Positions 1 through 64,000 of a stretch of 64,000 bases of DNA are shown one piece after another. The stretch covers positions 3,103,001 through 3,167,000 of the forward strand of contig NZ_CP031946.1 in NCBI RefSeq assembly GCF_003443535.1, in the 5' to 3' direction. Below the pieces are notes generated by a model. It was not told the origin of the DNA, searched no databases, and was given only the letters and a program-made list of their open reading frames with translations. Position 1 is the stretch's first letter. Every line of letters begins with the position of its first letter. The stretch comes from Ruegeria sp. AD91A. Lineage in GTDB: Bacteria; Pseudomonadota; Alphaproteobacteria; Rhodobacterales; Rhodobacteraceae. The position numbers and the translations under genes were made by a program.

Positions 1-900
1 GGTAGATACGGTGCGCGTCTTTTTACTTCTTGTGATCGCGATTGCGCCCAGCACTAAGGCACATGCCAAAGCTTGAGGTAAAGAGATGGCTTCGCCAAAG
101 GCAAGATATCCCACGGCAAACATCGTGGGTAATTCGATGCTTCCGACGACCGCAGTTTGGGAAGCCCCAATAACAGGTGAGCATATCGTGTAGATAAGCT
201 GGGGTACGAAAGCGGTAACCAGACCAATACCAACAATGAAAAGCCAATCGGATTGTTCCCTTGGGAGAAGCTCTCCAACCTCAGCTCCAAGGATGAGCGG
301 CGCGAGGCCCAGTACAGACCCCAGAGAAACTGACGCGATACGTGCCAACGGTGCAATCCGTGACAACCTGTGTACCAGTACGCAAATTCCGAAGCCAAAC
401 CCAAATGGGGCGGCAAGGGATAGCAGCAGCGTTGGTAGGTGTTCCGCAGCCACTGACGCAGGCGAGCCAGCAATGACAGCTGCCACTACAATCAGACCAG
501 CGGCCAACATGGCGCGTCGCGTGGGTGCATCGCCAAACACTGCCCAAGCAATACCTAAGGTGAACACCGGATAGGTCATGTAAAGCACACCCACTGTCGA
601 TGCGGGCAGCTTCTCTAGCGCCGTTACATATCCGATCCAACCAAGCCCCATTACGGCTCCGGCGGAGAGACCCCAAGTGATCTCTCGCCATTCTTTTCGG
701 TGCACAATGAGAACAGGAAGCAGAAGAAGAGCCGCAACAATATAGCGGTAGAATGCGACCGCATAGGGTGCAACACCCTGTTCGGTCAGGCTGCGGCTGA
801 AGTAGGGAACCAGCCCGAAACAGATTGAAGCAAAGAGAACACCAATACCCGCAAATGCGTAAGGTATGGGCGTTCGATTTCGCGCAGATGTCGTGGCCAT
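1..900 (-). CDS. EamA/DMT-family transporter, 3' end cut by window edge
   Basis: The reverse strand reads open from an ATG at 900 to base 1 without a stop, giving 300 residues. The translation begins MATTSARNRTP and is a run of about ten hydrophobic helices, as in the drug/metabolite transporter (EamA) superfamily, whose members are inner-membrane exporters of roughly 290-310 residues. A motif typical of the second repeat half is visible near the C terminus (PQLIYT followed by a conserved E-x-P region). The gene is therefore almost complete and only its tail lies outside the window. The substrate cannot be told from sequence. Larger antisense and out-of-frame ORFs in this stretch are cysteine- and tryptophan-rich shadows. 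Confidence 0.85.
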   Translation of the reverse strand, partial: MATTSARNRTPIPYAFAGIGVLFASICFGLVPYFSRSLTEQGVAPYAVAFYRYIVAALLLLPVLIVHRKEWREITWGLSAGAVMGLGWIGYVTALEKLPASTVGVLYMTYPVFTLGIAWAVFGDAPTRRAMLAAGLIVVAAVIAGSPASVAAEHLPTLLLSLAAPFGFGFGICVLVHRLSRIAPLARIASVSLGSVLGLAPLILGAEVGELLPREQSDWLFIVGIGLVTAFVPQLIYTICSPVIGASQTAVVGSIELPTMFAVGYLAFGEAISLPQALACALVLGAIAITRSKKTRTVST

Positions 901-1525
901 AATCTGGAGCTATCACGCATTTGCATCTTCGTCTTTAGAGATTCTACGAACGACTGCTTTGTCCCACATAGCTGCTGTCCAAGAAAAAAACATTGCATCT
1001 TAGATGAAAAGTCCGCTTCCTGTGCATTGCCGCCGTCACTGAGTCCTAGTGCTGCGCTAGCAGCGAAGGTCTGCTTGGTGGCTGACTCCACGAACTCTGA
1101 TCCTTGCAGGAACGTCTGTTTTATCCGAGGTAGGATGACGGTGGAATGTTCGCATCGGGATGGGTGCCGTCATTTGTCGCGTTTGGCATCAACCCTGCTT
1201 CTTGAAAATACTCGTGATTGCCCTTGAGCTGGCACCAATCCAACCGTCAGATTGGTTCCAGACTTACAACGCAAAACTATGGGCAAACTACGCAAACCTA
1301 TGGGGTGCGCGAAGTGTTATGCGCAAACCTACACCTGATGTAGGTGCGCACATAACACTGCGTTTTCGACATTGATTTCATTAAAGAAAATCTTGGAAGC
1401 TTGCCCATAACCTCTGTGCGGTATTTGCGCATAAATTTGCACAATTCGCCCAGAAGTTTGCATGCGACAGAGAACCCATCGAGCTAACGGCGTCCTCTGG
1501 CACATTTGCTACGCACATATGCAGT
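901..1525. other. Non-coding stretch with repeat cluster
   Basis: No convincing gene is seen. Short ORFs on both strands have unnatural composition. The right half (about 1270-1460) carries repeated GCAAA/TATGGG-type words in both orientations and a long imperfect dyad, listed separately. Confidence 0.5.
1313..1359. repeat. Imperfect inverted repeat (hairpin) within a cluster of GCGCAAA/TATGGGCAAA words
   Basis: The left arm AGTGTTATGCGC-AAA-CCTACA is matched by the right arm TGTAGG-T-GCGC-AC-ATAACACT around a 5-base loop. The flanks at 1271-1310 hold three near copies of GCAAACTATGG, and 1402-1440 holds the same words inverted (TTGCCCATA, TTTGCGCATAA). The purpose is unknown. A recombination or protein-binding site fits better than a terminator because no T-tract follows. 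Confidence 0.5.
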
Positions 1526-2008
1526 TTACTCCCAATCGCCAGCAGACGAGCGCCACGTCTTAGCGTCCGCATCCCAAACACTGGCGGTGACGCAAGGCGT
1601 TGGGTTTATTCCATCGCAATTGGATCCATGAATATCTGCCACAACAACGCGTTGACGCCCAAAATCAACGACCGTCCAGCCTTGGTTAAGCAAGGAGTGC
1701 ACCTCTTCACTAACCCAAAAGTGCGACATGCATCCGCCAGTTCCGCAATAAAGAGATGCGGCGCTTGAACACGCGAATCCAGACTCATTCAGAACCCAGT
1801 CGTGTTGAAGATCTCCGTCGAGATCGACCCTTTCAACCGCGCCCCAGGCTATGTCAAACTGACCGTCGTTGAACTCCCCGCAGGCCTGTTCCGCCAGATC
1901 AACCTTTGCCCGCAAACCGGGCGGAAGTTGCGAAACATCAGCCGCAACAGCTGGTGAGGTCCAAACAAGGCCCGAAGCAAGCACAATCCCGGCGACCAAA
2001 CATTTCAT
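1526..2008 (-). CDS. Secreted hypothetical protein
   Basis: Function not recognised. The 160-residue product from the ATG at 2008 (MKCLVAGIV...) starts with a signal peptide ending AVAA, so export to the periplasm is expected. The mature part has a D-L-D-G-D stretch resembling a calcium-binding or EF-like loop (RVDLDGDLQHDWVLN), and six cysteines in the centre and C-terminal half (for example CGTGGC), which could form disulfides after export. An upstream in-frame start at 2062 would put 18 residues in front of the signal peptide and overlap the neighbouring gene, so the internal ATG was chosen. It lies 37 bases downstream of another secreted hypothetical gene and is probably co-transcribed with it. 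Confidence 0.65.
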   Translation of the reverse strand: MKCLVAGIVLASGLVWTSPAVAADVSQLPPGLRAKVDLAEQACGEFNDGQFDIAWGAVERVDLDGDLQHDWVLNESGFACSSAASLYCGTGGCMSHFWVSEEVHSLLNQGWTVVDFGRQRVVVADIHGSNCDGINPTPCVTASVWDADAKTWRSSAGDWE

Positions 2009-2045
2009 CTGACGCGCTATTTGGAAAGCTGGTAGGCAGGAGGTA

Positions 2046-2816
2046 TCAATTGCACTGATCATACCTATAGTCCCCGTATTCCAGCCAGTTTGCCGAGCCT
2101 TCGCTAAAAATCAGAAATTCGGACCTGTCTTCCCCAAGCAGGGCCACGACAAATCCGGTCGGCGGCTCAGAGTTTCCGAAGTAGCTGTAGGCCGTCATGG
2201 CTCTGATCGACTCGCCGTTAACCGTTACTCGCGTGTCCCACTCTCCGTCCGGGTTGTCCAAAATTACGGGTTCGATTACGCGTTTTATCGCTCCGCCACC
2301 ACAATAGACGATGCCTTCGGGTGCTTCGTAGGAGGTCCCCTGGCTAGCATCTGAATCGCACGCGGAACGAAGGGACCGAATTGCCGCGCCGGAACCTTTC
2401 AAGTCAAAGATTCCATAGCTGATATCTTGATCAACCATCGACAGGTTTACCGATGCATTGGCCGCAAGTTGGTCTAGTACAAAACCATAGTCCTGCTGGC
2501 TATTGAAACTGATCTCGACGGGATAATTGTCAACGATCTGCAAAGCAGCGTTTTCAGCGCCAACCTGAAATGCGCCAACTTCGGTGGTGCCGTTCTTCAA
2601 AAATCGAATGGAAAGCCCCTGCTTATCCACAATGTCCTGGCTGTCCTCGTATCCAGCCGGAGCAAAGCGGATACGGTTACACTGAAGTTCCAGCGTCATG
2701 TTTCCGGTCTGAATAAAAGCATTGGGGTTAGGCCCGGAGTTGAACGACCACTCCGCTGATGCTGTGGTCGCCATTGCCATCATCAGTGTTCCAATGGAAA
2801 TCGTTTGGAAACTCAT
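2046..2816 (-). CDS. Periplasmic hypothetical protein
   Basis: Function not recognised. The start at 2816 is preceded by GGAGAGAGAAA and gives a 256-residue protein beginning MSFQTISIGTLMMAMATTASA, a clear signal peptide with an ASA cleavage site. The mature part is rich in beta-type hydrophobic alternation and contains a C-x-G-G-G stretch near residue 170. There is no membrane segment beyond the signal. An upstream in-frame ATG at 2852 would add a charged leader that spoils the signal peptide. It ends 37 bases before the start of the next secreted protein gene. Confidence 0.65.
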   Translation of the reverse strand: MSFQTISIGTLMMAMATTASAEWSFNSGPNPNAFIQTGNMTLELQCNRIRFAPAGYEDSQDIVDKQGLSIRFLKNGTTEVGAFQVGAENAALQIVDNYPVEISFNSQQDYGFVLDQLAANASVNLSMVDQDISYGIFDLKGSGAAIRSLRSACDSDASQGTSYEAPEGIVYCGGGAIKRVIEPVILDNPDGEWDTRVTVNGESIRAMTAYSYFGNSEPPTGFVVALLGEDRSEFLIFSEGSANWLEYGDYRYDQCN

Positions 2817-2890
2817 TTTCTCTCTCCATGGTGTTTTGGTTCGTATTGTCATTCAGCCAGAGTTTCCGGCCCGTTACCCGGGCGACAAAG

Positions 2891-3406
2891 TTAGGAAACA
2901 GGTGCGCCGTATTCGTTTGCGCCTTCTTGGGAAGGTCGCGTCAGCCACCAGATCATCAGGATGGACAGAACCAATTGAAGAATTGAGACAACAACAATAC
3001 CGGTCACGCCCAGGACGGCCGCAGGTCCTCGCAATGCATCGGGGTTTTCGGTCCCTTGCTCCAATACCGAGAAGAACGCCACCCCACCCAGCATAACAAA
3101 AAGAGTTACAATGCTGAGCGCCATCGGCAGCAGCAAGTACCAGCCAGGTCGTCCTGTATCATGCAGCCTTCTCCAACCAGCGGCCAGCATAGGTATGAGA
3201 ACGGCCAGTTGGAAAACAGAGGACAGAACCCGTGATCCCTGCCCTGTTTCGGGGTTGGTCCCGAATAAGATGGTGTCCAGCACAGCTAAAGCAGCACTCA
3301 CGAGAACCACAAACAAGAAGAACCACCAGTATTCCGAGCGTATAGCCCGACCGGAGAACTGGAAGTATTTCGAGAAACACGTCTTAACGGCTTCACCAAA
3401 TCCCAT
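2891..3406 (-). CDS. DUF805 inner-membrane protein
   Basis: The 171-residue product has the DUF805 (YhaH-like) signature: an FSGRAIRSEYWWF motif near residue 17, W-R-R-L-H-D-T-G-R-P-G-W at about residues 79-90, and a closing N-E-Y-G near the C terminus. Four hydrophobic segments are visible, so it sits in the cytoplasmic membrane. The biochemical role of the family is unknown. Its start ATG at 3406 is followed by MGFGEAVKTCFSKYFQFSGR, the usual N terminus of the family. It is upstream of, and same-strand with, the two secreted hypothetical genes, 74 bases away. Confidence 0.88.
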   Translation of the reverse strand: MGFGEAVKTCFSKYFQFSGRAIRSEYWWFFLFVVLVSAALAVLDTILFGTNPETGQGSRVLSSVFQLAVLIPMLAAGWRRLHDTGRPGWYLLLPMALSIVTLFVMLGGVAFFSVLEQGTENPDALRGPAAVLGVTGIVVVSILQLVLSILMIWWLTRPSQEGANEYGAPVS

Positions 3407-3965
3407 CTTTCAATCCCTTCATTGTTTCTGTGCGGCCTCAAATCGCTTCGCCGCTCAGGGGAACACACTCGCAGCTCCCACTTACTTTTTTGTTGAACGC
3501 AGAGGCCTATCGTACGAGAGCGTAGAGAAATTTACGCGCGGAAAAAATATTGATTTATGAAAAATTAGATTCAAACATGCGAATTCGACTCAACTTTATT
3601 TTACCTCCGTTGTTGTCGGTGTCGCCCGATTTATCGGGCCCTTCCGACTGCTAGAGTGAGTGCTGGCGGTCGGAAGGCCTTTAATAATGATCGAGCGTTG
3701 GGAGGACGCGATGCTTAGACTCAACGAACTAGCCCTCCCTCCAGAGTTCGCTCTAGCTTTTTGCAGTGACGCCATTCAGCCATCACGCGTTGTTGGCGGT
3801 CTCGGTAGTCAACGAAAAATCGTTCCGCCGACCAAGCCCTCCGCGGCAAGTTTTGGGCAAGACAGTCACAGGATCGAGGTATGTTCTATTGGCTGCACAG
3901 ACGCGAGAGCTTCAAAAAAGCGCATCCAATTTTACCAATTTCAAGGGAACCAAAGGGAGAAGAAA
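3407..3965. other. Intergenic stretch with strong hairpins
   Basis: No gene is supported. It contains two clear dyads at 3624-3679 (separate entry). The last 15 bases, AGGGAGAAGAAA, form the ribosome-binding site for the lipoprotein gene. Confidence 0.45.
3624..3679. repeat. Two adjacent inverted repeats
   Basis: GCCCGAT-TT-ATCGGGC (3624-3639) is a perfect hairpin with a tiny loop. Immediately after it, CTTCCGAC (3641-3648) pairs with GTCGGAAG (3669-3676), with GGCC extending both arms, and is followed by TTTAATAAT. The second could act as a weak terminator reading rightwards; no gene to the left on that strand needs one, so a structured RNA or repeat element is also possible. Confidence 0.45.
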
Positions 3966-4265
3966 ATGTCTAACAAGATAGTGATGATTGCAGGCGCGAC
4001 ATGTTTCGCACTGCTTGCGGCCTGCGACGACACGAGTACATCAAGCGCGTCCGCCGAGCTCACACCGGCTCAACAGGCATGTTTGCGAGATGTAGCCAAC
4101 ACGACGAACAATTCGCAAGTCGTGGTGCTCTCATCCGCGTTTAGCGAGGCGGGAACACAAGTCACTGTCGGCGTTGGCGAGGATCGTGCTCCTTGGAATT
4201 GCATAGCCTACAGTGATGGCGCGACAGCTGGTATCGAGTTCCTGGGCGACGAAGGCGCATTGTAA
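3966..4265 (+). CDS. Small lipoprotein, hypothetical
   Basis: The 99-residue product starts at the ATG preceded by AGGGAGAAGAAA. Residues 1-20 form a lipoprotein signal ending LLAAC, so the protein should be lipidated at Cys20 and anchored to the outer or inner membrane. The C-terminal half contains a conserved-looking APWNCIAYSDGATAGIEFLGDEGAL region, a pattern I associate with small hypothetical lipoproteins of Rhodobacterales; I do not know a function. An in-frame ATG at 3660 would add 102 residues of non-protein-like sequence and was rejected. Confidence 0.75.
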   Translation: MSNKIVMIAGATCFALLAACDDTSTSSASAELTPAQQACLRDVANTTNNSQVVVLSSAFSEAGTQVTVGVGEDRAPWNCIAYSDGATAGIEFLGDEGAL

Positions 4266-4436
4266 CCTTTCTGCTGTGTAGCTGAAAGCGGCTGCGCAGC
4301 ACTGGCTTGATCTGCTGAGGTTCGACTTGGTTTGTAGAAAACCGAATTAGCCAACGCAGCGCATAACTCAGAACTTGTGTTTGATGACCCCGTTTCCTCG
4401 CTTGATCATCGTTGGCGTACGAAGGTCGCCAAACAC

Positions 4437-5205
4437 CTAGAACATCATGCAATCCGCGCCCGAGGCCAGCAACGTTGATCCTTCAGGCAAGGTGGGTGTG
4501 TAGTCGAACGTGACAATCTTCGCTCCGCTGTCGAACGCCACGAACAATTGGTTGGATCCAGGCCTTATGGCAATGCCTTCCGGGTCTGTTCCAAACTCCA
4601 ACAAGCTTTGCTGGGGCAAGCAGATGGCCATCAGCCGTGAACTCGTACAGGCTGTTTGACCCTTCCCAATCATCAACAATCAACATGTGGCCTGTGCGTG
4701 GATCAATCGCGATACCCTGTGCCTCACTCAAGGGAGGAGAGAGCTTCATTGTATCCAACCTCGCTGTCAAAGCATCCTCTGACGTGAACCACGACAACCG
4801 TTCGGGATCATCCTCTACGGTCACGATTTGTCTTTTGGCGTTGATCGCGATTCCTTCCGTGTCCACAAATCTACCTTCCAGTTCAAAGGGCGCTCCTAAA
4901 GGCTCGACGTCCTTTGTGACTCGTTGAAGGCTGCCAAGGCCATCTCCCAGCAACAAGTGATCCCCTTCAATAGCAATTGCTTTGATCCGGAAGAGATCGT
5001 TGGATATGCGTCTCAACTCATTGCCTTGCAACGTGACAAGAACTGCCTCGGGCCCCTCGTTCGCGATCCACAACCCACAAAAGGTTGGGTCGTAATCGAG
5101 ACTTGCGGGTTGATTTAGCTCGTAGCGCCCGGTTTCGCTGAGCTGCAATGCCATGGCCTGGGAAAACACGGTGCAGATCAGTAAGGCTATGGTCCTCGCA
5201 AACAC
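4437..5205 (-). pseudogene. SdiA-regulated (YjiK-like) beta-propeller protein, frameshifted
   Basis: From the ATG at 5205 a signal peptide (ending QAMA) leads into repeats such as SLDYDPTFCGLWIANEG, EGIAINAKRQIVTVEDD and QGIAIDPRTGHMLIVDDWEG, the blade pattern of YjiK/SdiA-regulated exported proteins. The frame is lost at a run of four G on the plus strand (4613-4616). The continuation, with another blade (DPEGIAIRPGSNQLFVAFDSG), lies in the next frame and ends at 4437. Removing one base of the run restores a single ORF of about 255 residues. This is either a recent pseudogene or a sequencing error in a homopolymer. The role of the family is unclear; binding of ligands at the cell envelope has been proposed. 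Confidence 0.7.
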
Positions 5206-5543
5206 TCAGGATGCTCCTAAAATTTGCACCAGAATGGTGGGGCAGTATCGCGATAGGTCAATACAAAGAGTACCTACACTCCATAAACCAGAGAGCATCA
5301 CATTATCAGAACAGAGAGACTTAGAACGCGGAAACTGGTTGCGAACGGTTTGGTTCGACGCAATTGGGTTGTGCGAGAGTACTTTTGAACTGAGGTTGCG
5401 ACAAATTCGCGAACCGACATCGTGGCGATTGTTGGATTTGCGAAATCAACACTAACAAACGAAACAACCTCAGGCTTCATAGAACAAACTTGCAATCGCG
5501 TGCTCCGGCGTAGTCACTTAGGACACAGGGTTGGAGGAAGCCG
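5206..5543. other. Divergent intergenic region
   Basis: Separates the leftward YjiK-like gene from the rightward phospholipase-like gene. It should hold promoters for both. I see no recognisable operator, RNA gene or small ORF. Confidence 0.4.
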
Positions 5544-7076
5544 ATGGCGAAATGGAAGTTCGTGATTTGTGTTTGTTGCGCGCTGGCTCTTGTCGCTTGC
5601 GCTCCAAAAACCCGCACATATGAAAAGACGGTATCGGCTGCGCTACAGGCAAATTCGGGCACAGCTCTGGGCCAGGCGGCCAATCGCCTTGGGGACCCCA
5701 AAGACGGTCGGTCAGGCATCAAGCTGATCAGTGATGGAGAAGAAGCGCTTGTATCACGACTGCTGATGGCTGCAGCGGCCGAGCGAACGATAGACGCGCA
5801 ATACTACCTTCTGCACGACGACCCCACGGGTCACCTTTTTGCGGCCAGTATTTTGCAGGCAGCAGACCGGGGTGTTCGTGTCCGATTGTTGCTGGATGAC
5901 ATGGATACGTCCAGCTATGACGCGATGACGGCCGCATTGGACAATCATGAGAATATTGAAATCAGGCTGTTCAATCCGTTTTGGCGCGATCAGAGCCTAT
6001 TGTTCGCGGGTCTGACAGACTTCAAACGCATCAATCGCAGAATGCACAACAAGTCCATGACGGCGGACAACGTGTTCACGATTGTGGGTGGGAGAAACAT
6101 CGGCGCCGAGTATTTTTTGGCACGGAAAGAAATGAACTATGCCGATCTGGATGTGCTGGCCGCAGGCCCTGTTGTACGCGAGGTGTCGCATAGCTTTGAC
6201 GCTTACTGGAACAGCGAATTCGCCGTTCCGGCTCGTGTGGTTGTTGGAGAACCTAAGGAATTTGACCTTGCTGATGCGCGAGTCCGGTTAAACGAACTGG
6301 TCGAGGAAGCGAAGCTAACCCAGTACGGCGCTGCCCTCAGAAAGTCAGCGCAAGAGAACTTCGCGGAAGGAGCCCTGTCACTGGATTGGCTGCCTGCGAA
6401 GCTTTATGCTGATCCGCCCGCAAAAGCCGCGGGTCTCGAGAACTCAGGTCCCGTTCTGGCATCTCAATTGTTTCCGTACTTTGAGAATGCCAACAGTGAG
6501 GTGAACATCGTGTCCGCCTATTTCGTGCCGCGCAACAACGGTGTGAAATGGCTTACCGAACTTGAGAGCCGCGGTGTTAACGTGAAGGTCGTGACCAATT
6601 CGCTTGCGTCTAACGACGTCGCACCCGTTTACGCACACTACGCTAAAAAACGCCGAGCACTTCTACGCGGTGGAGTAGAACTCTATGAGTTGCGACCCGA
6701 CGCCTATCAGGTCCAGCGCCGGGGTATAAACTGGGCTCAATCAAGGTCAGGCCTACACTCCAAGGCATTTGCAGTTGATGACCGATACTTGTTCGTAGGG
6801 TCGTTCAACTGGGACCCACGATCTGTCAATATCAACACCGAGATGGGAATTCTGATTGACTCGCCAACACTGACTGCACAGACCATGAGCGCTTTGGACG
6901 ACGCTTTACCTGCATACACATATAACGTGACGCTCGAGCAAGATGGTCAGCTTAAATGGACGACAAAAGATGATGATGGCAACATCCTTGAATATCGATC
7001 CGAGCCGACAGGATCAGTCTGGGATCACTTAGTTTCTGGTTTTCTAAGTGTTTTACCAATTGGGTCCCAGCTTTAG
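5544..7076 (+). CDS. Phospholipase D / cardiolipin synthase-like lipoprotein
   Basis: The 510-residue protein carries two HKD motifs: H-N-K-S-M-T-A-D starting at residue 168, followed by GGRNIGAEYF, and H-S-K-A-F-A-V-D starting at residue 405, followed by VGSFNWDPRS. This is the arrangement of the ClsC/YmdC branch of the phospholipase D superfamily, which transfers phosphatidyl groups between phospholipids. The N terminus is a lipoprotein signal (ALALVAC), so the enzyme is probably anchored on the periplasmic face, unlike ClsA, which has membrane helices. GGAGGAAGCCG precedes the ATG. It is monocistronic, with no OpgC/MdoG-type neighbour. Lipid substrate not determinable from sequence. Confidence 0.88.
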   Translation: MAKWKFVICVCCALALVACAPKTRTYEKTVSAALQANSGTALGQAANRLGDPKDGRSGIKLISDGEEALVSRLLMAAAAERTIDAQYYLLHDDPTGHLFAASILQAADRGVRVRLLLDDMDTSSYDAMTAALDNHENIEIRLFNPFWRDQSLLFAGLTDFKRINRRMHNKSMTADNVFTIVGGRNIGAEYFLARKEMNYADLDVLAAGPVVREVSHSFDAYWNSEFAVPARVVVGEPKEFDLADARVRLNELVEEAKLTQYGAALRKSAQENFAEGALSLDWLPAKLYADPPAKAAGLENSGPVLASQLFPYFENANSEVNIVSAYFVPRNNGVKWLTELESRGVNVKVVTNSLASNDVAPVYAHYAKKRRALLRGGVELYELRPDAYQVQRRGINWAQSRSGLHSKAFAVDDRYLFVGSFNWDPRSVNINTEMGILIDSPTLTAQTMSALDDALPAYTYNVTLEQDGQLKWTTKDDDGNILEYRSEPTGSVWDHLVSGFLSVLPIGSQL

Positions 7077-7103
7077 GTTTATTGGGAGAAACACTGACGG
7101 CTT

Positions 7104-7126
7104 GTCGCCCCACTTGGGGGCGCGAC
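7104..7126. terminator. Possible terminator hairpin between convergent genes
   Basis: GTCG-CCCC-ACTT-GGGG-(GC)-GCGAC can fold with a small bulge in the 104-base gap between the convergent phospholipase and CIA30 genes. No proper T-tract follows, so this is weak. Confidence 0.3.
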
Positions 7127-7180
7127 TACACTGAATGGGTTTTCACCCTAGTGTTTTTTAGCCCATCGCTTGGGCGACCT

Positions 7181-7735
7181 TCAGTAGAAATCAATCTCGC
7201 TGACGTCTACGCGGACCTCATGATCGCGCCCGTAGGCAACAACCCCAACTGTGGTGATTTCGTCAGCGACGGGAATAGCGCGCAACATGGCACCTGAAGC
7301 CTTGAAGCCTGACAGGGGTAAACTGATTTTGGTCCATTCTTCAGAAGTTGGAAACTCGGCCTGATAGTATTGCCATGGAAGCACTGTGCCACGTGTTCTG
7401 AGGTGAACGAAGTATTGCTCGCCGTTCCCTCGGACCAACAGTCTGACGCCTGATACACCCTCATCTGGCCGATCAGGCAACTTGCGTCGGAATTGGATGA
7501 AACCGCCGTTGTTTTCTGTACTGACGGTTCCGGTCAACCGCGCGAATGCAACATTACCTTCCGAACTAAACTGCACCTGCCCTGAAGAAACTCCGCCCAT
7601 GACAGTGTCGGCAACGTAGTCCCAACGCGTCTCCGGAGACTTGGAGAAGTCTTCTGCAAGTTTTTCATCAGCCTGTGCCATTGTAGATCCGATGATATAA
7701 AGACTTGAAACAAGCCCAACAAATTTGGCACGCAT
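7181..7735 (-). CDS. CIA30-family (NADH:ubiquinone oxidoreductase complex I intermediate-associated protein 30) protein, exported
   Basis: The 184-residue product from the ATG at 7735 (AAGGA seven bases upstream) has a signal peptide ending MAQA. It then shows the CIA30 beta-sandwich pattern: W-x-Y-V-A-D-T-V-M-G-G-V-S-S-G, NNGGFIQFRRKL, GVRLLVRGNGEQYFVHLR and PLSGFKASG. In mitochondria CIA30 helps complex I assembly, but bacterial secreted homologues are uncharacterised and probably bind a carbohydrate or lipid-like ligand. It is the last gene of a three-gene operon, 11 bases after tspO, apparently driven by the sigmaE-type promoter at 8745-8774. A longer in-frame ORF to 8071 overlaps tspO and was rejected. 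Confidence 0.85.
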   Translation of the reverse strand: MRAKFVGLVSSLYIIGSTMAQADEKLAEDFSKSPETRWDYVADTVMGGVSSGQVQFSSEGNVAFARLTGTVSTENNGGFIQFRRKLPDRPDEGVSGVRLLVRGNGEQYFVHLRTRGTVLPWQYYQAEFPTSEEWTKISLPLSGFKASGAMLRAIPVADEITTVGVVAYGRDHEVRVDVSEIDFY

Positions 7736-7746
7736 ATTGTTCCTTC

Positions 7747-8199
7747 TCAGTTCAGTATTGCAATGGAAAGGTTCAGTGCCGCGGCAAATGCGACCCATGC
7801 AAAGTAAGGCAAGAAGGCCAGTGCGGAGACCCGATCCGAGTTCCTGACCCGAGCGATGAACACGACGATGACAATCAGCAACGCGACAATGACCACAAGG
7901 GCAAACCACGGCAGTTGCAGTACAAAAAAGGTTGGGGACCACAAAAAATTCAGAGCCATCTGTGCCCACCACAGCTTCATGGCAGCCGAGCTTCGGTCTG
8001 TTTCGAACTGACGCCAACCCGCCATGGCGATCAACACATAAAGCACCGTCCAGACCGGGCCAAATATCCAATTTGGTGGATTGAAAGCAGGTTTAGAAAG
8101 CTGCGCATACCAATCGCCAGGTGCGGTCAGTGTCCCGATCAGGATGCCGCCTCCCAACATGAGCGCGAGAAATGCTATGCGGATCAACAAATTCGACAT
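7747..8199 (-). CDS. tspO: TspO/MBR tryptophan-rich sensory protein
   Basis: The 150-residue protein has five predicted membrane helices and the family motifs K-P-A-F-N-P-P-N-W-I-F-G-P-V-W-T near residues 36-50, A-L-N-F-L-W-S-P near residues 82-89 and the closing P-Y-F-A-W-V-A-F-A-A-A-L-N. TspO proteins bind porphyrins and, in Rhodobacter, dampen photopigment gene expression and respond to oxygen; several degrade or move tetrapyrroles, which are photosensitisers. It lies 13 bases after the upstream secreted-protein gene and 11 bases before the CIA30 gene, so the three form one transcript. The sigmaE-like promoter ahead of the operon would link it to singlet-oxygen stress. Confidence 0.95.
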   Translation of the reverse strand: MSNLLIRIAFLALMLGGGILIGTLTAPGDWYAQLSKPAFNPPNWIFGPVWTVLYVLIAMAGWRQFETDRSSAAMKLWWAQMALNFLWSPTFFVLQLPWFALVVIVALLIVIVVFIARVRNSDRVSALAFLPYFAWVAFAAALNLSIAILN

Positions 8200-8212
8200 T
8201 GCGGGACTGCTT

Positions 8213-8716
8213 TCAGCAATCCTTGGTCGTCACGTTGACAAGCGCTTCGGAAGAGAAGGTTGCAGTACTGGTCTTATCCGCATCGGAATAAGACACCGTG
8301 GCGCCTTCTATCTCCGACCCTGTTACGGTGATTTCGCGTTGCCCGATGGTGTCATCCACATCGATGGTAAAGGCGAGTTTATCCCCGACTGCGAGGGAGG
8401 CGATCTGAAGTTCAATTGAATCTTGCCCGTCCACGACCGCTGGAATTTGCCGCAGAGCATCCGCACCCTCAACGAATTCGAGAGGTTGAAAGACCTCTAC
8501 GCCTGCACCTTTTTCGGTAACGTCGAAAATCAGACGTCCGGCAGATTGCGACAAGTCGATTTTGAGGGTCGAAGCTTCAACTTCGCACGTTCCGACATTT
8601 GTCAGAACAAAACGGTCCTTGGGTGCGCCTTCTATAAAGCGAATTTGTACACCAGCATGAAGCGAAGTAGCTGCAAATAGTCCAAGGGTCGCTGCAAGAA
8701 TACTCTTCGGGAGCAT
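8213..8716 (-). CDS. Secreted protein resembling an aggregation-factor-core-type family
   Basis: The 167-residue product has a signal peptide (MLPKSILAATLGLFAATSLHA) and an all-beta mature domain: VQIRFIEGAPKDRFVLTNVG, KIDLSQSAGRLIFDVTEKGAGVEVFQP and FTIDVDDTIGQREITVTG. I recognise these segments as those of a small exported protein found in many marine Rhodobacterales under the name aggregation factor core; the name is inherited from annotation and no function is established. Two cysteines (near residue 48 and at the C terminus) could form a disulfide. It is the promoter-proximal gene of the tspO operon, with the sigmaE-like element 29-58 bases upstream of its ATG. Confidence 0.7.
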   Translation of the reverse strand: MLPKSILAATLGLFAATSLHAGVQIRFIEGAPKDRFVLTNVGTCEVEASTLKIDLSQSAGRLIFDVTEKGAGVEVFQPLEFVEGADALRQIPAVVDGQDSIELQIASLAVGDKLAFTIDVDDTIGQREITVTGSEIEGATVSYSDADKTSTATFSSEALVNVTTKDC

Positions 8717-8744
8717 ATTTATCTTCTTTCTAAAAGGTTCTTGA

Positions 8745-8774
8745 TAGATACGCTTCGGCGGGTTTCTTGGATCA
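8745..8774 (-). promoter_or_regulatory. Candidate RpoE/ChrR (sigmaE) promoter of the tspO operon
   Basis: On the minus strand TGATCC (8774-8769), exactly 18 bases, then TATCTA (8750-8745). This matches the sigmaE consensus described in Rhodobacter sphaeroides. The -10 ends 28 bases before the ATG at 8716, the same distance as at two other sites in this window. Confidence 0.65.
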
Positions 8775-8852
8775 GACTTATGACTTTTGACTATCGTGGC
8801 TCAGCCGGCAGGAGTCTTCAAAGTTCCATGCACAGTAGTCACAACGGTTAAG

Positions 8853-9236
8853 TCAAAACATGCCATTTTCATTCGCGCTGTTTGCTGGAATTTCCTGAAG
8901 AACATCCCAGTGCTCGACAACCTTACCATCAGCATCCAGGCGAAAAATATCGATCCCTGCGTACTCGAGACCATCGGGCCAGATTTGGTGGCAATGCAGA
9001 ATAACGTGGTCGTCTTCGGCAAACGCGCGTTTGATGTCCACTCGCTTTCCGGGGTGTTCGGCAGCCATGCGCTCGAAATACTCGACAAAGGCTTGCTTGC
9101 CGTCGCCAACATGCGGGTTGTGCTGCGTATAGGTTTCACCAACAAAGGTCGCTATGGCCTCGGCAGGTCGACACTCGTTGAACATCATTTCGTAGAAAGC
9201 GATGACGTTTTTCTTGTTTGTTTCGAGGTCCGGCAT
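8853..9236 (-). CDS. SnoaL-like / NTF2-fold protein
   Basis: The 127-residue protein has the COG4922 SnoaL-like pattern: [11 protein letters not shown] near residue 10, [14 protein letters not shown] near residue 34, then [12 protein letters not shown] and [17 protein letters not shown]. Such proteins are small cone-shaped barrels, often with isomerase, cyclase or aldol-type activity; the substrate is unknown. The ATG at 9236 was preferred over an in-frame TTG at 9248 because GGAG of TTTGGAGATCAGC sits just ahead of it. It stands alone, with 136 bases to the tspO operon and no shared promoter visible. Confidence 0.82.
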
Positions 9237-9374
9237 GCTGATCTCCAAATCGGTGTTTTTCTACCCAAAACCGTTGGCTCGTAAAGCACAGAAAACAAAT
9301 AATAAGAATCTCGATCAATAGTTGGGAAAAGTAACGAGCTTTTTTGCGTTCCAACTATTTCGAGGATTTGCCAG

Positions 9375-9521
9375 TTAATCGGTATCCTCGAAGTCGATAT
9401 GAATATGATTTCCATCAGGATCGGCCACATGGATTTGGATCATGCGGGGCACTGGGACTTCGGTTTTGCGATACTGCATCTGACGTGATGCCAGTTTTTC
9501 TTCAAATGGTCTCAATCTCAG
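9375..9521 (-). pseudogene. Glyoxalase/VOC-family C-terminal remnant
   Basis: The minus strand reads P-F-E-E-K-L-A-S-R near 9490, then VPVPRMIQIHVADPDGNHIH and IDFEDTD before a TAA at 9375. The segment I-H-V-A-D-P-D-G-N-H-I is the last beta strand and metal-ligand region of vicinal-oxygen-chelate (glyoxalase/bleomycin-resistance) proteins. An in-frame stop at 9522-9524 and no start codon show that the N-terminal two thirds is gone. It sits just beyond the stop of the photolyase operon. Confidence 0.6.
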
Positions 9522-9546
9522 TCATGCGCTGCCATAAAGTCCACGC

Positions 9547-11040
9547 TCATGTCATCCGTCGCAAAAAGGCTTCAGCCGTCGTGACATGCTTATTTTTGAC
9601 CTCTGGCGACATGCGCCCAGCCGTACGGCACATCATCGCCCAACGGGGATTGCCAGCAAGTCTATCGGTGTGTTTCAGGATAAAGCGCCAATAAAGCCCG
9701 TCCCATATGTCGGACCAAGGCCCTTTGCCCCAATGGCTCATTTTGCGAACATAGTTTGAACCGGAAAAGTACGGTTTGGTGGTGATTAACCCGCCATCGG
9801 CATGCTGGCTCATCGCGTAGGCATTTGGTACCATCACCCAATCATAGCTGTCGACGAACATTTCCATGAACCACCGATAGACATGGTCCGGATCAAGCTC
9901 ACACAGAAACATGAATCCGCCCAGTACCATAAGGCGTTCAATGTGATGGCAATACCCGGTTTTGAGCACCCTTTTGATCGTGTCGTCCAGCGGATCAACA
10001 CCAGTGGTCCCATCGTAGAAAGAGCGGGGTATGGGGCGGCGATGGCCCCAATGATTTTTTGTGCGCATCGGCACACCAAGGTCCTCATAACTCGCGCGCA
10101 TAAACTCGCGCCAGCCAATGATCTGGCGGATGAAACCTTCTACCGAATTCAGGGGAATGCCCTTGCGATCCGCATGCGCCAAGGTAGCGTCCAAAACTTG
10201 TTTCGGCGTTAACAATCCAATGTTCAAAGCAGGCGTGAGAACGCCATGCCATAGCCAGTTTTCGCCCTCAACAATGGCATCTTCATAGTCGCCAAAACGT
10301 TCGAACCGCCGCTCCAGAAACTGCGCCAGCCAGTCGGACGCAGCTTTGTGTGACGTTGGATAATACAACGTTTCCAGGCTGCCTAATGCATCTGGAAAGT
10401 CAGCAATAACGCTCGCTTTTGCGGCTTCATCAACTGCGTCATGGTCAGGCCAGTCGATCCACGGAAGGTTGCCCAACAACGCCTTGGGTACTTTTTTGCG
10501 GTTTTCTTCGTCAAAGCTCCATTGTCCTCCGGTCGGTTGCCCGCTGTCCATCAACACATTCAAGCGGCGGCGTTGGCTTTTGTAGAACTCAGCCATGAGC
10601 CAACGTTTTCGACCGGCAAACCAATCCAGATTGTCGGCCCGAGTGTTCAAAAAGCCAGGCGATGGCTGGATATCGAGTGTGATATCGGTTTTGCCAGCCG
10701 CCGCCCGTAAACGCCTTTCTGCAATGAAGTCTACTGGATCAGCCATGATTACTTGGCTGACACCGCGATCACACAGACTCTGAAACAGTCGCAGACATGC
10801 GCCCGGCTGCCGCTCAAAGGGCCATATCGCGGCATCGATGCCCTTGGCAACCAAGCCATCGCGATAGCGCGCCATAGAGGCGCGGTGCAGCCAAAGCTTT
10901 TGCTTGTGCATCGTTGCGGGGTAATAGGCATCGCCAAAGAACAGAGGGTCTTCGAAAAGCACAACAGTATCTGGCTGGGCGGCCAGACCCGGGTGTTGGG
11001 TAAACAATTGGTTGGGGAGCAGAAGGACGGCAGAGGACAC
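9547..11040 (-). CDS. Photolyase-related protein of the bacterial (6-4) photolyase/CryB (FeS-BCP) family lacking the Fe-S cysteines
   Basis: The 497-residue protein aligns by eye with PhrB/CryB-type photolyases: N-terminal antenna domain (VLLLPNQLF...VVLFEDPLFF), then the FAD domain with IIGWREFMRASYEDLG, TGYCHHIERLMVLGGFMFL, DPDHVYRWFMEMFVDSYDWVMVPN and ADGGLITTKPYFSGSNYVRKMS. Known members coordinate a [4Fe-4S] cluster with one Cys upstream of the GY-x-HHIERLM helix and three more in a YCxxC...ACPFN loop before LYW. Here the first position is Pro (VDPLDDTI) and the loop is replaced by a short H-W-G-K-G-P-W-S-D-I-W-D-G segment, so no cluster is expected. It is the last gene of the operon, three bases after its neighbour. 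It probably repairs or senses UV damage with FAD. Confidence 0.88.
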   Translation of the reverse strand: MSSAVLLLPNQLFTQHPGLAAQPDTVVLFEDPLFFGDAYYPATMHKQKLWLHRASMARYRDGLVAKGIDAAIWPFERQPGACLRLFQSLCDRGVSQVIMADPVDFIAERRLRAAAGKTDITLDIQPSPGFLNTRADNLDWFAGRKRWLMAEFYKSQRRRLNVLMDSGQPTGGQWSFDEENRKKVPKALLGNLPWIDWPDHDAVDEAAKASVIADFPDALGSLETLYYPTSHKAASDWLAQFLERRFERFGDYEDAIVEGENWLWHGVLTPALNIGLLTPKQVLDATLAHADRKGIPLNSVEGFIRQIIGWREFMRASYEDLGVPMRTKNHWGHRRPIPRSFYDGTTGVDPLDDTIKRVLKTGYCHHIERLMVLGGFMFLCELDPDHVYRWFMEMFVDSYDWVMVPNAYAMSQHADGGLITTKPYFSGSNYVRKMSHWGKGPWSDIWDGLYWRFILKHTDRLAGNPRWAMMCRTAGRMSPEVKNKHVTTAEAFLRRMT

Positions 11041-11043
11041 GGG

Positions 11044-12288
11044 CTATGGCCTTTTTTGGGTGGCTAGGTTCATTTCGCCTAAGAACGATGGGTTCTTCTT
11101 TCGAAGGCCGAAGAATCCGGCCCTTGCATGAGGCCATGTCATAGCGTCGTACGGCCGCATTACCCTGTTCAATGATAGGCCTGCGTCTCTCAATAAAGGT
11201 TCCGCACGATCCATCCTTGACCGGGAGGGACCGACAGGCGCATGGGCTGTTGCAATGGTCGTGACACCCGCATTCCGTGCTGCATCGATCAGCGGACCAC
11301 TCCAGTCGTCAGCTGGTTTCGCGATTTTTCCGTGGTGTTCTAGAGCGCTGCTCATCGCGCCGGTGGCAAAATCCTGTACGACGTGCCCAATCGGGTTTGG
11401 GGACCGACCATGCGTCGCCAAAAGTCCAATCGCGGCAGCAGGCGATGTCGGCATTGTGCAGTCACCTGACAGATCATCCTCCGTCAACAGTAACAGGTAA
11501 GGGCTTTCTGTGGGCATGTGGGGGCTTGAAAGGGGAATGAGCGGGTGATCTACCGGCTCGGTCAGCGGTTCTGCAGATTTGGCCAGGCCTCTCGGTTGAA
11601 ACCGTCCTTCGGTATATCTGTCAATATTGTCAGCGCGCGCGAGGTAGTTTTTGCCTTTTGTGTGCAATCCGCCAACCCACCGCCAGCTCAGCGTGTTTGA
11701 CGCGGGATCGCCGTCCAACAAGTGTCGTAAAAAGAAATCCGCGCCAAGCTGCCAAGGTATGCGGAGTGTAAAAATCCAAATTGAAGCAAACCACATGCGC
11801 GCATGATTATGAAGGTAGCCAGTCGCCACCAGTTCCCGCGCCCAATGATCGAAACAGTCGATGCCGGTATTGCCGTTTACTGCATCGTTGAAGCGCATCT
11901 CCAGGCCCTGATCATTTGCTAGTCGCTTACAAAAACTCAACAAGTCCCGCTGATACAGTGCCCAAACGCTGGGCCTTTGTTCCAGCCAGCCCTTGAAGTA
12001 AGTGCGCCAAAACACTTCTTGCACGAACTTTTCGGCCGCGTTGGAATGATGTGACGCTAAGACCCTTGTCAGTACCGCTTTCTCCGTTATCAACCGGTGG
12101 CGAAGCCAAGGTGACAAACCCGATACATTGCTGCGTCGCCCGGTCCCAAAATCGTAGTTCCGCGTACTTGTATAATGCCGACCAGTGCGGCCCATGAACT
12201 GCTTCAGCCTTTCCAGACCATTGGTGCGTGTAGGTTTGAAACTGATCGACTCTTTCGCTTCAGGAAGTTCTGGAAATTTCTCGGTCAT
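11044..12288 (-). CDS. FAD-binding photolyase-like protein with rearranged domain order
   Basis: The 414-residue protein opens directly with a photolyase FAD-binding domain: [19 protein letters not shown] near residue 45, [37 protein letters not shown] and [16 protein letters not shown]. The usual N-terminal antenna domain is missing. Instead about 145 C-terminal residues look like an alpha/beta unit ([12 protein letters not shown]..., then [20 protein letters not shown]...[14 protein letters not shown]), as if the antenna were moved to the end. The start at 12288 shares ATGA with the stop of the DUF2256 gene, showing translational coupling and ruling out the in-frame ATG at 12303. Role inferred: photorepair partner or photoreceptor. 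Confidence 0.82.
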
Positions 12289-12422
12289 GCGGCAGACCTG
12301 CATTTTTTCGAGCAGTATTTCACTTCATCCCAAACGTTTTCCCATTTCTTGCGCCAGGTGAAAGGGCGCCGACAGACCGGGCAGTTTTTTTGGGGTAAAT
12401 CGGCTTTTTTCCGCATTTTCAT
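12285..12422 (-). CDS. DUF2256 small zinc-ribbon protein
   Basis: A 45-residue ORF too short for most gene callers. It reads [20 protein letters not shown] followed by [20 protein letters not shown] and C-R-S-A-A. The CxxC and CxxxC pairs and the central W-R-K-K-W are the DUF2256 signature. The family is repeatedly found beside photolyase/cryptochrome genes; the job is unknown, perhaps zinc-dependent binding to DNA or to the photolyase. Its ATG overlaps the stop of the upstream photolyase gene (TGATG) and its own stop overlaps the next start (ATGA), so it is co-translated in the middle of the operon. Confidence 0.9.
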
Positions 12423-13933
12423 CACTGGTCCCCCAAAGGCAGGTCGAGTTGCTTTTGATCTTGAGGCGCCCGCGCGACTTCGCGAGCATTCCGCGTGGTC
12501 TTTCGGCTAGCGTGTTTTGTCGCGATGGCTCGTGCTTCGGTGCGAAACTCCGCACTTCGGCGGACGCCCCAAACCCGCTCGCGCGCGGCCTTGGCTGCCG
12601 CGAGATGGTCAAAAACACGCTCTGGATAAAGCTTTCCAAGAAATTGTTTCGCGTTTTGAGCCCTCCAAGGTTCGTGGATATGCTGATCTGCGACTTGGGA
12701 CAATTCCGGCACCCATGTCCGAATGAACACGCCTTTTGGATCCTGATCATAGCCCTGCTTAACCGGATTATAGATGCGCACAGTATTGATGCCGGTGGTG
12801 CCTGATTGCATCTGAACCTGGTTCCAGTGAATGCCCGGCTCATAGTCGGTAAACATGCGCGCCAGATGCGCACCCGGAGCCCGCCAATCCAGCCAGAGAT
12901 GATAACTCGCCGTGGCCATCACCATTGCGCGCATCCGAAAGTTGAGCCACCCCGTTGCTTGCAAGGACCGCATGCATGCGTCCAGAAAAGGATATCCCGT
13001 TTCGCCTTTGGACCATGCGGCAAGTAGTTCGGCATCTGGGGCATTCGGTCGAAGACCGTTGTAAAGTCGATGCAGATTTTCAAACTCAATCCGGGGTTCA
13101 TCCTCAAGTTTCTGAATAAAATGGCAATGCCAATGCAATCGGCCCGAGAACGAGCGAATTGATTTGCGCCAGTCCTTTGCGTGGGGTGGCAATCTGCGCC
13201 TCTGCTTTTCAGTAGCTTGCGCAACCTCGCGCATCGAAAGCGCACCCCAAGCCAGGTAGGGTGATAGCCGCGAACACGCAACGGCTCCCTCCAAGGGGCT
13301 GGACATTTCGCGTTGGTATCTTTTGCCACGGTGGGTCAGAAAGCTGTTCAGCCGTTCCAAACCCGCATTTCGTCCACCAGATTGACGACCAACGCACAGA
13401 TCATCCCGCAAGCCGAGGTCGCGCGCCGTGGGAATATACCCTGGTTCTATGTCGATGTGCTCTAACGCAACTGGTGGAGAAACGGGCCGAGCCATAAACC
13501 TATCCCAACGCTCCGCCCAGCCGTTGCGAGACTTGAGCCTGCGAAAAACACCGTGGTTTTGCACTTCGTGCCACAGCACACCGTAATCCCTGCACCATGC
13601 AGCGACCTGACGGTCCCGCTGATACGTCCAACTATTTCCTGTTTCCTCGTGTGACCAAAGCGCGTCAATTAGACCACGATCTTTCAACTCGGAAAGGACC
13701 GACATAATTTGCCCGGTGCGCACAACAAGTGGCTGGCCCAGTTTCCCAAGGTCTTTTCTTAACCCAGCGATTGTCTCTGCAACAAAGTCCCACTGCCGTG
13801 TTGACGCGTCGAGTTGGTGCCAAAGTTCCGGTTCAACCACATAGAGCGGCAAAACTGGCCCTACCTCAGACGCTTGCGCTATTGCCGGATGATCATACAC
13901 CCGTAAATCCCGTTTGAACCAAACGACCTGCAC
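12422..13933 (-). CDS. phr: Deoxyribodipyrimidine photolyase / cryptochrome family protein
   Basis: The 503-residue protein starts with an antenna domain ([16 protein letters not shown]) and has the FAD-domain hallmarks [10 protein letters not shown] with [10 protein letters not shown] near residues 195-225, [36 protein letters not shown] and [14 protein letters not shown]. It should split cyclobutane pyrimidine dimers with blue light, though a cryptochrome-like signalling role is possible. The GTG at 13933 was chosen because GGAGG sits five bases upstream and translation begins at the antenna strand; the longer ORF to 14164 adds basic junk. It is the first gene of the four-gene photolyase operon with a sigmaE-like promoter upstream. 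Confidence 0.93.
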
Positions 13934-14692
13934 GATACCTCCGTTTTTCAAGTGTAGTACGTATGGCCACAAAAAATGGATCTTTGTTCCAGTCTCCTCC
14001 GCATTTCGCTGGCGACGTGGCTTTTGCAAAGGCGTCATTTGCCTTCGACACTTGAAGGTCGGAAGTTGGCGCGAACTCACTGATGAGCGCCTGGCCGGGA
14101 GTATGAGACCTAGGCGAAGGTGACATTGTTTAGTGACGGCGCCGGGCCCTAAAACACCAATCAAACAAATGGGTTAGCACAACTTAGTTTTGTTCGAATT
14201 TCTGATTTCCAAGTAAACGATAACGAGACAACCTCGACGATCTGTACGTCACCAAGCTCTGTCGCGGGGATGGCGGCGAACTCCAGAACATCCACCCCGA
14301 AAGAACTGAAATGGGAGAAAGATATATTCAAGCGGAACCATCTTGTTCGCGCGTCCAAAGCGGTAAGCTAGGCTCATGCAGTTTTTAGCTTCTTCGATCA
14401 TGCGCTACGGAAATCACTGAACTTGTTTGATTGTCCTAGTCGATCTCCAGTGACGGCAATTTTTCAGTACTCTTCGGCAAACAGCGAGATAACTACAAGC
14501 CTCGGGCCTCATTTAACATATTTGCCTGTGCACCTGCAATTCGGGCGAAGCTACGTTTAAGTTTGACTGGCAGCATCCCAAGTTGCGGCTTCATAACGCA
14601 TCTGTATGCAGCTGCTGCACCCTCGTTTCTTCGGTTTTTGCGCTAGCTCTTGCAAACGTACAGGCGAAACCCAAGAGGCGAGGTCAAACAAA
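13934..14692. other. Divergent intergenic region upstream of the photolyase operon
   Basis: About 760 bases between the photolyase operon (left) and the DCC gene (right). The left edge holds the candidate sigmaE promoter. A 65-codon minus ORF at 14161-14358 has no recognisable similarity, and no RNA gene or repeat was seen. Confidence 0.4.
13954..13983 (-). promoter_or_regulatory. Candidate RpoE/ChrR (sigmaE) promoter of the photolyase operon
   Basis: Minus strand AGATCC (13983-13978), 18 bases, TACTAC (13959-13954), ending 20 bases before the GTG start. The first -35 base deviates from TGATCC. phrA is an established member of the R. sphaeroides sigmaE regulon, which supports the assignment. 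Confidence 0.5.
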
Positions 14693-15139
14693 GTGTTCAA
14701 AACAGACAACGCTGAGGTTGCGCTCACATCTGATGACGCCGATCAATCCTTTACTACGGTGTACTACGACGGATCTTGCCCGCTTTGCTCCGTTGAGATC
14801 GGGCATTATGCTTCTTGCAAGGGCGCTGAGCGCCTGCGGTTTGTCGACGTCTCAAAACCCAATGCTCGTATTGGTGTAAATCTAACGCGGCAAGAAGCAA
14901 TGGATCGATTCACTGTGCGTCGACCAGATGGAGAACTTGCATCCGGTGCGCGCGGGTTCACGGAACTCTGGGGTAATTTACCCAAATGGCGTTGGCTAGC
15001 ACGTGTGGCAGGCTTACCGGGGGTAACGCCTCTTCTAGAGCTTGCATACCGGGTTTTCCTGCCCCTAAGGCCGACGCTTTCGAGGATCGCTTCTTGGTTC
15101 GGAGCGAAGCCGGTTGACAGGACGGGTTCGTCGACATGA
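14693..15139 (+). CDS. DCC-family thiol-disulfide oxidoreductase (DUF393)
   Basis: The motif Y-Y-D-G-S-C-P-L-C-S near the N terminus is the DxxCxxC signature of the DCC family, thioredoxin-like small proteins with an unknown electron partner. Further family features follow: L-R-F-V-D-V-S, M-D-R-F-T-V-R-R-P-D-G-E-L-A-S-G-A-R-G-F and a C-terminal hydrophobic stretch ending in a basic tail. The GTG at 14693, with GAGG ten bases upstream, gives 148 residues; an in-frame ATG at 14606 would add 29 residues with no ribosome-binding site. Genes of this family often neighbour photolyase genes in Rhodobacterales, as here. Start confidence is lower than family confidence. Confidence 0.85.
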   Translation: MFKTDNAEVALTSDDADQSFTTVYYDGSCPLCSVEIGHYASCKGAERLRFVDVSKPNARIGVNLTRQEAMDRFTVRRPDGELASGARGFTELWGNLPKWRWLARVAGLPGVTPLLELAYRVFLPLRPTLSRIASWFGAKPVDRTGSST

Positions 15140-15313
15140 TCAACCTAGACGATGGTCATTTCTAAAGGCTTGATTGGCTCGTTAAAGGAGTTCTCGAATC
15201 CGCACTTGGCAACACTCGCGCCGTACTCGCGCTTCGTCTTGGGTTGGTCACGCGTATCAGTGACGCAGGTTTGTTATTTTTCGGCTTGTTGGTTTTGAGT
15301 TAATTGTGATCGT

Positions 15314-16633
15314 TCAGATGACATACTTTTCAAGCAGCGTCTTCAAAGGCAGCGAAGCACTCAATCGAGTGGCCAACATGAACATCCCCCCAATCTTTCG
15401 CTGAAGGTAAAGAATGTCCATTGGCATTTGGGGTGGGGCATACCCGGCCGCAGCCAGGGCCATACCTTCTTTGTTCAGGTGGTTGGAGAGCTTTCGGTCA
15501 GTAAAATCAAATTCATTCGCGGATAGGATTGCGGCGAAAACACTGCGGATCATTCCCAGGATCTGGTCGTCGAACGGGCCATCACCTTCAACAAGCTTCA
15601 ATTGGATGGCGGCGTTACGAAGTGCTGCGTCATTTTCAAGTAAGCCTGCACGCAGCAGGTGCACATACCCGTCTATTGCAGATGATTGCAGTGCTCGGGT
15701 TGCGCCAAAATCCAAAAGACTAATCTTCCCATTTGACGCGTCGTATCGGTAGTTGGCAAAGTTCGGATCGCTTTGCATGATACCGAACTCGAAAATCTCG
15801 CGCAGCGTGAGCTTGACCAAGGCCTCGGAAACTCGATTGCGTTCCTCACTGGGTGCATCTCTCACCGTTTCGATGGAGCGACCTTCCAGAAAGGACATCG
15901 TTAGAACTTCTGGCGTGCTCCAATCTGGATAGAACTCTGGGATTTCGAACGCTTCATCGCCCTGCAATAGGTCAGCAAAACAGCGCATGTATTGCCCCTC
16001 GCGTTCATAGTCCGTTTCTTCATGTAATTGACTGCGCGCCTCTTGGATATACGGAGCCATATCAAAGCTTTTGGGAAGCAGACCTGACATACGAACCAGA
16101 GTGGCAACATTGGCCACATCGCTGTCGATACTGCGCGCGATACCGGGATATTGCACTTTGATCGCCACATCGCGCCCGTCTCTAATAGTTGCACGATGTA
16201 CTTGCCCAATGCTCGCTGCCGCTATGGGCCTTACATCGAAGGTTTGGAAGGAGTTTCGCCAATCTGAACCCCAGGCTTGGTTCAGGACGTCACGCAATTG
16301 TTTCGGCGGCATGAAATGCGCCTGATCTCGCAGACGCGCCATGATTTCTGCCAGTTCAGCCGGTAAGACCTCACCTGCATCCATCGAAATCAACTGACCC
16401 ACCTTCATCGCGGCCCCTCGCATGCGAGCAAGCCGATCCGCGATCCGTGTCGCGTTACCCGGTGTCATCAACAAACCACGCATATCGGGTCGCGCACCGC
16501 GACCGATCTCTCGCAGGGCGCGTACTGCCACGTTCCCCGCAATGCCTGCCGTCATGCTGCTCAAACCGGCAACTCGGACCAAACGGCTTGTAGGAACAGC
16601 CAAAGGGGTAGGCGAGGATTTAGGGTCGGGCAT
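15314..16633 (-). CDS. ABC1/AarF/UbiB-family atypical kinase
   Basis: The 439-residue protein has the UbiB-family motifs in order: K-x-G-Q in A-A-M-K-V-G-Q-L-I-S-M near residue 76, the A-A-A-S-I-G-Q-V-H-R-A loop near 135, the catalytic lysine in V-A-I-K-V-Q-Y-P-G, E-T-D-Y-E-R-E, and Q-S-D-P-N-F-A-N-Y with L-L-D-F-G-A-T-R for Mg-ATP. Members are ATPases linked to ubiquinone and lipid metabolism. The ATG at 16633 follows GGTGAGAATTG and lies six bases after the DUF427 stop, so the two form an operon. It is not next to ubiE/ubiJ, which suggests a second, specialised copy rather than the ubiquinone-biosynthetic UbiB. Confidence 0.9.
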   Translation of the reverse strand: MPDPKSSPTPLAVPTSRLVRVAGLSSMTAGIAGNVAVRALREIGRGARPDMRGLLMTPGNATRIADRLARMRGAAMKVGQLISMDAGEVLPAELAEIMARLRDQAHFMPPKQLRDVLNQAWGSDWRNSFQTFDVRPIAAASIGQVHRATIRDGRDVAIKVQYPGIARSIDSDVANVATLVRMSGLLPKSFDMAPYIQEARSQLHEETDYEREGQYMRCFADLLQGDEAFEIPEFYPDWSTPEVLTMSFLEGRSIETVRDAPSEERNRVSEALVKLTLREIFEFGIMQSDPNFANYRYDASNGKISLLDFGATRALQSSAIDGYVHLLRAGLLENDAALRNAAIQLKLVEGDGPFDDQILGMIRSVFAAILSANEFDFTDRKLSNHLNKEGMALAAAGYAPPQMPMDILYLQRKIGGMFMLATRLSASLPLKTLLEKYVI

Positions 16634-16639
16634 CAATTC

Positions 16640-17113
16640 TCACCAAAACTCGGTTCCAGGAGAGCCTTTGATGCGACCCTTTAAGTTCTCGGTGGCCCAG
16701 CCTCCATAGAAGTTCCCGGGTTGCGGGATCACACGGTGCTCACCAACAAAACAAGCGTCCATAAGTCCGGGGTAAAAGGCGAGATAGCCCTTAATCTGTT
16801 CAAATCTGGTGGTTGGTGCACCATAACTCCACGCAGCTTTCTTAGCCGCGGCCGCCCCGCTCTGAACGTCCCAGTAACTCGCAACACCCTTCCACTCGCA
16901 GTACGATTTACCCAAGGCCTTTGTCAGAACGGCATCAATTGTATGCGGTGGGATGTAGTAAGTTGGGGCGTGGTGAGTTTCGAGAACCAGAAACGCCTGA
17001 TCGGTTTCCACGATTGTTTCACCGCCGAACTCTACTCTTACGGTACGCGGCACCGCCCGCAGCGCAGGTGGCCGCGGATAGTCTTGAACGTCTTCAGTTG
17101 TCAAAGCTGTCAT
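16640..17113 (-). CDS. DUF427 protein
   Basis: The 157-residue product carries the DUF427 pattern: V-R-V-E-F-G-G-E-T-I-V-E-T near residue 25, L-E-T-H-H-A-P-T-Y-Y-I-P near 43, K-S-Y-C-E-W-K-G-V-A-S-Y-W-D-V near 69 and A-W-S-Y near the middle. The domain is a compact beta structure with no proven activity. It is cytoplasmic (no signal peptide). It is the first gene of a two-gene operon with the ABC1 kinase. DUF427, ABC1, DCC, DUF2256 and photolyases occurring within 8 kb suggests one functional group related to light damage, by inference only. Confidence 0.88.
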   Translation of the reverse strand: MTALTTEDVQDYPRPPALRAVPRTVRVEFGGETIVETDQAFLVLETHHAPTYYIPPHTIDAVLTKALGKSYCEWKGVASYWDVQSGAAAAKKAAWSYGAPTTRFEQIKGYLAFYPGLMDACFVGEHRVIPQPGNFYGGWATENLKGRIKGSPGTEFW

Positions 17114-17302
17114 TGCGGACTCGAAATGTGTATTCGGCTGTTCTTTCTGTGAGGTAGCGCGCCGACAGCGTTATTCTAGCGAGATAGCTTTCAACGCATG
17201 GCAGGTGAACTTGCACCAAAATTGGGCTTAGTGTCAGCGTGGAACGGGCAGCGTTATTTGACCGACTTTGCAGCCTGAACCGCCGAAAAGAGTGTCCTAA
17301 GC

Positions 17303-18421
17303 CTACCAGTTCGCCAACAGTTCGCCCATGCGCTTAAGGCCAAGGTCGAGGTTGGCAATAGCACCTCCTCCGACACCTAGTCGGATGTGGTTCTGCATCC
17401 CGTAAGACGAGCCCGGCAAAAGAAATGTCCGATAGGGATCGGCGAGCAAGCGTTTGGCAAAAACATCACCATCAATCCCGTCGAGCCGTGCCAATCCAAT
17501 CAATCCAGCCTGAGGTTTGACCCAATCCAGGCAGGGCTGATCGGCAACATACCGATCAAGGCGTTCCAGCGTCTTAATCCCTGCTGCCCGCGCAGTTTTC
17601 AAAGCCTGATTATATCGGTCAGGCCTCAAGGCGATTTCGGCGATGACTTCGCCGAGAATATTCATAATTTCGCTAGAGTTTTCCCGCAGGATGATGGCAT
17701 CCCACATCAAATCAGAATCACGGCAAACCATCCACCCAGTGCGTAGTCCTTGGAGCCCCAGTGCCTTGGAAACGCTGCCCGTCGTGATGCCCCTAGGATA
17801 CAAACCGGCTATCGAAGGGGCGCGAGACCCGTCCCACTCCAATCCTGCGTAAACCTCGTCAACAACCAGCCATGCACCTACGCGATCTGCAATTTGGACA
17901 AGCCTTTCCAGCTCTGTTTGGGTCATCAGGCGCCCGGTGGGATTATTGGGGTTGGTTACAAAGATCAGTCGAGTGCGTTCTGTTACTGCGGTCTCAACTT
18001 TGTCGAGCGGCAATAACCAACCAGCACTCTCTTCTCGGTCGACAACTTTGAGCGTCGCGCCGACTGCCTCTGCCAATACTCCCACTTGTGGCCAGCCCGG
18101 GCGTTCCGTTACGACTTCGTCGCCCGGTTGGACCAATTGCATGAATGCAAGATAATTGGCTTCTGCTGCGCCGGCGGTGATCAGGACGTCGTCTGGCTTG
18201 CAAACATCAGACAAACCGGCGCGGTCCAAAACATGTCGTCGTAAAGCAGGCAGACCCCGAAAACTCTTTTGGTTCCAATCCAACGGCAGCGCTGGATCCA
18301 GCGCATCCATGAACTCACCCAAACGCGGCGACTCGGACAAGGAAAACCCAACGAAAGCTTCTGGATCCGTTTCCGTGGTATCCAGTAGGTACTGAAAGAG
18401 TGTGTGTATCTTGACTTTCAT
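17303..18421 (-). CDS. PLP-dependent class I/II aminotransferase
   Basis: The 372-residue protein shows the fold type I pattern: D-D-V-L-I-T-A-G-A-A-E-A-N near residue 78, F-V-T-N-P-N-N-P-T-G-R, V-V-D-E-V-Y-A-G-L and the PLP lysine in G-S-V-S-K-A-L-G-L-Q-G-L-R-T-G-W. It is somewhat shorter than typical aspartate aminotransferases (about 400). The ATG at 18421 begins with MKVKIHTLFQYLL. It is divergently transcribed from the lactonase-like gene with only 41 bases between start codons, so the two probably share regulation. Substrate unknown; a D- or branched-chain amino acid or a small amine are options. Confidence 0.88.
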   Translation of the reverse strand: MKVKIHTLFQYLLDTTETDPEAFVGFSLSESPRLGEFMDALDPALPLDWNQKSFRGLPALRRHVLDRAGLSDVCKPDDVLITAGAAEANYLAFMQLVQPGDEVVTERPGWPQVGVLAEAVGATLKVVDREESAGWLLPLDKVETAVTERTRLIFVTNPNNPTGRLMTQTELERLVQIADRVGAWLVVDEVYAGLEWDGSRAPSIAGLYPRGITTGSVSKALGLQGLRTGWMVCRDSDLMWDAIILRENSSEIMNILGEVIAEIALRPDRYNQALKTARAAGIKTLERLDRYVADQPCLDWVKPQAGLIGLARLDGIDGDVFAKRLLADPYRTFLLPGSSYGMQNHIRLGVGGGAIANLDLGLKRMGELLANW

Positions 18422-18462
18422 GCTCTACTCAAAATCTATGTAGTCAATCAGGGAGATAGTCT

Positions 18463-19218
18463 GTGCAAGCAGAGGGATTTGTCAAAGGGCGACCGATTGA
18501 CCTTGCGGTTTTGGACTACGGGCTGTTCAAGGTCCATTCCACTGGCCGCATCATAGGTATCTGCGGGTTTCTGATCCGGACAGATTTGGGAGAATCAATA
18601 CTCATCGATACTGGGTTTCCTGAAAAATATGCCACCGATACCGACGCCGCGGTCAAAGAAGATCGATTGTATGAGTTCGGCGACGTCTTGAAGTGTGAAC
18701 CAGACAATCTTCCAAGCGCACAACTGGCAAAACTCGGGCTTATTCCGTCAGACATTACACTACAGATTTGTACGCACACCCACATCGACCATATCGGGGC
18801 ACTGGGCGACTTTCCAAGCAGTCCAATTCTTATCTCTGCTGCGGAGCGAGCCTTACCCCGCCCGTTGTACTGGGGCGATATGCGGCCTTTGGAGTGGCCC
18901 AACCAGGATTATCTCTTAGTTGACGGCGATGTAGAGATTGGGCCGGGTATCTTAGTTTTGGCGGCGCCAGGCCATGCGCCTGGCCAGATCGCCGTGATGG
19001 TCCATCTTCCGTCGGGGGCGATTTTATTAACCAGTGATGCGATTTCCCGACCAGCAGAAATCGACGAGAAGTTTGCCGGGTCTTGGGACGAAGATGCAGC
19101 GATTGCCAGCGCAGAAAGGTTGATGCGCCTTGCATCCGAGCGAGACGCCTTTGTAATCTATGGGCATTGTCCAAGCCAGTGGCTTGTTCTGAAGAAAGCA
19201 CCAGAAGTCTACAGCTGA
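18463..19218 (+). CDS. Metallo-beta-lactamase-fold hydrolase, N-acyl-homoserine lactonase-like
   Basis: The 251-residue protein contains the dinuclear zinc motif T-H-T-H-I-D-H-I-G-A near residue 105 (HxHxDH), a later A-P-G-H-A-P-G-Q and T-S-D-A, and a C-terminal Y-G-H, as in the AiiA/AttM lactonase branch. Such enzymes open lactone rings, including acyl-homoserine lactones, but other lactones are equally possible. No signal peptide, so cytoplasmic. The GTG start is preceded by GGGAG. It lies between an aminotransferase and an SDR dehydrogenase, which fits a small catabolic set (amine to keto acid, lactone opening, oxidation) at least as well as quorum quenching. Confidence 0.82.
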   Translation: MQAEGFVKGRPIDLAVLDYGLFKVHSTGRIIGICGFLIRTDLGESILIDTGFPEKYATDTDAAVKEDRLYEFGDVLKCEPDNLPSAQLAKLGLIPSDITLQICTHTHIDHIGALGDFPSSPILISAAERALPRPLYWGDMRPLEWPNQDYLLVDGDVEIGPGILVLAAPGHAPGQIAVMVHLPSGAILLTSDAISRPAEIDEKFAGSWDEDAAIASAERLMRLASERDAFVIYGHCPSQWLVLKKAPEVYS

Positions 19219-19266
19219 TCCTACCCCGTGGACCATTTTCCCGAAAAGTGATGTCGCACCCGAGAG

Positions 19267-19995
19267 TTATCTGACGTCGCGCCCTTGGTTCAGAATAATC
19301 ACATTCCCACTGGAAACATCACCGGCCGGCGAAATGAGAAAACCGACCCAAGAGGCGATTTGCTCAGGCAGCATCGCGCGACCATGTGGCATGGCACTGA
19401 CGGCTTTCTCCAAGACTTCCTCAGTTAAGACATTGAACAAAGGTGTTTCAGTCATGGCAGGTGCCAGCGAATTCACACAGATTTTTTCCTGTGCGTATCG
19501 ACGGGCGAGGTCTTTCGTAAGGGTATCCATCGCCGCTTTTGACGCCCTGTAATGCGGAGGGTCAAACACATCGAAATTATAAGCACCGTTCGATGAGATA
19601 TTTACAATCTTTTTGATGCCTTCGCGTTCCAACATCAATTGGACCGCCTGCTGGCAACAATGGAACGCAGAGTTAAAGTTGATTGCCATCTGCTTTTCGA
19701 GTTCCTCGGGCGGAATATTCGGGAAGTCAGACATAAAGCAGGTGCCAGCGTTGTTTACCAAAGCATCCAGACCACCATTCTTTTCCTTAATGCCATCAAA
19801 CGCATGAGCGATTGCAATAGGATCCGTTAGGTCAAGGCATATAGGCGTGAAATCCGAACCTAACTCAGTTGCCATTTCACCTAGGCCCTCCTCGTTAAGG
19901 TCCAGTCCAACAACTTGGAACCCATCTGCCCACAGTTGGCGACAGATGGCCCGCCCCATCCCTCCCGCGGCGCCAGTCACAACCGCTGTTTTCAT
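19267..19995 (-). CDS. Short-chain dehydrogenase/reductase
   Basis: The 242-residue protein is a classical SDR: T-G-A-A-G-G-M-G at residues 7-14 for NAD(P), a D-L-N acidic end of beta 2 that favours NAD, N-N-A-G near 84, and catalytic N-I-S-S with Y-R-A-S-K near residue 150. The C-terminal N-V-I-I-L-N-Q-G-R-D substitutes for the usual V-D-G-G. GGAGGAG precedes the ATG at 19995. It converges with the lactonase-like gene (48 bases between stops). The substrate is unknown. Confidence 0.9.
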   Translation of the reverse strand: MKTAVVTGAAGGMGRAICRQLWADGFQVVGLDLNEEGLGEMATELGSDFTPICLDLTDPIAIAHAFDGIKEKNGGLDALVNNAGTCFMSDFPNIPPEELEKQMAINFNSAFHCCQQAVQLMLEREGIKKIVNISSNGAYNFDVFDPPHYRASKAAMDTLTKDLARRYAQEKICVNSLAPAMTETPLFNVLTEEVLEKAVSAMPHGRAMLPEQIASWVGFLISPAGDVSSGNVIILNQGRDVR

Positions 19996-20544
19996 AGCAA
20001 CTCCTCCCACCTTGACATGATTTTCGGATACTTCGATTTAAAGAAGGAAACTCACAACCCTTTTATCCGAAAGCCGCGAAAGTCAATTCTGCTTGAATTC
20101 AGTACGCGTCCGTTTTGGGCTCAAGCTAGACTTTGCAAAGTCCGCTTTCTGCGTATTGCTGTAATTGGGGCATAGCGCAGCATCGGCCAAAGTGGACTCC
20201 GAAGTAGACATTCGCGGCACTCGGTTTGAACGACTGCTATGCGGACTATGCAGCCGTTTGCTCAGATTGGCCTAATCTCTGCTCTCTTCAAAAATCGCAC
20301 GGTATGAGGTTGCGTGTCTGTGTCTTGAACAACCGTTACGATTTCAGCCATTGCTGATACTGGAATGGGCGATGTGTCCTGTAACGACCGTACCAAGCCA
20401 ATTGGTCCTCGAAATTTAGCCAGGCTCTCCTCGGGGATGCCCGGTTGGCGAAATGAGACTTGTCACAGGCCTAAGAAGTGGTGGCTTTGCAAGCGCCGCC
20501 CCTTTGCAATGATGTCTGGCGCGTGCTGTGCCTGGATGAGATCG
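19996..20544. other. Intergenic stretch with a gene remnant
   Basis: Between the SDR start and the coxG stop. Apart from the XdhC-like remnant at 20262-20462 nothing functional is recognised. Confidence 0.4.
20262..20462 (-). pseudogene. XdhC-family C-terminal remnant
   Basis: Minus-strand frame with VSFRQPGIPEESLAKFRGPI followed by G-L-V-R-S and later V-S-A-M-A-E-I-V-T-V-V-Q. The pattern (R...G...L...GPIGL...A-x-x-I-A-x-S-I-x-A-E-I) is the end of XdhC/CoxI proteins. There is an in-frame stop just upstream (20463-20465) and no start, so only the last third remains. It lies just downstream of the cox operon, which also holds an intact XdhC gene. Confidence 0.45.
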
Positions 20545-21000
20545 CTAGGCGATTGCGTCTTCATTGACCACATCAGCGAAGGATTTGAAGAATTTGGCCG
20601 CAAGTTTCTTGGCAGTGCTTTGGATCAGCCGGCTGCCCAGTTGAGCCAGCTTTCCGCCGATATCGGCCTTTGCCTGATACCGCAGGATCGTCGTGTCGGG
20701 CCCGTCGGCTGTGAGCGTGACATCTGCGCCGCCCTTGGCATGCCCAGCGGCACCGCCATTGCCCTGGCCGGTCAGCGAAAAGGCATCCGGCGCGCCTGCG
20801 GTGTCGAGTTGGACGTCACCGTTGAACCTGGCCTTCACCGGCCCGACCTTGAGGACGACCTTTGCCTCCAGTTCAGTATCCGAGTGCTTGATCAACTCTT
20901 CGCAGCCCGGAATGCATTGCTTTAGAACCTCGGGGTCGTTGAGCGCGGCATAGACCTGCTCTTTGGGTGCGTTGATGATGATTTCGTCTGCCAGTTCCAT
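20545..21000 (-). CDS. coxG: CO dehydrogenase accessory protein CoxG (SRPBCC fold)
   Basis: The 151-residue protein begins MELADEIIINAPKEQVYAAL and has the CoxG pattern L-N-D-P-E-V-L-K-Q-C-I-P-G-C-E, V-G-P-V-K-A-R-F-N-G-D-V and G-S-R-L-I-Q-S-T-A-K-K-L-A-A-K-F-F. CoxG is a lipid-binding START-like protein that recruits the CO dehydrogenase to the cytoplasmic membrane; a longer C-terminal proline-rich membrane anchor found in some homologues is absent here. The ATG at 21000 follows AAAGGACATCCC. It is the last gene of the cox operon, 11 bases after a 33-codon ORF. Confidence 0.92.
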   Translation of the reverse strand: MELADEIIINAPKEQVYAALNDPEVLKQCIPGCEELIKHSDTELEAKVVLKVGPVKARFNGDVQLDTAGAPDAFSLTGQGNGGAAGHAKGGADVTLTADGPDTTILRYQAKADIGGKLAQLGSRLIQSTAKKLAAKFFKSFADVVNEDAIA

Positions 21001-21011
21001 GGGATGTCCTT

Positions 21012-21113
21012 TTAGCAACAGGGAAATTTGATGGTGGCCAGATGGCTGGCTTGCTCAGGTGTAAGTGCTGTCTTTCGGCGCAGTCGGGCTGCGATTTCTC
21101 GAACGAATTTCAT
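21012..21113 (-). CDS. Unannotated 33-residue protein within the cox operon
   Basis: An ORF of 34 codons between the MocA-like gene and coxG. It starts M-K-F-V-R-E-I-A-A-R-L-R-R-K-T and ends I-K-F-P-C-C. Three features argue it is translated: its ATG overlaps the preceding stop as ATGA, GGAGCAGATCAC provides a ribosome-binding site, and coxG starts 11 bases after its stop, so without it the operon would have an unusual gap. It is basic at the N terminus with an amphipathic helix and a terminal Cys-Cys. No family known to me. Confidence 0.65.
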   Translation of the reverse strand: MKFVREIAARLRRKTALTPEQASHLATIKFPCC

Positions 21114-21718
21114 GTGATCTGCTCCAGCGTGCCCGCCTGAAAGGCGGCATAGGCCTCGGGGGTGTCCACATCCATGTAAAAGCCGGGAGAGGCCAATGGG
21201 TGAAACTGGACATGTTCGGGATGGGTTCGGGTGAACTTCTTGCAGCCCGGTGATCTGGGGTTTGCCAGAAGCCGGGCACGCAAGTTTGCAGGCACCACGA
21301 TCGGGTTGCCGCGCTTCTGATCGACCGCCGGAATGGAGATACGTGCGCTGTCAGTCGCCAAGTGTGCGGCCAGCAATGACCGGATGTCAGCGACGTTCAG
21401 AAGCGGCTGGTCGCCCAATCCGATTAATACCGTATCGTCATCACGCGCCGCACGAAGCCCGCAGGCGACCGATGTGGGCTGACCGTCACCGTAAGCCGGG
21501 TTGAAAACCGTCTTGGCGCCACTGCCTGCAAGGGCTGTTTTGATCTCATTCGCCTGATGTCCCGTGACCACCAGCACAGGCCCCGCCGTGGCGGCGCCAT
21601 AGACATCGACCATATGGCGGATCATTGGAACATCGCCATGGGGCAGAAGCAGCTTGTTCCGCGCGCCCATGCGGCGCGAAAGCCCTGCGGCCAGTATGAT
21701 CGCAGTGACATCACGCAT
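21110..21718 (-). CDS. MocA-like molybdenum cofactor cytidylyltransferase
   Basis: The 202-residue protein has the nucleotidyltransferase P-loop I-I-L-A-A-G-L-S-R-R-M-G at residues 7-18, V-V-T-G-H-Q near 50, G-L-G-D-Q-P near 98 and the R-G-N-P-I-V-V-P motif near 137. MocA proteins attach CMP to molybdopterin to give the dinucleotide cofactor used by CO dehydrogenase and other xanthine-oxidase-family enzymes. It overlaps the XdhC-like gene by 9 bases and the 33-residue ORF by 4, so it is co-translated in the cox operon. This placement supports a cofactor role dedicated to the CO dehydrogenase. Confidence 0.88.
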   Translation of the reverse strand: MRDVTAIILAAGLSRRMGARNKLLLPHGDVPMIRHMVDVYGAATAGPVLVVTGHQANEIKTALAGSGAKTVFNPAYGDGQPTSVACGLRAARDDDTVLIGLGDQPLLNVADIRSLLAAHLATDSARISIPAVDQKRGNPIVVPANLRARLLANPRSPGCKKFTRTHPEHVQFHPLASPGFYMDVDTPEAYAAFQAGTLEQIT

Positions 21719-22490
21719 CGGCCTGCTTCACCGCCGCGCGCCGATCCTGAACAAGTTGCGCCAGTATGGACAGGGCTATTTCCTCAGGCGTGACCGCGCC
21801 AAGGTTAAGACCCGCCGGGGCCTTTACCCCGTCGATGGCGGCTTGTTCAAAACCGTCAGCGCCTAGTTTTTCTGCAAGCGAAGTGTATTTTCTGCGGCTG
21901 CCCACGAAGGCCACATAGGTCGGTTGCGTGTTGAGCGCGGCCTTCAAGGCGTCAAGATCACCCTGCCCTTGCGTGGCAACAACCACAAAGCACTGCTGAT
22001 GTGGTTTGCCTTGCACCGGGGTCGAAGACACAGACCAGTGAAACTGCGGGGCAAGCGCACTCAGCGCCTGTGCTACCGGTGATGCTCCCATGACAACAAG
22101 TTGCGGTGACGGCAGGCAAGGTTCGATGAAGATGTCGACCGTGCCACGAGAGGGGCACCCATTGCGGGCAAATCGTGTGCCGTCTACTTCATCGCCGGCT
22201 GCAACGCCTTTTTCCGCCAGCAAATCCTCGGGTGCGACAGACACAAGCTGTGGCGTGCCGTCCTGCAACGCCTGCAGCGCCGCGCGTTTGACGGCACCTC
22301 GGGTGCAACCGCCGCCGAGCCAGCCTTGCAGGATCGTCCCATCGGCGCTGAGCAGCGCCTTGGCCCCCGGTTTGGCGGCGGTGGAACCAGCGGTGCGCAC
22401 GATGGTGGCAAAGGCAAAGGGTTCGTCCTTGTCGCGCAACTCCTGAGCGGCCTCGGCCAGGTCTGATGAAAGAATTTCGGCCGGGGTCAT
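21711..22490 (-). CDS. XdhC/CoxI-family cofactor insertion protein
   Basis: The 259-residue protein combines an N-terminal XdhC_CoxI domain (T-I-V-R-T-A-G-S-T-A-A-K-P-G-A-K near residue 30, G-W-L-G-G-G-C-T near 57) and a C-terminal Rossmann-like domain (V-V-M-G-A-S-P-V-A-Q-A-L, Y-V-A-F-V-G-S-R-R-K, L-N-L-G-A-V-T-P-E-E-I-A-L-S-I-L-A). Such proteins bind molybdenum cofactor and help sulfurate it before insertion. It overlaps coxE upstream and the MocA-like gene downstream by a few bases. It could be called CoxF or CoxI; without alignment I do not choose. Confidence 0.88.
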   Translation of the reverse strand: MTPAEILSSDLAEAAQELRDKDEPFAFATIVRTAGSTAAKPGAKALLSADGTILQGWLGGGCTRGAVKRAALQALQDGTPQLVSVAPEDLLAEKGVAAGDEVDGTRFARNGCPSRGTVDIFIEPCLPSPQLVVMGASPVAQALSALAPQFHWSVSSTPVQGKPHQQCFVVVATQGQGDLDALKAALNTQPTYVAFVGSRRKYTSLAEKLGADGFEQAAIDGVKAPAGLNLGAVTPEEIALSILAQLVQDRRAAVKQADA

Positions 22491-23668
22491 AGGCGTGCCA
22501 GCTCCTGTTCCAGCGCGGCCAGATCACCCAGCGTGTTGGCCGCTTTGAAGACATCCAGATAGGGAAGTGCCGCCGCCATGCCCTCGGCCACGGGTGCGTA
22601 GTCTGCCCACCCTTTCAGCGGGTTGAGCCAGATCACCTTGCAGCCGCGTTTGCGCAGTTTTTCCAACGCGGTTGCGATCATGTCAGGTGCCTCAGTGTCG
22701 TAGCCATCCGACAGGATCAGCACGACGCTACGACCATCGACAAAGCGTTTGGCATAGGTGTCGGCAAAACGCATGAGCGATGGGCCGATCCTTGATCCGC
22801 CGCCGAACCCGTCGGCCATCAGTGACATCCGGCCAATCGCGCGCATCGCGTCCTTGTCACGCAGCGCCTCGGTGATGCGCACAAGGCGGGTGTGGAACAA
22901 ATAGGCGTCGGCGGCTGTATCAGCCCGCATTAGGCCAGCGAGGAACGCCAGAAAAACTTTGGCATAGACGGACATGGACCCGGAGACATCGCACAGCGCC
23001 ACGATCTTGCGGGTCCGGTCCGGGCGTTTCTTGCGCCACAGGTGCAGAGGCTCTCCGCCAGTGGCCAGGCTGTGGCGAATGATCTTGCGAAAATGCAACC
23101 GATCGCCTTTGCGCGCGGCAATGCGGCGGCGGGATCGCGTGTCACGCAAGGCAGCCCCAAGGCGGCGTGCGACGTCTTCGGCCTCGGCAATCTCTTCCGG
23201 ACGGACAAGGTCGCGCAGGTCACGCCGGTTGAGGTTGCGTTGTGCGGTGGCGATCAGCTTGCCGGTCCCGTCGCTGTCGGACGCCCCGCCTGTGTCGTCC
23301 GGGGCCGTGGAGGTTCCTGATGCGCCCGCGTCTTCGCCCTTGGCATCGCGTGAGGAATGCACGTCATCGCTGACCGGGGACGACGGGGTGGGAACTACCT
23401 TCTGCCGCACGCGGCCCATGTCCATCCAGTAGCTGTCGAAAAGGTCGTCGAACCTTTCATACTCTTCCTTGCAGCCCGTGCAGACAGCGCGCAAGGCACG
23501 GCGGCTGTCGTCGGGGCGGATGGCGTCCACCTCGTCCAGCGCCTTCAGGGCAAGGTCCGCTTCGGCCACGCCAAGCCGCAAACCGTTGTCGCGCAAATGA
23601 GCGATGAAGCCCGCGATCCGCGCGGCAGGGCCGGGATCGCGGCCAGCAAATTTCGTCACCCGGCTCAT
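22487..23668 (-). CDS. coxE: CoxE, von Willebrand factor A-domain protein
   Basis: The 393-residue protein has a C-terminal VWA domain with a MIDAS motif D-V-S-G-S-M-S near residue 230, then I-L-S-D-G-Y-D near 325. Its N terminus (FIAHLRDNGLRLGVAEADLA) and central RRDLRDLVRPEEIAEAEDVA resemble CoxE. With the AAA protein CoxD it forms a MoxR-type ATPase/VWA pair that matures the Cu-S-Mo active site of CO dehydrogenase. The middle (about residues 100-140) is a low-complexity Ser/Asp/Gly linker. It overlaps coxD by 4 bases (ATGA). Confidence 0.92.
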   Translation of the reverse strand: MSRVTKFAGRDPGPAARIAGFIAHLRDNGLRLGVAEADLALKALDEVDAIRPDDSRRALRAVCTGCKEEYERFDDLFDSYWMDMGRVRQKVVPTPSSPVSDDVHSSRDAKGEDAGASGTSTAPDDTGGASDSDGTGKLIATAQRNLNRRDLRDLVRPEEIAEAEDVARRLGAALRDTRSRRRIAARKGDRLHFRKIIRHSLATGGEPLHLWRKKRPDRTRKIVALCDVSGSMSVYAKVFLAFLAGLMRADTAADAYLFHTRLVRITEALRDKDAMRAIGRMSLMADGFGGGSRIGPSLMRFADTYAKRFVDGRSVVLILSDGYDTEAPDMIATALEKLRKRGCKVIWLNPLKGWADYAPVAEGMAAALPYLDVFKAANTLGDLAALEQELARL

Positions 23669-24540
23669 GCAGCCTTGCCAGCGATACGCCCGGCCACCTC
23701 TGGCGTGATCTGGGCCTGATCGCTTTGGGTTTTCAGCAACGTCGTCAGCGTCGATTGAAGGACCGCGGGGTTTTCGGTCAGATCAGCGATGCCAAGACCC
23801 ATCAACGCCGCGGCGAAATCCAGCATTTCGGCCACGCCAGGGGTTTTCTCCAGCTCTTCTTGGCGCAGCTTTTGCACAAATCCGACGATCTGCTCGCCCA
23901 GCCGAATCTCGACGTCGGGGCAGCGGGCCTTGAGAATGGCCAGTTCGGTCGCACGGTCCGGGTATTCCACGAAGGTATAAAGGCAGCGGCGACGCAGGGC
24001 GTCAGACAGGTCGCGGGTGCCGTTCGACGTCAGGATCACGACCGGGCGGCTTGTCGCCGTGATCGTGCCCAGCTCGGGGATCGACACTTGATAGTCCGAG
24101 AGGATTTCCAGCAGGTAGGCTTCGAACTCCTCGTCCGCCCGGTCAATCTCGTCGATCAAAAGGACCGGGGGCGTTTCCTGGGTAATGGCCGCCAGCAAGG
24201 GGCGTTCCAGCAGAAAATCACTGGAAAAGATGCGGTCTTCTAATGCCTTGCCTGTTTCGCCAGCCTCGGAGGCCGCTCGGATGGTCAGCAGCTGCCGCTG
24301 GTAGTTCCATTCGTAAATCGCCTGCGCCGCGTCCAGTCCTTCATAGCACTGCAGCCGGATCAGGCGCGTATCCATCACCGTAGACAACGTGCGCGCGATT
24401 TCGGTCTTGCCGACACCTGCCGCCCCTTCCAGCAATAGCGGACGGCCCAGCGACAAAGCCAGTTGCAGCGCAACGGTCAGATCGTCCGAGGCCACATAGC
24501 CTTCGCCAGCCAGCGCGGTTTTCAAGTCAGTCCAGGTCAT
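23665..24540 (-). CDS. coxD: CoxD, MoxR-type AAA+ ATPase
   Basis: The 291-residue protein has Walker A G-A-A-G-V-G-K-T near residue 41, Walker B L-L-I-D-E-I-D-R-A near 110, and sensor I I-L-T-S-N-G-T-R. CoxD-type ATPases are needed for sulfuration and copper insertion at the Mo centre of CO dehydrogenase. The ATG at 24540 (MTWTDLKTAL) follows CGGAGACACGA; the longer ORF to 24621 starts upstream without one and runs toward the coxL stop. It is followed directly by coxE. Confidence 0.92.
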   Translation of the reverse strand: MTWTDLKTALAGEGYVASDDLTVALQLALSLGRPLLLEGAAGVGKTEIARTLSTVMDTRLIRLQCYEGLDAAQAIYEWNYQRQLLTIRAASEAGETGKALEDRIFSSDFLLERPLLAAITQETPPVLLIDEIDRADEEFEAYLLEILSDYQVSIPELGTITATSRPVVILTSNGTRDLSDALRRRCLYTFVEYPDRATELAILKARCPDVEIRLGEQIVGFVQKLRQEELEKTPGVAEMLDFAAALMGLGIADLTENPAVLQSTLTTLLKTQSDQAQITPEVAGRIAGKAA

Positions 24541-24584
24541 TCGTGTCTCCGTAGGGCGAAGATCACCCCGCCCTACCAAAGGGA

Positions 24585-27011
24585 TCAATCGTGCAGGCCA
24601 AGCTCGTTGGCAGTGCGCCAAATCCGCCAGTGATCATGCGGCATATTGGTATGCCGGTTGCCGAAGGGGCGGAACGCGTCCTGCACCGCGTTCGAGAAAC
24701 AGGGCACGCCGCCCACGTGCGGGCTTTCGCCCACACCCTTTGCGCCGATCGGGTGATGCGGGCTGGGTGTGACGGTGTAGTCGGTTTCGTAGTTCGGCAC
24801 TTCCCATGCCGTTGGCAGGAAGAAGTCCATCAGCGTGCCGGTCTTGACGTTGCCCATGTCGTCATAGGCAATCTCTTGCCCCAGAGCGACGGCGAGGGCT
24901 TCGGTCAAACCACCATGCACCTGGCCTTCGATGATCATCGGATTGATCCGCGTGCCGCAATCGTCCAGCGCATAGAAGCGGCGAATTTCCGTCACACCCG
25001 TGTCGACGTCGATGTCCATCACACAGACATAGGCTCCGAACGGATAGGTCATGTTGGGCGGGTCGTAATAGCTGACGGCCTCAAGCCCCGGCTCGATCCC
25101 CGGAATGGCCTGGTTGTAGGCTGCAAAGGCGATTTCCTTCATCGTCTTGAACTTTTCAGGCGCGCCTTTCACGACAAACCGATCAACGTCGAATTCCACG
25201 TCATTGTCGTGAACCTCAAGCAGGTACGCCGCGATCATCTGCGCCTTGGCGCGGATCTTGCGGCCGGCCATGGCCGTGGCTGCGCCTGCCACAGGGGTAG
25301 AGCGCGACCCGTATGTGCCGAGGCCATAGGGTGCTGTATCGGTGTCGCCTTCCTCGATGGTGATGCTGTCGGCAGGCAAGCCAATTTCCGAGGCAAGGAT
25401 TTGCGCGAAGGTTGTCGCGTGGCCTTGCCCCTGGCTGATCGTTCCCAGGCGAGCAATCGCCGACCCGGTCGGATGGATGCGGATTTCGCAGCTGTCGAAC
25501 ATACCAAGCCCAAGGATATCACAGTTCTTTACCGGGCCGGCGCCGACAATCTCAGTAAAAAAGCTCAGGCCAATGCCCATCAGCTTGCGCGTCTTGCCAG
25601 CTTTGAAGTCCTCGACCCGCTGGGCCTGTTCGGACCGCAGCCCTTCGTAATCGACTGTCTTGAGCGCCTTATCCCATGCGGTGTGATAATCGCCGCTGTC
25701 GTACTCCCAACCAAGGGCGGCGGTGTAGGGGAACTGCTCCTTCTTGATGAAGTTGATCCGGCGCAGCTCCGCTGCGTCCATGTTCAACTCTATGGCCAGA
25801 ACCTCGATCATGCGTTCGATGAAGTAGACCGCCTCGGTCACCCGGAACGAGCAGCGATAGCTGACGCCGCCCGGGGCTTTATTAGTGTAGACGCCATCGA
25901 CCTCTAGATAGGCGGTCGGGATGTCGTAGGAGCCGGTGCAGATGTTCATGAAGCCCGCCGGGAACTTTGTGGGATCGGCGCAGGCATCAAAGCCGCCGTG
26001 GTCGGCTGTCACATGGCAATGCAGCCCGGTGATTTTGCCGTCCTTGGTGGCAGAGATCTTGCCGGTCATATGATAGTCGCGGGCAAAGGCGGTGGTCATC
26101 AGATTGTCCATCCGGTCTTCGATCCACTTTACGGGCTTGCCCGTGACGATCGACGCTACGACCGAGCAGACATAGCCCGGGTACGCGCCGACCTTGTTGC
26201 CAAAGCCGCCGCCAATATCGGGGCTGATCACGCGGATGTTGTGCTCTTCAATGCCCGAGATCAGCGACACGACCGTCCGGATCGCGTGCGGCGCCTGGAA
26301 CGTGCCCCACAGCGTCAGCTTGCCGTTAACCTTGTCCATCGACGCCACGCAGCCGCAGGTTTCCAGCGGGCACGGGTGGGTGCGATGGTAATACATGCTT
26401 TCAGTCGCAACGACCTCGGCGTTGGCGATGACCTCGTCCGTTGTGCCCTTGTCGCCCGCGTCCCATGTAAAAATGTGGTTGGGATGTTTGCGGGGTCCGT
26501 GTGCGCCATCGGGAATTGACCCGTCTTCACCAACAAGATCTTCGCGCAGCACCACATCCGATTGCAAAGACTCGAACGGGTTGACGATGACAGGCAGTTC
26601 TTCGTAGTCAACCTCGACCGCCTCGATCCCGTCAGCGGCGGCATAGCGGTCTTCGGCGACGACATAGGCGACTTCCTGGCCCTGAAATAGCACCTTGCCA
26701 TCGGCCAGTACCATCTGCTTGTCGCCCGCCAGCGTCGGCATCCAGTGCAGCCCCAGCGGCTCCAGATCCGCCGCTGTCAGCACGGCCAGAACGCCGGGCA
26801 CCTCAAGTGCGGCAGCGGTATCGATGCTCTTGATCCGTGCATGGGCGTAGGGAGAGCGGACAAAGTCGCCAAACAGCATGCCATCCAGCTTGATGTCATC
26901 GACATAGTTGCCCTTGCCTTGGGTAAAGCGCGCATCCTCGACCCGCTTGCGCGAGCAGCCCATGCCTTTGAGATTGTCGACACGTTCTTCGCGGGAAATA
27001 TCGTCCTTCAT
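24585..27011 (-). CDS. coxL: Form I aerobic CO dehydrogenase large (molybdenum) subunit
   Basis: The 808-residue protein has the aldehyde-oxidase/CO-dehydrogenase fold and the form I active-site loop S-Y-R-C-S-F-R with Cys387, the copper-sulfur ligand; form II (putative) enzymes have A-Y-R-G-A-G-R. The first residue of the motif is Ser rather than the usual Ala. The catalytic Glu lies in K-G-V-G-E-S-P near the C terminus, and H-P-C-P-L-E-T-C-G near residue 214 binds cofactor. It oxidises CO to CO2, feeding electrons to the quinone pool, as an energy supplement in marine heterotrophs. The ATG at 27011 overlaps the coxS stop (ATGA) and follows GGAGG; the longer ORF to 27200 was rejected. Confidence 0.97.
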
Positions 27012-27502
27012 TCTGCGGCCTCCTTGGCTGCATTCATTTCGGCTGCGGCGGCCTGAATGGATTTCACAATGTTCTGATAACCCGTGCAGCGACAGATATT
27101 GCCGGCCATACCAAAGCGGATTTCTTCTTCGGTCGGGTTGGGAATTTCTTCCAGCAGCTTGGTCGCCCGGGTGATCATCCCCGGCGTGCAATAGCCACAC
27201 TGCAATCCGTGGTGTTCTTTGAACGCCTCTTGCAGCGGGTGAAGGTTTTCAGGTCCGCCGAGACCTTCGATAGTTGTCACCTCGGCGCCATCGGCTTGCG
27301 CCACGAACATGGTGCAGGATTTCACCGACTTACCGTTGATTGTGACCGTGCACGCCCCGCAGTGGGATGTTTCGCAGCCAATGTGCGGCCCGGTGATATT
27401 CAGCCGTTCGCGCAGCGTATAGATCAGCAGTTCGCGCGGTTCGGCCAGGAACTCCTCGTCCTTGCCGTTCACGTTCATTTTGATGTGCATTTTCTTGGAC
27501 AT
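27008..27502 (-). CDS. coxS: CO dehydrogenase small (iron-sulfur) subunit
   Basis: The 164-residue protein has two [2Fe-2S] binding blocks: [10 protein letters not shown] with a further Cys near residue 63, and C-G-Y-C-T-P-G-M with C-R-C-T-G-Y-Q near residues 100-140. These carry electrons from the Mo-Cu centre of CoxL to the FAD of CoxM. It lies 12 bases after coxM and overlaps coxL by 4 bases, giving the M-S-L order normal for form I CO dehydrogenases. Confidence 0.97.
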
Positions 27503-27514
27503 GGTGTGTTCCTC

Positions 27515-28369
27515 TTACGCCCGCGACCAGGCGCGCTCGATGGCGCGGCGCAGGATGACGCCCGCCACATGATTCTTGAATGCGACGGGGCCGCGGTTGT
27601 CTTCGGTTGGGTCGATATCGCCCAGCATCGCAGCCACTGCCGCGTCCAGTGCGGCGGCATCGACAGGTGTTCCCACCAGCGCGGCGCCCGCATCCTCGGA
27701 ATAAACCGGCGTGTCGCTTAGGTTCGTCATAGCGATGGCGGCGCTGACGCACGTTCCGCCGTCCTTGACGATCTGCACAGCGGCGGCGGCCGTCGCGTAG
27801 TCGCCGATCTTGCGCTTTTGCTTTTCGTAGGCGTAGCCGCCAGCTGGCGTGGGGATGGTCACGGCGGACAGCACCTCATCATCCTCGCGCGCGGTCATGT
27901 AAGCGGCCTCGTAAAACTCCCGCGCGAGAATATCACGCTCGCCATCCGGACCGACCAAGGTGAACACCGCATCAAGGCATTGCATCAGACCCGGCATGTC
28001 ATTGCCCGGATCGCCATTGGCGACGTTGCCACCGACGGTGCCCATGTAGCGGACTTGAGGATCAGCGATCTGCAAGGCAGCCTCGCGCAGGATGGGGGCG
28101 GCATCCGCGAGGCCGGCATGGTCTATGATTTCGGCCTGCGTGACCATCGCGCCGATCCGAACGCCGTCGGCACCTAGTTCGATATCCGACATACCTCCGA
28201 CATCCTGAAGGTCGATCAGGTGTGGGACTTCCGCCATGCGAAGTTTCATCATCGGAATCAGACTGTGCCCGCCTGCCATGACGCGCGCGTCATCTCCGTA
28301 TTCTTCAAGTACAGCCAGAACGCCAGCCATATCCTGAGGACGGTGATATTCAAATGCCGCTGGAATCAT
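27515..28369 (-). CDS. coxM: CO dehydrogenase medium (FAD) subunit
   Basis: The 284-residue protein shows the two FAD-binding loops A-G-G-H-S-L-I-P-M-M-K-L-R (residues 32-44) and T-V-G-G-N-V-A-N-G-D-P-G-N-D-M-P (about 111-126), and a C-terminal CO-dehydrogenase flavoprotein domain. It passes electrons from the iron-sulfur subunit to quinone. GGGAGGAGAGCCG precedes the ATG, a strong ribosome-binding site. It is the first structural gene of the operon; the MHYT-LytTR regulator gene ends 113 bases upstream on the same strand. Confidence 0.96.
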   Translation of the reverse strand: MIPAAFEYHRPQDMAGVLAVLEEYGDDARVMAGGHSLIPMMKLRMAEVPHLIDLQDVGGMSDIELGADGVRIGAMVTQAEIIDHAGLADAAPILREAALQIADPQVRYMGTVGGNVANGDPGNDMPGLMQCLDAVFTLVGPDGERDILAREFYEAAYMTAREDDEVLSAVTIPTPAGGYAYEKQKRKIGDYATAAAAVQIVKDGGTCVSAAIAMTNLSDTPVYSEDAGAALVGTPVDAAALDAAVAAMLGDIDPTEDNRGPVAFKNHVAGVILRRAIERAWSRA

Positions 28370-28482
28370 CGGCTCTCCTCCCTAAAGCGAATTCTCAGTG
28401 TCGGAGGAAGTTTGCATGCGACAGCAAGCCACATCACCAGAAAATCAGTGAAACACAGGTCTTTTGCACGAAATGCGCGTGC

Positions 28483-29598
28483 TCACGCACCAATTGCGCC
28501 GCCCTGCGACGCAAGCACGTCCTGAACAACCTTCAGTTTGGAACGGCTAACGGGTGCGGGCGGCAGATCACCCCTGTCGAAAAGGCAGCGCCCTTTGTCC
28601 TTGGTTCTTTCAAACCGCGAGACACGGGCAGGGTTGACCAAGTAGCTGCGATGCGTCTGCAGGAACCCCAGCGGCAAGAGGCGTTTGGAAGCCACCGTGA
28701 TCGGCCAGACACAGAACAGCCGTTCGTCCTCGGTATAGATCTGCGTGTAGTGCCCATCGGCACGTACGAAAACAACGTCTCTTGCCCTGACAAAGACTTT
28801 GTTGCCGTCTGCCTCGCAAGGGATCTGCAGATCCGCCTTCAGTTCCGGCTCGAGCTTCGCTCGCTGGTGTTGCTCTTGTGATCCGGGCGTGACCAGATAC
28901 GTCACGCTCACCCAGAGGCACGCACCGAAGATTACAAAGCTGAAGAAGATCACACCAAGTGCCAAAGTTTCATTGCTCATGGTGGGGCCAAATTCAGTAG
29001 CGGTGGACGCTTGCACAAAATTGGTTTCCGCAATCGCCAGAAAATGAGCCGAGCAAACTGCAATCGCAAAACAAATCGTCCCAAGCACGATGTTGCGGTT
29101 CGTGCGCTTTCCGTAGGCGATCCAGAAGGCAAGAATGCATAGCCCGATGGCCACGATGGAAGAAAAGACGACACCCGACGTCGTATAGACCGCGCGGCAC
29201 AACTCCAGACCGGCCATGCCGATATAGTGCATGACCAGAATGCCGGTCCCGACAACGCAGCCGGAAAGCGAAATGATGAGCGGTGTGCGGTCAGCGAAAT
29301 GCAACAGGATCAAGGCCGCGCCAACAAGAAGGATCGCTGACAGAGCCGACACCAGCGTGATCGCCGCATCGTAGTAGAACAATATCGGCAGCTTCAAACC
29401 CAGCATGGCCACGAAGTGCATCGCCCAGATGCCGCCCCCCAAGGCGACGGCCGCAAGCGCGATCGACGCCTTTTTTTGAAACATCGGTTTTTCTGACAGA
29501 TCGCGGGTCAGCGAAAGACCTGTGAACCCCGCGACAAGTGCCACGACGCAGGACATTGCGATCAGGAAGCTGCTATGGTCGACGGTCAGAAACTCCAT
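28483..29598 (-). CDS. coxC: MHYT-LytTR membrane regulator, CoxC/CoxH-like
   Basis: The 371-residue protein has an N-terminal MHYT domain of about seven helices with motifs M-H-F-V-A-M, M-H-Y-I-G-M and a degenerate third A-H-F-L-A-I, which are thought to bind copper and sense a small gas. A C-terminal LytTR DNA-binding domain follows (V-R-A-D-G-H-Y-T-Q-I-Y-T, L-Q-T-H-R-S-Y-L-V-N-P). This architecture is that of CoxC and CoxH of the Oligotropha cox cluster, so CO-responsive control of the downstream operon is likely. The ATG at 29598 (MEFLTVDHSS) is preferred over a TTG at 29616. CoxC and CoxH cannot be separated by eye. Confidence 0.8.
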   Translation of the reverse strand: MEFLTVDHSSFLIAMSCVVALVAGFTGLSLTRDLSEKPMFQKKASIALAAVALGGGIWAMHFVAMLGLKLPILFYYDAAITLVSALSAILLVGAALILLHFADRTPLIISLSGCVVGTGILVMHYIGMAGLELCRAVYTTSGVVFSSIVAIGLCILAFWIAYGKRTNRNIVLGTICFAIAVCSAHFLAIAETNFVQASTATEFGPTMSNETLALGVIFFSFVIFGACLWVSVTYLVTPGSQEQHQRAKLEPELKADLQIPCEADGNKVFVRARDVVFVRADGHYTQIYTEDERLFCVWPITVASKRLLPLGFLQTHRSYLVNPARVSRFERTKDKGRCLFDRGDLPPAPVSRSKLKVVQDVLASQGGAIGA

Positions 29599-29804
29599 GC
29601 CGAAGAGGATGGCCAAGACTCAAGCGATTTGCAATCAGTGCCGTTCGCACGGCCTCCATCGCTTGCCTTGGAGTGCGGTCAGCGACAGCCGTAACTCTAA
29701 ATGACTGCAGGCTCTGCGGCTGATACGCTAGAGCTGCAGAAACCCAAATGCAATTGTCCGATAGAAGACATTCAAGTACTTTGCTGCATTCGGCACTTTG
29801 GGCT
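29599..29804. other. Region between the cox regulator and the IS remnant
   Basis: About 200 bases upstream of the regulator; it should contain the cox promoter. No recognised operator, and no clear terminal repeat of the nearby IS fragment. Confidence 0.3.
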
Positions 29805-30143
29805 CTGAGCGACCTTTGTTGGCTGACCGACGTGCAGATGGCGAAGCGCGCGCCCTTCTTCCCGAAGTCGCACGGCAAGCCCCGAGGTGATGACAATCGG
29901 GTGTTGCGTAGAATTATCTTCATCAATCGCAATGGTTTGCGCTGGCGAGATGCCTCTGGCGAATACGGGCCTCGCAAGACACCGGTCAAGTACGACAAGC
30001 GCAGATTCAAGCGGCGAAATCGCATCGAGATTATGTTTGGCAGGCTCAGGGGTTGGGGGTGCGTGGCGACACGCCATAATCGTTGTCCCAAGGTCTGCAT
30101 CTCAGCAATCGCACTCGCGGCAACCGTCATCTGCTGGTTATGA
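29805..30143 (+). mobile_element. IS5-family transposase, internally deleted remnant
   Basis: A single open frame reads L-S-D-L-C-W-L-T-D-V-Q-M, F-F-P-K-S-H-G-K-P-R, G-L-R-W-R-D and E-Y-G-P, which is the N-terminal part of a one-ORF IS5-group transposase. It passes directly into K-T-P-V-K-Y-D-K-R-R-F-K-R-R-N-R-I-E-I-M-F-G and ends I-A-L-A-A-T-V-I-C-W-L, its C-terminal part. About 130 middle residues with most of the DDE catalytic residues are missing, at a junction near 29970 without loss of frame. It also lacks an ATG (CTG at the expected position). It is inactive. Confidence 0.85.
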
Positions 30144-30293
30144 ATACTGACCCTAGGTATACGAGAGTGGTAAAGCTTTCCTCTCAACGGATGGTAGAAA
30201 GCCTCATTTTGTCCATAAAAAATTGTCTTTTTCTGGGAAAACCATTAGGTTTTATGAAAATGGTGGAAAACACCGGAGGCAGTAAGAGAGCAG

Positions 30294-30518
30294 ATGCCAA
30301 AACCGAAAACACGTGTTTTGCGGACAAGGGTTCCTGCGCGCCTCATGGGAAAAAGGGATGGTCTGTTTTTCCTGTGGGGACAGATAGAGCGCGCGCGTTT
30401 GAAAATCGAAGACGGCGAACGCCCTGATGGTGCAGCCTCGGATGGGGCAAGAGTAGACATGGCTGGCGAGGCCAAAGGATCAACGGCGGCATTGGTGGAC
30501 GAATTCATCTTCTACTGA
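30294..30518 (+). CDS. Small hypothetical protein
   Basis: A 74-residue ORF (MPKPKTRVLRTRVPARLMGK...) with a basic N terminus and an acidic, Ala/Gly-rich C terminus. An AAGAGAGCAG sequence precedes the ATG. It lies between the IS remnant and the DUF3833 genes, convergent with the latter. No domain recognised. It may be a real small gene or chance. Confidence 0.35.
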   Translation: MPKPKTRVLRTRVPARLMGKRDGLFFLWGQIERARLKIEDGERPDGAASDGARVDMAGEAKGSTAALVDEFIFY

Positions 30519-30547
30519 CTTTTGTGATGAAGCTGAGCCTGACGGGT

Positions 30548-31090
30548 TTATTTTTTTTCGAAAAACAGGATAACTTCACCCAGGCGTACGCCATAGCGTG
30601 AGACATACGCACGGTTCAGCAGGCGGTCGTCATCCAGCAGCCACATCCAGTCGTCAAACGTGACGCGCATGGTTCCGTCCTTGATCGGCAGGTCGATCTT
30701 ATATTTCCAGTTGAACGTATCCCCGCGTTCAATCCCGCTGGCGGCGCCCAGCACGCCAGGGGCCATACCGGTCCAAGTATCTTCTCCGGTCTTGGTCAAT
30801 GCCCAGATGCGTTGCTCAGTCGCGCCATCATCGTAGACGAAGTCTTCGATCAGGGTCAGGGTTTCGCCGTCCCAAGTGCCGTTAATGTCGACCTTGAATC
30901 TGCGGGGGATGTTCCCCAGAACATCCTGAAACTGACCGTAGGCCACGGTTTCACCTTCAAAAAAATCCTCGAGGTTCAACTGTCGGTCAGAAAGAAAGGT
31001 TTTTGGTACCTTCGGTTTACTGGAGCAGGCCGTCAGAAGCGCGAGACTCGCGATGGCGACACAGGCGATCACGGAGCGAACGGTGATCAT
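30548..31090 (-). CDS. DUF3833 lipoprotein
   Basis: The 180-residue protein has a lipoprotein signal (LALLTAC, Cys22). The mature part matches DUF3833: L-N-L-E-D-F-F-E-G-E-T-V-A-Y-G-Q-F-Q-D, F-K-V-D-I-N-G-T-W-D-G-E-T-L-T-L-I-E-D-F-V-Y-D-D-G and D-W-M-W-L-L-D-D-D-R-L-L-N-R-A. The family is a lipocalin-like beta barrel, so it may carry or protect a lipid product. Its ATG overlaps the upstream DUF3833 gene by 4 bases; it is the last gene of the operon that starts with the flavin oxidoreductase. Confidence 0.87.
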   Translation of the reverse strand: MITVRSVIACVAIASLALLTACSSKPKVPKTFLSDRQLNLEDFFEGETVAYGQFQDVLGNIPRRFKVDINGTWDGETLTLIEDFVYDDGATEQRIWALTKTGEDTWTGMAPGVLGAASGIERGDTFNWKYKIDLPIKDGTMRVTFDDWMWLLDDDRLLNRAYVSRYGVRLGEVILFFEKK

Positions 31091-31704
31091 TGCAACGGTT
31101 TCCCGTCCGAAGTCGCGTCATATCCGTTCGAACCAATTGCGTGGGTCGGTTTTGATTTCGGGTTTGCACGCATCGTGGCCACAAGTTCCGCGACCTTGAT
31201 GCCAAATTTGCGCATCTCGGACCGGTTCATGATGACGCCATGTTCTGTAAGATACATCCAGTCGGTGACATCCAGAGTATGCCCGCCAGCGTCTTCGGGC
31301 AGGATGATGCGATAGGTCAGTTTCACGGTTGACCCCGAGATGACACCCCGGCCTTCGCCCACGATATCATCCGCCATTGCCGTGAATGTGTCTCCGGTTC
31401 CCAGCGTCAGATACCATTTGCGGGTCATCTGTTTTCCGTTTGAATAAGTGAAGTACTCGGTCAGCGTGCCCGAGTTGCCTTGCCAGTCGCCGGCCATGCG
31501 GGCGACAAAGCTGTTCGACATTTTGCCGTTGGGGCCATAGATCAGGCCCTCGGACACGATCTCTCCATTCAGGTGTTTTTTCAGCGAAAAACTTGGCCCG
31601 GTGCCACTGTAATCGGACGGAGATTGCGCACGAAAGCTCAGCAGTCGGGTGCGGATGAATATTGCGATCAGAAGGACCAACAGGATGATGGCGATAGCGT
31701 TCAT
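31087..31704 (-). CDS. DUF3833 protein with N-terminal membrane anchor
   Basis: The 205-residue protein begins with one hydrophobic helix (MNAIAIILLVLLIAIFIRTR) and then has the DUF3833 pattern: H-L-N-G-E-I-V-S-E-G-L-I-Y-G-P-N-G, D-W-Q-G-N-S-G-T-L-T-E-Y-F-T-Y-S-N-G and D-V-T-D-W-M-Y-L-T-E-H-G-V-I-M-N-R-S. It is a diverged paralogue of the lipoprotein gene that follows it. Anchored by a helix instead of a lipid, it could face the periplasm in the inner membrane, while the lipoprotein acts at the outer membrane. It overlaps the transporter gene by 4 bases. Confidence 0.85.
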   Translation of the reverse strand: MNAIAIILLVLLIAIFIRTRLLSFRAQSPSDYSGTGPSFSLKKHLNGEIVSEGLIYGPNGKMSNSFVARMAGDWQGNSGTLTEYFTYSNGKQMTRKWYLTLGTGDTFTAMADDIVGEGRGVISGSTVKLTYRIILPEDAGGHTLDVTDWMYLTEHGVIMNRSEMRKFGIKVAELVATMRANPKSKPTHAIGSNGYDATSDGKPLQ

Positions 31705-32924
31705 TTGCTTGTGACCTCGGTGGGCAGGGTCAAGACCATCCCGAACGCCCCGACTTTCAGGATGCAGGGCAGCACCGCATAGGCAAGATTGAGTGTATCC
31801 AGTGCCTGTGCTGAATTGGTTTGACCAGGGGTGAAACCGCTGCGTTCCAGCAGCGGCAGAGTGAAAAAAGCAGCCAGGGCGAGGCCCAGCTTGCCAGCGA
31901 AGGACCAGATGCCAAACGCGGCCGACGCGTTCAGCCCGGCCCGGGTCAGGACCACCGAGAACATCGCGGGCAACACGACCATGTCCGCACCAAGGGCCGC
32001 GCCCGAGGCGAGACAGATGACGGCGAACCCGGTAAGGTTTCCCGCGCTCAGTGTGGCCGCGCCGATAAAGCCAGCGATTGAGAGCGGCATCGCGATTATC
32101 AGAGTCTGTTTCGGGCCAATTCTGTTGCTGAGCTTTGCCCAGAGCGGGACACTCGCGCCTGCGCTCAGGAAGAACAGGATCAACAAGGGGCCCGCTTTGC
32201 CCGGCAGTTGCAGCCGGTCTTCCACAAAAAACAGAAACAGGGTGGAGGTGATGGCGACCGGGAGGCTGTTTACCAAAGCCAGTGCAAGAAGGCGCAAGCC
32301 GCCAGCCTGACCCAGTCCAGAAAAAGACAAACCTGTTCCTGTTATCGGGGTCCGTCGCCAGATCGGGACAGTCAGCACCAGAGTCAGAACGGATAGCAGC
32401 CCCAGAAACGCTCCGAATGCGGGGTAGCCTTGGGATTGCGCGCCGAAAGCAACCAATAGGGCTGGTGCGCTGGCTGCGATGACCACCCCGGTCAACTGCC
32501 CGCCTTCACGAAAGGCGGCCAGTGTCATCAGTTCTTTCGGATCGGTTCGCTTTGCCAAAGTTGCGCTGCGACCGTACAGAAGAATGGTTCCCAGGCTGTA
32601 TGCCGAAAACAGCAAGATCAGGATTGCGACGAGTTCCGGCACGCTGGCACCCTGCGGCAGATTGAAAAGCAGGGGAAACCCGACCGCCAGCCCCAAAGCC
32701 GCCATCGCCGCAAATACAAGCTGGCCACCGGGCCATCTGTCAATTGCCCAACCAATCAGCGGGTCCTGCACCAGATCCACCAAACGGATCAACAGCAGCA
32801 CGGTACCAATGACCCCAAGGCCAATACCCAGGTTCACGGCTGCAAAGCGCGGCAAGTGGATATAAAGCGGAATACCCGCCGCAGCGAGCATCAGCGCATA
32901 GAGGCTGACCCGGGGATAGAGCAT
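31701..32924 (-). CDS. MFS transporter, GPH-type
   Basis: The 407-residue protein has about 12 hydrophobic helices and, near the N terminus, R-L-V-D-L-V-Q-D-P-L-I-G-W-A-I-D-R, the motif of the MelB/GPH (sugar-cation symporter) branch of the major facilitator superfamily. The singlet-oxygen-induced cluster of R. sphaeroides also contains a GPH-annotated transporter beside a flavin amine oxidase. The ATG at 32924 (MLYPRVSLYALML) shares TGATG with the stop of the chalcone-isomerase-like gene. The cargo is unknown; in this setting a lipid or lipid-head-group flippase role is plausible. Confidence 0.88.
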   Translation of the reverse strand: MLYPRVSLYALMLAAAGIPLYIHLPRFAAVNLGIGLGVIGTVLLLIRLVDLVQDPLIGWAIDRWPGGQLVFAAMAALGLAVGFPLLFNLPQGASVPELVAILILLFSAYSLGTILLYGRSATLAKRTDPKELMTLAAFREGGQLTGVVIAASAPALLVAFGAQSQGYPAFGAFLGLLSVLTLVLTVPIWRRTPITGTGLSFSGLGQAGGLRLLALALVNSLPVAITSTLFLFFVEDRLQLPGKAGPLLILFFLSAGASVPLWAKLSNRIGPKQTLIIAMPLSIAGFIGAATLSAGNLTGFAVICLASGAALGADMVVLPAMFSVVLTRAGLNASAAFGIWSFAGKLGLALAAFFTLPLLERSGFTPGQTNSAQALDTLNLAYAVLPCILKVGAFGMVLTLPTEVTSK

Positions 32925-33469
32925 CACCGCCCCTGCAGCCTTCGCGTGAAAGACGCTGACCGCGTGTTGTCCCCCAGGAATACGGACATGAAACTGCGCT
33001 TGATGCCTGGATACGCGATGGTGCAGGTCTTTTGCCCGTTCAGCCAGAAACTGACCTTGTCGGGACCGTCGGAAACCGCCAGATAGCTGTCCCCTTTTGC
33101 CACGGCTTTGAAGCACCGGTCCAGTTGGTCGCGAACAGGCACTGAACGGCCGATGCGGTCCATCTCCTCAAGCGTCGAGTTGACCAGCGCTTTCTTCTTG
33201 ATGTTCTTGCGGTAGGTCAGTTGCAGAGCGATATCTTCGCTCCAACTGAACGGCGCACCTTTGGGCGTATAAAGCTTGGCGTCATAAATCGGCAAACCCA
33301 GATACCGGAAAGTCGCGGTTCCGCGCAGTTGCGCATCGTTTAGACCTTCCGTGACCGGTGATGCCGCCAGACCCTTGGCGACCAGCAAACAAAGTGCAAG
33401 AAGCGCCACGCGCCATATCCCATTATTCGGCGGCAACAGATATGGCCGGGTCTTTACCAGGAATGCCAT
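32924..33469 (-). CDS. Chalcone-isomerase-fold exported protein
   Basis: From the ATG at 33469 (CGGAG eight bases upstream) the 181-residue protein starts with an exported leader (WRVALLALCLLVAKGLAAS). The mature domain has the Chalcone_3 pattern: G-T-A-T-F-R-Y-L-G-L-P-I-Y-D-A-K-L-Y, F-S-W-S-E-D-I-A-L-Q-L-T-Y and F-W-L-N-G-Q-K-T-C-T-I. Bacterial members are not flavonoid enzymes; they are often fatty-acid-binding and appear next to cyclopropane-fatty-acid-type genes. The first 15 codons overlap the end of the flavin oxidoreductase gene in another frame; a start at the GTG 33409 is an alternative. Confidence 0.82.
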   Translation of the reverse strand: MAFLVKTRPYLLPPNNGIWRVALLALCLLVAKGLAASPVTEGLNDAQLRGTATFRYLGLPIYDAKLYTPKGAPFSWSEDIALQLTYRKNIKKKALVNSTLEEMDRIGRSVPVRDQLDRCFKAVAKGDSYLAVSDGPDKVSFWLNGQKTCTIAYPGIKRSFMSVFLGDNTRSASFTRRLQGR

Positions 33470-34754
33470 TGTCAGCTCCGATGGTTTGCGGGGCACCATT
33501 GATTTGAGCAACGACATGCATCGCGCTGGCTATCCCGTCTTCGTGAAATCCGTGCCGGTTGTAAGCCCCGGCAAACCAGGTTCGATTCTGTCCCTGCATC
33601 TCGCGGATTTGCCCTTGCGCCTTCAGGGCGGCCTTGTCGAATACCGGATGGGCAAATTCGACCTGATCATAGATTTTATCCGCGGGAATTTCTGTTGAGG
33701 CGTTCAGCGTTACAAACAGCGGGTCACCGTCCGGAATGTTCTGAAGCCGGTTCATCCAGTAGGTCACGCCCACATCTCCGGCTTGCGAGCGATAGGACCA
33801 GCTTGACCAGCACGCGCGCCGCTTTGGCATCTGACCTGGGTCACAATGCAGTATGGCCGTATTGGGCTGGTAGCGGATCGCGCCCAATGCAGCGGCTTCC
33901 GCGGGGGTCGCGCCCTCACCCAAAATGGCAAGCGATTGATCCGAATGGGTGGCCAGGATGATTTCATCGAACTGATCCACGGCGCCCTGGCTGTGGATGG
34001 TGACGCCCATCTCGTCACGGGATACATTCTGAACAGGGCTGGCCAGACGTATTTCTGCCCCCCGCGCACGAAGGGCTGCGTCGATCCGGCGGACATACTC
34101 TATGCTGCCGCCTTTGACGGTGTACCATTGATGCTGGTTTGCACGACCACTTGCCAGCAAAGCGTGATTGCGGAAGAACTGCACCAAAGAACGTGCGGGG
34201 AACTGATCCACGAACTCGACCGGCGTAGACCAGATGGCACCGCACATCGGCATCAGATAGTTGTGCCGGAACCAATGACCCAGCCGCAGTTGGTCCACCA
34301 ACTCACCAATCGTGGTGTCGTCGTCCTTGGCTGCTTCGGGTGCTTCTTTGCCAAACCGCAGGATATCGGCGATCATTCTATAGTAGGCAGGGCGCGCCAG
34401 ATTGCGCTTTTGAGCGGTCAGAGTGCGCAGGTTGTTCAACCCGTATTCAATGCGCCCATTGTCGATGCTCGCGCCAAAGCTCATCTCACTTTCGATCACA
34501 GGTACGCCCAGCTCATCAAACAACCGGGTCAGGTAGGGATAGGTCGCATAGTTGAAGACGATGAAACCCGTATCGACCGGTTGGTCCCCGTTCTTCCCAG
34601 CCATCACCGTGCGGGCATGGCCACCAAGTCGCGGTTCTGCCTCATAGACCGTTACGTCGTTGTTTTCTGACAGATAGTAAGCGGCGGAAAGACCCGAAAT
34701 GCCTGCACCTACAATCGCGATTTTCTTCCGTACACCCCGGGTTTCGTCGAACAT
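33423..34754 (-). CDS. NAD(P)/FAD-dependent oxidoreductase (COG2907-type flavin amine oxidase)
   Basis: The 443-residue protein has a dinucleotide-binding motif I-A-I-V-G-A-G-I-S-G-L-S-A-A-Y-Y-L near residue 12 and a flavin loop E-A-E-P-R-L-G-G-H-A-R-T near 38, then D-T-G-F-I-V-F-N and a C-terminal W-F-A-G-A-Y-N-R-H-G-F-H-E-D-G-I-A-S-A. This is the COG2907 group usually followed by DUF1365 and a cyclopropane-fatty-acid-type methyltransferase, and part of the sigmaE regulon in R. sphaeroides. GAGG precedes the ATG at 34754, and a well-formed sigmaE-type promoter ends 29 bases before it. The substrate is probably a membrane acyl chain. Confidence 0.9.
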   Translation of the reverse strand: MFDETRGVRKKIAIVGAGISGLSAAYYLSENNDVTVYEAEPRLGGHARTVMAGKNGDQPVDTGFIVFNYATYPYLTRLFDELGVPVIESEMSFGASIDNGRIEYGLNNLRTLTAQKRNLARPAYYRMIADILRFGKEAPEAAKDDDTTIGELVDQLRLGHWFRHNYLMPMCGAIWSTPVEFVDQFPARSLVQFFRNHALLASGRANQHQWYTVKGGSIEYVRRIDAALRARGAEIRLASPVQNVSRDEMGVTIHSQGAVDQFDEIILATHSDQSLAILGEGATPAEAAALGAIRYQPNTAILHCDPGQMPKRRACWSSWSYRSQAGDVGVTYWMNRLQNIPDGDPLFVTLNASTEIPADKIYDQVEFAHPVFDKAALKAQGQIREMQGQNRTWFAGAYNRHGFHEDGIASAMHVVAQINGAPQTIGADNGIPGKDPAISVAAE

Positions 34755-34783
34755 TCCAGCCTCTTTATGTGACGTTTTACAAG

Positions 34784-34813
34784 AAGATACGCAGGGTAGG
34801 CGCGAGTGGATCA
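34784..34813 (-). promoter_or_regulatory. Candidate RpoE/ChrR (sigmaE) promoter of the flavin oxidoreductase operon
   Basis: Minus strand TGATCC (34813-34808), 18 bases, TATCTT (34789-34784), 29 bases before the ATG at 34754. Confidence 0.68.
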
Positions 34814-34889
34814 ATTCGATTGGAAATTTTTAGCAGATGCACTACTTCGTGACTTCTGGTTTGAGATTCCGCGAATTGCGCCACCGTTT

Positions 34890-34919
34890 TGATCCAACGC
34901 GGATGCGAAGCCGTATTAT
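34890..34919 (+). promoter_or_regulatory. Candidate RpoE/ChrR (sigmaE) promoter of the divergent SDR gene
   Basis: Plus strand TGATCC (34890-34895), 18 bases, TATTAT (34914-34919), 28 bases before the ATG at 34948. It faces away from the matching promoter at 34784-34813. Confidence 0.68.
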
Positions 34920-34947
34920 TGTGACACACAAGTGAAACGGCCCACAC

Positions 34948-35673
34948 ATGAGCAGATTTGACGGGAAAACCATTTGGATCATCGGCGCAAGCGAAGGTTT
35001 GGGCCGCGCTTTGGCGCAGGCGCTCAGCCGAAAAGGTGCGTCCCTGATCCTGTCGGCGCGCAATTTGGAGCGGTTGTCCGAGATGTGTTCAGAATTGCCG
35101 GATGCGCGCGCGATTCGGTGCGATGTGACCGATTTAGACTCTGTTCGCTCTGCTGTTGCTGAGGTGGGGCATGTCGATGGGCTGGTCTATAATGCCGGTG
35201 CGTATGATCCCATGCGTTCGGCCGAATGGGACACCGAGGCGTCCCTCAGGATGAGCGATGTGAACTATCTGGGTGCGCTGCGGGTTCTGGGTGAAACTGT
35301 TCCGGGTTTTGTCCGGGCGGGCCAGGGAGAGGTTACTCTGATCGGATCTCTGGCCGGGTATCACGGGTTGCCTGCAGCCATCGGGTACGGAGCCAGCAAG
35401 GCCGCGCTGATTTCGCTGGCCGAGACGATGCGGCATGATTTGGCGGGTACTGGCGTGACAGTGCGTATCGTCAATCCCGGCTTCATCAAGACCCGATTGA
35501 CCGAAAAGAACAGCTTCAAGATGCCGATGTTGATGACGCCCGAGGATGCGGCGGATCGCGTGGTCAAGGCGATGTCTCACCGCCGTTTCCGTACGGATTT
35601 TCCGGCACCGTTTTCCTGGTTCATTCGTCTGATTGACTACCTGCCGGACCTGCTGGTTTATCGCGGAAAATAG
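34948..35673 (+). CDS. Short-chain dehydrogenase/reductase in the stress cluster
   Basis: The 241-residue SDR has G-A-S-E-G-L-G at residues 13-19 (NAD(P) site), S-A-R-N with Arg at the end of beta 2, which suggests NADPH, N-A-G near 86, and a catalytic S in L-I-G-S-L-A with Y-G-A-S-K near residue 150. It is divergent from the flavin oxidoreductase operon and has its own sigmaE-type promoter. In R. sphaeroides an SDR gene also belongs to the matching singlet-oxygen cluster. Its stop lies four bases from the stop of imuB. Substrate unknown; a carbonyl product of lipid oxidation would fit. Confidence 0.9.
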   Translation: MSRFDGKTIWIIGASEGLGRALAQALSRKGASLILSARNLERLSEMCSELPDARAIRCDVTDLDSVRSAVAEVGHVDGLVYNAGAYDPMRSAEWDTEASLRMSDVNYLGALRVLGETVPGFVRAGQGEVTLIGSLAGYHGLPAAIGYGASKAALISLAETMRHDLAGTGVTVRIVNPGFIKTRLTEKNSFKMPMLMTPEDAADRVVKAMSHRRFRTDFPAPFSWFIRLIDYLPDLLVYRGK

Positions 35674-35676
35674 ACT

Positions 35677-37329
35677 CTAACAGAACTGTCCCTGACAGAA
35701 CCAGCCTGCGGACATCGTGCCTCCGTGCCCGTAGAACAACCATAGTCGTTCCCCCTGTTCTGTCACCACCACCCAGTAATCGCGCACCCCGCTGCGCCAG
35801 TTGGGGTCATCCAGCCACCATTCCGGCGCGATACGTTCCGGGCCTGTGGCCTGCGCCAGTTGCCAGTCGCGCCCGCGCCAGCGAAAGGTGCAGGGCACAT
35901 TCGGGGTTTCCGGCGCCATCACGGGTTCGGGCTGCCACATCTGCAAAGGCCGGGGGCGCGGTGGGGCAGGCCAGTCGCGCGCGGGTTCCGACCATGCGGC
36001 TGCCAGCGTTTGCGCCGTTTTCTCGGGGATATGAGAGGCCGCCGGGTGCCGCCGCGTGATTGCATCCAGCCCCACCCGTGCGCCCAGCTTGCCGATCAGA
36101 TCATCCACCGCTGTATTGCCCTCAAGCCGGTTACGGGCCACACGGCGCGCTTCGGCATGACCGGCGATGGTGCGGGCATGGATGGGTTCCGTCTGGATCG
36201 CCTCAAGCCGCAGCATGTCGATGCCATAGCCTGCGTCGATCTTGTCAATTTTCATCTCTAATAAAGGGCAAATGCGATTTTTGTCATAGGTCGGACGTGC
36301 CAGGCCGATCTCGATAACCTCAGCGGCCTGATCGGCCCGGTGGGCTTCCAGACGCAGCGTGCGGACCCCGCGCCCCTTCTCTTCCAGCTTGGTGCAGAGC
36401 GTTGGCAGAATCCGATCGACGGCAGCCATCACGTCTTCGACCAAGCCAATCGGGTTGGGCAGAGTCATCCGCACCGCAAAGTGATGTGGCGGACGGGCGG
36501 GCGAGACCGGCTCGGGTGCGCTGCCCACCGCTTGATCCAGGCGCAGCACCAGCCCGCGGCCGAACCGCCGTGCCAAACTGGCACGCGGCTGTCCCAGCAA
36601 GTCTCCGATCCGGCGCAGGCCCAGACGATTCAGTTGCGCCACAACCTGATCTTCAAGCCGCAGCGCCGCAATGGGCAGAGGGCTGAGCGCGCCATAGGCC
36701 TGTCCCGGCGCGGCAATCCGCGCGCCACCGCCCAGCGCCATCGCCTGTGGCGCGGCCCCGCCCTTGGTCCAGTGCCGCCGCTTGCTTGCCCGGGCGCGGG
36801 TGGCGCGAGCCTCTTGGGCAATGGCATCACCGTTGCGATCGGATGTGGCCTCTTGCCCGGCATAGCGGGCCAGCGCCCAGGCCGCGCCCAGCGTGTCGGC
36901 GATGCCCATCTGCACGCTCAGGCCCATGTCGGCGCAGTCGGTTTCAAGCACGACCAGCAAGGCCTCTTCACCGCCGAACAGATGGGCGCAACCCGACAGG
37001 TCAACGATCAACCCGTCCGGAGCCTCTTCGGCCACCCACGGGCTGAACTTGCCCGCCCAGCGGCGCAGCGCGGTCAGAAACGCGGCCTCGGTCGGGGCGT
37101 TGCGGGGGCGGGTGATCAGGCTGGCGCACATGGCATGGGCATCGCGTACCGGCTGGCCCACGCGCAGACCAGCGGCCTGTGCCTCGGTGTTTAGCGAGGT
37201 GATGACCTGCATGTTCGACTGTTCGGTCACAACGGCCAAAGGTCCGCCATGCAGGCCCCGCGCAGCGCGGATCAGCCGTTCGGCCCCCAGACGGGGGAAC
37301 CACAGCGAGAGTATTCGGCGTTTGGGCAT
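35677..37329 (-). CDS. imuB: ImuB, Y-family DNA polymerase-like mutagenesis protein
   Basis: The 550-residue protein begins MPKRRILSLWFPRLGAERLI, the ImuB start in which the metal-binding aspartate of true Y-family polymerases is missing, so it is expected to be a catalytically dead adaptor. Later G-L-R-R-I-G-D-L-L-G-Q-P-R-A-S-L-A-R-R-F-G is the helix-hairpin-helix region, and the C terminus (W-W-L-D-D-P...Y-W-V-V-V-T-E-Q-G-E-R-L-W-L-F-Y) is the ImuB tail. It recruits DnaE2 for error-prone bypass of DNA damage. A LexA box sits 18 bases upstream. No imuA is adjacent; dnaE2 is 3.2 kb away. Confidence 0.95.
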   Translation of the reverse strand: MPKRRILSLWFPRLGAERLIRAARGLHGGPLAVVTEQSNMQVITSLNTEAQAAGLRVGQPVRDAHAMCASLITRPRNAPTEAAFLTALRRWAGKFSPWVAEEAPDGLIVDLSGCAHLFGGEEALLVVLETDCADMGLSVQMGIADTLGAAWALARYAGQEATSDRNGDAIAQEARATRARASKRRHWTKGGAAPQAMALGGGARIAAPGQAYGALSPLPIAALRLEDQVVAQLNRLGLRRIGDLLGQPRASLARRFGRGLVLRLDQAVGSAPEPVSPARPPHHFAVRMTLPNPIGLVEDVMAAVDRILPTLCTKLEEKGRGVRTLRLEAHRADQAAEVIEIGLARPTYDKNRICPLLEMKIDKIDAGYGIDMLRLEAIQTEPIHARTIAGHAEARRVARNRLEGNTAVDDLIGKLGARVGLDAITRRHPAASHIPEKTAQTLAAAWSEPARDWPAPPRPRPLQMWQPEPVMAPETPNVPCTFRWRGRDWQLAQATGPERIAPEWWLDDPNWRSGVRDYWVVVTEQGERLWLFYGHGGTMSAGWFCQGQFC

Positions 37330-37346
37330 CGGGCAGACATCAAAAT

Positions 37347-37361
37347 GTTCTCATTTTGTTC
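37347..37361. promoter_or_regulatory. LexA (SOS) box upstream of imuB
   Basis: GTTC-TCATTTT-GTTC, a perfect match to the alphaproteobacterial LexA direct repeat GTTC-N7-GTTC, 18 bases before the imuB ATG. A further degenerate repeat unit follows to the right. Confidence 0.85.
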
Positions 37362-37391
37362 TTATTCGAGAATCACCTGCCGAGTCCACGC

Positions 37392-37679
37392 TTACCCACA
37401 GGTCAGACGCTGAATAACACCGGCGCCGTCCACATAGACGTTCAGCCTGTCGATACGGTAATCCTGTGTGGCGATGCCATCCGGACCCAAGACACGAGAC
37501 CGTTCGGGAAGATCGGCCTGAATCGCTGAAACGGGCTGGCCGACGGATTCGGCAAACGGCTCGCCCTTGCAAAATGCCAGATCAACAGGTGCGTCTTCTG
37601 AGGTGGCGGCAACTTCCTGCGGAATGCTTGTGTCTGCGCAGGCCGCCAGAAGGATCAAGATGGGGATAAAACGGTGCAT
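37392..37679 (-). CDS. I78-type peptidase-inhibitor-like lipoprotein
   Basis: The 95-residue protein has a short lipoprotein signal (FIPILILLAAC, Cys14). The mature part matches the Inhibitor_I78 fold: a Cys (C-K-G-E-P-F-A-E-S-V-G-Q-P-V), R-V-L-G-P-D-G-I-A-T-Q-D-Y-R-I-D-R-L-N-V-Y-V-D and a terminal R-L-T-C-G, the two cysteines forming the family disulfide. Family members inhibit serine proteases or are simply small envelope proteins. It is upstream of imuB on the same strand, 30 bases from the LexA box, but is unlikely to be part of the SOS unit. Confidence 0.8.
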   Translation of the reverse strand: MHRFIPILILLAACADTSIPQEVAATSEDAPVDLAFCKGEPFAESVGQPVSAIQADLPERSRVLGPDGIATQDYRIDRLNVYVDGAGVIQRLTCG

Positions 37680-37809
37680 TGGCGTTCCTCATTCTGGCAA
37701 TGTCGTTTCTGCAATATCAAATAATTAGCCAACCTGCCAAGAAAGCACAGTTGAAAACACCCTGTATTTGACGCAGGGTCGGGGCAAAAGTGACAGGGAG
37801 AAAAGTACC

Positions 37810-38922
<1,113 letters not shown>

Positions 38923-38947
38923 GACTCTATTCAGAGGTTTTTCGACA

Positions 38948-38976
38948 ACGGCGCGCTGAGTGGTGCGCCGTTTTTT
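38948..38976 (+). terminator. Rho-independent terminator after the formaldehyde dehydrogenase gene
   Basis: ACGGCGC-(10 bases)-GCGCCGT followed by TTTTT, 26 bases after the stop codon. Confidence 0.85.
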
Positions 38977-38980
38977 GGAA

Positions 38981-39919
38981 CTACTTTCCGGGCCTTGTGG
39001 CCCCGGTATCCGACCGCGGTGATCGCACGCGCAGAACAGGGGTGTTGACTGAGGTGGTGTTGGCCCGGCTTTCTCGCCACACAACATAGATGCCTGACGC
39101 AATGATAACACTGGCGCCGACAGCAACCCAGATGTCAGGGCGTTCACCAAAGAAGATCATGCCAAACAGCGTCGCCCAAATGATCTGGCTGTACTGGCTG
39201 GGGGCGACAACACCGGCAGGTGCAGCGCGATAGGCCAGAATGATCAGGTGCTGGGCGATCACCGAGAACACCCCAACCAGCGCCATCATCGCCAGATGCA
39301 GCAGGGATGGCGGCTGATATACAGCGGGTTGGGCAACGCTCATCACAGCAATAGCCAGCAGCATCGGGTACAGGATCAGAACGGCCGAGCGTTCCTCATT
39401 TCCGATCTTGCGCACAAGCACCGAAGCAAAGGCGCTGCAAAAAGCAGCTGTCAGGGCGGCGAGGTGGCCAAGGGTGATGTCGGTCGTACCGGGGCGCAGA
39501 ACGATCAGGACGCCGATCAGGCCGACGCCAACCGCGGCCCAACGCTGGGCGCGGACCACCTCACCCAGTATCGGGATCGACAAAACGGTGACGATCAGCG
39601 GGAAAGAAAACAGCAACGAATAGACTTCGGCCAGTGGCAGGACGGAAAAGGAATAAAACGCGCAGGACATTGCCGTGACCATCAGGCCTGACCGTAATAG
39701 AACCAGCCATGGGTGGCGGGGTCGAAAGTTTCCGGTCGTTCGGTCGGTCAGGATCGTGACGGCCATTGGGACAAAGGAAAACAGTGTGGCGAAAAAGATG
39801 ATCTGCAGCACTGAATAGATACCACCCAGCACTTTGATCAGCGCATCGTGACTTGCAAAGACCGCAAAGCCAAGAAATGCATAGCCAAGCCCCCGCAGGG
39901 TGGTGTTCTGAGCGCTCAT
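38981..39919 (-). CDS. EamA/DMT-family transporter
   Basis: The 312-residue protein from the ATG at 39919 (MSAQNTTLRGLGYAFLGF) has about ten helices in two EamA repeats (Y-S-F-S-V-L-P-L-A-E-V-Y-S-L-L-F-S-F-P and A-P-S-Q-Y-S-Q-I-I-W-A-T-L-F-G). It ends in a charged 30-residue tail. Inner-membrane exporter of unknown metabolite. The longer ORF to 40009 adds a non-membrane leader and was not used. Its stop is close to the terminator of the convergent dehydrogenase. Confidence 0.88.
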   Translation of the reverse strand: MSAQNTTLRGLGYAFLGFAVFASHDALIKVLGGIYSVLQIIFFATLFSFVPMAVTILTDRTTGNFRPRHPWLVLLRSGLMVTAMSCAFYSFSVLPLAEVYSLLFSFPLIVTVLSIPILGEVVRAQRWAAVGVGLIGVLIVLRPGTTDITLGHLAALTAAFCSAFASVLVRKIGNEERSAVLILYPMLLAIAVMSVAQPAVYQPPSLLHLAMMALVGVFSVIAQHLIILAYRAAPAGVVAPSQYSQIIWATLFGMIFFGERPDIWVAVGASVIIASGIYVVWRESRANTTSVNTPVLRVRSPRSDTGATRPGK

Positions 39920-40071
39920 CGGTCTGGCCTCGGTCAATGTTGGTGTGGTGGCGATATGCCTTAGCAGCGCGGGCGGAGTTCCCGGCTGTCTTCCTTTCTG
40001 CTTACCCACATTTTGAGAGCGCGAACAGCCCCAATTTTATCGCTAACATATCAAAGCCGCCATGATTGAGA

Positions 40072-40485
40072 TCATCGAAGGATGGGCGGCGCGTCCTTGG
40101 GCTGGTGGGCTGATTGCACCCCGGCCTTCATCCCAACACCGATGCGGCGCGCCAGAGCGACCCATGGTGTGGCGGTTTCAGTAGGCAGGGTCTGGGTGGC
40201 GACCTGTTCGAACAGGTCCAGCCAATGGGCGAAAAATTCGGGCTTCACATCTGGTCGTTCGATATGGACCCGCTGTGGATTGCCGTCATAGCTGCGTTCA
40301 AACAGGATGGCGTTGCGCCAGAAGGATGCGATCTTTTCCTCATGCGCGGACCAGTCGGTGACGTGGTTGGCGAATACGGGTCCAAGTACCGCGTCCTGCC
40401 GCACACGGGCGTAAAAGGCGCGAACCTGTGCGTTGATCTGCTCGGGCGTCGCGGGAAAGCGCGGTGGAAGGGTTGGTCTGGTCAT
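40072..40485 (-). CDS. Group III truncated hemoglobin
   Basis: The 137-residue protein has the trHb group III pattern: I-N-A-Q-V-R-A-F-Y-A-R-V-R-Q-D-A-V-L-G-P-V-F, W-S-A-H-E-E-K-I-A-S-F-W-R-N-A-I-L-F, Y-D-G-N-P with H-I-E-R-P (proximal His region) and F-A-H-W-L-D-L-F-E. It probably binds O2 or NO and guards against nitrosative stress. Its ATG at 40485 lies 47 bases after the dnaE2 stop; the much longer in-frame ORF through dnaE2 is a shadow. Co-transcription with dnaE2 is possible. Confidence 0.92.
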   Translation of the reverse strand: MTRPTLPPRFPATPEQINAQVRAFYARVRQDAVLGPVFANHVTDWSAHEEKIASFWRNAILFERSYDGNPQRVHIERPDVKPEFFAHWLDLFEQVATQTLPTETATPWVALARRIGVGMKAGVQSAHQPKDAPPILR

Positions 40486-40532
40486 GGTGGCCTGTTTTCG
40501 ACTCTGTTTTTGGCAGATAGGCGGTTCCGGCG

Positions 40533-43451
40533 TTATGTGACAGAGGTGGTATTGTCGCGCCCATCCGGTGTCAGCAGATGCCGCAGCAGGGCCACCGGAT
40601 GCGCGCGCAGGCTCAGGCGGGTGGCGACGTAATCCTCGACCACCTGCTCGCCCAGCGTCATTTGCGGCAGATAGGCTTCGGGCTCGTCCAGCGCCTCGCC
40701 CTCCAGATCCTGTGAGAACAGCGGCAGAGGCTTGGTAGTGGCAATCGCCTTGGCCTGCCACAAGGCCTCGCGCCGGGTCAGGCCGCAGGTGGAAAAGGCA
40801 TCGGCCTCGGCCAGCCGTTCGATCACGGACGGGCCCAGCCCGGCGCGGCGCCAGACATCCTCGACCTGGGTGTAGCCATTGCCGCGCGCGGCGGTCAGCC
40901 AGCTGGCGTCCTCTTCGCTGAGGCCCTTGATCTGGCGAAAGCCCAGCCGGAGGGCCAGCCCGCCGTGGCCGTCGGGCTCCATCACGTTGTCCCAGAAGCT
41001 GGCATTGATGCAGACCGGGCGCACCTGCACGCCATGCTCGCGCGCGTCGCGCACGATCTGGGCGGGGGCATAGAACCCCATCGGCTGCGAATTCAGCAGC
41101 GCGCAGGCGAAAATCCCCGGATGGTGGCACTTGATCCAGGCGCTGGCATAGACCAGCAGCGCAAAGCTGGCCGCGTGGCTTTCGGGGAAGCCGTAGGACC
41201 CGAACCCCTCGATCTGCGAGAAACAACGCTCGGCAAATTCGGCGTCATACCCGTTGCGTTTCATCCCACGCAGGAACAGCGCGCGGAATTCGCTGACATT
41301 GCCGTGTTTCTTGAAGGTTGCCAGCGAACGGCGCAGCCGGTCCGCCTGTTCCGGGGTGAAGCCTGCGCCAACGATGGCGATCTGCATGGCCTGTTCCTGA
41401 AACAGCGGCACGCCCAGCGTTTTGCCCAACACCTCGCCCAGTTCGTCCGAGGGGAAGCTGACCTCCTCCTCACCATTTCGCCGCCGAATATAGGGGTGGA
41501 CCATGTCGCCCTGGATGGGGCCGGGTCGGATGATGGCGACCTCAATCACCAGATCATAGAAATTGCGCGGCCGCATCCGGGGCAGAAAGTTCATCTGTGC
41601 ACGTGATTCCACCTGAAACACACCCACTGAGTCTGCCTTGCAGAGCATGTCATAAACTGCCGGGTCCTCGGGCGGCAGCGTGGCCAGCGTATAGCTGGTC
41701 TGGTGGTGCTGGCCAATCAGATCAAACGCCTTGCGGATGCATGTGAGCATTCCGAGGCTCAGGACATCGACCTTGAGGATGCCCAGCGAGTCGATGTCGT
41801 CTTTGTCCCAGCAGATGACCGTGCGTTCCTCCATCGTGGCGTTCTCGATGGGGACAAGTTCGTCCAGACGGCCCTCGGTGATGATAAACCCGCCCACATG
41901 CTGGGACAGGTGACGGGGAAACCCGTCGATTTCATAGACCAGCATTAGAGTCTGTTTCAGCCGCCGATCTTCGGGATCGAGGCCGATTTCACGCATGCGC
42001 TGGGCTTCAAGGCCTGCGGCGGAAAAGAACCCCCAGAGCTGCGAAGACAGGGCGGAAATCGTGTCTTCGGTCAGCCCCATGGCGCGGCCCACCTCGCGGA
42101 TGGCGCGCTTGCCGCGATAATGGATCACCGTGGCGCACAGTCCCGCACGGTGGCGGCCATAGCGTTCATAGATGTGCTGGATCACTTCTTCGCGGCGCTC
42201 ATGTTCGAAATCGACGTCGATGTCGGGTGGCTCGTCCCGCGCCTCGGAGACGAAGCGTTCGAACACCATGGTGCCCATCTCGGGGCTGACCTCGGTGATG
42301 CCAAGACAGAAACAGACGACAGAGTTGGCCGCTGAGCCGCGCCCCTGACACAGGATGCCGCGCGAGCGGGCGAAATGGACGATGTCGCGGACGGTCAGGA
42401 AATAGGGTTCGTATTTCAGCTTTCCGATCAGGGCGAGCTCATGCGCCAGCATCTTTTTTGCTTTCTCCGACGCGCCCGCCGGATAGCGCCATTTCAGCCC
42501 CTCATGCGCCAAACGATGCAGGCGTTGGGTCGGGGTTTCCTGTTCGCTGCCCTCGCTGGGGTACTCATAACGCAGCTCATCCAGCGAGAATGTGAGCTGT
42601 TCGCTGAGTTCATGCGCGCGGGCGACAGCCCCCTCATAGCCTTTGAAAATGCGCAGCATCTCGGCCTCGGACCGCAGGCGTTGCTCGCCATTGGCAAGCG
42701 CCTCGCGGCCCAGCTCATCGACCTTGCGGCGCAGGCGGATGGCGGTGAGCACATCACCCAGCTTGCGGCGCGTGCCGTGATGCATCATCGGTGCGGCGCT
42801 GGCGAGTGTGGGGAGGCTGAGTTGCTTTGATTCAGTCTCTAATAAAGAGAAATATATGCCATCTGCGCCGTCATACCGGGGGTGCATCAACAGATGTATC
42901 CGCCCGGCAAAGCGGCGCGTCAGCTGTTGCGCTTGTGTCCGCCATGTGCCCGCGCCGCCCGGAGACCGGGCCGTTTGTGGCCACAGCAGCAGGTGGAGAC
43001 CGTCGGAAAACTCCAGCAGGTCGGACAGGTGCAGGATGCAGTCGCCTTTTTCGGCGCGCAGACGGCCCTTGGACAGGATGCGGCACAGATTGGCCCAGCC
43101 CTGCCGGTTCAGGGGCAGGGCGGTAACCGTGGGTGCGTCGGTAAAGATCAGCCGTGCCGCCGGTATCAGGCGGGGCACCGCGTGGATCGGGTATGAGGGC
43201 GGTTTGGGGATGTGATCGGGGCAGGGTGGGCCTATGGAGGTGTTCTGCGCCTCCCACTCCAGCCGTTCGCGCACCTTGCGGGTGATCTCGCGCGCCTGCG
43301 TATGGGCGCGGACGATGCCTGCGACCGAGTTGTCATCAGCGATGGCGATGGCGGGCAGGCCCAGGGTGACGGCACGCTCCATATACTCCTCGGGGTGGGA
43401 CGCCCCGGTGAGGAAGGTGAAATTCGACGTGATCGACAGCTCGGCATACAT
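40533..43451 (-). CDS. dnaE2: Error-prone DNA polymerase III alpha-like DnaE2 (ImuC)
   Basis: The 972-residue protein starts MYAELSITSNFTFLTGASHP, the DnaE2 form of the PHP domain in which metal-binding histidines are largely replaced. The polymerase core carries C-Q-G-R-G-S-A-A-N-S, P-D-I-D-V-D-F-E-H-E-R-R-E-E-V, Q-V-E-S-R-A-Q-M-N and G-F-G-S-Y-G-F-P-E-S-H-A-A-S-F-A. It is shorter than DnaE (about 1150) because the C-terminal domains for beta-clamp and tau are reduced, as usual for DnaE2. It acts with ImuB in SOS-induced translesion synthesis. A LexA-like box lies 16 bases before the ATG. In most relatives imuA-imuB-dnaE2 are adjacent; here they are not. Confidence 0.97.
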   Translation of the reverse strand: MYAELSITSNFTFLTGASHPEEYMERAVTLGLPAIAIADDNSVAGIVRAHTQAREITRKVRERLEWEAQNTSIGPPCPDHIPKPPSYPIHAVPRLIPAARLIFTDAPTVTALPLNRQGWANLCRILSKGRLRAEKGDCILHLSDLLEFSDGLHLLLWPQTARSPGGAGTWRTQAQQLTRRFAGRIHLLMHPRYDGADGIYFSLLETESKQLSLPTLASAAPMMHHGTRRKLGDVLTAIRLRRKVDELGREALANGEQRLRSEAEMLRIFKGYEGAVARAHELSEQLTFSLDELRYEYPSEGSEQETPTQRLHRLAHEGLKWRYPAGASEKAKKMLAHELALIGKLKYEPYFLTVRDIVHFARSRGILCQGRGSAANSVVCFCLGITEVSPEMGTMVFERFVSEARDEPPDIDVDFEHERREEVIQHIYERYGRHRAGLCATVIHYRGKRAIREVGRAMGLTEDTISALSSQLWGFFSAAGLEAQRMREIGLDPEDRRLKQTLMLVYEIDGFPRHLSQHVGGFIITEGRLDELVPIENATMEERTVICWDKDDIDSLGILKVDVLSLGMLTCIRKAFDLIGQHHQTSYTLATLPPEDPAVYDMLCKADSVGVFQVESRAQMNFLPRMRPRNFYDLVIEVAIIRPGPIQGDMVHPYIRRRNGEEEVSFPSDELGEVLGKTLGVPLFQEQAMQIAIVGAGFTPEQADRLRRSLATFKKHGNVSEFRALFLRGMKRNGYDAEFAERCFSQIEGFGSYGFPESHAASFALLVYASAWIKCHHPGIFACALLNSQPMGFYAPAQIVRDAREHGVQVRPVCINASFWDNVMEPDGHGGLALRLGFRQIKGLSEEDASWLTAARGNGYTQVEDVWRRAGLGPSVIERLAEADAFSTCGLTRREALWQAKAIATTKPLPLFSQDLEGEALDEPEAYLPQMTLGEQVVEDYVATRLSLRAHPVALLRHLLTPDGRDNTTSVT

Positions 43452-43467
43452 GACGATTCCATATTAT

Positions 43468-43482
43468 ATTCACGTTTTGTTC
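43468..43482. promoter_or_regulatory. LexA-like box upstream of dnaE2
   Basis: ATTC-ACGTTTT-GTTC differs by one base from GTTC-N7-GTTC and sits 16 bases before the dnaE2 ATG. It shares the TTTTGTTCTT...TTCGAG flank with the imuB box. Confidence 0.7.
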
Positions 43483-43560
43483 TTTTTCGAGTCCTTTGCG
43501 CAGGAAACGGGTCGCTTGGGCCTGATCGCATGGGCATGGTCAGCGAAAAGGAGACCCGAG

Positions 43561-44025
43561 ATGTTCAAAATCACCGCTCTGCCAACCGACGAAGTCCGCG
43601 ACCTTCAGGCAGGTGGCCCGGATGCGTATGGTTCAACGCCGGAACGCGCCATTTCGACGGGCGCCGGCAACCCGTGTCGCCATTGCTTGCAGAACATTCC
43701 CGAAGGCGAAAATATGCTGATACTGGCACATCGGCCTTTTTTAGAGACACATCCCTATGCGGAAACCGGACCGATCTTTCTGTGTGCCACGCCGTGCGAC
43801 CGGTATGAGGGAGACACGCTTCCCGAGATTCTGACCTCCTCGTCCGAATACCTGATCAAGGGTTACGGTGCGGATGACAGGATCGTCTATGGCACCGGGG
43901 CGATCACGCTCAGCGACCAGATCGGCGCAAAAGTGGCGGACATCTTTGCCCGCGCAGATGTCGATTACATTCACGTCCGGTCTGCTCGAAACAACTGCTA
44001 TCAGGCGCGAATAGACCGCGCCTAA
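43561..44025 (+). CDS. DUF1203 protein
   Basis: The 154-residue protein matches DUF1203: F-K-I-T-A-L-P at the start, N-P-C-R-H-C-L near residue 41, E-N-M-L-I-L-A-H-R-P-F near 52, G-P-I-F-L-C near 72 and C-terminal Y-I-H-V-R-S-A-R-N-N-C-Y-Q. The domain is uncharacterised; it is cytoplasmic. AAAGGAGACCCGAG precedes the ATG. Divergent from dnaE2, it shares a 109-base intergenic region, so the LexA-like box might influence it too. Its stop overlaps the stop of the convergent ABC ATPase gene. Confidence 0.87.
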   Translation: MFKITALPTDEVRDLQAGGPDAYGSTPERAISTGAGNPCRHCLQNIPEGENMLILAHRPFLETHPYAETGPIFLCATPCDRYEGDTLPEILTSSSEYLIKGYGADDRIVYGTGAITLSDQIGAKVADIFARADVDYIHVRSARNNCYQARIDRA

Positions 44026-45047
44026 AGCTTGACCCGGTGCATCCCGCGGCGTGGCTGATCCTGATCATCCATCGGGGCATCACCTGTGCGGCTGGATGTC
44101 AGCGCCAGGAACACATCCTCCAGATCCGCTTCTTCAGTGCGGACGTCGCGGATGCGAATACCTGCGGTGCGCACGGCTTCCAGAACCTGCTCGGCGCTGG
44201 TCTGGGCGCTGCGATATTGCAGTACAAGGCTGCCATCATCGCGCAATGTCGCCGCAACGCCTTCTGCTGTGGGCAAATCGGTAACTGGGCTGTCCGGCAC
44301 AATCACCATTGTCCGGCTGTCCATGCGCCCCAGCAGATTTGCGGTACTGTCCTGAGCGATCTTTTCGCCGTGGTTGATGATGGCGATTTCGTCACACATC
44401 TCTTGCGCTTCTTCCAGATAGTGGGTGGTCAGGATAATCGTCATACCCTGTTCGTTCAGCTTCCGCACATTGGCCCACAGCATCTGACGCAGTTCGATAT
44501 CCACGCCTGCCGTGGGTTCGTCCAACACCAGGATTTTGGGGTGATGGACCAGCGCCTTGGCCAGTAGCAGCCGCCGCCGCATCCCGCCCGACAGCGTGCG
44601 GGCATAGGCCTCGGCCTTGTCGCTGAGGCCGACCAGTTCAAGGATTTCATCGCTGCGGCGTTCGGATTTCGGAACGCCGTACAGGCCTGCCTGTACTTCC
44701 AAGGCACCACGCGGGGTGAAGAACGGGTCAAGGTTCAGTTCTTGCGGCATGACACCAATCGCGGCGCGGGACTGTCGCGGATTCTGATCCTGATCGAAAC
44801 CCCAGATCGATACACGGCCCGAAGACTTCACCACCAACCCGGCGAGAATATTGATCAGGGTCGATTTCCCGGCGCCATTCGGGCCCAGAAGTCCAAAAAC
44901 CGAACCCCTGGGAACAGTCAAATCAATGCCTTTCAGCGCGTGTTTCTCAGGCTGACCCTTGCCGCCACGATATGTCTTGCGCAGACCTTCGATCCTGATT
45001 GCCGCATCGCTCATGTGGCTCTTGCCCCCGGATTGCTCATCGCTCAT
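44022..45047 (-). CDS. ABC transporter ATP-binding protein
   Basis: The 341-residue protein has Walker A G-P-N-G-A-G-K-S-T near residue 55, the signature L-S-G-G-M-R-R-R near 150, Walker B I-L-V-L-D-E-P and the switch His in L-T-T-H-Y-L-E-E-A. It is of the CcmA/DrrA type, which partners an ABC-2 permease, and has a DUF4162-like C-terminal extension. No permease gene is beside it in this window, which is unusual for this type. An alternative start at 45014 (MSDAAIRIEGL) would drop 11 residues. Confidence 0.9.
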   Translation of the reverse strand: MSDEQSGGKSHMSDAAIRIEGLRKTYRGGKGQPEKHALKGIDLTVPRGSVFGLLGPNGAGKSTLINILAGLVVKSSGRVSIWGFDQDQNPRQSRAAIGVMPQELNLDPFFTPRGALEVQAGLYGVPKSERRSDEILELVGLSDKAEAYARTLSGGMRRRLLLAKALVHHPKILVLDEPTAGVDIELRQMLWANVRKLNEQGMTIILTTHYLEEAQEMCDEIAIINHGEKIAQDSTANLLGRMDSRTMVIVPDSPVTDLPTAEGVAATLRDDGSLVLQYRSAQTSAEQVLEAVRTAGIRIRDVRTEEADLEDVFLALTSSRTGDAPMDDQDQPRRGMHRVKL

Positions 45048-45101
45048 AAACGCACCTAATGCATGCCCGCGAGGCCGACAACCGAAGAAGGATCGCTAGC
45101 C

Positions 45102-45272
45102 GTGACCATCGAAGCGCCGGAAACCAAGATCGTCGAAACCGACCGTGTCGCCTGTGACGGCGGCGAAGGCGCATTGGGCCATCCGCGCGTCTGGCTGCAA
45201 ATCCCCGAGGATACAGGCTGGGTCGAATGCCCGTATTGCGACTGTAAATATGTGCTGAAGGGTACCGAATAG
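45102..45272 (+). CDS. NDUFS6-type zinc-finger protein
   Basis: The 56-residue protein has [17 protein letters not shown] and W-V-E-C-P-Y-C-D, the three-Cys/one-His zinc site of the NDUFS6 family, accessory subunits of alphaproteobacterial and mitochondrial complex I. The GTG start with AAGGA ten bases upstream is preferred over the ATG at 45063, which adds 13 residues. It is divergent from the ABC ATPase gene and not near nuo genes. Confidence 0.9.
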
Positions 45273-45360
45273 GGCTGATTGCCCGACTAACCGGGTTTTG
45301 CCCAAATCTTGCCTCGGTTATCATGTTAGTGCTTTGGCGCAACCAAAGCAGGGATACGTG

Positions 45361-45831
45361 ATGACCGGAATTTCGGCCACTGACAATGTTAACCCGGTTT
45401 TCGGCTGGGTTGGGTTCTGCATCGCGTCTTTGGCGTTGTTTGCTGCGTTGTTTGTATTCTGGGCGGGGCCCTTTGTACCTCAGCAGACTGCGGGTGTGTC
45501 GCTGGGCGAACTGGCCGCCGAGATCGGCAAATCGACCCTAAGGGCCGCCGCGGGGATGGAACAACCCGAGCCTGTTGCCCGCGCCCGCGATCTGGATGAT
45601 TTCCTGCGGATCGGTGTCGCCATGCTTGGCGGGCTTGCGATCGTCATCTCGGCCGTTGGCATCCTGCGTCACGAAAAGCGGCGCCCCGCCATCGCCGGAA
45701 TGGTTATCGGCACGGGGGCAATCCTTTTCCAGTTCTTTGCCTTTGCATTTTTTGCTTTCCTTGGCGTGTTGGTAATCATGGCTTTGCTGAACAGTTTCTC
45801 TGACGTCTTCTCGGGGCTGTTTGGCGGTTAG
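45361..45831 (+). CDS. Inner-membrane hypothetical protein
   Basis: The 156-residue product from the ATG at 45361 has three hydrophobic helices: residues about 15-37, 80-100 and 110-140. Between them is a polar stretch (about 40-75) with A-A-G-M-E-Q-P-E-P-V-A-R-A-R-D-L-D-D-F. No domain recognised. It lies 70 bases upstream of polA on the same strand; a link is not implied. Confidence 0.7.
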   Translation: MTGISATDNVNPVFGWVGFCIASLALFAALFVFWAGPFVPQQTAGVSLGELAAEIGKSTLRAAAGMEQPEPVARARDLDDFLRIGVAMLGGLAIVISAVGILRHEKRRPAIAGMVIGTGAILFQFFAFAFFAFLGVLVIMALLNSFSDVFSGLFGG

Positions 45832-45901
45832 GCTGCGTTCTTGGCTGGTCAGCCGCGCGACCCTGTGGCAGAACCGTCCCTGACCGATAGGGAGCGCGCG
45901 C

Positions 45902-48700
45902 ATGAGCAAATTCGGAAAAGGGTGTCACCTGCATCTGATCGACGGATCGGCTTTTATTTTCAGGGCCTATCACGCGCTGCCACCGCTGACCCGCAAGTCG
46001 GATGGTTTGCCGATTGGGGCGGTGTCCGGGTTCTGCAACATGCTTCAAAAATATGTCGAAGGGAACGCCGGGCCGGATGCACCGACGCATGTGGCGGTGA
46101 TATTCGACAAGGGCTCGCACACATTCCGGAATGATCTGTACGACCTTTACAAGGCTAATCGCGAAGCGATGCCCGAGGACCTGCGCCCGCAAATACCGCT
46201 GACCCGTGAGGCGACAAAAGCGTTCAACATCGCCTGCAGGGAACTCGAAGGTTATGAGGCAGACGACATCATCGCCACTCTCGCCGTGCAAGCGCGCGAG
46301 GCAGGGGGGCGCGTGACCATCGTAAGTTCCGACAAGGATTTGATGCAGTTGGTCGGTGACGGTGTCGAGATGCTCGATGCGATGAAGAACAAGCGTATTG
46401 ATCGGGACGGGGTGATCGAGAAGTTTGGAGTTGGCCCCGAGCGCGTTGTGGATGTTCAGGCGCTGGCCGGCGATTCCGTTGACAACGTGCCGGGCGCTCC
46501 GGGTATCGGGGTCAAGACGGCTGCCCTTCTGATCAACGAATACGGTGATCTGGAAACACTGCTGGACCGTGCTGAAGAAATCAAACAGCCCAAGCGCCGG
46601 CAAACCCTGATCGAAAAGCGCGATCAGATCAAACTATCTAAGAAACTGGTGCAGTTGGACGAGAACACGCCGCTGGATTTCACGCTGGATGACCTTGAAG
46701 TGCGGGAGCCCGATGCAGAGACCCTGCTGGGTTTTCTGGCGGATATGGAGTTTCGCACACTGACCAAACGGATTGCAGACAAGCTGGGGGCCGAAGCACC
46801 GGTCATCGCCGACGCACCGGTGCCTGCGGCCAAGGAAGTTGAGGCTGAGGCGATTCCGTTTGACGCTGAGAAGTATGAATGTGTCCGTGATGCAGTGGCT
46901 CTGCAAAAGTGGATTGATCAGGCCCATGAGCGCGGCTGGGTTGCGGTGGATACCGAAACCACCGGTCTGAATGAGATGATCGCCGATCTGGTCGGTATTT
47001 CGCTGTGTGTCGAGGCCGGAGAAGCCTGTTACATCCCGCTGACCCATCGCGATGGCGCAGCGGATGATCTGTTCGGCTCAGATGCGCTGGCTGAAGGGCA
47101 GATGCCGCTGGATGAGGCGCTGACACTACTGAAACCGATGCTAGAGGACCCCTCGATCCTCAAAATCGGGCAGAACATGAAATACGACGCCAAGATATTC
47201 AGGCGTCACGGCATCAATGTGACCCCCATCGATGATACGATGCTGATGTCCTACGCCATGCACGGTGGCGAGCATGGGCACGGGATGGACACATTGTCCG
47301 AGAGATACCTGACACACACACCGATCCCGATCAAACCGCTGCTGGGGTCGGGCAAGTCTGCAATCACCTTCGACAAGGTGCCGATAGACGAGGCCACAGC
47401 CTATGCCGCCGAGGATGCCGACATCACCCTGCGCTTGTGGAAACTGTTCAAGCCGCAGCTTCACCGCGTGCAGGTGACAACTGTCTACGAGACGCTTGAA
47501 CGCCCGCTGGTGCCGGTTCTGACGGAAATGGAGATGCACGGCATAAAGGTCGACCGCGATGTGCTGAGCCGTATGTCCAACGCTTTTGCACAGAAAATGG
47601 CCGGTTTAGAGGCTGAAATCCACGAGCTGGCCGGAGAAACCTTCAACGTCGGCTCGCCCGCGCAATTGGGCGAGATCCTTTTCGACAAGATGGGTCTTGA
47701 GGGCGGCAAGAAGGGAAAGACCGGCAAGTATTCGACCGGCGCCGATGTGCTGGAAGATCTGGCGACCGAGCATGAATTGCCGCGCCGGGTCCTGGACTGG
47801 CGTCAGCTGTCCAAGCTGAAATCGACCTATACGGACGCGCTACAGACCCATATCAACCCCGACACGGGCCGGGTACATACGTCTTATGCTATCACCGGGG
47901 CGAATACGGGGCGTCTGGCTTCGACCGATCCCAACCTGCAGAACATCCCGGTGCGCACCGAGGAGGGCCGCCGCATCCGCGAGGCCTTCGTGGCCGAGCC
48001 GGGCAATGTGCTGGTCAGTCTCGACTACAGCCAGATCGAGCTGCGCATCCTGGCGCATATCGCCGACATTCCGGCCCTGAAACAGGCGTTTGCGGATGGG
48101 CTGGACATTCACGCGATGACGGCGTCCGAGATGTTCGACGTGCCGCTGGATGAGATGACGCCGGATATCCGTCGTCAGGCCAAGGCGATCAACTTTGGCG
48201 TGATCTATGGCATCTCGGGCTTCGGCCTGGCACGCAACCTGCGCATCCCGCGGGCCGAGGCACAGGGATTCATCGACCGCTATTTCGAACGCTTCCCGGG
48301 CATTCGCCAGTATATGGATGACACGGTGACATTTGCCAAAGAGCACGGCTATGTCCAAACCCTGTTCGGGCGCAAAATCCACACGCCCGAGATCAACGCC
48401 AAGGGGCCACATGCCGGCTTCTCGCGTCGGGCGGCTATCAATGCGCCGATTCAGGGCACAGCGGCGGATGTGATCCGGCGCGCGATGGTTCGAATGCCGG
48501 GTGCGATCAATGGGCTGTCCGCCAAAATGCTGTTGCAGGTCCATGACGAATTGTTGTTCGAAGTGGCCGAAGACGCGGTGGATCCGCTGATCGACGTGGC
48601 GCGCGACGTGATGGAAGGTGCGTCCGACCCGGCGGTGAGGCTGGATGTGAAGCTGAATGTGGATGCCGGCCAGGGTGCGAACTGGGCCGAGGCACACTAG
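45902..48700 (+). CDS. polA: DNA polymerase I
   Basis: The 932-residue protein has all three PolI domains. 5'-3' nuclease: H-L-H-L-I-D-G-S-A-F-I-F-R-A-Y-H-A at the start and E-G-Y-E-A-D-D-I-I-A-T near 112. 3'-5' proofreading: V-A-V-D-T-E-T-T-G-L near 345 retains the D-x-E metal ligands, so the exonuclease is probably active. Polymerase: S-L-D-Y-S-Q-I-E-L-R-I-L-A-H near 705, R-R-Q-A-K-A-I-N-F-G-V-I-Y-G and V-H-D-E-L-L-F-E. It fills gaps in excision repair and removes RNA primers. The ATG follows GGGAGCGCGC. Confidence 0.98.
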   Translation: MSKFGKGCHLHLIDGSAFIFRAYHALPPLTRKSDGLPIGAVSGFCNMLQKYVEGNAGPDAPTHVAVIFDKGSHTFRNDLYDLYKANREAMPEDLRPQIPLTREATKAFNIACRELEGYEADDIIATLAVQAREAGGRVTIVSSDKDLMQLVGDGVEMLDAMKNKRIDRDGVIEKFGVGPERVVDVQALAGDSVDNVPGAPGIGVKTAALLINEYGDLETLLDRAEEIKQPKRRQTLIEKRDQIKLSKKLVQLDENTPLDFTLDDLEVREPDAETLLGFLADMEFRTLTKRIADKLGAEAPVIADAPVPAAKEVEAEAIPFDAEKYECVRDAVALQKWIDQAHERGWVAVDTETTGLNEMIADLVGISLCVEAGEACYIPLTHRDGAADDLFGSDALAEGQMPLDEALTLLKPMLEDPSILKIGQNMKYDAKIFRRHGINVTPIDDTMLMSYAMHGGEHGHGMDTLSERYLTHTPIPIKPLLGSGKSAITFDKVPIDEATAYAAEDADITLRLWKLFKPQLHRVQVTTVYETLERPLVPVLTEMEMHGIKVDRDVLSRMSNAFAQKMAGLEAEIHELAGETFNVGSPAQLGEILFDKMGLEGGKKGKTGKYSTGADVLEDLATEHELPRRVLDWRQLSKLKSTYTDALQTHINPDTGRVHTSYAITGANTGRLASTDPNLQNIPVRTEEGRRIREAFVAEPGNVLVSLDYSQIELRILAHIADIPALKQAFADGLDIHAMTASEMFDVPLDEMTPDIRRQAKAINFGVIYGISGFGLARNLRIPRAEAQGFIDRYFERFPGIRQYMDDTVTFAKEHGYVQTLFGRKIHTPEINAKGPHAGFSRRAAINAPIQGTAADVIRRAMVRMPGAINGLSAKMLLQVHDELLFEVAEDAVDPLIDVARDVMEGASDPAVRLDVKLNVDAGQGANWAEAH

Positions 48701-48706
48701 CGGCGC

Positions 48707-48731
48707 TGGGTCAGCCCCGTGGCCTGACCCA
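48707..48731. terminator. Stem-loop between convergent polA and DUF2798 genes
   Basis: TGGGTCAG-(9 bases)-CTGACCCA is a perfect 8-bp stem overlapping the DUF2798 stop. There is no T-tract on either side, so termination is only possible. Confidence 0.35.
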
Positions 48732-48950
48732 CCCTTCGACCATACGTTTGACCGAAGGTCCAAGGACCAGGATCACCGTGAAAGCGATGGGCCAGCAAAA
48801 GGCCCAGGACGCCATCCAGTCACTAAGCGTTTCAGGGTGGAACCCCACTGCTTTGACTGTGGCGATTCCGGTGACAATGCACGACATCAGGCCTGACATG
48901 ATCAGTCCAAAGATGGCATGGGCAAAGCGGGCAGGGATCATATCGGACAT
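48711..48950 (-). CDS. DUF2798 small membrane protein
   Basis: The 79-residue protein from the ATG at 48950 (MSDMIPARFAHAIFGLIMSG) has two hydrophobic helices separated by K-A-V-G-F-H-P-E-T-L-S-D-W-M-A-S-W-A-F-C-W-P-I-A, the DUF2798 pattern. Function unknown. The longer ORF to 49085 overlaps the next gene. Confidence 0.82.
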   Translation of the reverse strand: MSDMIPARFAHAIFGLIMSGLMSCIVTGIATVKAVGFHPETLSDWMASWAFCWPIAFTVILVLGPSVKRMVEGWVRPRG

Positions 48951-49015
48951 CCTCGAAAACGGGTCGCCCGATATGTGCGCCATTCGTGCAGCGATTTCCA
49001 GACGGATGACCGGTG

Positions 49016-49771
49016 TTAACGTCGCATCCATGCCAGGGTCGCAGCCGTTCGAGTGGTTGAAGGCGTGTACTCGGCACTGACCCAACCGACATAACCGGTA
49101 TCGTCCATTGCCTCGAAAAGCTGCGCGAAATCCGTGGGCCCGCGCCCCGGTTCAGAACGTTCAGGGGCGGCCCCGATCTGGGCATGGACAACATTTGGGT
49201 GAAAACGCTCCCAGACGGCCAACGCGTCGCCGTGGATCATGTGCGCGTGAAAACTGTCATATTGCAGACCGACATTCGGGCGATCCACACTGCCCAGTAC
49301 CTCGGCCGCCAGATCATAGTCGTTCAGAAAATAACCGGGTTGGGAAATCGGATTGAGGGGTTCGATCGTGAAAGCCTGGTGCGGCGCGATATCGGCGGCC
49401 CACTGTAAGTTGTGCACGAAGCAGTCCATCGCATCCGTCCCGACAGCGTATCCCGACATGATGTGAATGAAGCCCGGCTTCAGCACTTCGGCATAACGCA
49501 GAACGCGGCGGATATCTGACTGAAACCGAGCAGCATCGCCCGGGGTGGCGGCATAACCCGGTGCGCCGCCGGTATAATTCGGCGGAGGGGAGTTGATCAG
49601 AACCAAATCGAGCCCGTTGGCCAGCAAGGCACGTTGGGTTTCTTTTGCCGCAAGTTCGTAGGGAAAGAGAATCTCGACCGCTTGGAACCCGGCGTCTGCG
49701 GCTGCCCGAAACCGGTCCAGATACGGAAGTTCGGTAAAGAGCAAAGAGATATTCGCGGCGAATTTTGGCAT
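49016..49771 (-). CDS. Hydroxypyruvate isomerase-family TIM-barrel protein
   Basis: The 251-residue protein matches Hyi/OtnI: M-P-K-F-A-A-N-I-S-L-L-F-T-E, A-G-F-Q-A-V-E-I-L-F-P-Y, F-T-I-E-P-L-N, V-G-L-Q-Y-D-S-F-H-A and V-H-A-Q-I-G at the metal site, with W-V-S-A-E-Y-T-P near the end. These xylose-isomerase-like barrels interconvert hydroxypyruvate and tartronate semialdehyde or 2-oxo-tetronates. Glyoxylate or tetronate genes are not visible here, so the substrate is open. Confidence 0.88.
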   Translation of the reverse strand: MPKFAANISLLFTELPYLDRFRAAADAGFQAVEILFPYELAAKETQRALLANGLDLVLINSPPPNYTGGAPGYAATPGDAARFQSDIRRVLRYAEVLKPGFIHIMSGYAVGTDAMDCFVHNLQWAADIAPHQAFTIEPLNPISQPGYFLNDYDLAAEVLGSVDRPNVGLQYDSFHAHMIHGDALAVWERFHPNVVHAQIGAAPERSEPGRGPTDFAQLFEAMDDTGYVGWVSAEYTPSTTRTAATLAWMRR

Positions 49772-49945
49772 GGCGGCCCTTGGAAAGCTGGTGGGCCGAC
49801 CTTACCCGCGCACAGATTTCTGTGAAAGTGACAGAAAACGACAGTTTGTCGAAATTCGACCAGATCGAACCAATGAAATCGGAAACGCTTTTGGTATCAC
49901 GGCGAATCATTTTTCCGGCGTCGTGCCAATAGAAGGTTCGAAACG

Positions 49946-50896
49946 ATGGCGATGAGCCCAGACCCCGTACGCGGGAACAGCCTTTCTGCGTCCGCGGGGC
50001 AGTATTCTGCCTTGTCGGGCAACGGGTTGGCCGTGGCCTCGATGCTGACCTGGGCGGCCGGGTTTCCGGCGGCCGAAGTGCTGTTGCAAACATGGCCGCC
50101 CGTTGCCTTGTTGGCCGCGCGACTGGCGCTGGCCGTATTGGTGATGGTGCCGGTCTGGGTGATCATGGACGGACCGCACCGGGTTGTTTCGGCCCGCTGG
50201 GGTCATGCAATGATCGTCGGTGGCTTTGGGATTGGGTTGGGAATGTTCCTGCTGATCATAGCGCAAAAGCTGACCGACCCGGTGACGGTGGCAATCATCG
50301 TCTCTTGCGCGCCCTTGGTGGCCACATTGCTTGAATTGGCTGCTGGCACACGCCGGTTGAAGTGGAACTTTGCGCTGGGCGTACTTGTGTCGATTGTCGG
50401 CGGGCTGATCGCCACCAGCGCTCTGGCTCCGGCACAGTTGGGCCTGGGCGCGGCCTGTGCGGTTGTGTCAACGGTGCTGTTTTGCTGGGCGAGCATGGCA
50501 ACCGCCCGGGACTTCCCCGAGCTCAGCCAGACCGGGCGTACGACGATCACCTTTGTCGGAGGACTGGCTATGGCGTCGCTGCTGATATTCGGATCGGCGC
50601 AATTTGGCATGGAAGTGAAGCCTGCAACTGCATTTGATGTGCAACAGGCAGGCATGTTGATGATCTATGCGCTCATTTCCATGGGCCTCAGTCAGGTATT
50701 TTTCATCACCTCCGTCGGCAAGCTGGGCGTTGCATTGGCCTCTTTTCACATCAATGTTGCCCCGTTCTACGTCATGTTGATCATGCTGATGATAGGGGAC
50801 GAGTGGAACTGGACCCGGGCGCTGGGTGCGGGCGTTGTTGCATTGGCTGTCGTGCTGGCACAGGATCGCACGCCCCGGTCAGCTCAGGTCGGCTGA
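49946..50896 (+). CDS. EamA/DMT-family transporter
   Basis: The 316-residue protein has ten predicted helices and typical EamA repeats (W-A-A-G-F-P-A-A-E-V-L-L near residue 36 and the second half L-G-V-A-L-A-S-F-H-I-N-V-A-P-F-Y-V-M-L). The soluble leader of about 25 residues suggests the start could be later, but no better ribosome-binding site is seen. It ends 18 bases inside the convergent DUF1285 gene. Cargo unknown. This is the third EamA gene of the window. Confidence 0.87.
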   Translation: MAMSPDPVRGNSLSASAGQYSALSGNGLAVASMLTWAAGFPAAEVLLQTWPPVALLAARLALAVLVMVPVWVIMDGPHRVVSARWGHAMIVGGFGIGLGMFLLIIAQKLTDPVTVAIIVSCAPLVATLLELAAGTRRLKWNFALGVLVSIVGGLIATSALAPAQLGLGAACAVVSTVLFCWASMATARDFPELSQTGRTTITFVGGLAMASLLIFGSAQFGMEVKPATAFDVQQAGMLMIYALISMGLSQVFFITSVGKLGVALASFHINVAPFYVMLIMLMIGDEWNWTRALGAGVVALAVVLAQDRTPRSAQVG

Positions 50897-51466
50897 GGGG
50901 ATCAGGCCAAAGAACTGCCCGCCTGACCAAACACCAAACCAGCCGTCATGATGCGTTCCGATCTCGACGAGGCGGTAGAAGCTTTTGCGATCTATGCGGG
51001 CTTCGAGGTTGGCGCGGATCAATATGTAGGGTGAGGGTTCTTCCGTTTCCGGGTCAATAACAATCCGGATTGGATGGTCAACTCCGGCCACGGCCCTATC
51101 GCCGACATGGGTTGTGAAGGTCAGAGACTGGTTCTTGCCATCCCCGTCCCGGTCGAAATCCACAGCAACAAACGGCGCGTCTTCGACAGTGATTCCCACC
51201 TTCTCGACAGGCGTGACGAGGTAGTATTTGCCCTCCTCCTTCTTAAGAATTGAGGAAAAAAGCTTCACAAGCTCGAAACGGTTGATGGGTGAGCCTAAAT
51301 AACTCCAAGTGCCATCTTTTGCGATCTTGATGTCCAGATCGCCGCAAAACGGAGGATTCCAGAGGTGAACGGGCGGTAAACCCTTGGTTTTGGCCGCTTT
51401 GACTGATGCCGCCAGACCATCAGGCGAGGGTTTCACAGGTTTTTGTCCGCTCATTGCTTTTGCCAT
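50879..51466 (-). CDS. DUF1285 protein
   Basis: The 195-residue protein matches DUF1285: P-P-F-C-G-D-L-D-I-K-I-A-K-D-G-T-W-S-Y-L-G-S-P-I near residue 40, K-L-F-S-S-I-L, Y-Y-L-V-T-P-V-E-K-V and C-terminal R-K-S-F-Y-R-L-V-E. The fold is known but not its function. It is divergent from the moxR operon, with only 52 bases between starts. A second in-frame ATG at 51454 is possible. Confidence 0.87.
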   Translation of the reverse strand: MAKAMSGQKPVKPSPDGLAASVKAAKTKGLPPVHLWNPPFCGDLDIKIAKDGTWSYLGSPINRFELVKLFSSILKKEEGKYYLVTPVEKVGITVEDAPFVAVDFDRDGDGKNQSLTFTTHVGDRAVAGVDHPIRIVIDPETEEPSPYILIRANLEARIDRKSFYRLVEIGTHHDGWFGVWSGGQFFGLIPSADLS

Positions 51467-51518
51467 TTCCTCTCAGCGCGATACACTTCAATCATATTAC
51501 TCCACGGAAGGGAAAGTC

Positions 51519-52526
51519 ATGACCGAACCTGCCGACCTCGTAGCCGAGATCGAAGCGCTGGAAAACAAGCTGCAAGAGGCCAAGGCCTCGATCACCCGCC
51601 GCTTCATCGGGCAGGAGAGGGTCGTGGACCTGACTCTGACCGCGCTTTTGTGTGGCGGCCATGCCCTTCTGATCGGTCTGCCGGGGTTGGGCAAAACGCG
51701 TCTGGTCGAGACCCTGTCAACGGTGATGGGCCTGCATGGCAACCGCATTCAATTCACGCCCGACCTGATGCCCGCCGATATTCTGGGCTCTGAGGTGTTG
51801 GATACTGCCGACGATGGCAGCCGCCATTTCCGTTTCATTCCCGGCCCGATCTTCTGTCAGCTGTTGATGGCGGACGAGATCAACCGGGCAAGTCCACGGA
51901 CCCAGTCGGCGCTGTTGCAGGCGATGCAGGAACGTACAGTGACCGTAGCGGGTGAGGATCGTTCATTGGGTACACCGTTCCATGTGCTGGCAACGCAAAA
52001 CCCGATTGAACAGGAGGGCACCTATCCGCTGCCCGAAGCTCAGCTTGACCGATTTCTGGTGCAGATCGATGTCGAATACCCCGACCGTCAGACCGAGCGG
52101 GATATTCTGCTGGCCACAACCGGGGTTGAAGAAGACGAAGCGCATCAGATTTTCAGCAAGGAAGAGTTGCTGGCTGCGCAGGTCCTGTTGCGTAGGATGC
52201 CGGTCGGAGAATCCGTCGTTGAACTGATCCTTGATCTTGTCCGAGCCTTCCGTCCTGAAGAAACAGGAGTATCCGAACGGGTTGCCGAAACCGTGGCCTG
52301 GGGCCCGGGTCCTCGTGCAGCGCAGGCGCTGATGATGACGGTGCGGGCGCGTGCGATGTTGCAGGGACGTCTGGCACCCAATGCCGAAGATGTTCTGGAT
52401 ATGGCGCGCCCGGTGCTCAGCCATCGGATGGCACTGAACTTTGCGGCACGGGCGCGCGGTGACAGTCTCGCTGATCTGATCGACTCGACCGCTGTTGGAC
52501 TGATCCGAACCGAGGCAGCGGCGTGA
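51519..52526 (+). CDS. MoxR-family AAA+ ATPase
   Basis: The 335-residue protein has Walker A G-L-P-G-L-G-K-T near 52, Walker B L-L-M-A-D-E-I-N-R-A-S-P-R-T-Q-S-A-L-L-Q-A-M-Q-E near 116, and A-T-Q-N-P-I-E-Q-E-G-T-Y-P-L-P-E-A-Q-L-D-R-F, the MoxR subgroup usually paired with DUF58/VWA genes. It acts as a chaperone-like ATPase for envelope complexes. GGAAGGGAAAGTC precedes the ATG. First gene of a four-gene operon; the DUF58 start overlaps its stop (GTGA). Confidence 0.94.
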   Translation: MTEPADLVAEIEALENKLQEAKASITRRFIGQERVVDLTLTALLCGGHALLIGLPGLGKTRLVETLSTVMGLHGNRIQFTPDLMPADILGSEVLDTADDGSRHFRFIPGPIFCQLLMADEINRASPRTQSALLQAMQERTVTVAGEDRSLGTPFHVLATQNPIEQEGTYPLPEAQLDRFLVQIDVEYPDRQTERDILLATTGVEEDEAHQIFSKEELLAAQVLLRRMPVGESVVELILDLVRAFRPEETGVSERVAETVAWGPGPRAAQALMMTVRARAMLQGRLAPNAEDVLDMARPVLSHRMALNFAARARGDSLADLIDSTAVGLIRTEAAA

Positions 52527-53398
52527 ATGCCGCGCTGACCCTTCGTGAAAGATCTGAAGCCGAGGCATCACGGCTGCCGCCCCTGTTGGCGCGGGCAGAG
52601 CATTTGGCAGGTACCGTTTTGCTGGGCGACCACGGTCGACGGCGGTCCGGGATGGGGGATGATTTCTGGCAATACCGCCCGGCGCAGGTCGGCGACAGCC
52701 GTCGCATGATCGATCACCGCCGCTCGGCGCGGGGGGATCAGCAGTTCGTACGTGAACGGGAATGGCAGATCGCGCAATCCGTGATGTTATGGGTCGATCA
52801 GGGGGCTTCGATGCGGTTTGCGTCCGACAAGACCCTGCCGACCAAGGCGGATCGCGCGCGGCTGTTGGGGCTGGCGACATCCATCCTTCTGGTGCGCGGC
52901 GGTGAACGCGTAGGTCTGACCGGCACCACCTTGCCGCCCCGGCGCGGCAATGCGCAGATCATCCGGCTGGCGCAGGCCTGGTCCGAGGATAATCAAGCGG
53001 ATTACGCCCCGCCCGAACACCGCGCCATGATCCCTCATGCCCGCGCCGTGTTCATCTCTGATTTTCTGGGCCCCATGGATGAGGTTGAACTTGCCCTGAC
53101 CAAAGCCGCCGACCGTGGCGTGCGCGGCGTGGTTCTGCAAGTGCTGGATCCGGGTGAAGAGTCGTTTCCCTATCGCGGGCGCACCATTTTCGAAAGCGTC
53201 GGAGGGTCTGTCCGGCACGAAACGCTCAAGGCCGCCGAGCTGCGGGACCGTTATCTGGAACGCCTGGCGCACCGCAAGGATGCGCTGAGACAACTGTGCC
53301 GAGCGACGGGCTGGCAACTGGGCCTGCACCACACGGGCGACAGCGCACAAGCGGCTCTGTTATGGCTTTATCGGGCCTTGGATGGGGGCACGCGATGA
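52523..53398 (+). CDS. DUF58 protein
   Basis: The 291-residue protein shows the DUF58 hallmark D-D-F-W-Q-Y-R-P-A-Q-V-G-D-S-R-R-M-I-D-H-R-R-S-A-R near residue 45 (R-x-Y-x-x-G-D-x-x-R-x-I-x-W type), then a VWA-like M-L-W-V-D-Q-G-A-S-M-R in place of D-x-S-x-S. Loss of the MIDAS residues suggests an adaptor. It lacks the N-terminal membrane helices of larger DUF58 proteins. Coupled to moxR and to the next gene by 4-base overlaps. Confidence 0.92.
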   Translation: MNAALTLRERSEAEASRLPPLLARAEHLAGTVLLGDHGRRRSGMGDDFWQYRPAQVGDSRRMIDHRRSARGDQQFVREREWQIAQSVMLWVDQGASMRFASDKTLPTKADRARLLGLATSILLVRGGERVGLTGTTLPPRRGNAQIIRLAQAWSEDNQADYAPPEHRAMIPHARAVFISDFLGPMDEVELALTKAADRGVRGVVLQVLDPGEESFPYRGRTIFESVGGSVRHETLKAAELRDRYLERLAHRKDALRQLCRATGWQLGLHHTGDSAQAALLWLYRALDGGTR

Positions 53399-56157
53399 CG
53401 GTTCTGGCGGGCATCGGCTTTACCGCGCCCTGGGTGTTGCTGGGTCTTCTGACCCTGCCGATCCTGTGGCTCATCCTGCGGGCCGTACCGCCTGCGCCGA
53501 TCCGCCGGATGTTCCCGGCGGTGACGCTTTTGTTGGGTCTGAAGGATGACGAAAGCGTTTCGGACCGCACCCCGTGGTGGTTGCTGCTGCTGCGGATGTT
53601 GGCTGCTGCTGCGATCATTTTCGGGCTGGCAGGGCCGGTCCTGAACCCATCTCGGGATGAAACCGGAACCGGGCCTCTTCTGCTGGTTCTGGATGCCAGT
53701 TGGGCCGGTGCCACGCGCTGGCCGGCGACACTGGACCAGATAGAAACACAATTGTCCGAAGCCGGGCGCGCGGGCCGAACTATTGCGATTCTGCGCCTGA
53801 CAGAGCCGGAAACACCTGTTTTTCAGGCCGCAGAGGCATGGCAGGGGCGTTTACCCGGACTGACCCCTCACCCCTGGCAGCCGAATGCGGATCAGATTGC
53901 TCAGACCATTGCCGCGTTGAACGCCGTTGAGGGCGGGTTTGATACCCATTGGTTCAGTGACCGGTTGAATTATTCAAACCACGCTGAACTGGTTTCAAGC
54001 TTGCAGGCGCGCGGTGAAGTGACGGTCTATCAGGCGGCGTCTCGGCCCGTTGCGATCCTGCCAGCGGCCTATCAGGACGGGCTGATCCAATTGACCGTAC
54101 AGCGTGCAGGCCCCGGACCGGAAGACCGTGTGACGGTTTTGGCGCAAGGACGTGATCCGGCGGGAACAGCCCGGGTGTTGCATTCTGTTGAGCTGACCCT
54201 TGAAGCCGGCGAAACCACGGCGCAGGTCGATCTGGCACTGCCGTCGGAGTTGCGCGCCCGTATCACGCGGTTTGAGATTCAGGGCCAAAGGTCCGCCGGG
54301 GCCGTGACCCTGACCGATGACAGTCTGCGTCGGCGCGAGGTTGCACTGATTGCCGGAACCCTCAACCGTGAAGGGCTGGAGCTGTTGTCGCCTCTGCATT
54401 ACCTGACACAGGTTCTGATACCGACTGCGGATTTTGTCGATGGCGGCCTGCTTGAGGTTCTGCCTGCCAACCCGGATGTGATCGTCCTGTCGGACGTGGC
54501 GCAGATGTCGGAACCGGAAAAGGCCGCGTTAATCGAATGGGTCGAACAGGGCGGCCTGCTGCTGCGTTTTGCCGGTCCGCGCATGGCGGCCAGCGATCTG
54601 GGGCGGGACACCGAAGACACCCTGTTACCGGCGCGGCTGCGCAGCGGTGGGCGATCCGTCGGCGGCGCGATGAGTTGGGGTGAAGCCAAGACGCTGGCTC
54701 CATTCCCTGAGAACTCTCCTTTTTACGGCTTGGCTATCCCGAATGACGTGGTTGTCTCGACACAAGTCATGGCCCAACCAGACCCTAATCTTGCGGATCG
54801 CGTGATTGCTTCGCTGTCCGACGGGACTCCGTTGGTGACGCGCAAGACACTGGGGCTTGGGCAGGTAGTGCTGTTTCACGTCACTGCGGATGCCGAATGG
54901 TCCAGCCTGCCGCTGTCAGGCCTGTTCGTCGAGATGCTGGATCGTTTGGCCGTGGCCTCAGCAGCCAAATCGCGGCAAGAGGCGCAGTTGCAGGGCACCA
55001 CATGGGAACCGGTTCAGATCATGGACGGGTTTGGAGCCTTGTCGGATGCTGGAACGCTGGCAGGTGTGGATGGGGTTCAGCTGATCTCGGGCCAGATCGG
55101 GCCAGAGTTGCGTCCGGGTCTCTATGAAAGCGGCAAACAGAAGCTGGCATTGAACGTGGTCTCGGAAGAAACCGAGCTGCGCCCGGTGATCTGGCCCGCC
55201 AATGTGCCGATCAAAGGGCAGGAGGTCAGCACGGAAACCCCGCTTGGCGGTCTGTTGCTCAGCCTCGCACTGATCTTGCTGACGGTTGACGTAGTTGCCT
55301 CTCTGGCTCTATCGGGCAGGTTGGGTCTGGCCCGAACGACGGCTGCGGCGCTGGCAGCTTTTCTGCTGGTGCCGGAAGTACAGGCGCAGACGCCCGAAGA
55401 TACCGAGTTCGCCTTGGCGGCAACGCAAGAACTTGTGCTGGCGCATGTGCTGACGGGTGACGCGCAGGTGGACGACATTGCCGAGGCCGGAATGCGGGGC
55501 TTGGCGCAAACCCTGTTCTTTCGCACCTCCGTCGAACCGGCGGACCCAATCGGCGTTGATCTGGAACGAGACGAGCTGGCATTCTTTCCGTTGCTTTATT
55601 GGCCCATTACACCGAACCAGCCGCAACCTTCGGCTGAGGCGTATATCAAACTGAACGCATATTTGCGCTCGGGTGGGATGATCCTGTTTGACACGCGTGA
55701 TGCGGACATCGCCGGTTTTGGCGCGTCCAGCCCGAATGGCCGCAGGTTGCAACAACTGGCCGGACCGCTGAATATCCCTGCATTAGAGCCGATTCCCCGC
55801 GATCATGTCCTGACCAGAACATTCTATTTACTTCAGGATTTCCCGGGTCGCTATTCCGGTACCGAGGTTTGGGTCGAAGCTGCGCCCGGGGATGCAGAAC
55901 AGATCGAGGGGATGCCTTTCCGCAACCTAAATGACAATGTGACACCGGTGGTTATCGGCGGCAATGACTGGGCCGGGGCCTGGGCCGTGGATCGTAACGG
56001 GCAGGCCCTGTTGCCTGTCGGTCGTGGCTATGCCGGGGAACGGCAACGCGAACTGGCAAATCGGTTTGGCGTAAATCTTGTGATGCACGTTCTGACCGGG
56101 AACTACAAATCCGATCAGGTCCATGTGCCCGCACTTTTGGACAGGTTGGGACAATGA
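53395..56157 (+). CDS. BatA-like membrane protein with C-terminal DUF4159 domain
   Basis: The 920-residue protein opens with two membrane helices and a BatA N-terminal motif (PWVLLGLLTLPILWLILRAV). It then has a VWA-like region (LLLVLDASWAGATRW), a glutamine-amidotransferase-like middle with L-P-A-N-P-D-V-I-V-L-S-D, a third membrane region near residue 630-665, and a DUF4159 C-terminal domain (L-A-F-F-P-L-L-Y-W-P-I-T, A-Y-I-K-L-N-A-Y-L-R-S-G-G-M-I-L-F-D-T-R-D). Probably an envelope scaffold served by the MoxR ATPase. The ATG overlaps the DUF58 stop (ATGA). Confidence 0.88.
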   Translation: MTVLAGIGFTAPWVLLGLLTLPILWLILRAVPPAPIRRMFPAVTLLLGLKDDESVSDRTPWWLLLLRMLAAAAIIFGLAGPVLNPSRDETGTGPLLLVLDASWAGATRWPATLDQIETQLSEAGRAGRTIAILRLTEPETPVFQAAEAWQGRLPGLTPHPWQPNADQIAQTIAALNAVEGGFDTHWFSDRLNYSNHAELVSSLQARGEVTVYQAASRPVAILPAAYQDGLIQLTVQRAGPGPEDRVTVLAQGRDPAGTARVLHSVELTLEAGETTAQVDLALPSELRARITRFEIQGQRSAGAVTLTDDSLRRREVALIAGTLNREGLELLSPLHYLTQVLIPTADFVDGGLLEVLPANPDVIVLSDVAQMSEPEKAALIEWVEQGGLLLRFAGPRMAASDLGRDTEDTLLPARLRSGGRSVGGAMSWGEAKTLAPFPENSPFYGLAIPNDVVVSTQVMAQPDPNLADRVIASLSDGTPLVTRKTLGLGQVVLFHVTADAEWSSLPLSGLFVEMLDRLAVASAAKSRQEAQLQGTTWEPVQIMDGFGALSDAGTLAGVDGVQLISGQIGPELRPGLYESGKQKLALNVVSEETELRPVIWPANVPIKGQEVSTETPLGGLLLSLALILLTVDVVASLALSGRLGLARTTAAALAAFLLVPEVQAQTPEDTEFALAATQELVLAHVLTGDAQVDDIAEAGMRGLAQTLFFRTSVEPADPIGVDLERDELAFFPLLYWPITPNQPQPSAEAYIKLNAYLRSGGMILFDTRDADIAGFGASSPNGRRLQQLAGPLNIPALEPIPRDHVLTRTFYLLQDFPGRYSGTEVWVEAAPGDAEQIEGMPFRNLNDNVTPVVIGGNDWAGAWAVDRNGQALLPVGRGYAGERQRELANRFGVNLVMHVLTGNYKSDQVHVPALLDRLGQ

Positions 56158-58196
56158 CCGGAACCGTCATATTCGACCCACTGATTCCGTGGCCGTTTTT
56201 GGCTGCTGTGGGGGCGATTGCCGCTGCTGGAGTAGGTCTGGCCTTGTGGCGCGGCTTGTCGGGCTGGGCCCTGCGGGGATTGGCAGCTTTGGTTGTCATC
56301 GCGGCACTGTCCGGTCCGGTCTATCAGATCGAAGACCGTGCTCGGCTGACCGATATCGTTTTGATGATCGAGGATGAAAGTGCCAGCCAGACACTTTCGG
56401 ACCGGGCCCGGCAAACTGCCCAGGCCGCCGAAGAACTGGCCGTTGAGATCGAGGCACGAGATAATACGGAACTGCGCCGCATTCGGGTCGGCGACGGTGA
56501 GGGGGATGAGGGCACGCAGGTCATGGCTGCCCTGAATGAAGCTCTGGCCGAAGAACCGCGCGCGCGCATCGCAGGCATTCTGGTGGTATCGGATGGGCTT
56601 GTGCATGACGCTGATCAGGCCCCGGAATTGCCAGCGCCGATGCATCTTCTGCAAACCGGGCGTGCAGACGACTGGGATCGCAGGCTTATCGTCCGAAATG
56701 CACCTGCCTTTGCCATCATCGGAGAATCAGTGACTTTGACCCTGCGCGTTGAAGACAGCGGAGCAGCCCCCGCGGGTGCCGCGACAGCGCCGCTGGAGAT
56801 TTCCGTGGATGGTGGCGAGCCGCAGCAGCTGAGTATTCCAATCGGTCGGGACGTAGAACTGCCTGTCACTCTGCCGCATGGCGGGCGCAATGTGATCCAG
56901 TTTTCCGTGCCTCAGGCCGAAGGTGAGTTGACCGACCGCAACAATACCGCGCTGATCCAGATGAACGGCGTTCGGGATCGCCTGCGTGTGTTGCTGGTCT
57001 CGGGTGAGCCGCATCCCGGTGGGCGCACATGGCGTAACCTGCTGAAATCCGACAGTTCCGTAGACCTGGTGCACTTCACCATCCTGCGTCCGCCCGAGAA
57101 ACAGGACGGCGTGCCCGTCGATGAACTGTCACTCATCGCTTTCCCAACGCGTGAACTGTTTCTGGAAAAGATCAACGATTTCGACCTGATCATCTTCGAC
57201 CGCTACAAGCGGCGGGGCATCCTGCCGGCGATCTACCTGGACAATGTCACCAACTATATCAACGATGGCGGCGCAGTTCTGATTGCTGCCGGTCCCGACT
57301 TCGCAAGTGCAGATAGCATTTTCCGGTCGCCGCTGGCGCCTATATTGCCTGCTCAACCTTCCGCGCGTGTCTTTGAGGAACGTTATGTGCCGATGGTCAG
57401 CGAGTTAGGTCAGCGCCATCCGGTGACAACAAATCTTGGCGATCCCGCGGATTGGGGCGCCTGGTTGCGCCAGATTGATGTGAACCATCGCTCGGGCGAG
57501 GTACTGATGACAGGCATTGACGAACGCCCCTTGCTGGTTCTGGATCGCGTGGGCAAAGGGCGTGTTGCAATGCTGGCTTCGGACCATGCCTGGCTGTGGA
57601 GTCGCGGCTTTGAAGGTGGCGGCCCACAACTGGAGCTTTTGCGCAGGTTGGCCCATTGGATGATGAAGGAACCCGAACTTGAGGAAGAGGCGCTGTGGGC
57701 CGAAGCCAACGGACAATCCATGCGCATCATTCGACAGACGCTTGGGGATGACGTGGGTCCGGTGACTGTGACGCGCCCGAACGGCGAAACGCTGGAAATC
57801 ACTTTGCAAGAGGTCTCTCCGGGGCGGTTCGAAGCGTTATACTATGGGCCCGAGATTGGTCTTTATCGTTTGCAGGAAGGCGACCACACGGCCGTGATTG
57901 GCCTTGGCCCCGCCGCGCCGAAGGAATTTGAACGCACCATCGCTACAGGGGATATCCTTGAACCGGTTCTGGCCAATATGCGTGGCGGCGTGATCCGGCT
58001 GGAAGATGGATTGCCGTCGATCCGAAACGTGCGCGCCGGGCGTCCAGCGGCCGGTCGGGGCTGGGTCGGTCTGACGCCGCGCGATGCCTACGAGACAAGG
58101 GATGTGACCCAAGCGGGGCTGCTGCCTCCTTGGCTGGTTTTGCTGTTGGCAGGTGGTTTCCTGTTGGGAGGTTGGCTGCGTGAGGGGCGGCGCTAA
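56154..58196 (+). CDS. Membrane protein with VWA/glutamine-amidotransferase-like region, last of the moxR operon
   Basis: The 680-residue protein has two N-terminal helices, a periplasmic part containing I-V-L-M-I-E-D-E-S-A-S-Q (degenerate VWA), a ThuA/amidotransferase-like stretch (V-L-L-V-S-G-E-P-H-P-G-G-R-T-W-R and D-L-I-I-F-D-R-Y-K-R-R-G), and one C-terminal helix (L-L-P-P-W-L-V-L-L-L-A-G-G-F). The fold is known from similar Rhodobacterales and rhizobial operons, but no function is proven. It overlaps the previous gene by 4 bases and its stop overlaps that of the convergent pbpC. Confidence 0.85.
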   Translation: MTGTVIFDPLIPWPFLAAVGAIAAAGVGLALWRGLSGWALRGLAALVVIAALSGPVYQIEDRARLTDIVLMIEDESASQTLSDRARQTAQAAEELAVEIEARDNTELRRIRVGDGEGDEGTQVMAALNEALAEEPRARIAGILVVSDGLVHDADQAPELPAPMHLLQTGRADDWDRRLIVRNAPAFAIIGESVTLTLRVEDSGAAPAGAATAPLEISVDGGEPQQLSIPIGRDVELPVTLPHGGRNVIQFSVPQAEGELTDRNNTALIQMNGVRDRLRVLLVSGEPHPGGRTWRNLLKSDSSVDLVHFTILRPPEKQDGVPVDELSLIAFPTRELFLEKINDFDLIIFDRYKRRGILPAIYLDNVTNYINDGGAVLIAAGPDFASADSIFRSPLAPILPAQPSARVFEERYVPMVSELGQRHPVTTNLGDPADWGAWLRQIDVNHRSGEVLMTGIDERPLLVLDRVGKGRVAMLASDHAWLWSRGFEGGGPQLELLRRLAHWMMKEPELEEEALWAEANGQSMRIIRQTLGDDVGPVTVTRPNGETLEITLQEVSPGRFEALYYGPEIGLYRLQEGDHTAVIGLGPAAPKEFERTIATGDILEPVLANMRGGVIRLEDGLPSIRNVRAGRPAAGRGWVGLTPRDAYETRDVTQAGLLPPWLVLLLAGGFLLGGWLREGRR

Positions 58197-60238
58197 TCGA
58201 TCCTGATTGCGACCCTGTCGGACTGACCTTGAGAATCCACCACGACAAGTGAGGTGAAACCGGCCCCCGGATTGGGGATTTTGAACTCTCTTTGCCGCTG
58301 CCCGGTCAGCAAGGGCACTCCATCTGCCAGTACGGAAAACGGTCCGACGCCGCCACGCAGTTTGACCGTCAAAGGTGCTCCGAATGTCTCTAACACAGCG
58401 TTATTGGGAGGAAACAGCAAGTCCGGCGCGGAAGGATCATCTTCGAAAGCTTTTGTGCGGGGGCGAAATCGCTGCAAAGGTTGCGGCAATTGGGCAGCGC
58501 CGACAAGCAGGGTCGAGGGCGGCGGTGGACGCAGGGGCGTGAGGTCGGGTTTCAACAGGTTGAAAGCCTCGGCCAGAAGCGGCGCGGCAAGATCGCCCCC
58601 AAATGCACCGGGAACAGGCGTTCCATCAGCCCGTCCCAGCCAGACCCCGATGACGTGCCGCCCGTCAAAGCCGATGGCCCAGGCATCGCGGTGGCCATAA
58701 GATGTGCCGGTTTTGTAGGCAAGCGACCCTGTTGCATTGCCCGCCGGTGGCGAAACCCCGGCCAGAATGTCCGCAACCTGCCAGGCAGAGGTTTCTGACA
58801 GAACGCGCTGAGTTTGCCGCGCCTCCGCGAGCGTATCGTGAAACAGGATCGGGCCTGTGCCACCAGCCGCCAGAGTGGCGTAAACCTGAACCAGATCGTG
58901 CAGGCTCAACCCCACGCCGCCCAAAGAAATCGCCAATCCGGGTGTGCCACCATTCAGACGCGGTTCCGAGCCGGCCAACCGCAATGCCGTCATCACACGA
59001 GCGGGCCCCAGTTCATTCGTCAGCCGCACAACGGGGATGTTCAGCGACAATTGCAATGCATCCCGCACCCGGACATCTCCACGGAATGCGCCATCAAAAT
59101 TGCGCGGCGCGTACCGACCGAACATGACGGGGCTGTCGTTGATCAGGGTCTCGGGATGGGCCAGCCCCTGATCGAAGGCCAGCCCGTAGACCAGAGGTTT
59201 CAGGGTCGATCCGGGAGACCGTACGGCCCGGGTCATATCCACGAACCCCTGACGCGCATCTTGATACCCGGCAGATCCGACCGATGCCAGAACCTCGCCG
59301 CTGCGATGATCGGCCACGATCAGGGCCCCGGAAACGCGCGGTCCGACACGGGTGGCGGCCTGGGCCACCAAGGTTTCCAGCCGGGCCTGCAATCCGGCAT
59401 CCAGCGTCAGGCCGAAGGCTCGGGTCGCGGGCGCTTGCCGCGCCACACGGTCAGTCAGATGTGGTGCAAGGCGCGGAAACGAATTCATCCGATCCGGAAG
59501 AGCTTCGGTCAAAGCCACGCGCGCTTCAACACCGGTCAGGACGTTATGGCGTTCAAGCCTGCGCAGCACCCGGTCACGCGCTTCTCGGGCGGCCTCTGGG
59601 TTACGATCCGGACGCCGCGCTTCCGGAGATTGCGGCAACGCAACCAACAGGGCGGTCTGTGCAGGGGTCAGCCGGGCGGCGTCCTTTCCAAACCACGCGC
59701 GGGTGCCGGCGCGGAGTCCTTCCAGATTACCACCATAAGGGGCATGGGTCAGATAAAGGTTCAGGATTTGCTGTTTGCTCAGGCGCCGCTCCAACGCCAA
59801 TGCGACTCTGATCTGGCGAAATTTACCGCTCCAGCGCCCGGTCGGGCCATCTTCGATCAATCGTGCCACCTGCATGGTCAGGGTGGACCCACCCGACACG
59901 TTACGCCCGTTCCACAGGCTTTGCCCAGCGGCCCGCAGCATCGCGATGGGGTCCACTCCGGCGTGGGTCCAGAACCGTTTATCCTCGTACCGGATCAGCA
60001 TGGCGATGAATTTCGGATCGACTGCGCCGGGCCGTAGTCGCCAGATGCCATCCTCGACTGGAAATGCACGCAGAAGGTCGCCATTCCGGTCTCGCATCTC
60101 GACCGAAGTTTCAGCCAGAACGGGAGGGAGGGTTGTGGCGTCGACCCAGCGGTCAACACCATCCCGCGCCAGTGCCGTCAGGTAGAGTGCTCCGGCCAGC
60201 GCAAACAAAAGCCGCGACCGCCTAGGCATGACAGCCAT
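58193..60238 (-). CDS. pbpC: Penicillin-binding protein 1C
   Basis: The 681-residue protein has an N-terminal membrane anchor, a GT51 transglycosylase domain (E-D-K-R-F-W-T-H-A-G-V-D-P near residue 84, G-G-S-T-L-T-M-Q-V-A-R-L near 115), a transpeptidase domain with S-P-G-S-T-L-K-P-L-V (SxxK) and Y-K-T-G-T-S-Y-G-H-R-D-A-W (KTG), and a C-terminal BiPBP_C beta domain. It lies directly downstream of the alpha-2-macroglobulin gene (28 bases), the pairing seen in Escherichia coli (pbpC-yfhM). Exact start uncertain: ATGs at 60238 and 60229. Confidence 0.95.
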   Translation of the reverse strand: MAVMPRRSRLLFALAGALYLTALARDGVDRWVDATTLPPVLAETSVEMRDRNGDLLRAFPVEDGIWRLRPGAVDPKFIAMLIRYEDKRFWTHAGVDPIAMLRAAGQSLWNGRNVSGGSTLTMQVARLIEDGPTGRWSGKFRQIRVALALERRLSKQQILNLYLTHAPYGGNLEGLRAGTRAWFGKDAARLTPAQTALLVALPQSPEARRPDRNPEAAREARDRVLRRLERHNVLTGVEARVALTEALPDRMNSFPRLAPHLTDRVARQAPATRAFGLTLDAGLQARLETLVAQAATRVGPRVSGALIVADHRSGEVLASVGSAGYQDARQGFVDMTRAVRSPGSTLKPLVYGLAFDQGLAHPETLINDSPVMFGRYAPRNFDGAFRGDVRVRDALQLSLNIPVVRLTNELGPARVMTALRLAGSEPRLNGGTPGLAISLGGVGLSLHDLVQVYATLAAGGTGPILFHDTLAEARQTQRVLSETSAWQVADILAGVSPPAGNATGSLAYKTGTSYGHRDAWAIGFDGRHVIGVWLGRADGTPVPGAFGGDLAAPLLAEAFNLLKPDLTPLRPPPPSTLLVGAAQLPQPLQRFRPRTKAFEDDPSAPDLLFPPNNAVLETFGAPLTVKLRGGVGPFSVLADGVPLLTGQRQREFKIPNPGAGFTSLVVVDSQGQSDRVAIRID

Positions 60239-60265
60239 CCAAGCAGTGGTATGGTGCAAGGCTGA

Positions 60266-63200
60266 TCACTGAACCTCAACCTGCCTGGTCGACGTACGCG
60301 CGCGGTTCTGCGGGCGGTACATATCTTCGACCGAGGCTGCAGGATGATGGAACACGCCCGGCGTTACGGCGCGCGCCACGTAGGCCAGCGTTACCCTCTC
60401 ACGACCGGACAAATCAACGGCGGCCAGGAACCGGTCCGAACGGAACTCGGTATGGGTAGCGTCGGACAGGTCCAGCCAGTCGAGTGCCCGCACATCGCCC
60501 GAGCGGAGCAGGCTCGGGTTGTCGATCTCGATCCCGGCGGATAGCGGATCGTCCACCATCAACCGTGCTCCGCCGCTTTCGAACGGTGTTACTTGCAGTA
60601 CTGTGACGAACCGGTCACCCACGGCAAAGCTGTTTGCGTCGATCAAATCGCCATCCATCGAGTAGTACTGCCGTTCGATCGCGTAGCCGGTGCCGCCCGC
60701 CTCCGGCGGAGATTCCGGAATGCCCGTGATCGTCAAGGTGATATCCGTCGCCTGACCGTCGGCGGCCATGATGTTGATATCATCCGCCTGTCCGGATTGC
60801 AGAACCTTCACAAACGGACCAGAAACCGGCGCGCCGTTGACCATCAAGCCCGATTCCGTTGTGTCAGACACAAGCTCGTGCGCCGCCAGCAACGACCACG
60901 TGGCCTCCTGAGTAGACAGCGGCGTGCGGCCTGTGCTCACCCGTTGGATCAAAGCATCGCGGTCAATCGCCTCGCTACCTGCGCCCACGGCAAGGGTCAA
61001 CAGACCGGCCGCATCCCGCAGGTAGGTGCCGTAGTCAGCGCGCCAGACGTTCTGTTGCTGGTTCTGTTGCCGATCCAGCATTAGCGCGGCACGGTTGAAC
61101 ATCGAATCCGCACGGGTCTGGTCGCCGTAAGAGGCCAGAGCTGCGCCCAGTTGTGCCGCCGCCAGAGGGGTGTCGAAGGCATCCCCTTTAACATCAGCGT
61201 AATAGCGCAGATCGCCCATCGAGGCCGCGCCTTCCCGTGCAAGAACCATCAGGGCATAGGCGATGTCCTGACCGCCTTCGTCAAAATCTGGTGCATAATT
61301 GACCCTGTTCCGAAGGTTATCCATTGCCTGAGCGAAAGCCCGGTCTGGCACGGGATGTCCCTGAGTGCGGGCACGGGACAGGAAGTCGGTCACATAGGCG
61401 TCCAGCCAGAAATCCCCGCTGCCTGCGCGCCACAGGCCAAAGGCTCCGTTCGCGGCCTGACGGGTCAGGATGCTGCGGATCGAATCGCCGATGCGCTGAT
61501 CCACCACCGGACCATCCCCCAGCCCCGAGGCTTGCGCAACGGATGACAGGTACAGCAACGGCAGCGCTTTGCTGGTGATCTGTTCGGTGCAGCCATAGGG
61601 GTAACGGTTCAGCTGATCCAGCAGTCCGGGTGTGTCGAATTTTGCCAATGCTCCGGCGGACAGAATGGCCTTGGCCGAGCCCGGCTGGAACCCGTCAAAC
61701 ACATCCTGTGAAAACAGGAAGCTGTCGCCTGCGCCCAAGGCAAAACGCCGCGTCTGCGCAATCACCGGATCATTGGCGCGCACCGGCATCCGCAGGGTTT
61801 GCGACAGGTCGCGCCCATCAGGCGTGGTGATCGACACGCTGATTTCAGGATCGCCGACGGCGCTGGCCGTGATCGGGATCTCGAAAACCGCCTTGCCACC
61901 GTCCTCCAGCACAAAGCTGGCTGGTGCCGCGCCCAGTTCCAAACCGTTGGAGGCGGTCAGGCCAAGTGCCATTTCTCCGGGCGTGCCATCCGCATGGACG
62001 ATCTCAAGACGCATTCGGCTTTGATCGCCTGGGGCAAGGAAGCGCGGAAGGCTGGCGGTGACGACCACAGGGTCGCGGACGATCATTTCGGCTTCGGCCT
62101 GGCCGACGGCTTTGTGCGACCACGCGACGGCCATCAGGCGGACGGTTCCGTTGAAGGCGGGAAGGGGAATGTCGATCTCAACCTCACCATCCGCACCGAT
62201 CTCGACCGGGCCACTGAACACGGCCATCAGGTCTTGCGTCGGCGGCGGAGACTGGCGACGCATCCCGTTGTCACTGTCGCCGCCCGAGCGCACTGTGCCC
62301 ATGGCTCCGGTCATGCCGTCGATCAGTCGCCCGTAGACATCCCGCAGATCAACGCCCAGACGACGCTGCCCGAAATAGTATCCTTGCGGGTCCGGGCTTT
62401 CGAACCCGGTGAGGTTCAGAATGCCCACATCGACAGCGGCCAGGGTCAGCCAGACCGGATCATTGTCTGCGGCGTTTTCGACCCTGATACGGGCTTTTTG
62501 CGTCTGACGTGGTGCGATGACCTCGGGCACATCGACAGTTACGGAGAGTTTGTGGTCCTCTGGATCGATGCTGGCATGGGCCACACCCATCGCCCGCGCC
62601 GGGTTCTGACCGGCTGCAACATCCATTGGGCGGATCACGGTTGCGGTGACATAAGCCCCTGCGCCCCAATCCTTAGTTACCTCAATGGGTATCAGAGTTT
62701 CACCTTCCGGCACTTCCACCATTTGGCGATGGAGCAGACGGTTCGAAAGGACTTCTATCTGAGCGACACCGGCCATTCGCGGTACAATCCGCAACTGCGC
62801 CGTATCCCCGATGCGATAGCTGTCGCGATCCAACGACATTTCAAGCCGGTCCGGCGTGGTCGATGCATCGGCTGCCTGATACCAGCCCGCATGGAAATCG
62901 ATAGCGGTTTCTGCATACGTCCCATCGACACGCTGCACCACCAGTTCATAGCGCCCCCATTTCACCGGCTGTGTCAGCGTCAGAGGGTCGGTAGAGACGT
63001 CCACTTCGCCAGTGGCGACACGGCTGCGGCGCGTAGTTGGTTCCCAATTCCAGTTGCCGTACAGCTGATACCATTGATAGCGCGTTTCGACCTTGTTCAG
63101 CGTCCAGCGCAGACGCATCGGGCTGGGCGTCAGGTCAGGGGAAAGGCCGACAATCTCAAACGCAGCCTCCGTGCCTTCCGGGATGACCTCGTCGAACAGG

Positions 63201-64000
63201 GGCTTGACCCCAATAACAGGGTGCGGCGGCAAGACAGGCGCGGTCAGGCGACGCTCAACCGGGCGGCCCGAGCCATCGGCCAGTCGGGCGATGATCTCGA
63301 CCTCGATCGGCTTTCCTTCAGTCTCTAATGCAGGGACTTCGACCGCCACAGTTGCTTGACCCGCCGTGTCTGTGTGCATGTCACCGAAATATGTGCTCTT
63401 GATCGAGGTCTCTGCATCATAGCGACCAAAGCGATAACCTCCGTAGCCCGGAACCGTGTCCGCCGGGCGCGCGATGACCTGCCCATCGATGCTCAGGTCA
63501 GACCCCGGCACACCAAACAGATAGCGCGCGTCGATCGAGAGTGGTGGACTATCGCCGGGGCGCAAGGGTGCGTCGGGCAGGGTCAGGTCAAAATCGATAC
63601 GTTCGGGCAGGAAATCCTCGACGAGCACGGTCTGACGCGCCAGTGCATCGCCCTTGGGATCGGATTTGATTTCAATCTTCCATGCGCCACGCGGCACGTC
63701 TGCGGCCACAGGCAGGGCAAAGACATGACCCCCGGCAACGCCGCCATCCGAGACAGACCGGCGGTATTCCACCCCGTCCGGGCGATACAGGATTGCAGTC
63801 AGAGGCAGGCCCTCAATGGCCAGCGCCTTACCATCGCGGGACAGGGCAGTGACATGGATCACCTCTCCAGCCCGATAAGCACCTCGGTCGGTGGTCAGAA
63901 AGACATCGACCGGCCCCGCCGGCGCGCGCCCTTCAACGCCGCGATCCGACAGGTCAAAGGCAGGATCGGTCAGCGAGAGAAAGCTGAAATCGCTGTCATC
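60266..64000 (-). CDS. Bacterial alpha-2-macroglobulin (YfhM-like), N terminus beyond the window
   Basis: The frame is open from the window edge (64000) to a stop at 60266: 1244 residues. Visible features are a macroglobulin-type segment near the edge (D-R-G-V-E-G-R-A-P, V-F-L-T-T-D-R-G-A-Y-R-A-G-E-V), the bait/MG7 region, the A2M domain (I-D-I-P-L-P-A-F-N-G-T-V-R-L-M-A-V-A-W) and the thioester motif G-C-T-E-Q in Y-P-Y-G-C-T-E-Q-I-T-S-K. These proteins trap proteases that enter the periplasm and work with PBP1C on damaged cell wall. Bacterial members are about 1500-1800 residues, so a few hundred residues with the signal peptide are missing here. Confidence 0.95.
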   Translation of the reverse strand, partial: DDSDFSFLSLTDPAFDLSDRGVEGRAPAGPVDVFLTTDRGAYRAGEVIHVTALSRDGKALAIEGLPLTAILYRPDGVEYRRSVSDGGVAGGHVFALPVAADVPRGAWKIEIKSDPKGDALARQTVLVEDFLPERIDFDLTLPDAPLRPGDSPPLSIDARYLFGVPGSDLSIDGQVIARPADTVPGYGGYRFGRYDAETSIKSTYFGDMHTDTAGQATVAVEVPALETEGKPIEVEIIARLADGSGRPVERRLTAPVLPPHPVIGVKPLFDEVIPEGTEAAFEIVGLSPDLTPSPMRLRWTLNKVETRYQWYQLYGNWNWEPTTRRSRVATGEVDVSTDPLTLTQPVKWGRYELVVQRVDGTYAETAIDFHAGWYQAADASTTPDRLEMSLDRDSYRIGDTAQLRIVPRMAGVAQIEVLSNRLLHRQMVEVPEGETLIPIEVTKDWGAGAYVTATVIRPMDVAAGQNPARAMGVAHASIDPEDHKLSVTVDVPEVIAPRQTQKARIRVENAADNDPVWLTLAAVDVGILNLTGFESPDPQGYYFGQRRLGVDLRDVYGRLIDGMTGAMGTVRSGGDSDNGMRRQSPPPTQDLMAVFSGPVEIGADGEVEIDIPLPAFNGTVRLMAVAWSHKAVGQAEAEMIVRDPVVVTASLPRFLAPGDQSRMRLEIVHADGTPGEMALGLTASNGLELGAAPASFVLEDGGKAVFEIPITASAVGDPEISVSITTPDGRDLSQTLRMPVRANDPVIAQTRRFALGAGDSFLFSQDVFDGFQPGSAKAILSAGALAKFDTPGLLDQLNRYPYGCTEQITSKALPLLYLSSVAQASGLGDGPVVDQRIGDSIRSILTRQAANGAFGLWRAGSGDFWLDAYVTDFLSRARTQGHPVPDRAFAQAMDNLRNRVNYAPDFDEGGQDIAYALMVLAREGAASMGDLRYYADVKGDAFDTPLAAAQLGAALASYGDQTRADSMFNRAALMLDRQQNQQQNVWRADYGTYLRDAAGLLTLAVGAGSEAIDRDALIQRVSTGRTPLSTQEATWSLLAAHELVSDTTESGLMVNGAPVSGPFVKVLQSGQADDINIMAADGQATDITLTITGIPESPPEAGGTGYAIERQYYSMDGDLIDANSFAVGDRFVTVLQVTPFESGGARLMVDDPLSAGIEIDNPSLLRSGDVRALDWLDLSDATHTEFRSDRFLAAVDLSGRERVTLAYVARAVTPGVFHHPAASVEDMYRPQNRARTSTRQVEVQ

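Follow-up and report, generated by a model that had tools for sequence, protein, structure and literature searches.

Three photolyase-family genes and a gene for a 45-residue protein of the DUF2256 family lie end to end in the window, the 64-kb stretch of DNA analyzed here. This arrangement raises the question of what the three photolyases would each contribute to the repair of UV damage, and why a zinc mini-protein is encoded among them. The original prediction favored a complex or a sequential repair pathway.

Gene layout and junctions

The four genes, named A to D in the order of transcription, and their junctions are as follows:

Gene A, 12422..13933, minus strand: photolyase/cryptochrome-fold protein, 503 aa, GTG start
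A/B junction, 12420..12424, minus strand: TGATG overlap
Gene B, 12285..12422, minus strand: DUF2256 zinc finger, 45 aa, four Cys
B/C junction, 12285..12288, minus strand: ATGA overlap
Gene C, 11044..12288, minus strand: short photolyase of the NewPHL/Phr7 kind, 414 aa
C/D junction, 11041..11043, minus strand: 3-base gap
Gene D, 9547..11040, minus strand: PF04244 photolyase, a relative of the prokaryotic (6-4) photolyases, 497 aa, GTG start, without the Fe-S cysteines

All four genes share the minus strand and span 13933-9547, with a GGAGG directly 5' of the GTG start of gene A. When the coordinates were re-read, the two overlaps and the 3-base gap were found just as originally predicted. Gene B starts at ATG 12422 (45 aa) or alternatively at GTG 12425 (46 aa), with its stop at 12287-12285, and gene C starts at ATG 12288 (414 aa) or at ATG 12303 (419 aa) and ends with a TAG stop at 11044. 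Gene D runs from GTG 11040 to a stop ending at 9547. Of the host-genus loci read, 14 have C directly after B on one strand, and in all 14 the stop codon of B shares bases with a potential start codon of C, as ATGA in 13 and as GTGA in one. A search upstream of gene A for simple LexA- and RpoE-like patterns, made within the 64-kb window, returned no match. The neighbors of the predicted operon in the window include CIA30, TspO/MBR, SnoaL-like, DCC1-like, and ABC1 kinase genes.

A comparable arrangement has been described in Synechococcus sp. PCC 7335, where the adjoining photolyase genes of a UV-B-inducible operon likewise come from different lineages and their frames overlap (PMC9649867). Co-transcription of its two photolyase genes was established by RT-qPCR. 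The cyanobacterial operon has two genes, one of them of the PhrSph98-like bifunctional type, and the available part of that account mentions no DUF2256 (PMC9649867), while the predicted operon of the window combines three other lineages with a DUF2256 gene.

Three photolyase lineages

The three photolyase-fold proteins formed separate clades in a phylogeny of 146 FAD-domain sequences, which bears out their earlier assignment to three lineages. Protein A matched both PF00875 (4.4e-25) and PF03441 (2.5e-61), and its own clade received a support of 1.0. It fell short of the Cry-DASH profile TIGR02765, with 158 bits where the cut-off is 317. It also departs from the class I CPD photolyases at the flavin: in place of their flavin-facing Asn (N386 in A. 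nidulans) it has His369, which, like His271, is invariant in the 51 aligned rows of the A clade, and the usual acidic residue is a Cys in most members. Proteins of this type were found in at least 34 of 398 Pseudomonadota genomes, a lower bound with up to three candidates scored per genome, and in Deinococcus the A protein is fused to a uracil-DNA glycosylase.

From what is known of the family, A would act on a UV lesion in DNA through its unusual His-based flavin pocket, and this lesion is probably one where deaminated cytosine matters, because Deinococcus joins A to a uracil-DNA glycosylase. The replacements of the Asn and of the acidic residue are, however, changes of the kind that mark a loss of CPD repair, and they would also suit a cryptochrome, with A alone serving as a light sensor that controls the photorepair set rather than as a repair enzyme. 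We regard such a sensor as unlikely, since the Deinococcus fusion points to work on DNA and no regulator is attached to A.

Protein C matched PF03441 only (3.6e-22, residues 93-221 of the 419-residue form), with no PF00875, which places its FAD domain toward the N-terminus. Toward the C-terminus, the alignment showed a conserved stretch of about 170 residues, to which no Pfam profile was matched and which may correspond to the Z-domain of NewPHL/Phr7 proteins. The same domain order, with the FAD domain first, a C-terminal domain after it, and no PF00875, characterizes NewPHL/Phr7, a CPD photolyase acting on single strands that is described from Dinoroseobacter and Methylobacterium (PMC9426592). 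By analogy, C would reverse cyclobutane dimers (CPDs) in single-stranded DNA, and its job may be that of Cry-DASH in the genomes where a DASH protein adjoins DUF2256 instead.

Protein D exceeded the cut-off of the PF04244 DPRP domain (155 bits versus 22.1, E 2.6e-45), while its score for PF03441 (24.3 bits) fell below the curated cut-off of 27. Its relatives in the PDB were 7ykn, 4dja, and 3zxs. The match to the (6-4) photolyases of the FeS-BCP/CryPro group, PhrB (4dja) and CryB (3zxs), extends over nearly its whole length, with E-values of about 1e-76 to 1e-73. The CHHIERL motif of D, aligned with AHHIQRL, retains an HH pair that we take to be the His pair of the (6-4) site. Members of PF04244 usually carry a 4Fe-4S cluster. 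In contrast, D has lost all four cluster cysteines, with P350, G438, a gap, and D444 in those columns of the FeS-BCP alignment. All four are likewise absent from 10 host-genus relatives and from three Bacteroidota proteins that have DUF2256 beside or near them. Family knowledge suggests that D would reverse (6-4) photoproducts. The antenna-site Gly9-Asp10 listed in PMC9178010 is Pro-Asn in D, and according to the same source cluster-free prokaryotic 6-4 photolyases exist. The missing cysteines of D and the N-terminal FAD domain of C go beyond what had been observed earlier at this locus.

Distribution and neighborhoods of DUF2256

The occurrence of DUF2256 followed that of the photolyases. Among 54 genomes of the host genus, the 22 with a strong DUF2256 match were exactly the 22 with gene A, and these included D in 22 and C in 20; the four-gene unit has thus been gained and lost largely together. 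In a set of 398 Pseudomonadota genomes, which includes the genome of the window itself (G000), every one of the 105 genomes with DUF2256 had a photolyase-family gene. PF04244 was the strongest partner: a D-type gene was found in 90 of these 105 genomes but in only 18 of the 293 others, with a within-family odds ratio of 43 that was not matched in strength by any of 20,000 permutations. The laboratory strain of Caulobacter vibrioides, used as a control in the searches, carries DUF2256 and PF04244 genes alike. As up to 18 first-look candidates were scored per genome in the DUF2256 search, some of the absences may be misses. Among the absences, the 18 genomes with PF04244 only were rechecked, and none had a DUF2256 over the cut-off (best score 17.8 bits), with 150 candidates scored out of 175 and 180 in genomes G302 and G397, respectively.

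The four cysteines of DUF2256, together with its strong partnership with a family whose usual members hold a 4Fe-4S cluster, might suggest a maturation factor that supplies PF04244 photolyases with a metal or an Fe-S cluster. This explanation is highly improbable, and as the main role of DUF2256 it was rejected because the cluster-free D proteins of the window, of the 10 genus relatives, and of the three Bacteroidota keep DUF2256. The (6-4) photolyase was also rejected as the only partner, because PF04244 was absent from 15 of the 105 DUF2256 genomes; these 15 speak against a maturation factor as well.

Gene neighborhoods were read at 104 phylum loci (one for each DUF2256 genome except G000, with four secondary weak matches left out) and at 80 named loci, the best 80 of at least 586, picked by likeness to the DUF2256 of the window and assigned to phyla by record title and general knowledge; PF04244 was searched in the genomes of 49 of these 80. 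A photolyase occurred within 200 bp of DUF2256 at 46 of the 104 phylum loci and 44 of the 80 named loci, where by our own estimate chance adjacency should be well under 1%. Across both sets the nearest photolyase was an A, D, DASH, or NewPHL protein and never class I, although class II photolyases could be missed because a photolyase was called where an open frame reached 200 aa and scored 60 bits with any of 14 queries. DASH and NewPHL alternate next to DUF2256.

The association with non-class-I photolyases persists from family to family and extends beyond the phylum: besides Pseudomonadota, DUF2256 adjoins photolyases in Bacteroidota, Verrucomicrobiota, Chloroflexota, and Acidobacteriota. 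A gene order confined to close relatives had been named in advance as evidence against a functional link, and on this point the survey came out in favor of the link, through the adjacency in five phyla and the within-family co-occurrence with D-type genes. The host genus alone showed A-B-C-D in exactly this order (11 of 17 loci read, from the 22 genomes with strong DUF2256), with sub-sets and other orders elsewhere.

No photolyase was near DUF2256 at 50 of the 104 phylum loci and 29 of the 80 named loci. In eight such loci (four cyanobacterial and four from Bacteroidota), ten neighbors disclosed no other conserved partner: these were cobyric-acid-synthase-like, beta-lactamase-like, SpoU methylase, subtilase, amine-oxidase-like, glycosyl-hydrolase-like, amidohydrolase, DUF4301, and asparaginase (twice), the last being the only family common to two loci. 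DUF2256 could have no direct part in photorepair and be one of many genes that travel together, in sunlit bacteria, within islands for UV or photo-oxidative stress, associated with photolyases through common regulation and habitat. The neighbors of the operon named above, the share of about half of the loci without a nearby photolyase, and the many members from water or surfaces (judging by record titles) are consistent with such islands. Common habitat fits poorly, however, with a protein whose gene directly adjoins or overlaps those of four photolyase classes and never class I, shares a few bases with A and C in the host genus, and tracks PF04244 within families, and we consider the stress-island explanation rather unlikely. 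No DUF2256 was found in the phage records searched.

DUF2256 as a candidate photolyase partner

Protein B scored 77 bits against the PF10013 DUF2256 profile (curated cut-off 25, E 1.2e-21), and its 45 residues and four Cys agree with the zinc mini-protein originally predicted between the photolyase genes. Its zinc ligands form a CxxC and a CSxxC, with C12, C15, C35, and C39 invariant in 34 aligned members and the Cys pattern present in 112 of 121 trimmed domains. DUF2256 is among the commonest small bacterial protein families (PMC11796252) and is placed in the TRASH clan alongside DUF329 (PMC4047054); the literature found agrees with the earlier statement that it has no known function.

The predicted fold of B (pLDDT 84.7) had YacG and FCS fingers at the top of its fold lists, as weak matches that are not significant alone, and the Pfam YacG profile aligned along the finger of two DUF2256 members at E 0.085 and 0.0093, below the cut-off. 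Fingers of the YacG, FCS, and TRASH-clan type share the CxxC...CSxxC arrangement and a similar length, whereas the loop of DUF2256 is longer and rich in Trp and Lys/Arg. YacG itself is a stress-linked gyrase inhibitor (PMC10886550). These similarities would allow DUF2256 to be a YacG-like regulator of gyrase or transcription, which after UV would adjust supercoiling or the level at which the repair operon is expressed. However, DUF2256 is shorter (45 aa versus 65 aa) and has no counterpart of the C-terminal tail required by YacG on gyrase, as far as that account describes it (PMC10886550), and such a regulator leaves the specific adjacency to non-class-I photolyases unexplained, making this explanation quite unlikely.

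We are confident that the four genes form one functional photorepair unit to which DUF2256 is tied. Overlapping genes, joint presence or absence in the host genus, and the association of DUF2256 with non-class-I photolyases are the basis for such a set, and our leading explanation, held tentatively, is that A-B-C-D is a co-made photorepair set with DUF2256 as its zinc-finger accessory factor. That this factor acts directly on the photolyases or their DNA substrate is a possibility to which we give slightly less than even weight. The least sure part concerns the manner of its action: DUF2256 would be a small basic zinc finger of the TRASH/FCS type that works as YacG does on gyrase, with a Trp-bearing face docking on a larger protein, and it may help photolyases to reach or engage damaged DNA. 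As for the complex or sequential pathway originally proposed, distinct lesions handled in parallel fit the data as well.

A broader proposal would have DUF2256 serve as an accessory subunit to non-class-I photolyases in general (A, (6-4), DASH, and NewPHL) and, at the same time, make A a photolyase class whose His-based flavin pocket repairs deaminated-cytosine UV lesions, with the product passed to uracil-DNA glycosylase; taken as a whole, it is a speculative and improbable one. With a modified flavin pocket and a fusion to uracil-DNA glycosylase that occurs in nature, the A clade may represent an uncharacterized kind of enzyme for photorepair. DUF2256 persists where D has lost its Fe-S cysteines, and DASH and NewPHL replace one another next to it; both observations separate the roles of the components, and the strong tie to photorepair with a preference for certain photolyase classes gives DUF2256 a first, directly testable role.

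Operon layout and genome setting

The window corresponds to positions 3103001-3167000 of contig C1 in a 4.41 Mb genome of two contigs, and its minus strand carries four adjacent genes.

Genes A-D in the window, with Pfam matches
Gene A: 13933-12422, minus strand, photolyase-fold protein of 503 aa (PF00875 and PF03441)
Gene B: 12422-12285, minus strand, DUF2256 zinc finger of 45 aa (PF10013)
Gene C: 12288-11044, minus strand, short photolyase of the NewPHL/Phr7 kind (PF03441 alone)
Gene D: 11040-9547, minus strand, photolyase of the PF04244 family (PF04244)

The junctions named in the original prediction were all present on this strand: a TGATG overlap at A/B, an ATGA overlap at B/C, and a 3-base gap at C/D. 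The B/C overlap was kept in each of the 14 genus loci examined that have C downstream of B in the same orientation (13 ATGA, one GTGA). A profile search of both contigs found a single DUF2256 gene, while PF03441 had four matches in the genome, namely A, C, D, and a class I cyclobutane dimer (CPD) photolyase approximately 1.8 Mb away.

The roughly 60 bp preceding A (13934-13995) were alike in seven relatives, two of which diverged further upstream, and none of the known promoter motifs sought in this interval matched. The flanks (7181-9248 and 14606-16636) encode CIA30, TspO/MBR, SnoaL-like, DCC1-like thiol-disulfide oxidoreductase, and ABC1 kinase proteins; in Ruegeria sp. TM1040, an AarF/ABC1 kinase likewise comes next after the C homologue. 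Directly after D, a short minus-strand frame (9375-9515) gave the impression of the end of a glyoxalase/VOC protein and had no Pfam match.

Lineages of the three photolyase-fold proteins

A tree built from 146 FAD domains, thinned of duplicates and supplemented with the window sequences, placed A, C, and D each in a separate clade (support of 1.0, 0.79, and 0.88, respectively), as expected from the prediction of three lineages.

Gene A scored 158 bits, below the Cry-DASH (DASH) cut-off of 317. His271 and His369 were invariant in its clade, among 51 aligned rows (50 distinct) drawn from Pseudomonadota, Bacteroidota, Verrucomicrobiota, and Acidobacteriota, and His369 aligned with the flavin-facing Asn of 6kii. 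The acidic position of the W-R-D/E motif was mostly Cys, and in some members Asp or Asn. On Deinococcus plasmids, A runs on into a uracil-DNA glycosylase (UDG) as one protein, which was annotated so in all seven Deinococcus matches listed. In all three Deinococcus records examined (L336, L339, and L340), the A motifs and a UDG motif lay in a single open frame, and Pfam confirmed both parts of the D. gobiensis fusion. Portions of the D. gobiensis genome paper name other photolyases, the A-UDG fusion not being among them (PMC3314630). In genome G043, the A gene is interrupted by one stop codon.

Gene C shares a FAD domain at the front with Phr7/NewPHL, whose Dinoroseobacter and Methylobacterium representatives are described as single-stranded-DNA CPD photolyases (PMC9426592). 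Gene D could be aligned with PhrB and CryB, yet it lacks all four Fe-S cysteines. These were all present in 71 of 87 D-type rows, where the window was entered twice and one row (L249) was truncated by a contig end, and were all absent also from 10 genus relatives and three Bacteroidota proteins (L218, L266, and L292). As the latter three formed a tree grouping with the window D, a transfer between Pseudomonadota and Bacteroidota is suggested by the sequences.

Co-occurrence of DUF2256 with photolyase families

Among 398 Pseudomonadota genomes, the window's own included, DUF2256 was found in 105, PF03441 in 232, and PF04244 in 108. DUF2256 and PF04244 occurred together in 90 genomes, alone in 15 and 18, respectively, and neither in 275 (phi 0.79). 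For DUF2256 and PF03441, the counts were 104 with both, one with DUF2256 only, 128 with PF03441 only, and 165 with neither (phi 0.49); the sole DUF2256 genome without PF03441 carries a PF04244 gene. Across the 233 genomes with any of the three families, the family-stratified odds ratio for DUF2256 and PF04244 was 42.9, and none of 20,000 family-stratified permutations attained the observed 90. A recheck of the 18 PF04244-only genomes, with nearly all first-look candidates scored, still found no DUF2256. In 14 named control genomes, DUF2256 was above the cut-off in Caulobacter vibrioides and Synechococcus elongatus, PF04244 occurred in these two and Haloferax volcanii, and PF03441 matched in seven. 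A-type genes (E <= 1e-50) were found in at least 34 of the 398 genomes; by comparison of lists, 31 of these 34 had DUF2256 and 31 had PF04244.

In the genus, DUF2256 occurred in 23 of 54 genomes, comprising 22 strong matches and G047 (25.1 bits over 27 residues). The 22 genomes with A were identical to the strong set. C was found in 21 (20 of the strong set and a fragment in G011) and D in 25 (the entire strong set, G011, G021, and G034). G011 retains D and part of C but is missing A and B, and its operon appears to have decayed.

Neighbourhood and reading of DUF2256

Photolyases were called from open frames of >=200 aa scoring 60 bits to one of 14 queries. Such a gene was present in all 17 genus loci and in 54 of 104 phylum loci (14 kb each), lying <=200 bp from DUF2256 in 46 of the phylum loci, of which 43 had it on the same strand; the nearest in these 46 was D in 33, A in eight, and DASH in five. 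Among the best 80 of at least 586 named loci, 51 had a photolyase, <=200 bp away in 44 (42 on the same strand; D 20, A 16, DASH five, C three). Those of the 80 assigned outside Pseudomonadota included 15 of 32 with a photolyase, 14 of them <=200 bp away and all 14 on the same strand; none of four cyanobacterial loci had one. PF04244 was in 36 of 49 genomes searched for these best 80 loci (15 of 17 Pseudomonadota, 21 of 32 others). All five DASH proteins examined passed an NCBIfam check. Class I was the nearest photolyase in none of 107 phylum, genus, and named loci with a photolyase near.

Of the 17 genus loci, 11 had the A-B-C-D order of the window; overlapping frames made two of these read as A-C-B-D in the automated output. 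Other loci had A-B-DASH-D (L075), DASH-A-B-D (L117, L142, and L148), or A-B-D-DASH (L252 and L282). These orders show one set with an exchangeable slot for a putative single-strand CPD photolyase.

The chief weight against a strict partnership comes from DUF2256 loci with no photolyase near: 50 of 104 phylum loci, 29 of the best 80 of at least 586 named loci, three of the five plasmid loci with annotation, and 35 of the 36 viral contigs. The 35 viral loci (L301-L335) are mostly of one sequence type and are possibly host genes beside prophages.

In the portions of the open full-text literature searched (PF10013, COG4338, small zinc-finger operons, and gene clusters), outside of which most subscription papers fall, no link of DUF2256 to photolyases or cryptochromes was found, nor did the portions of the two papers there that name DUF2256 tie it to photolyases. 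It is well supported that genes A-D form one photorepair set and that DUF2256 is linked to the non-class-I photolyases. From its genomic context and fold, DUF2256 would be an accessory factor acting on photolyases or their DNA.
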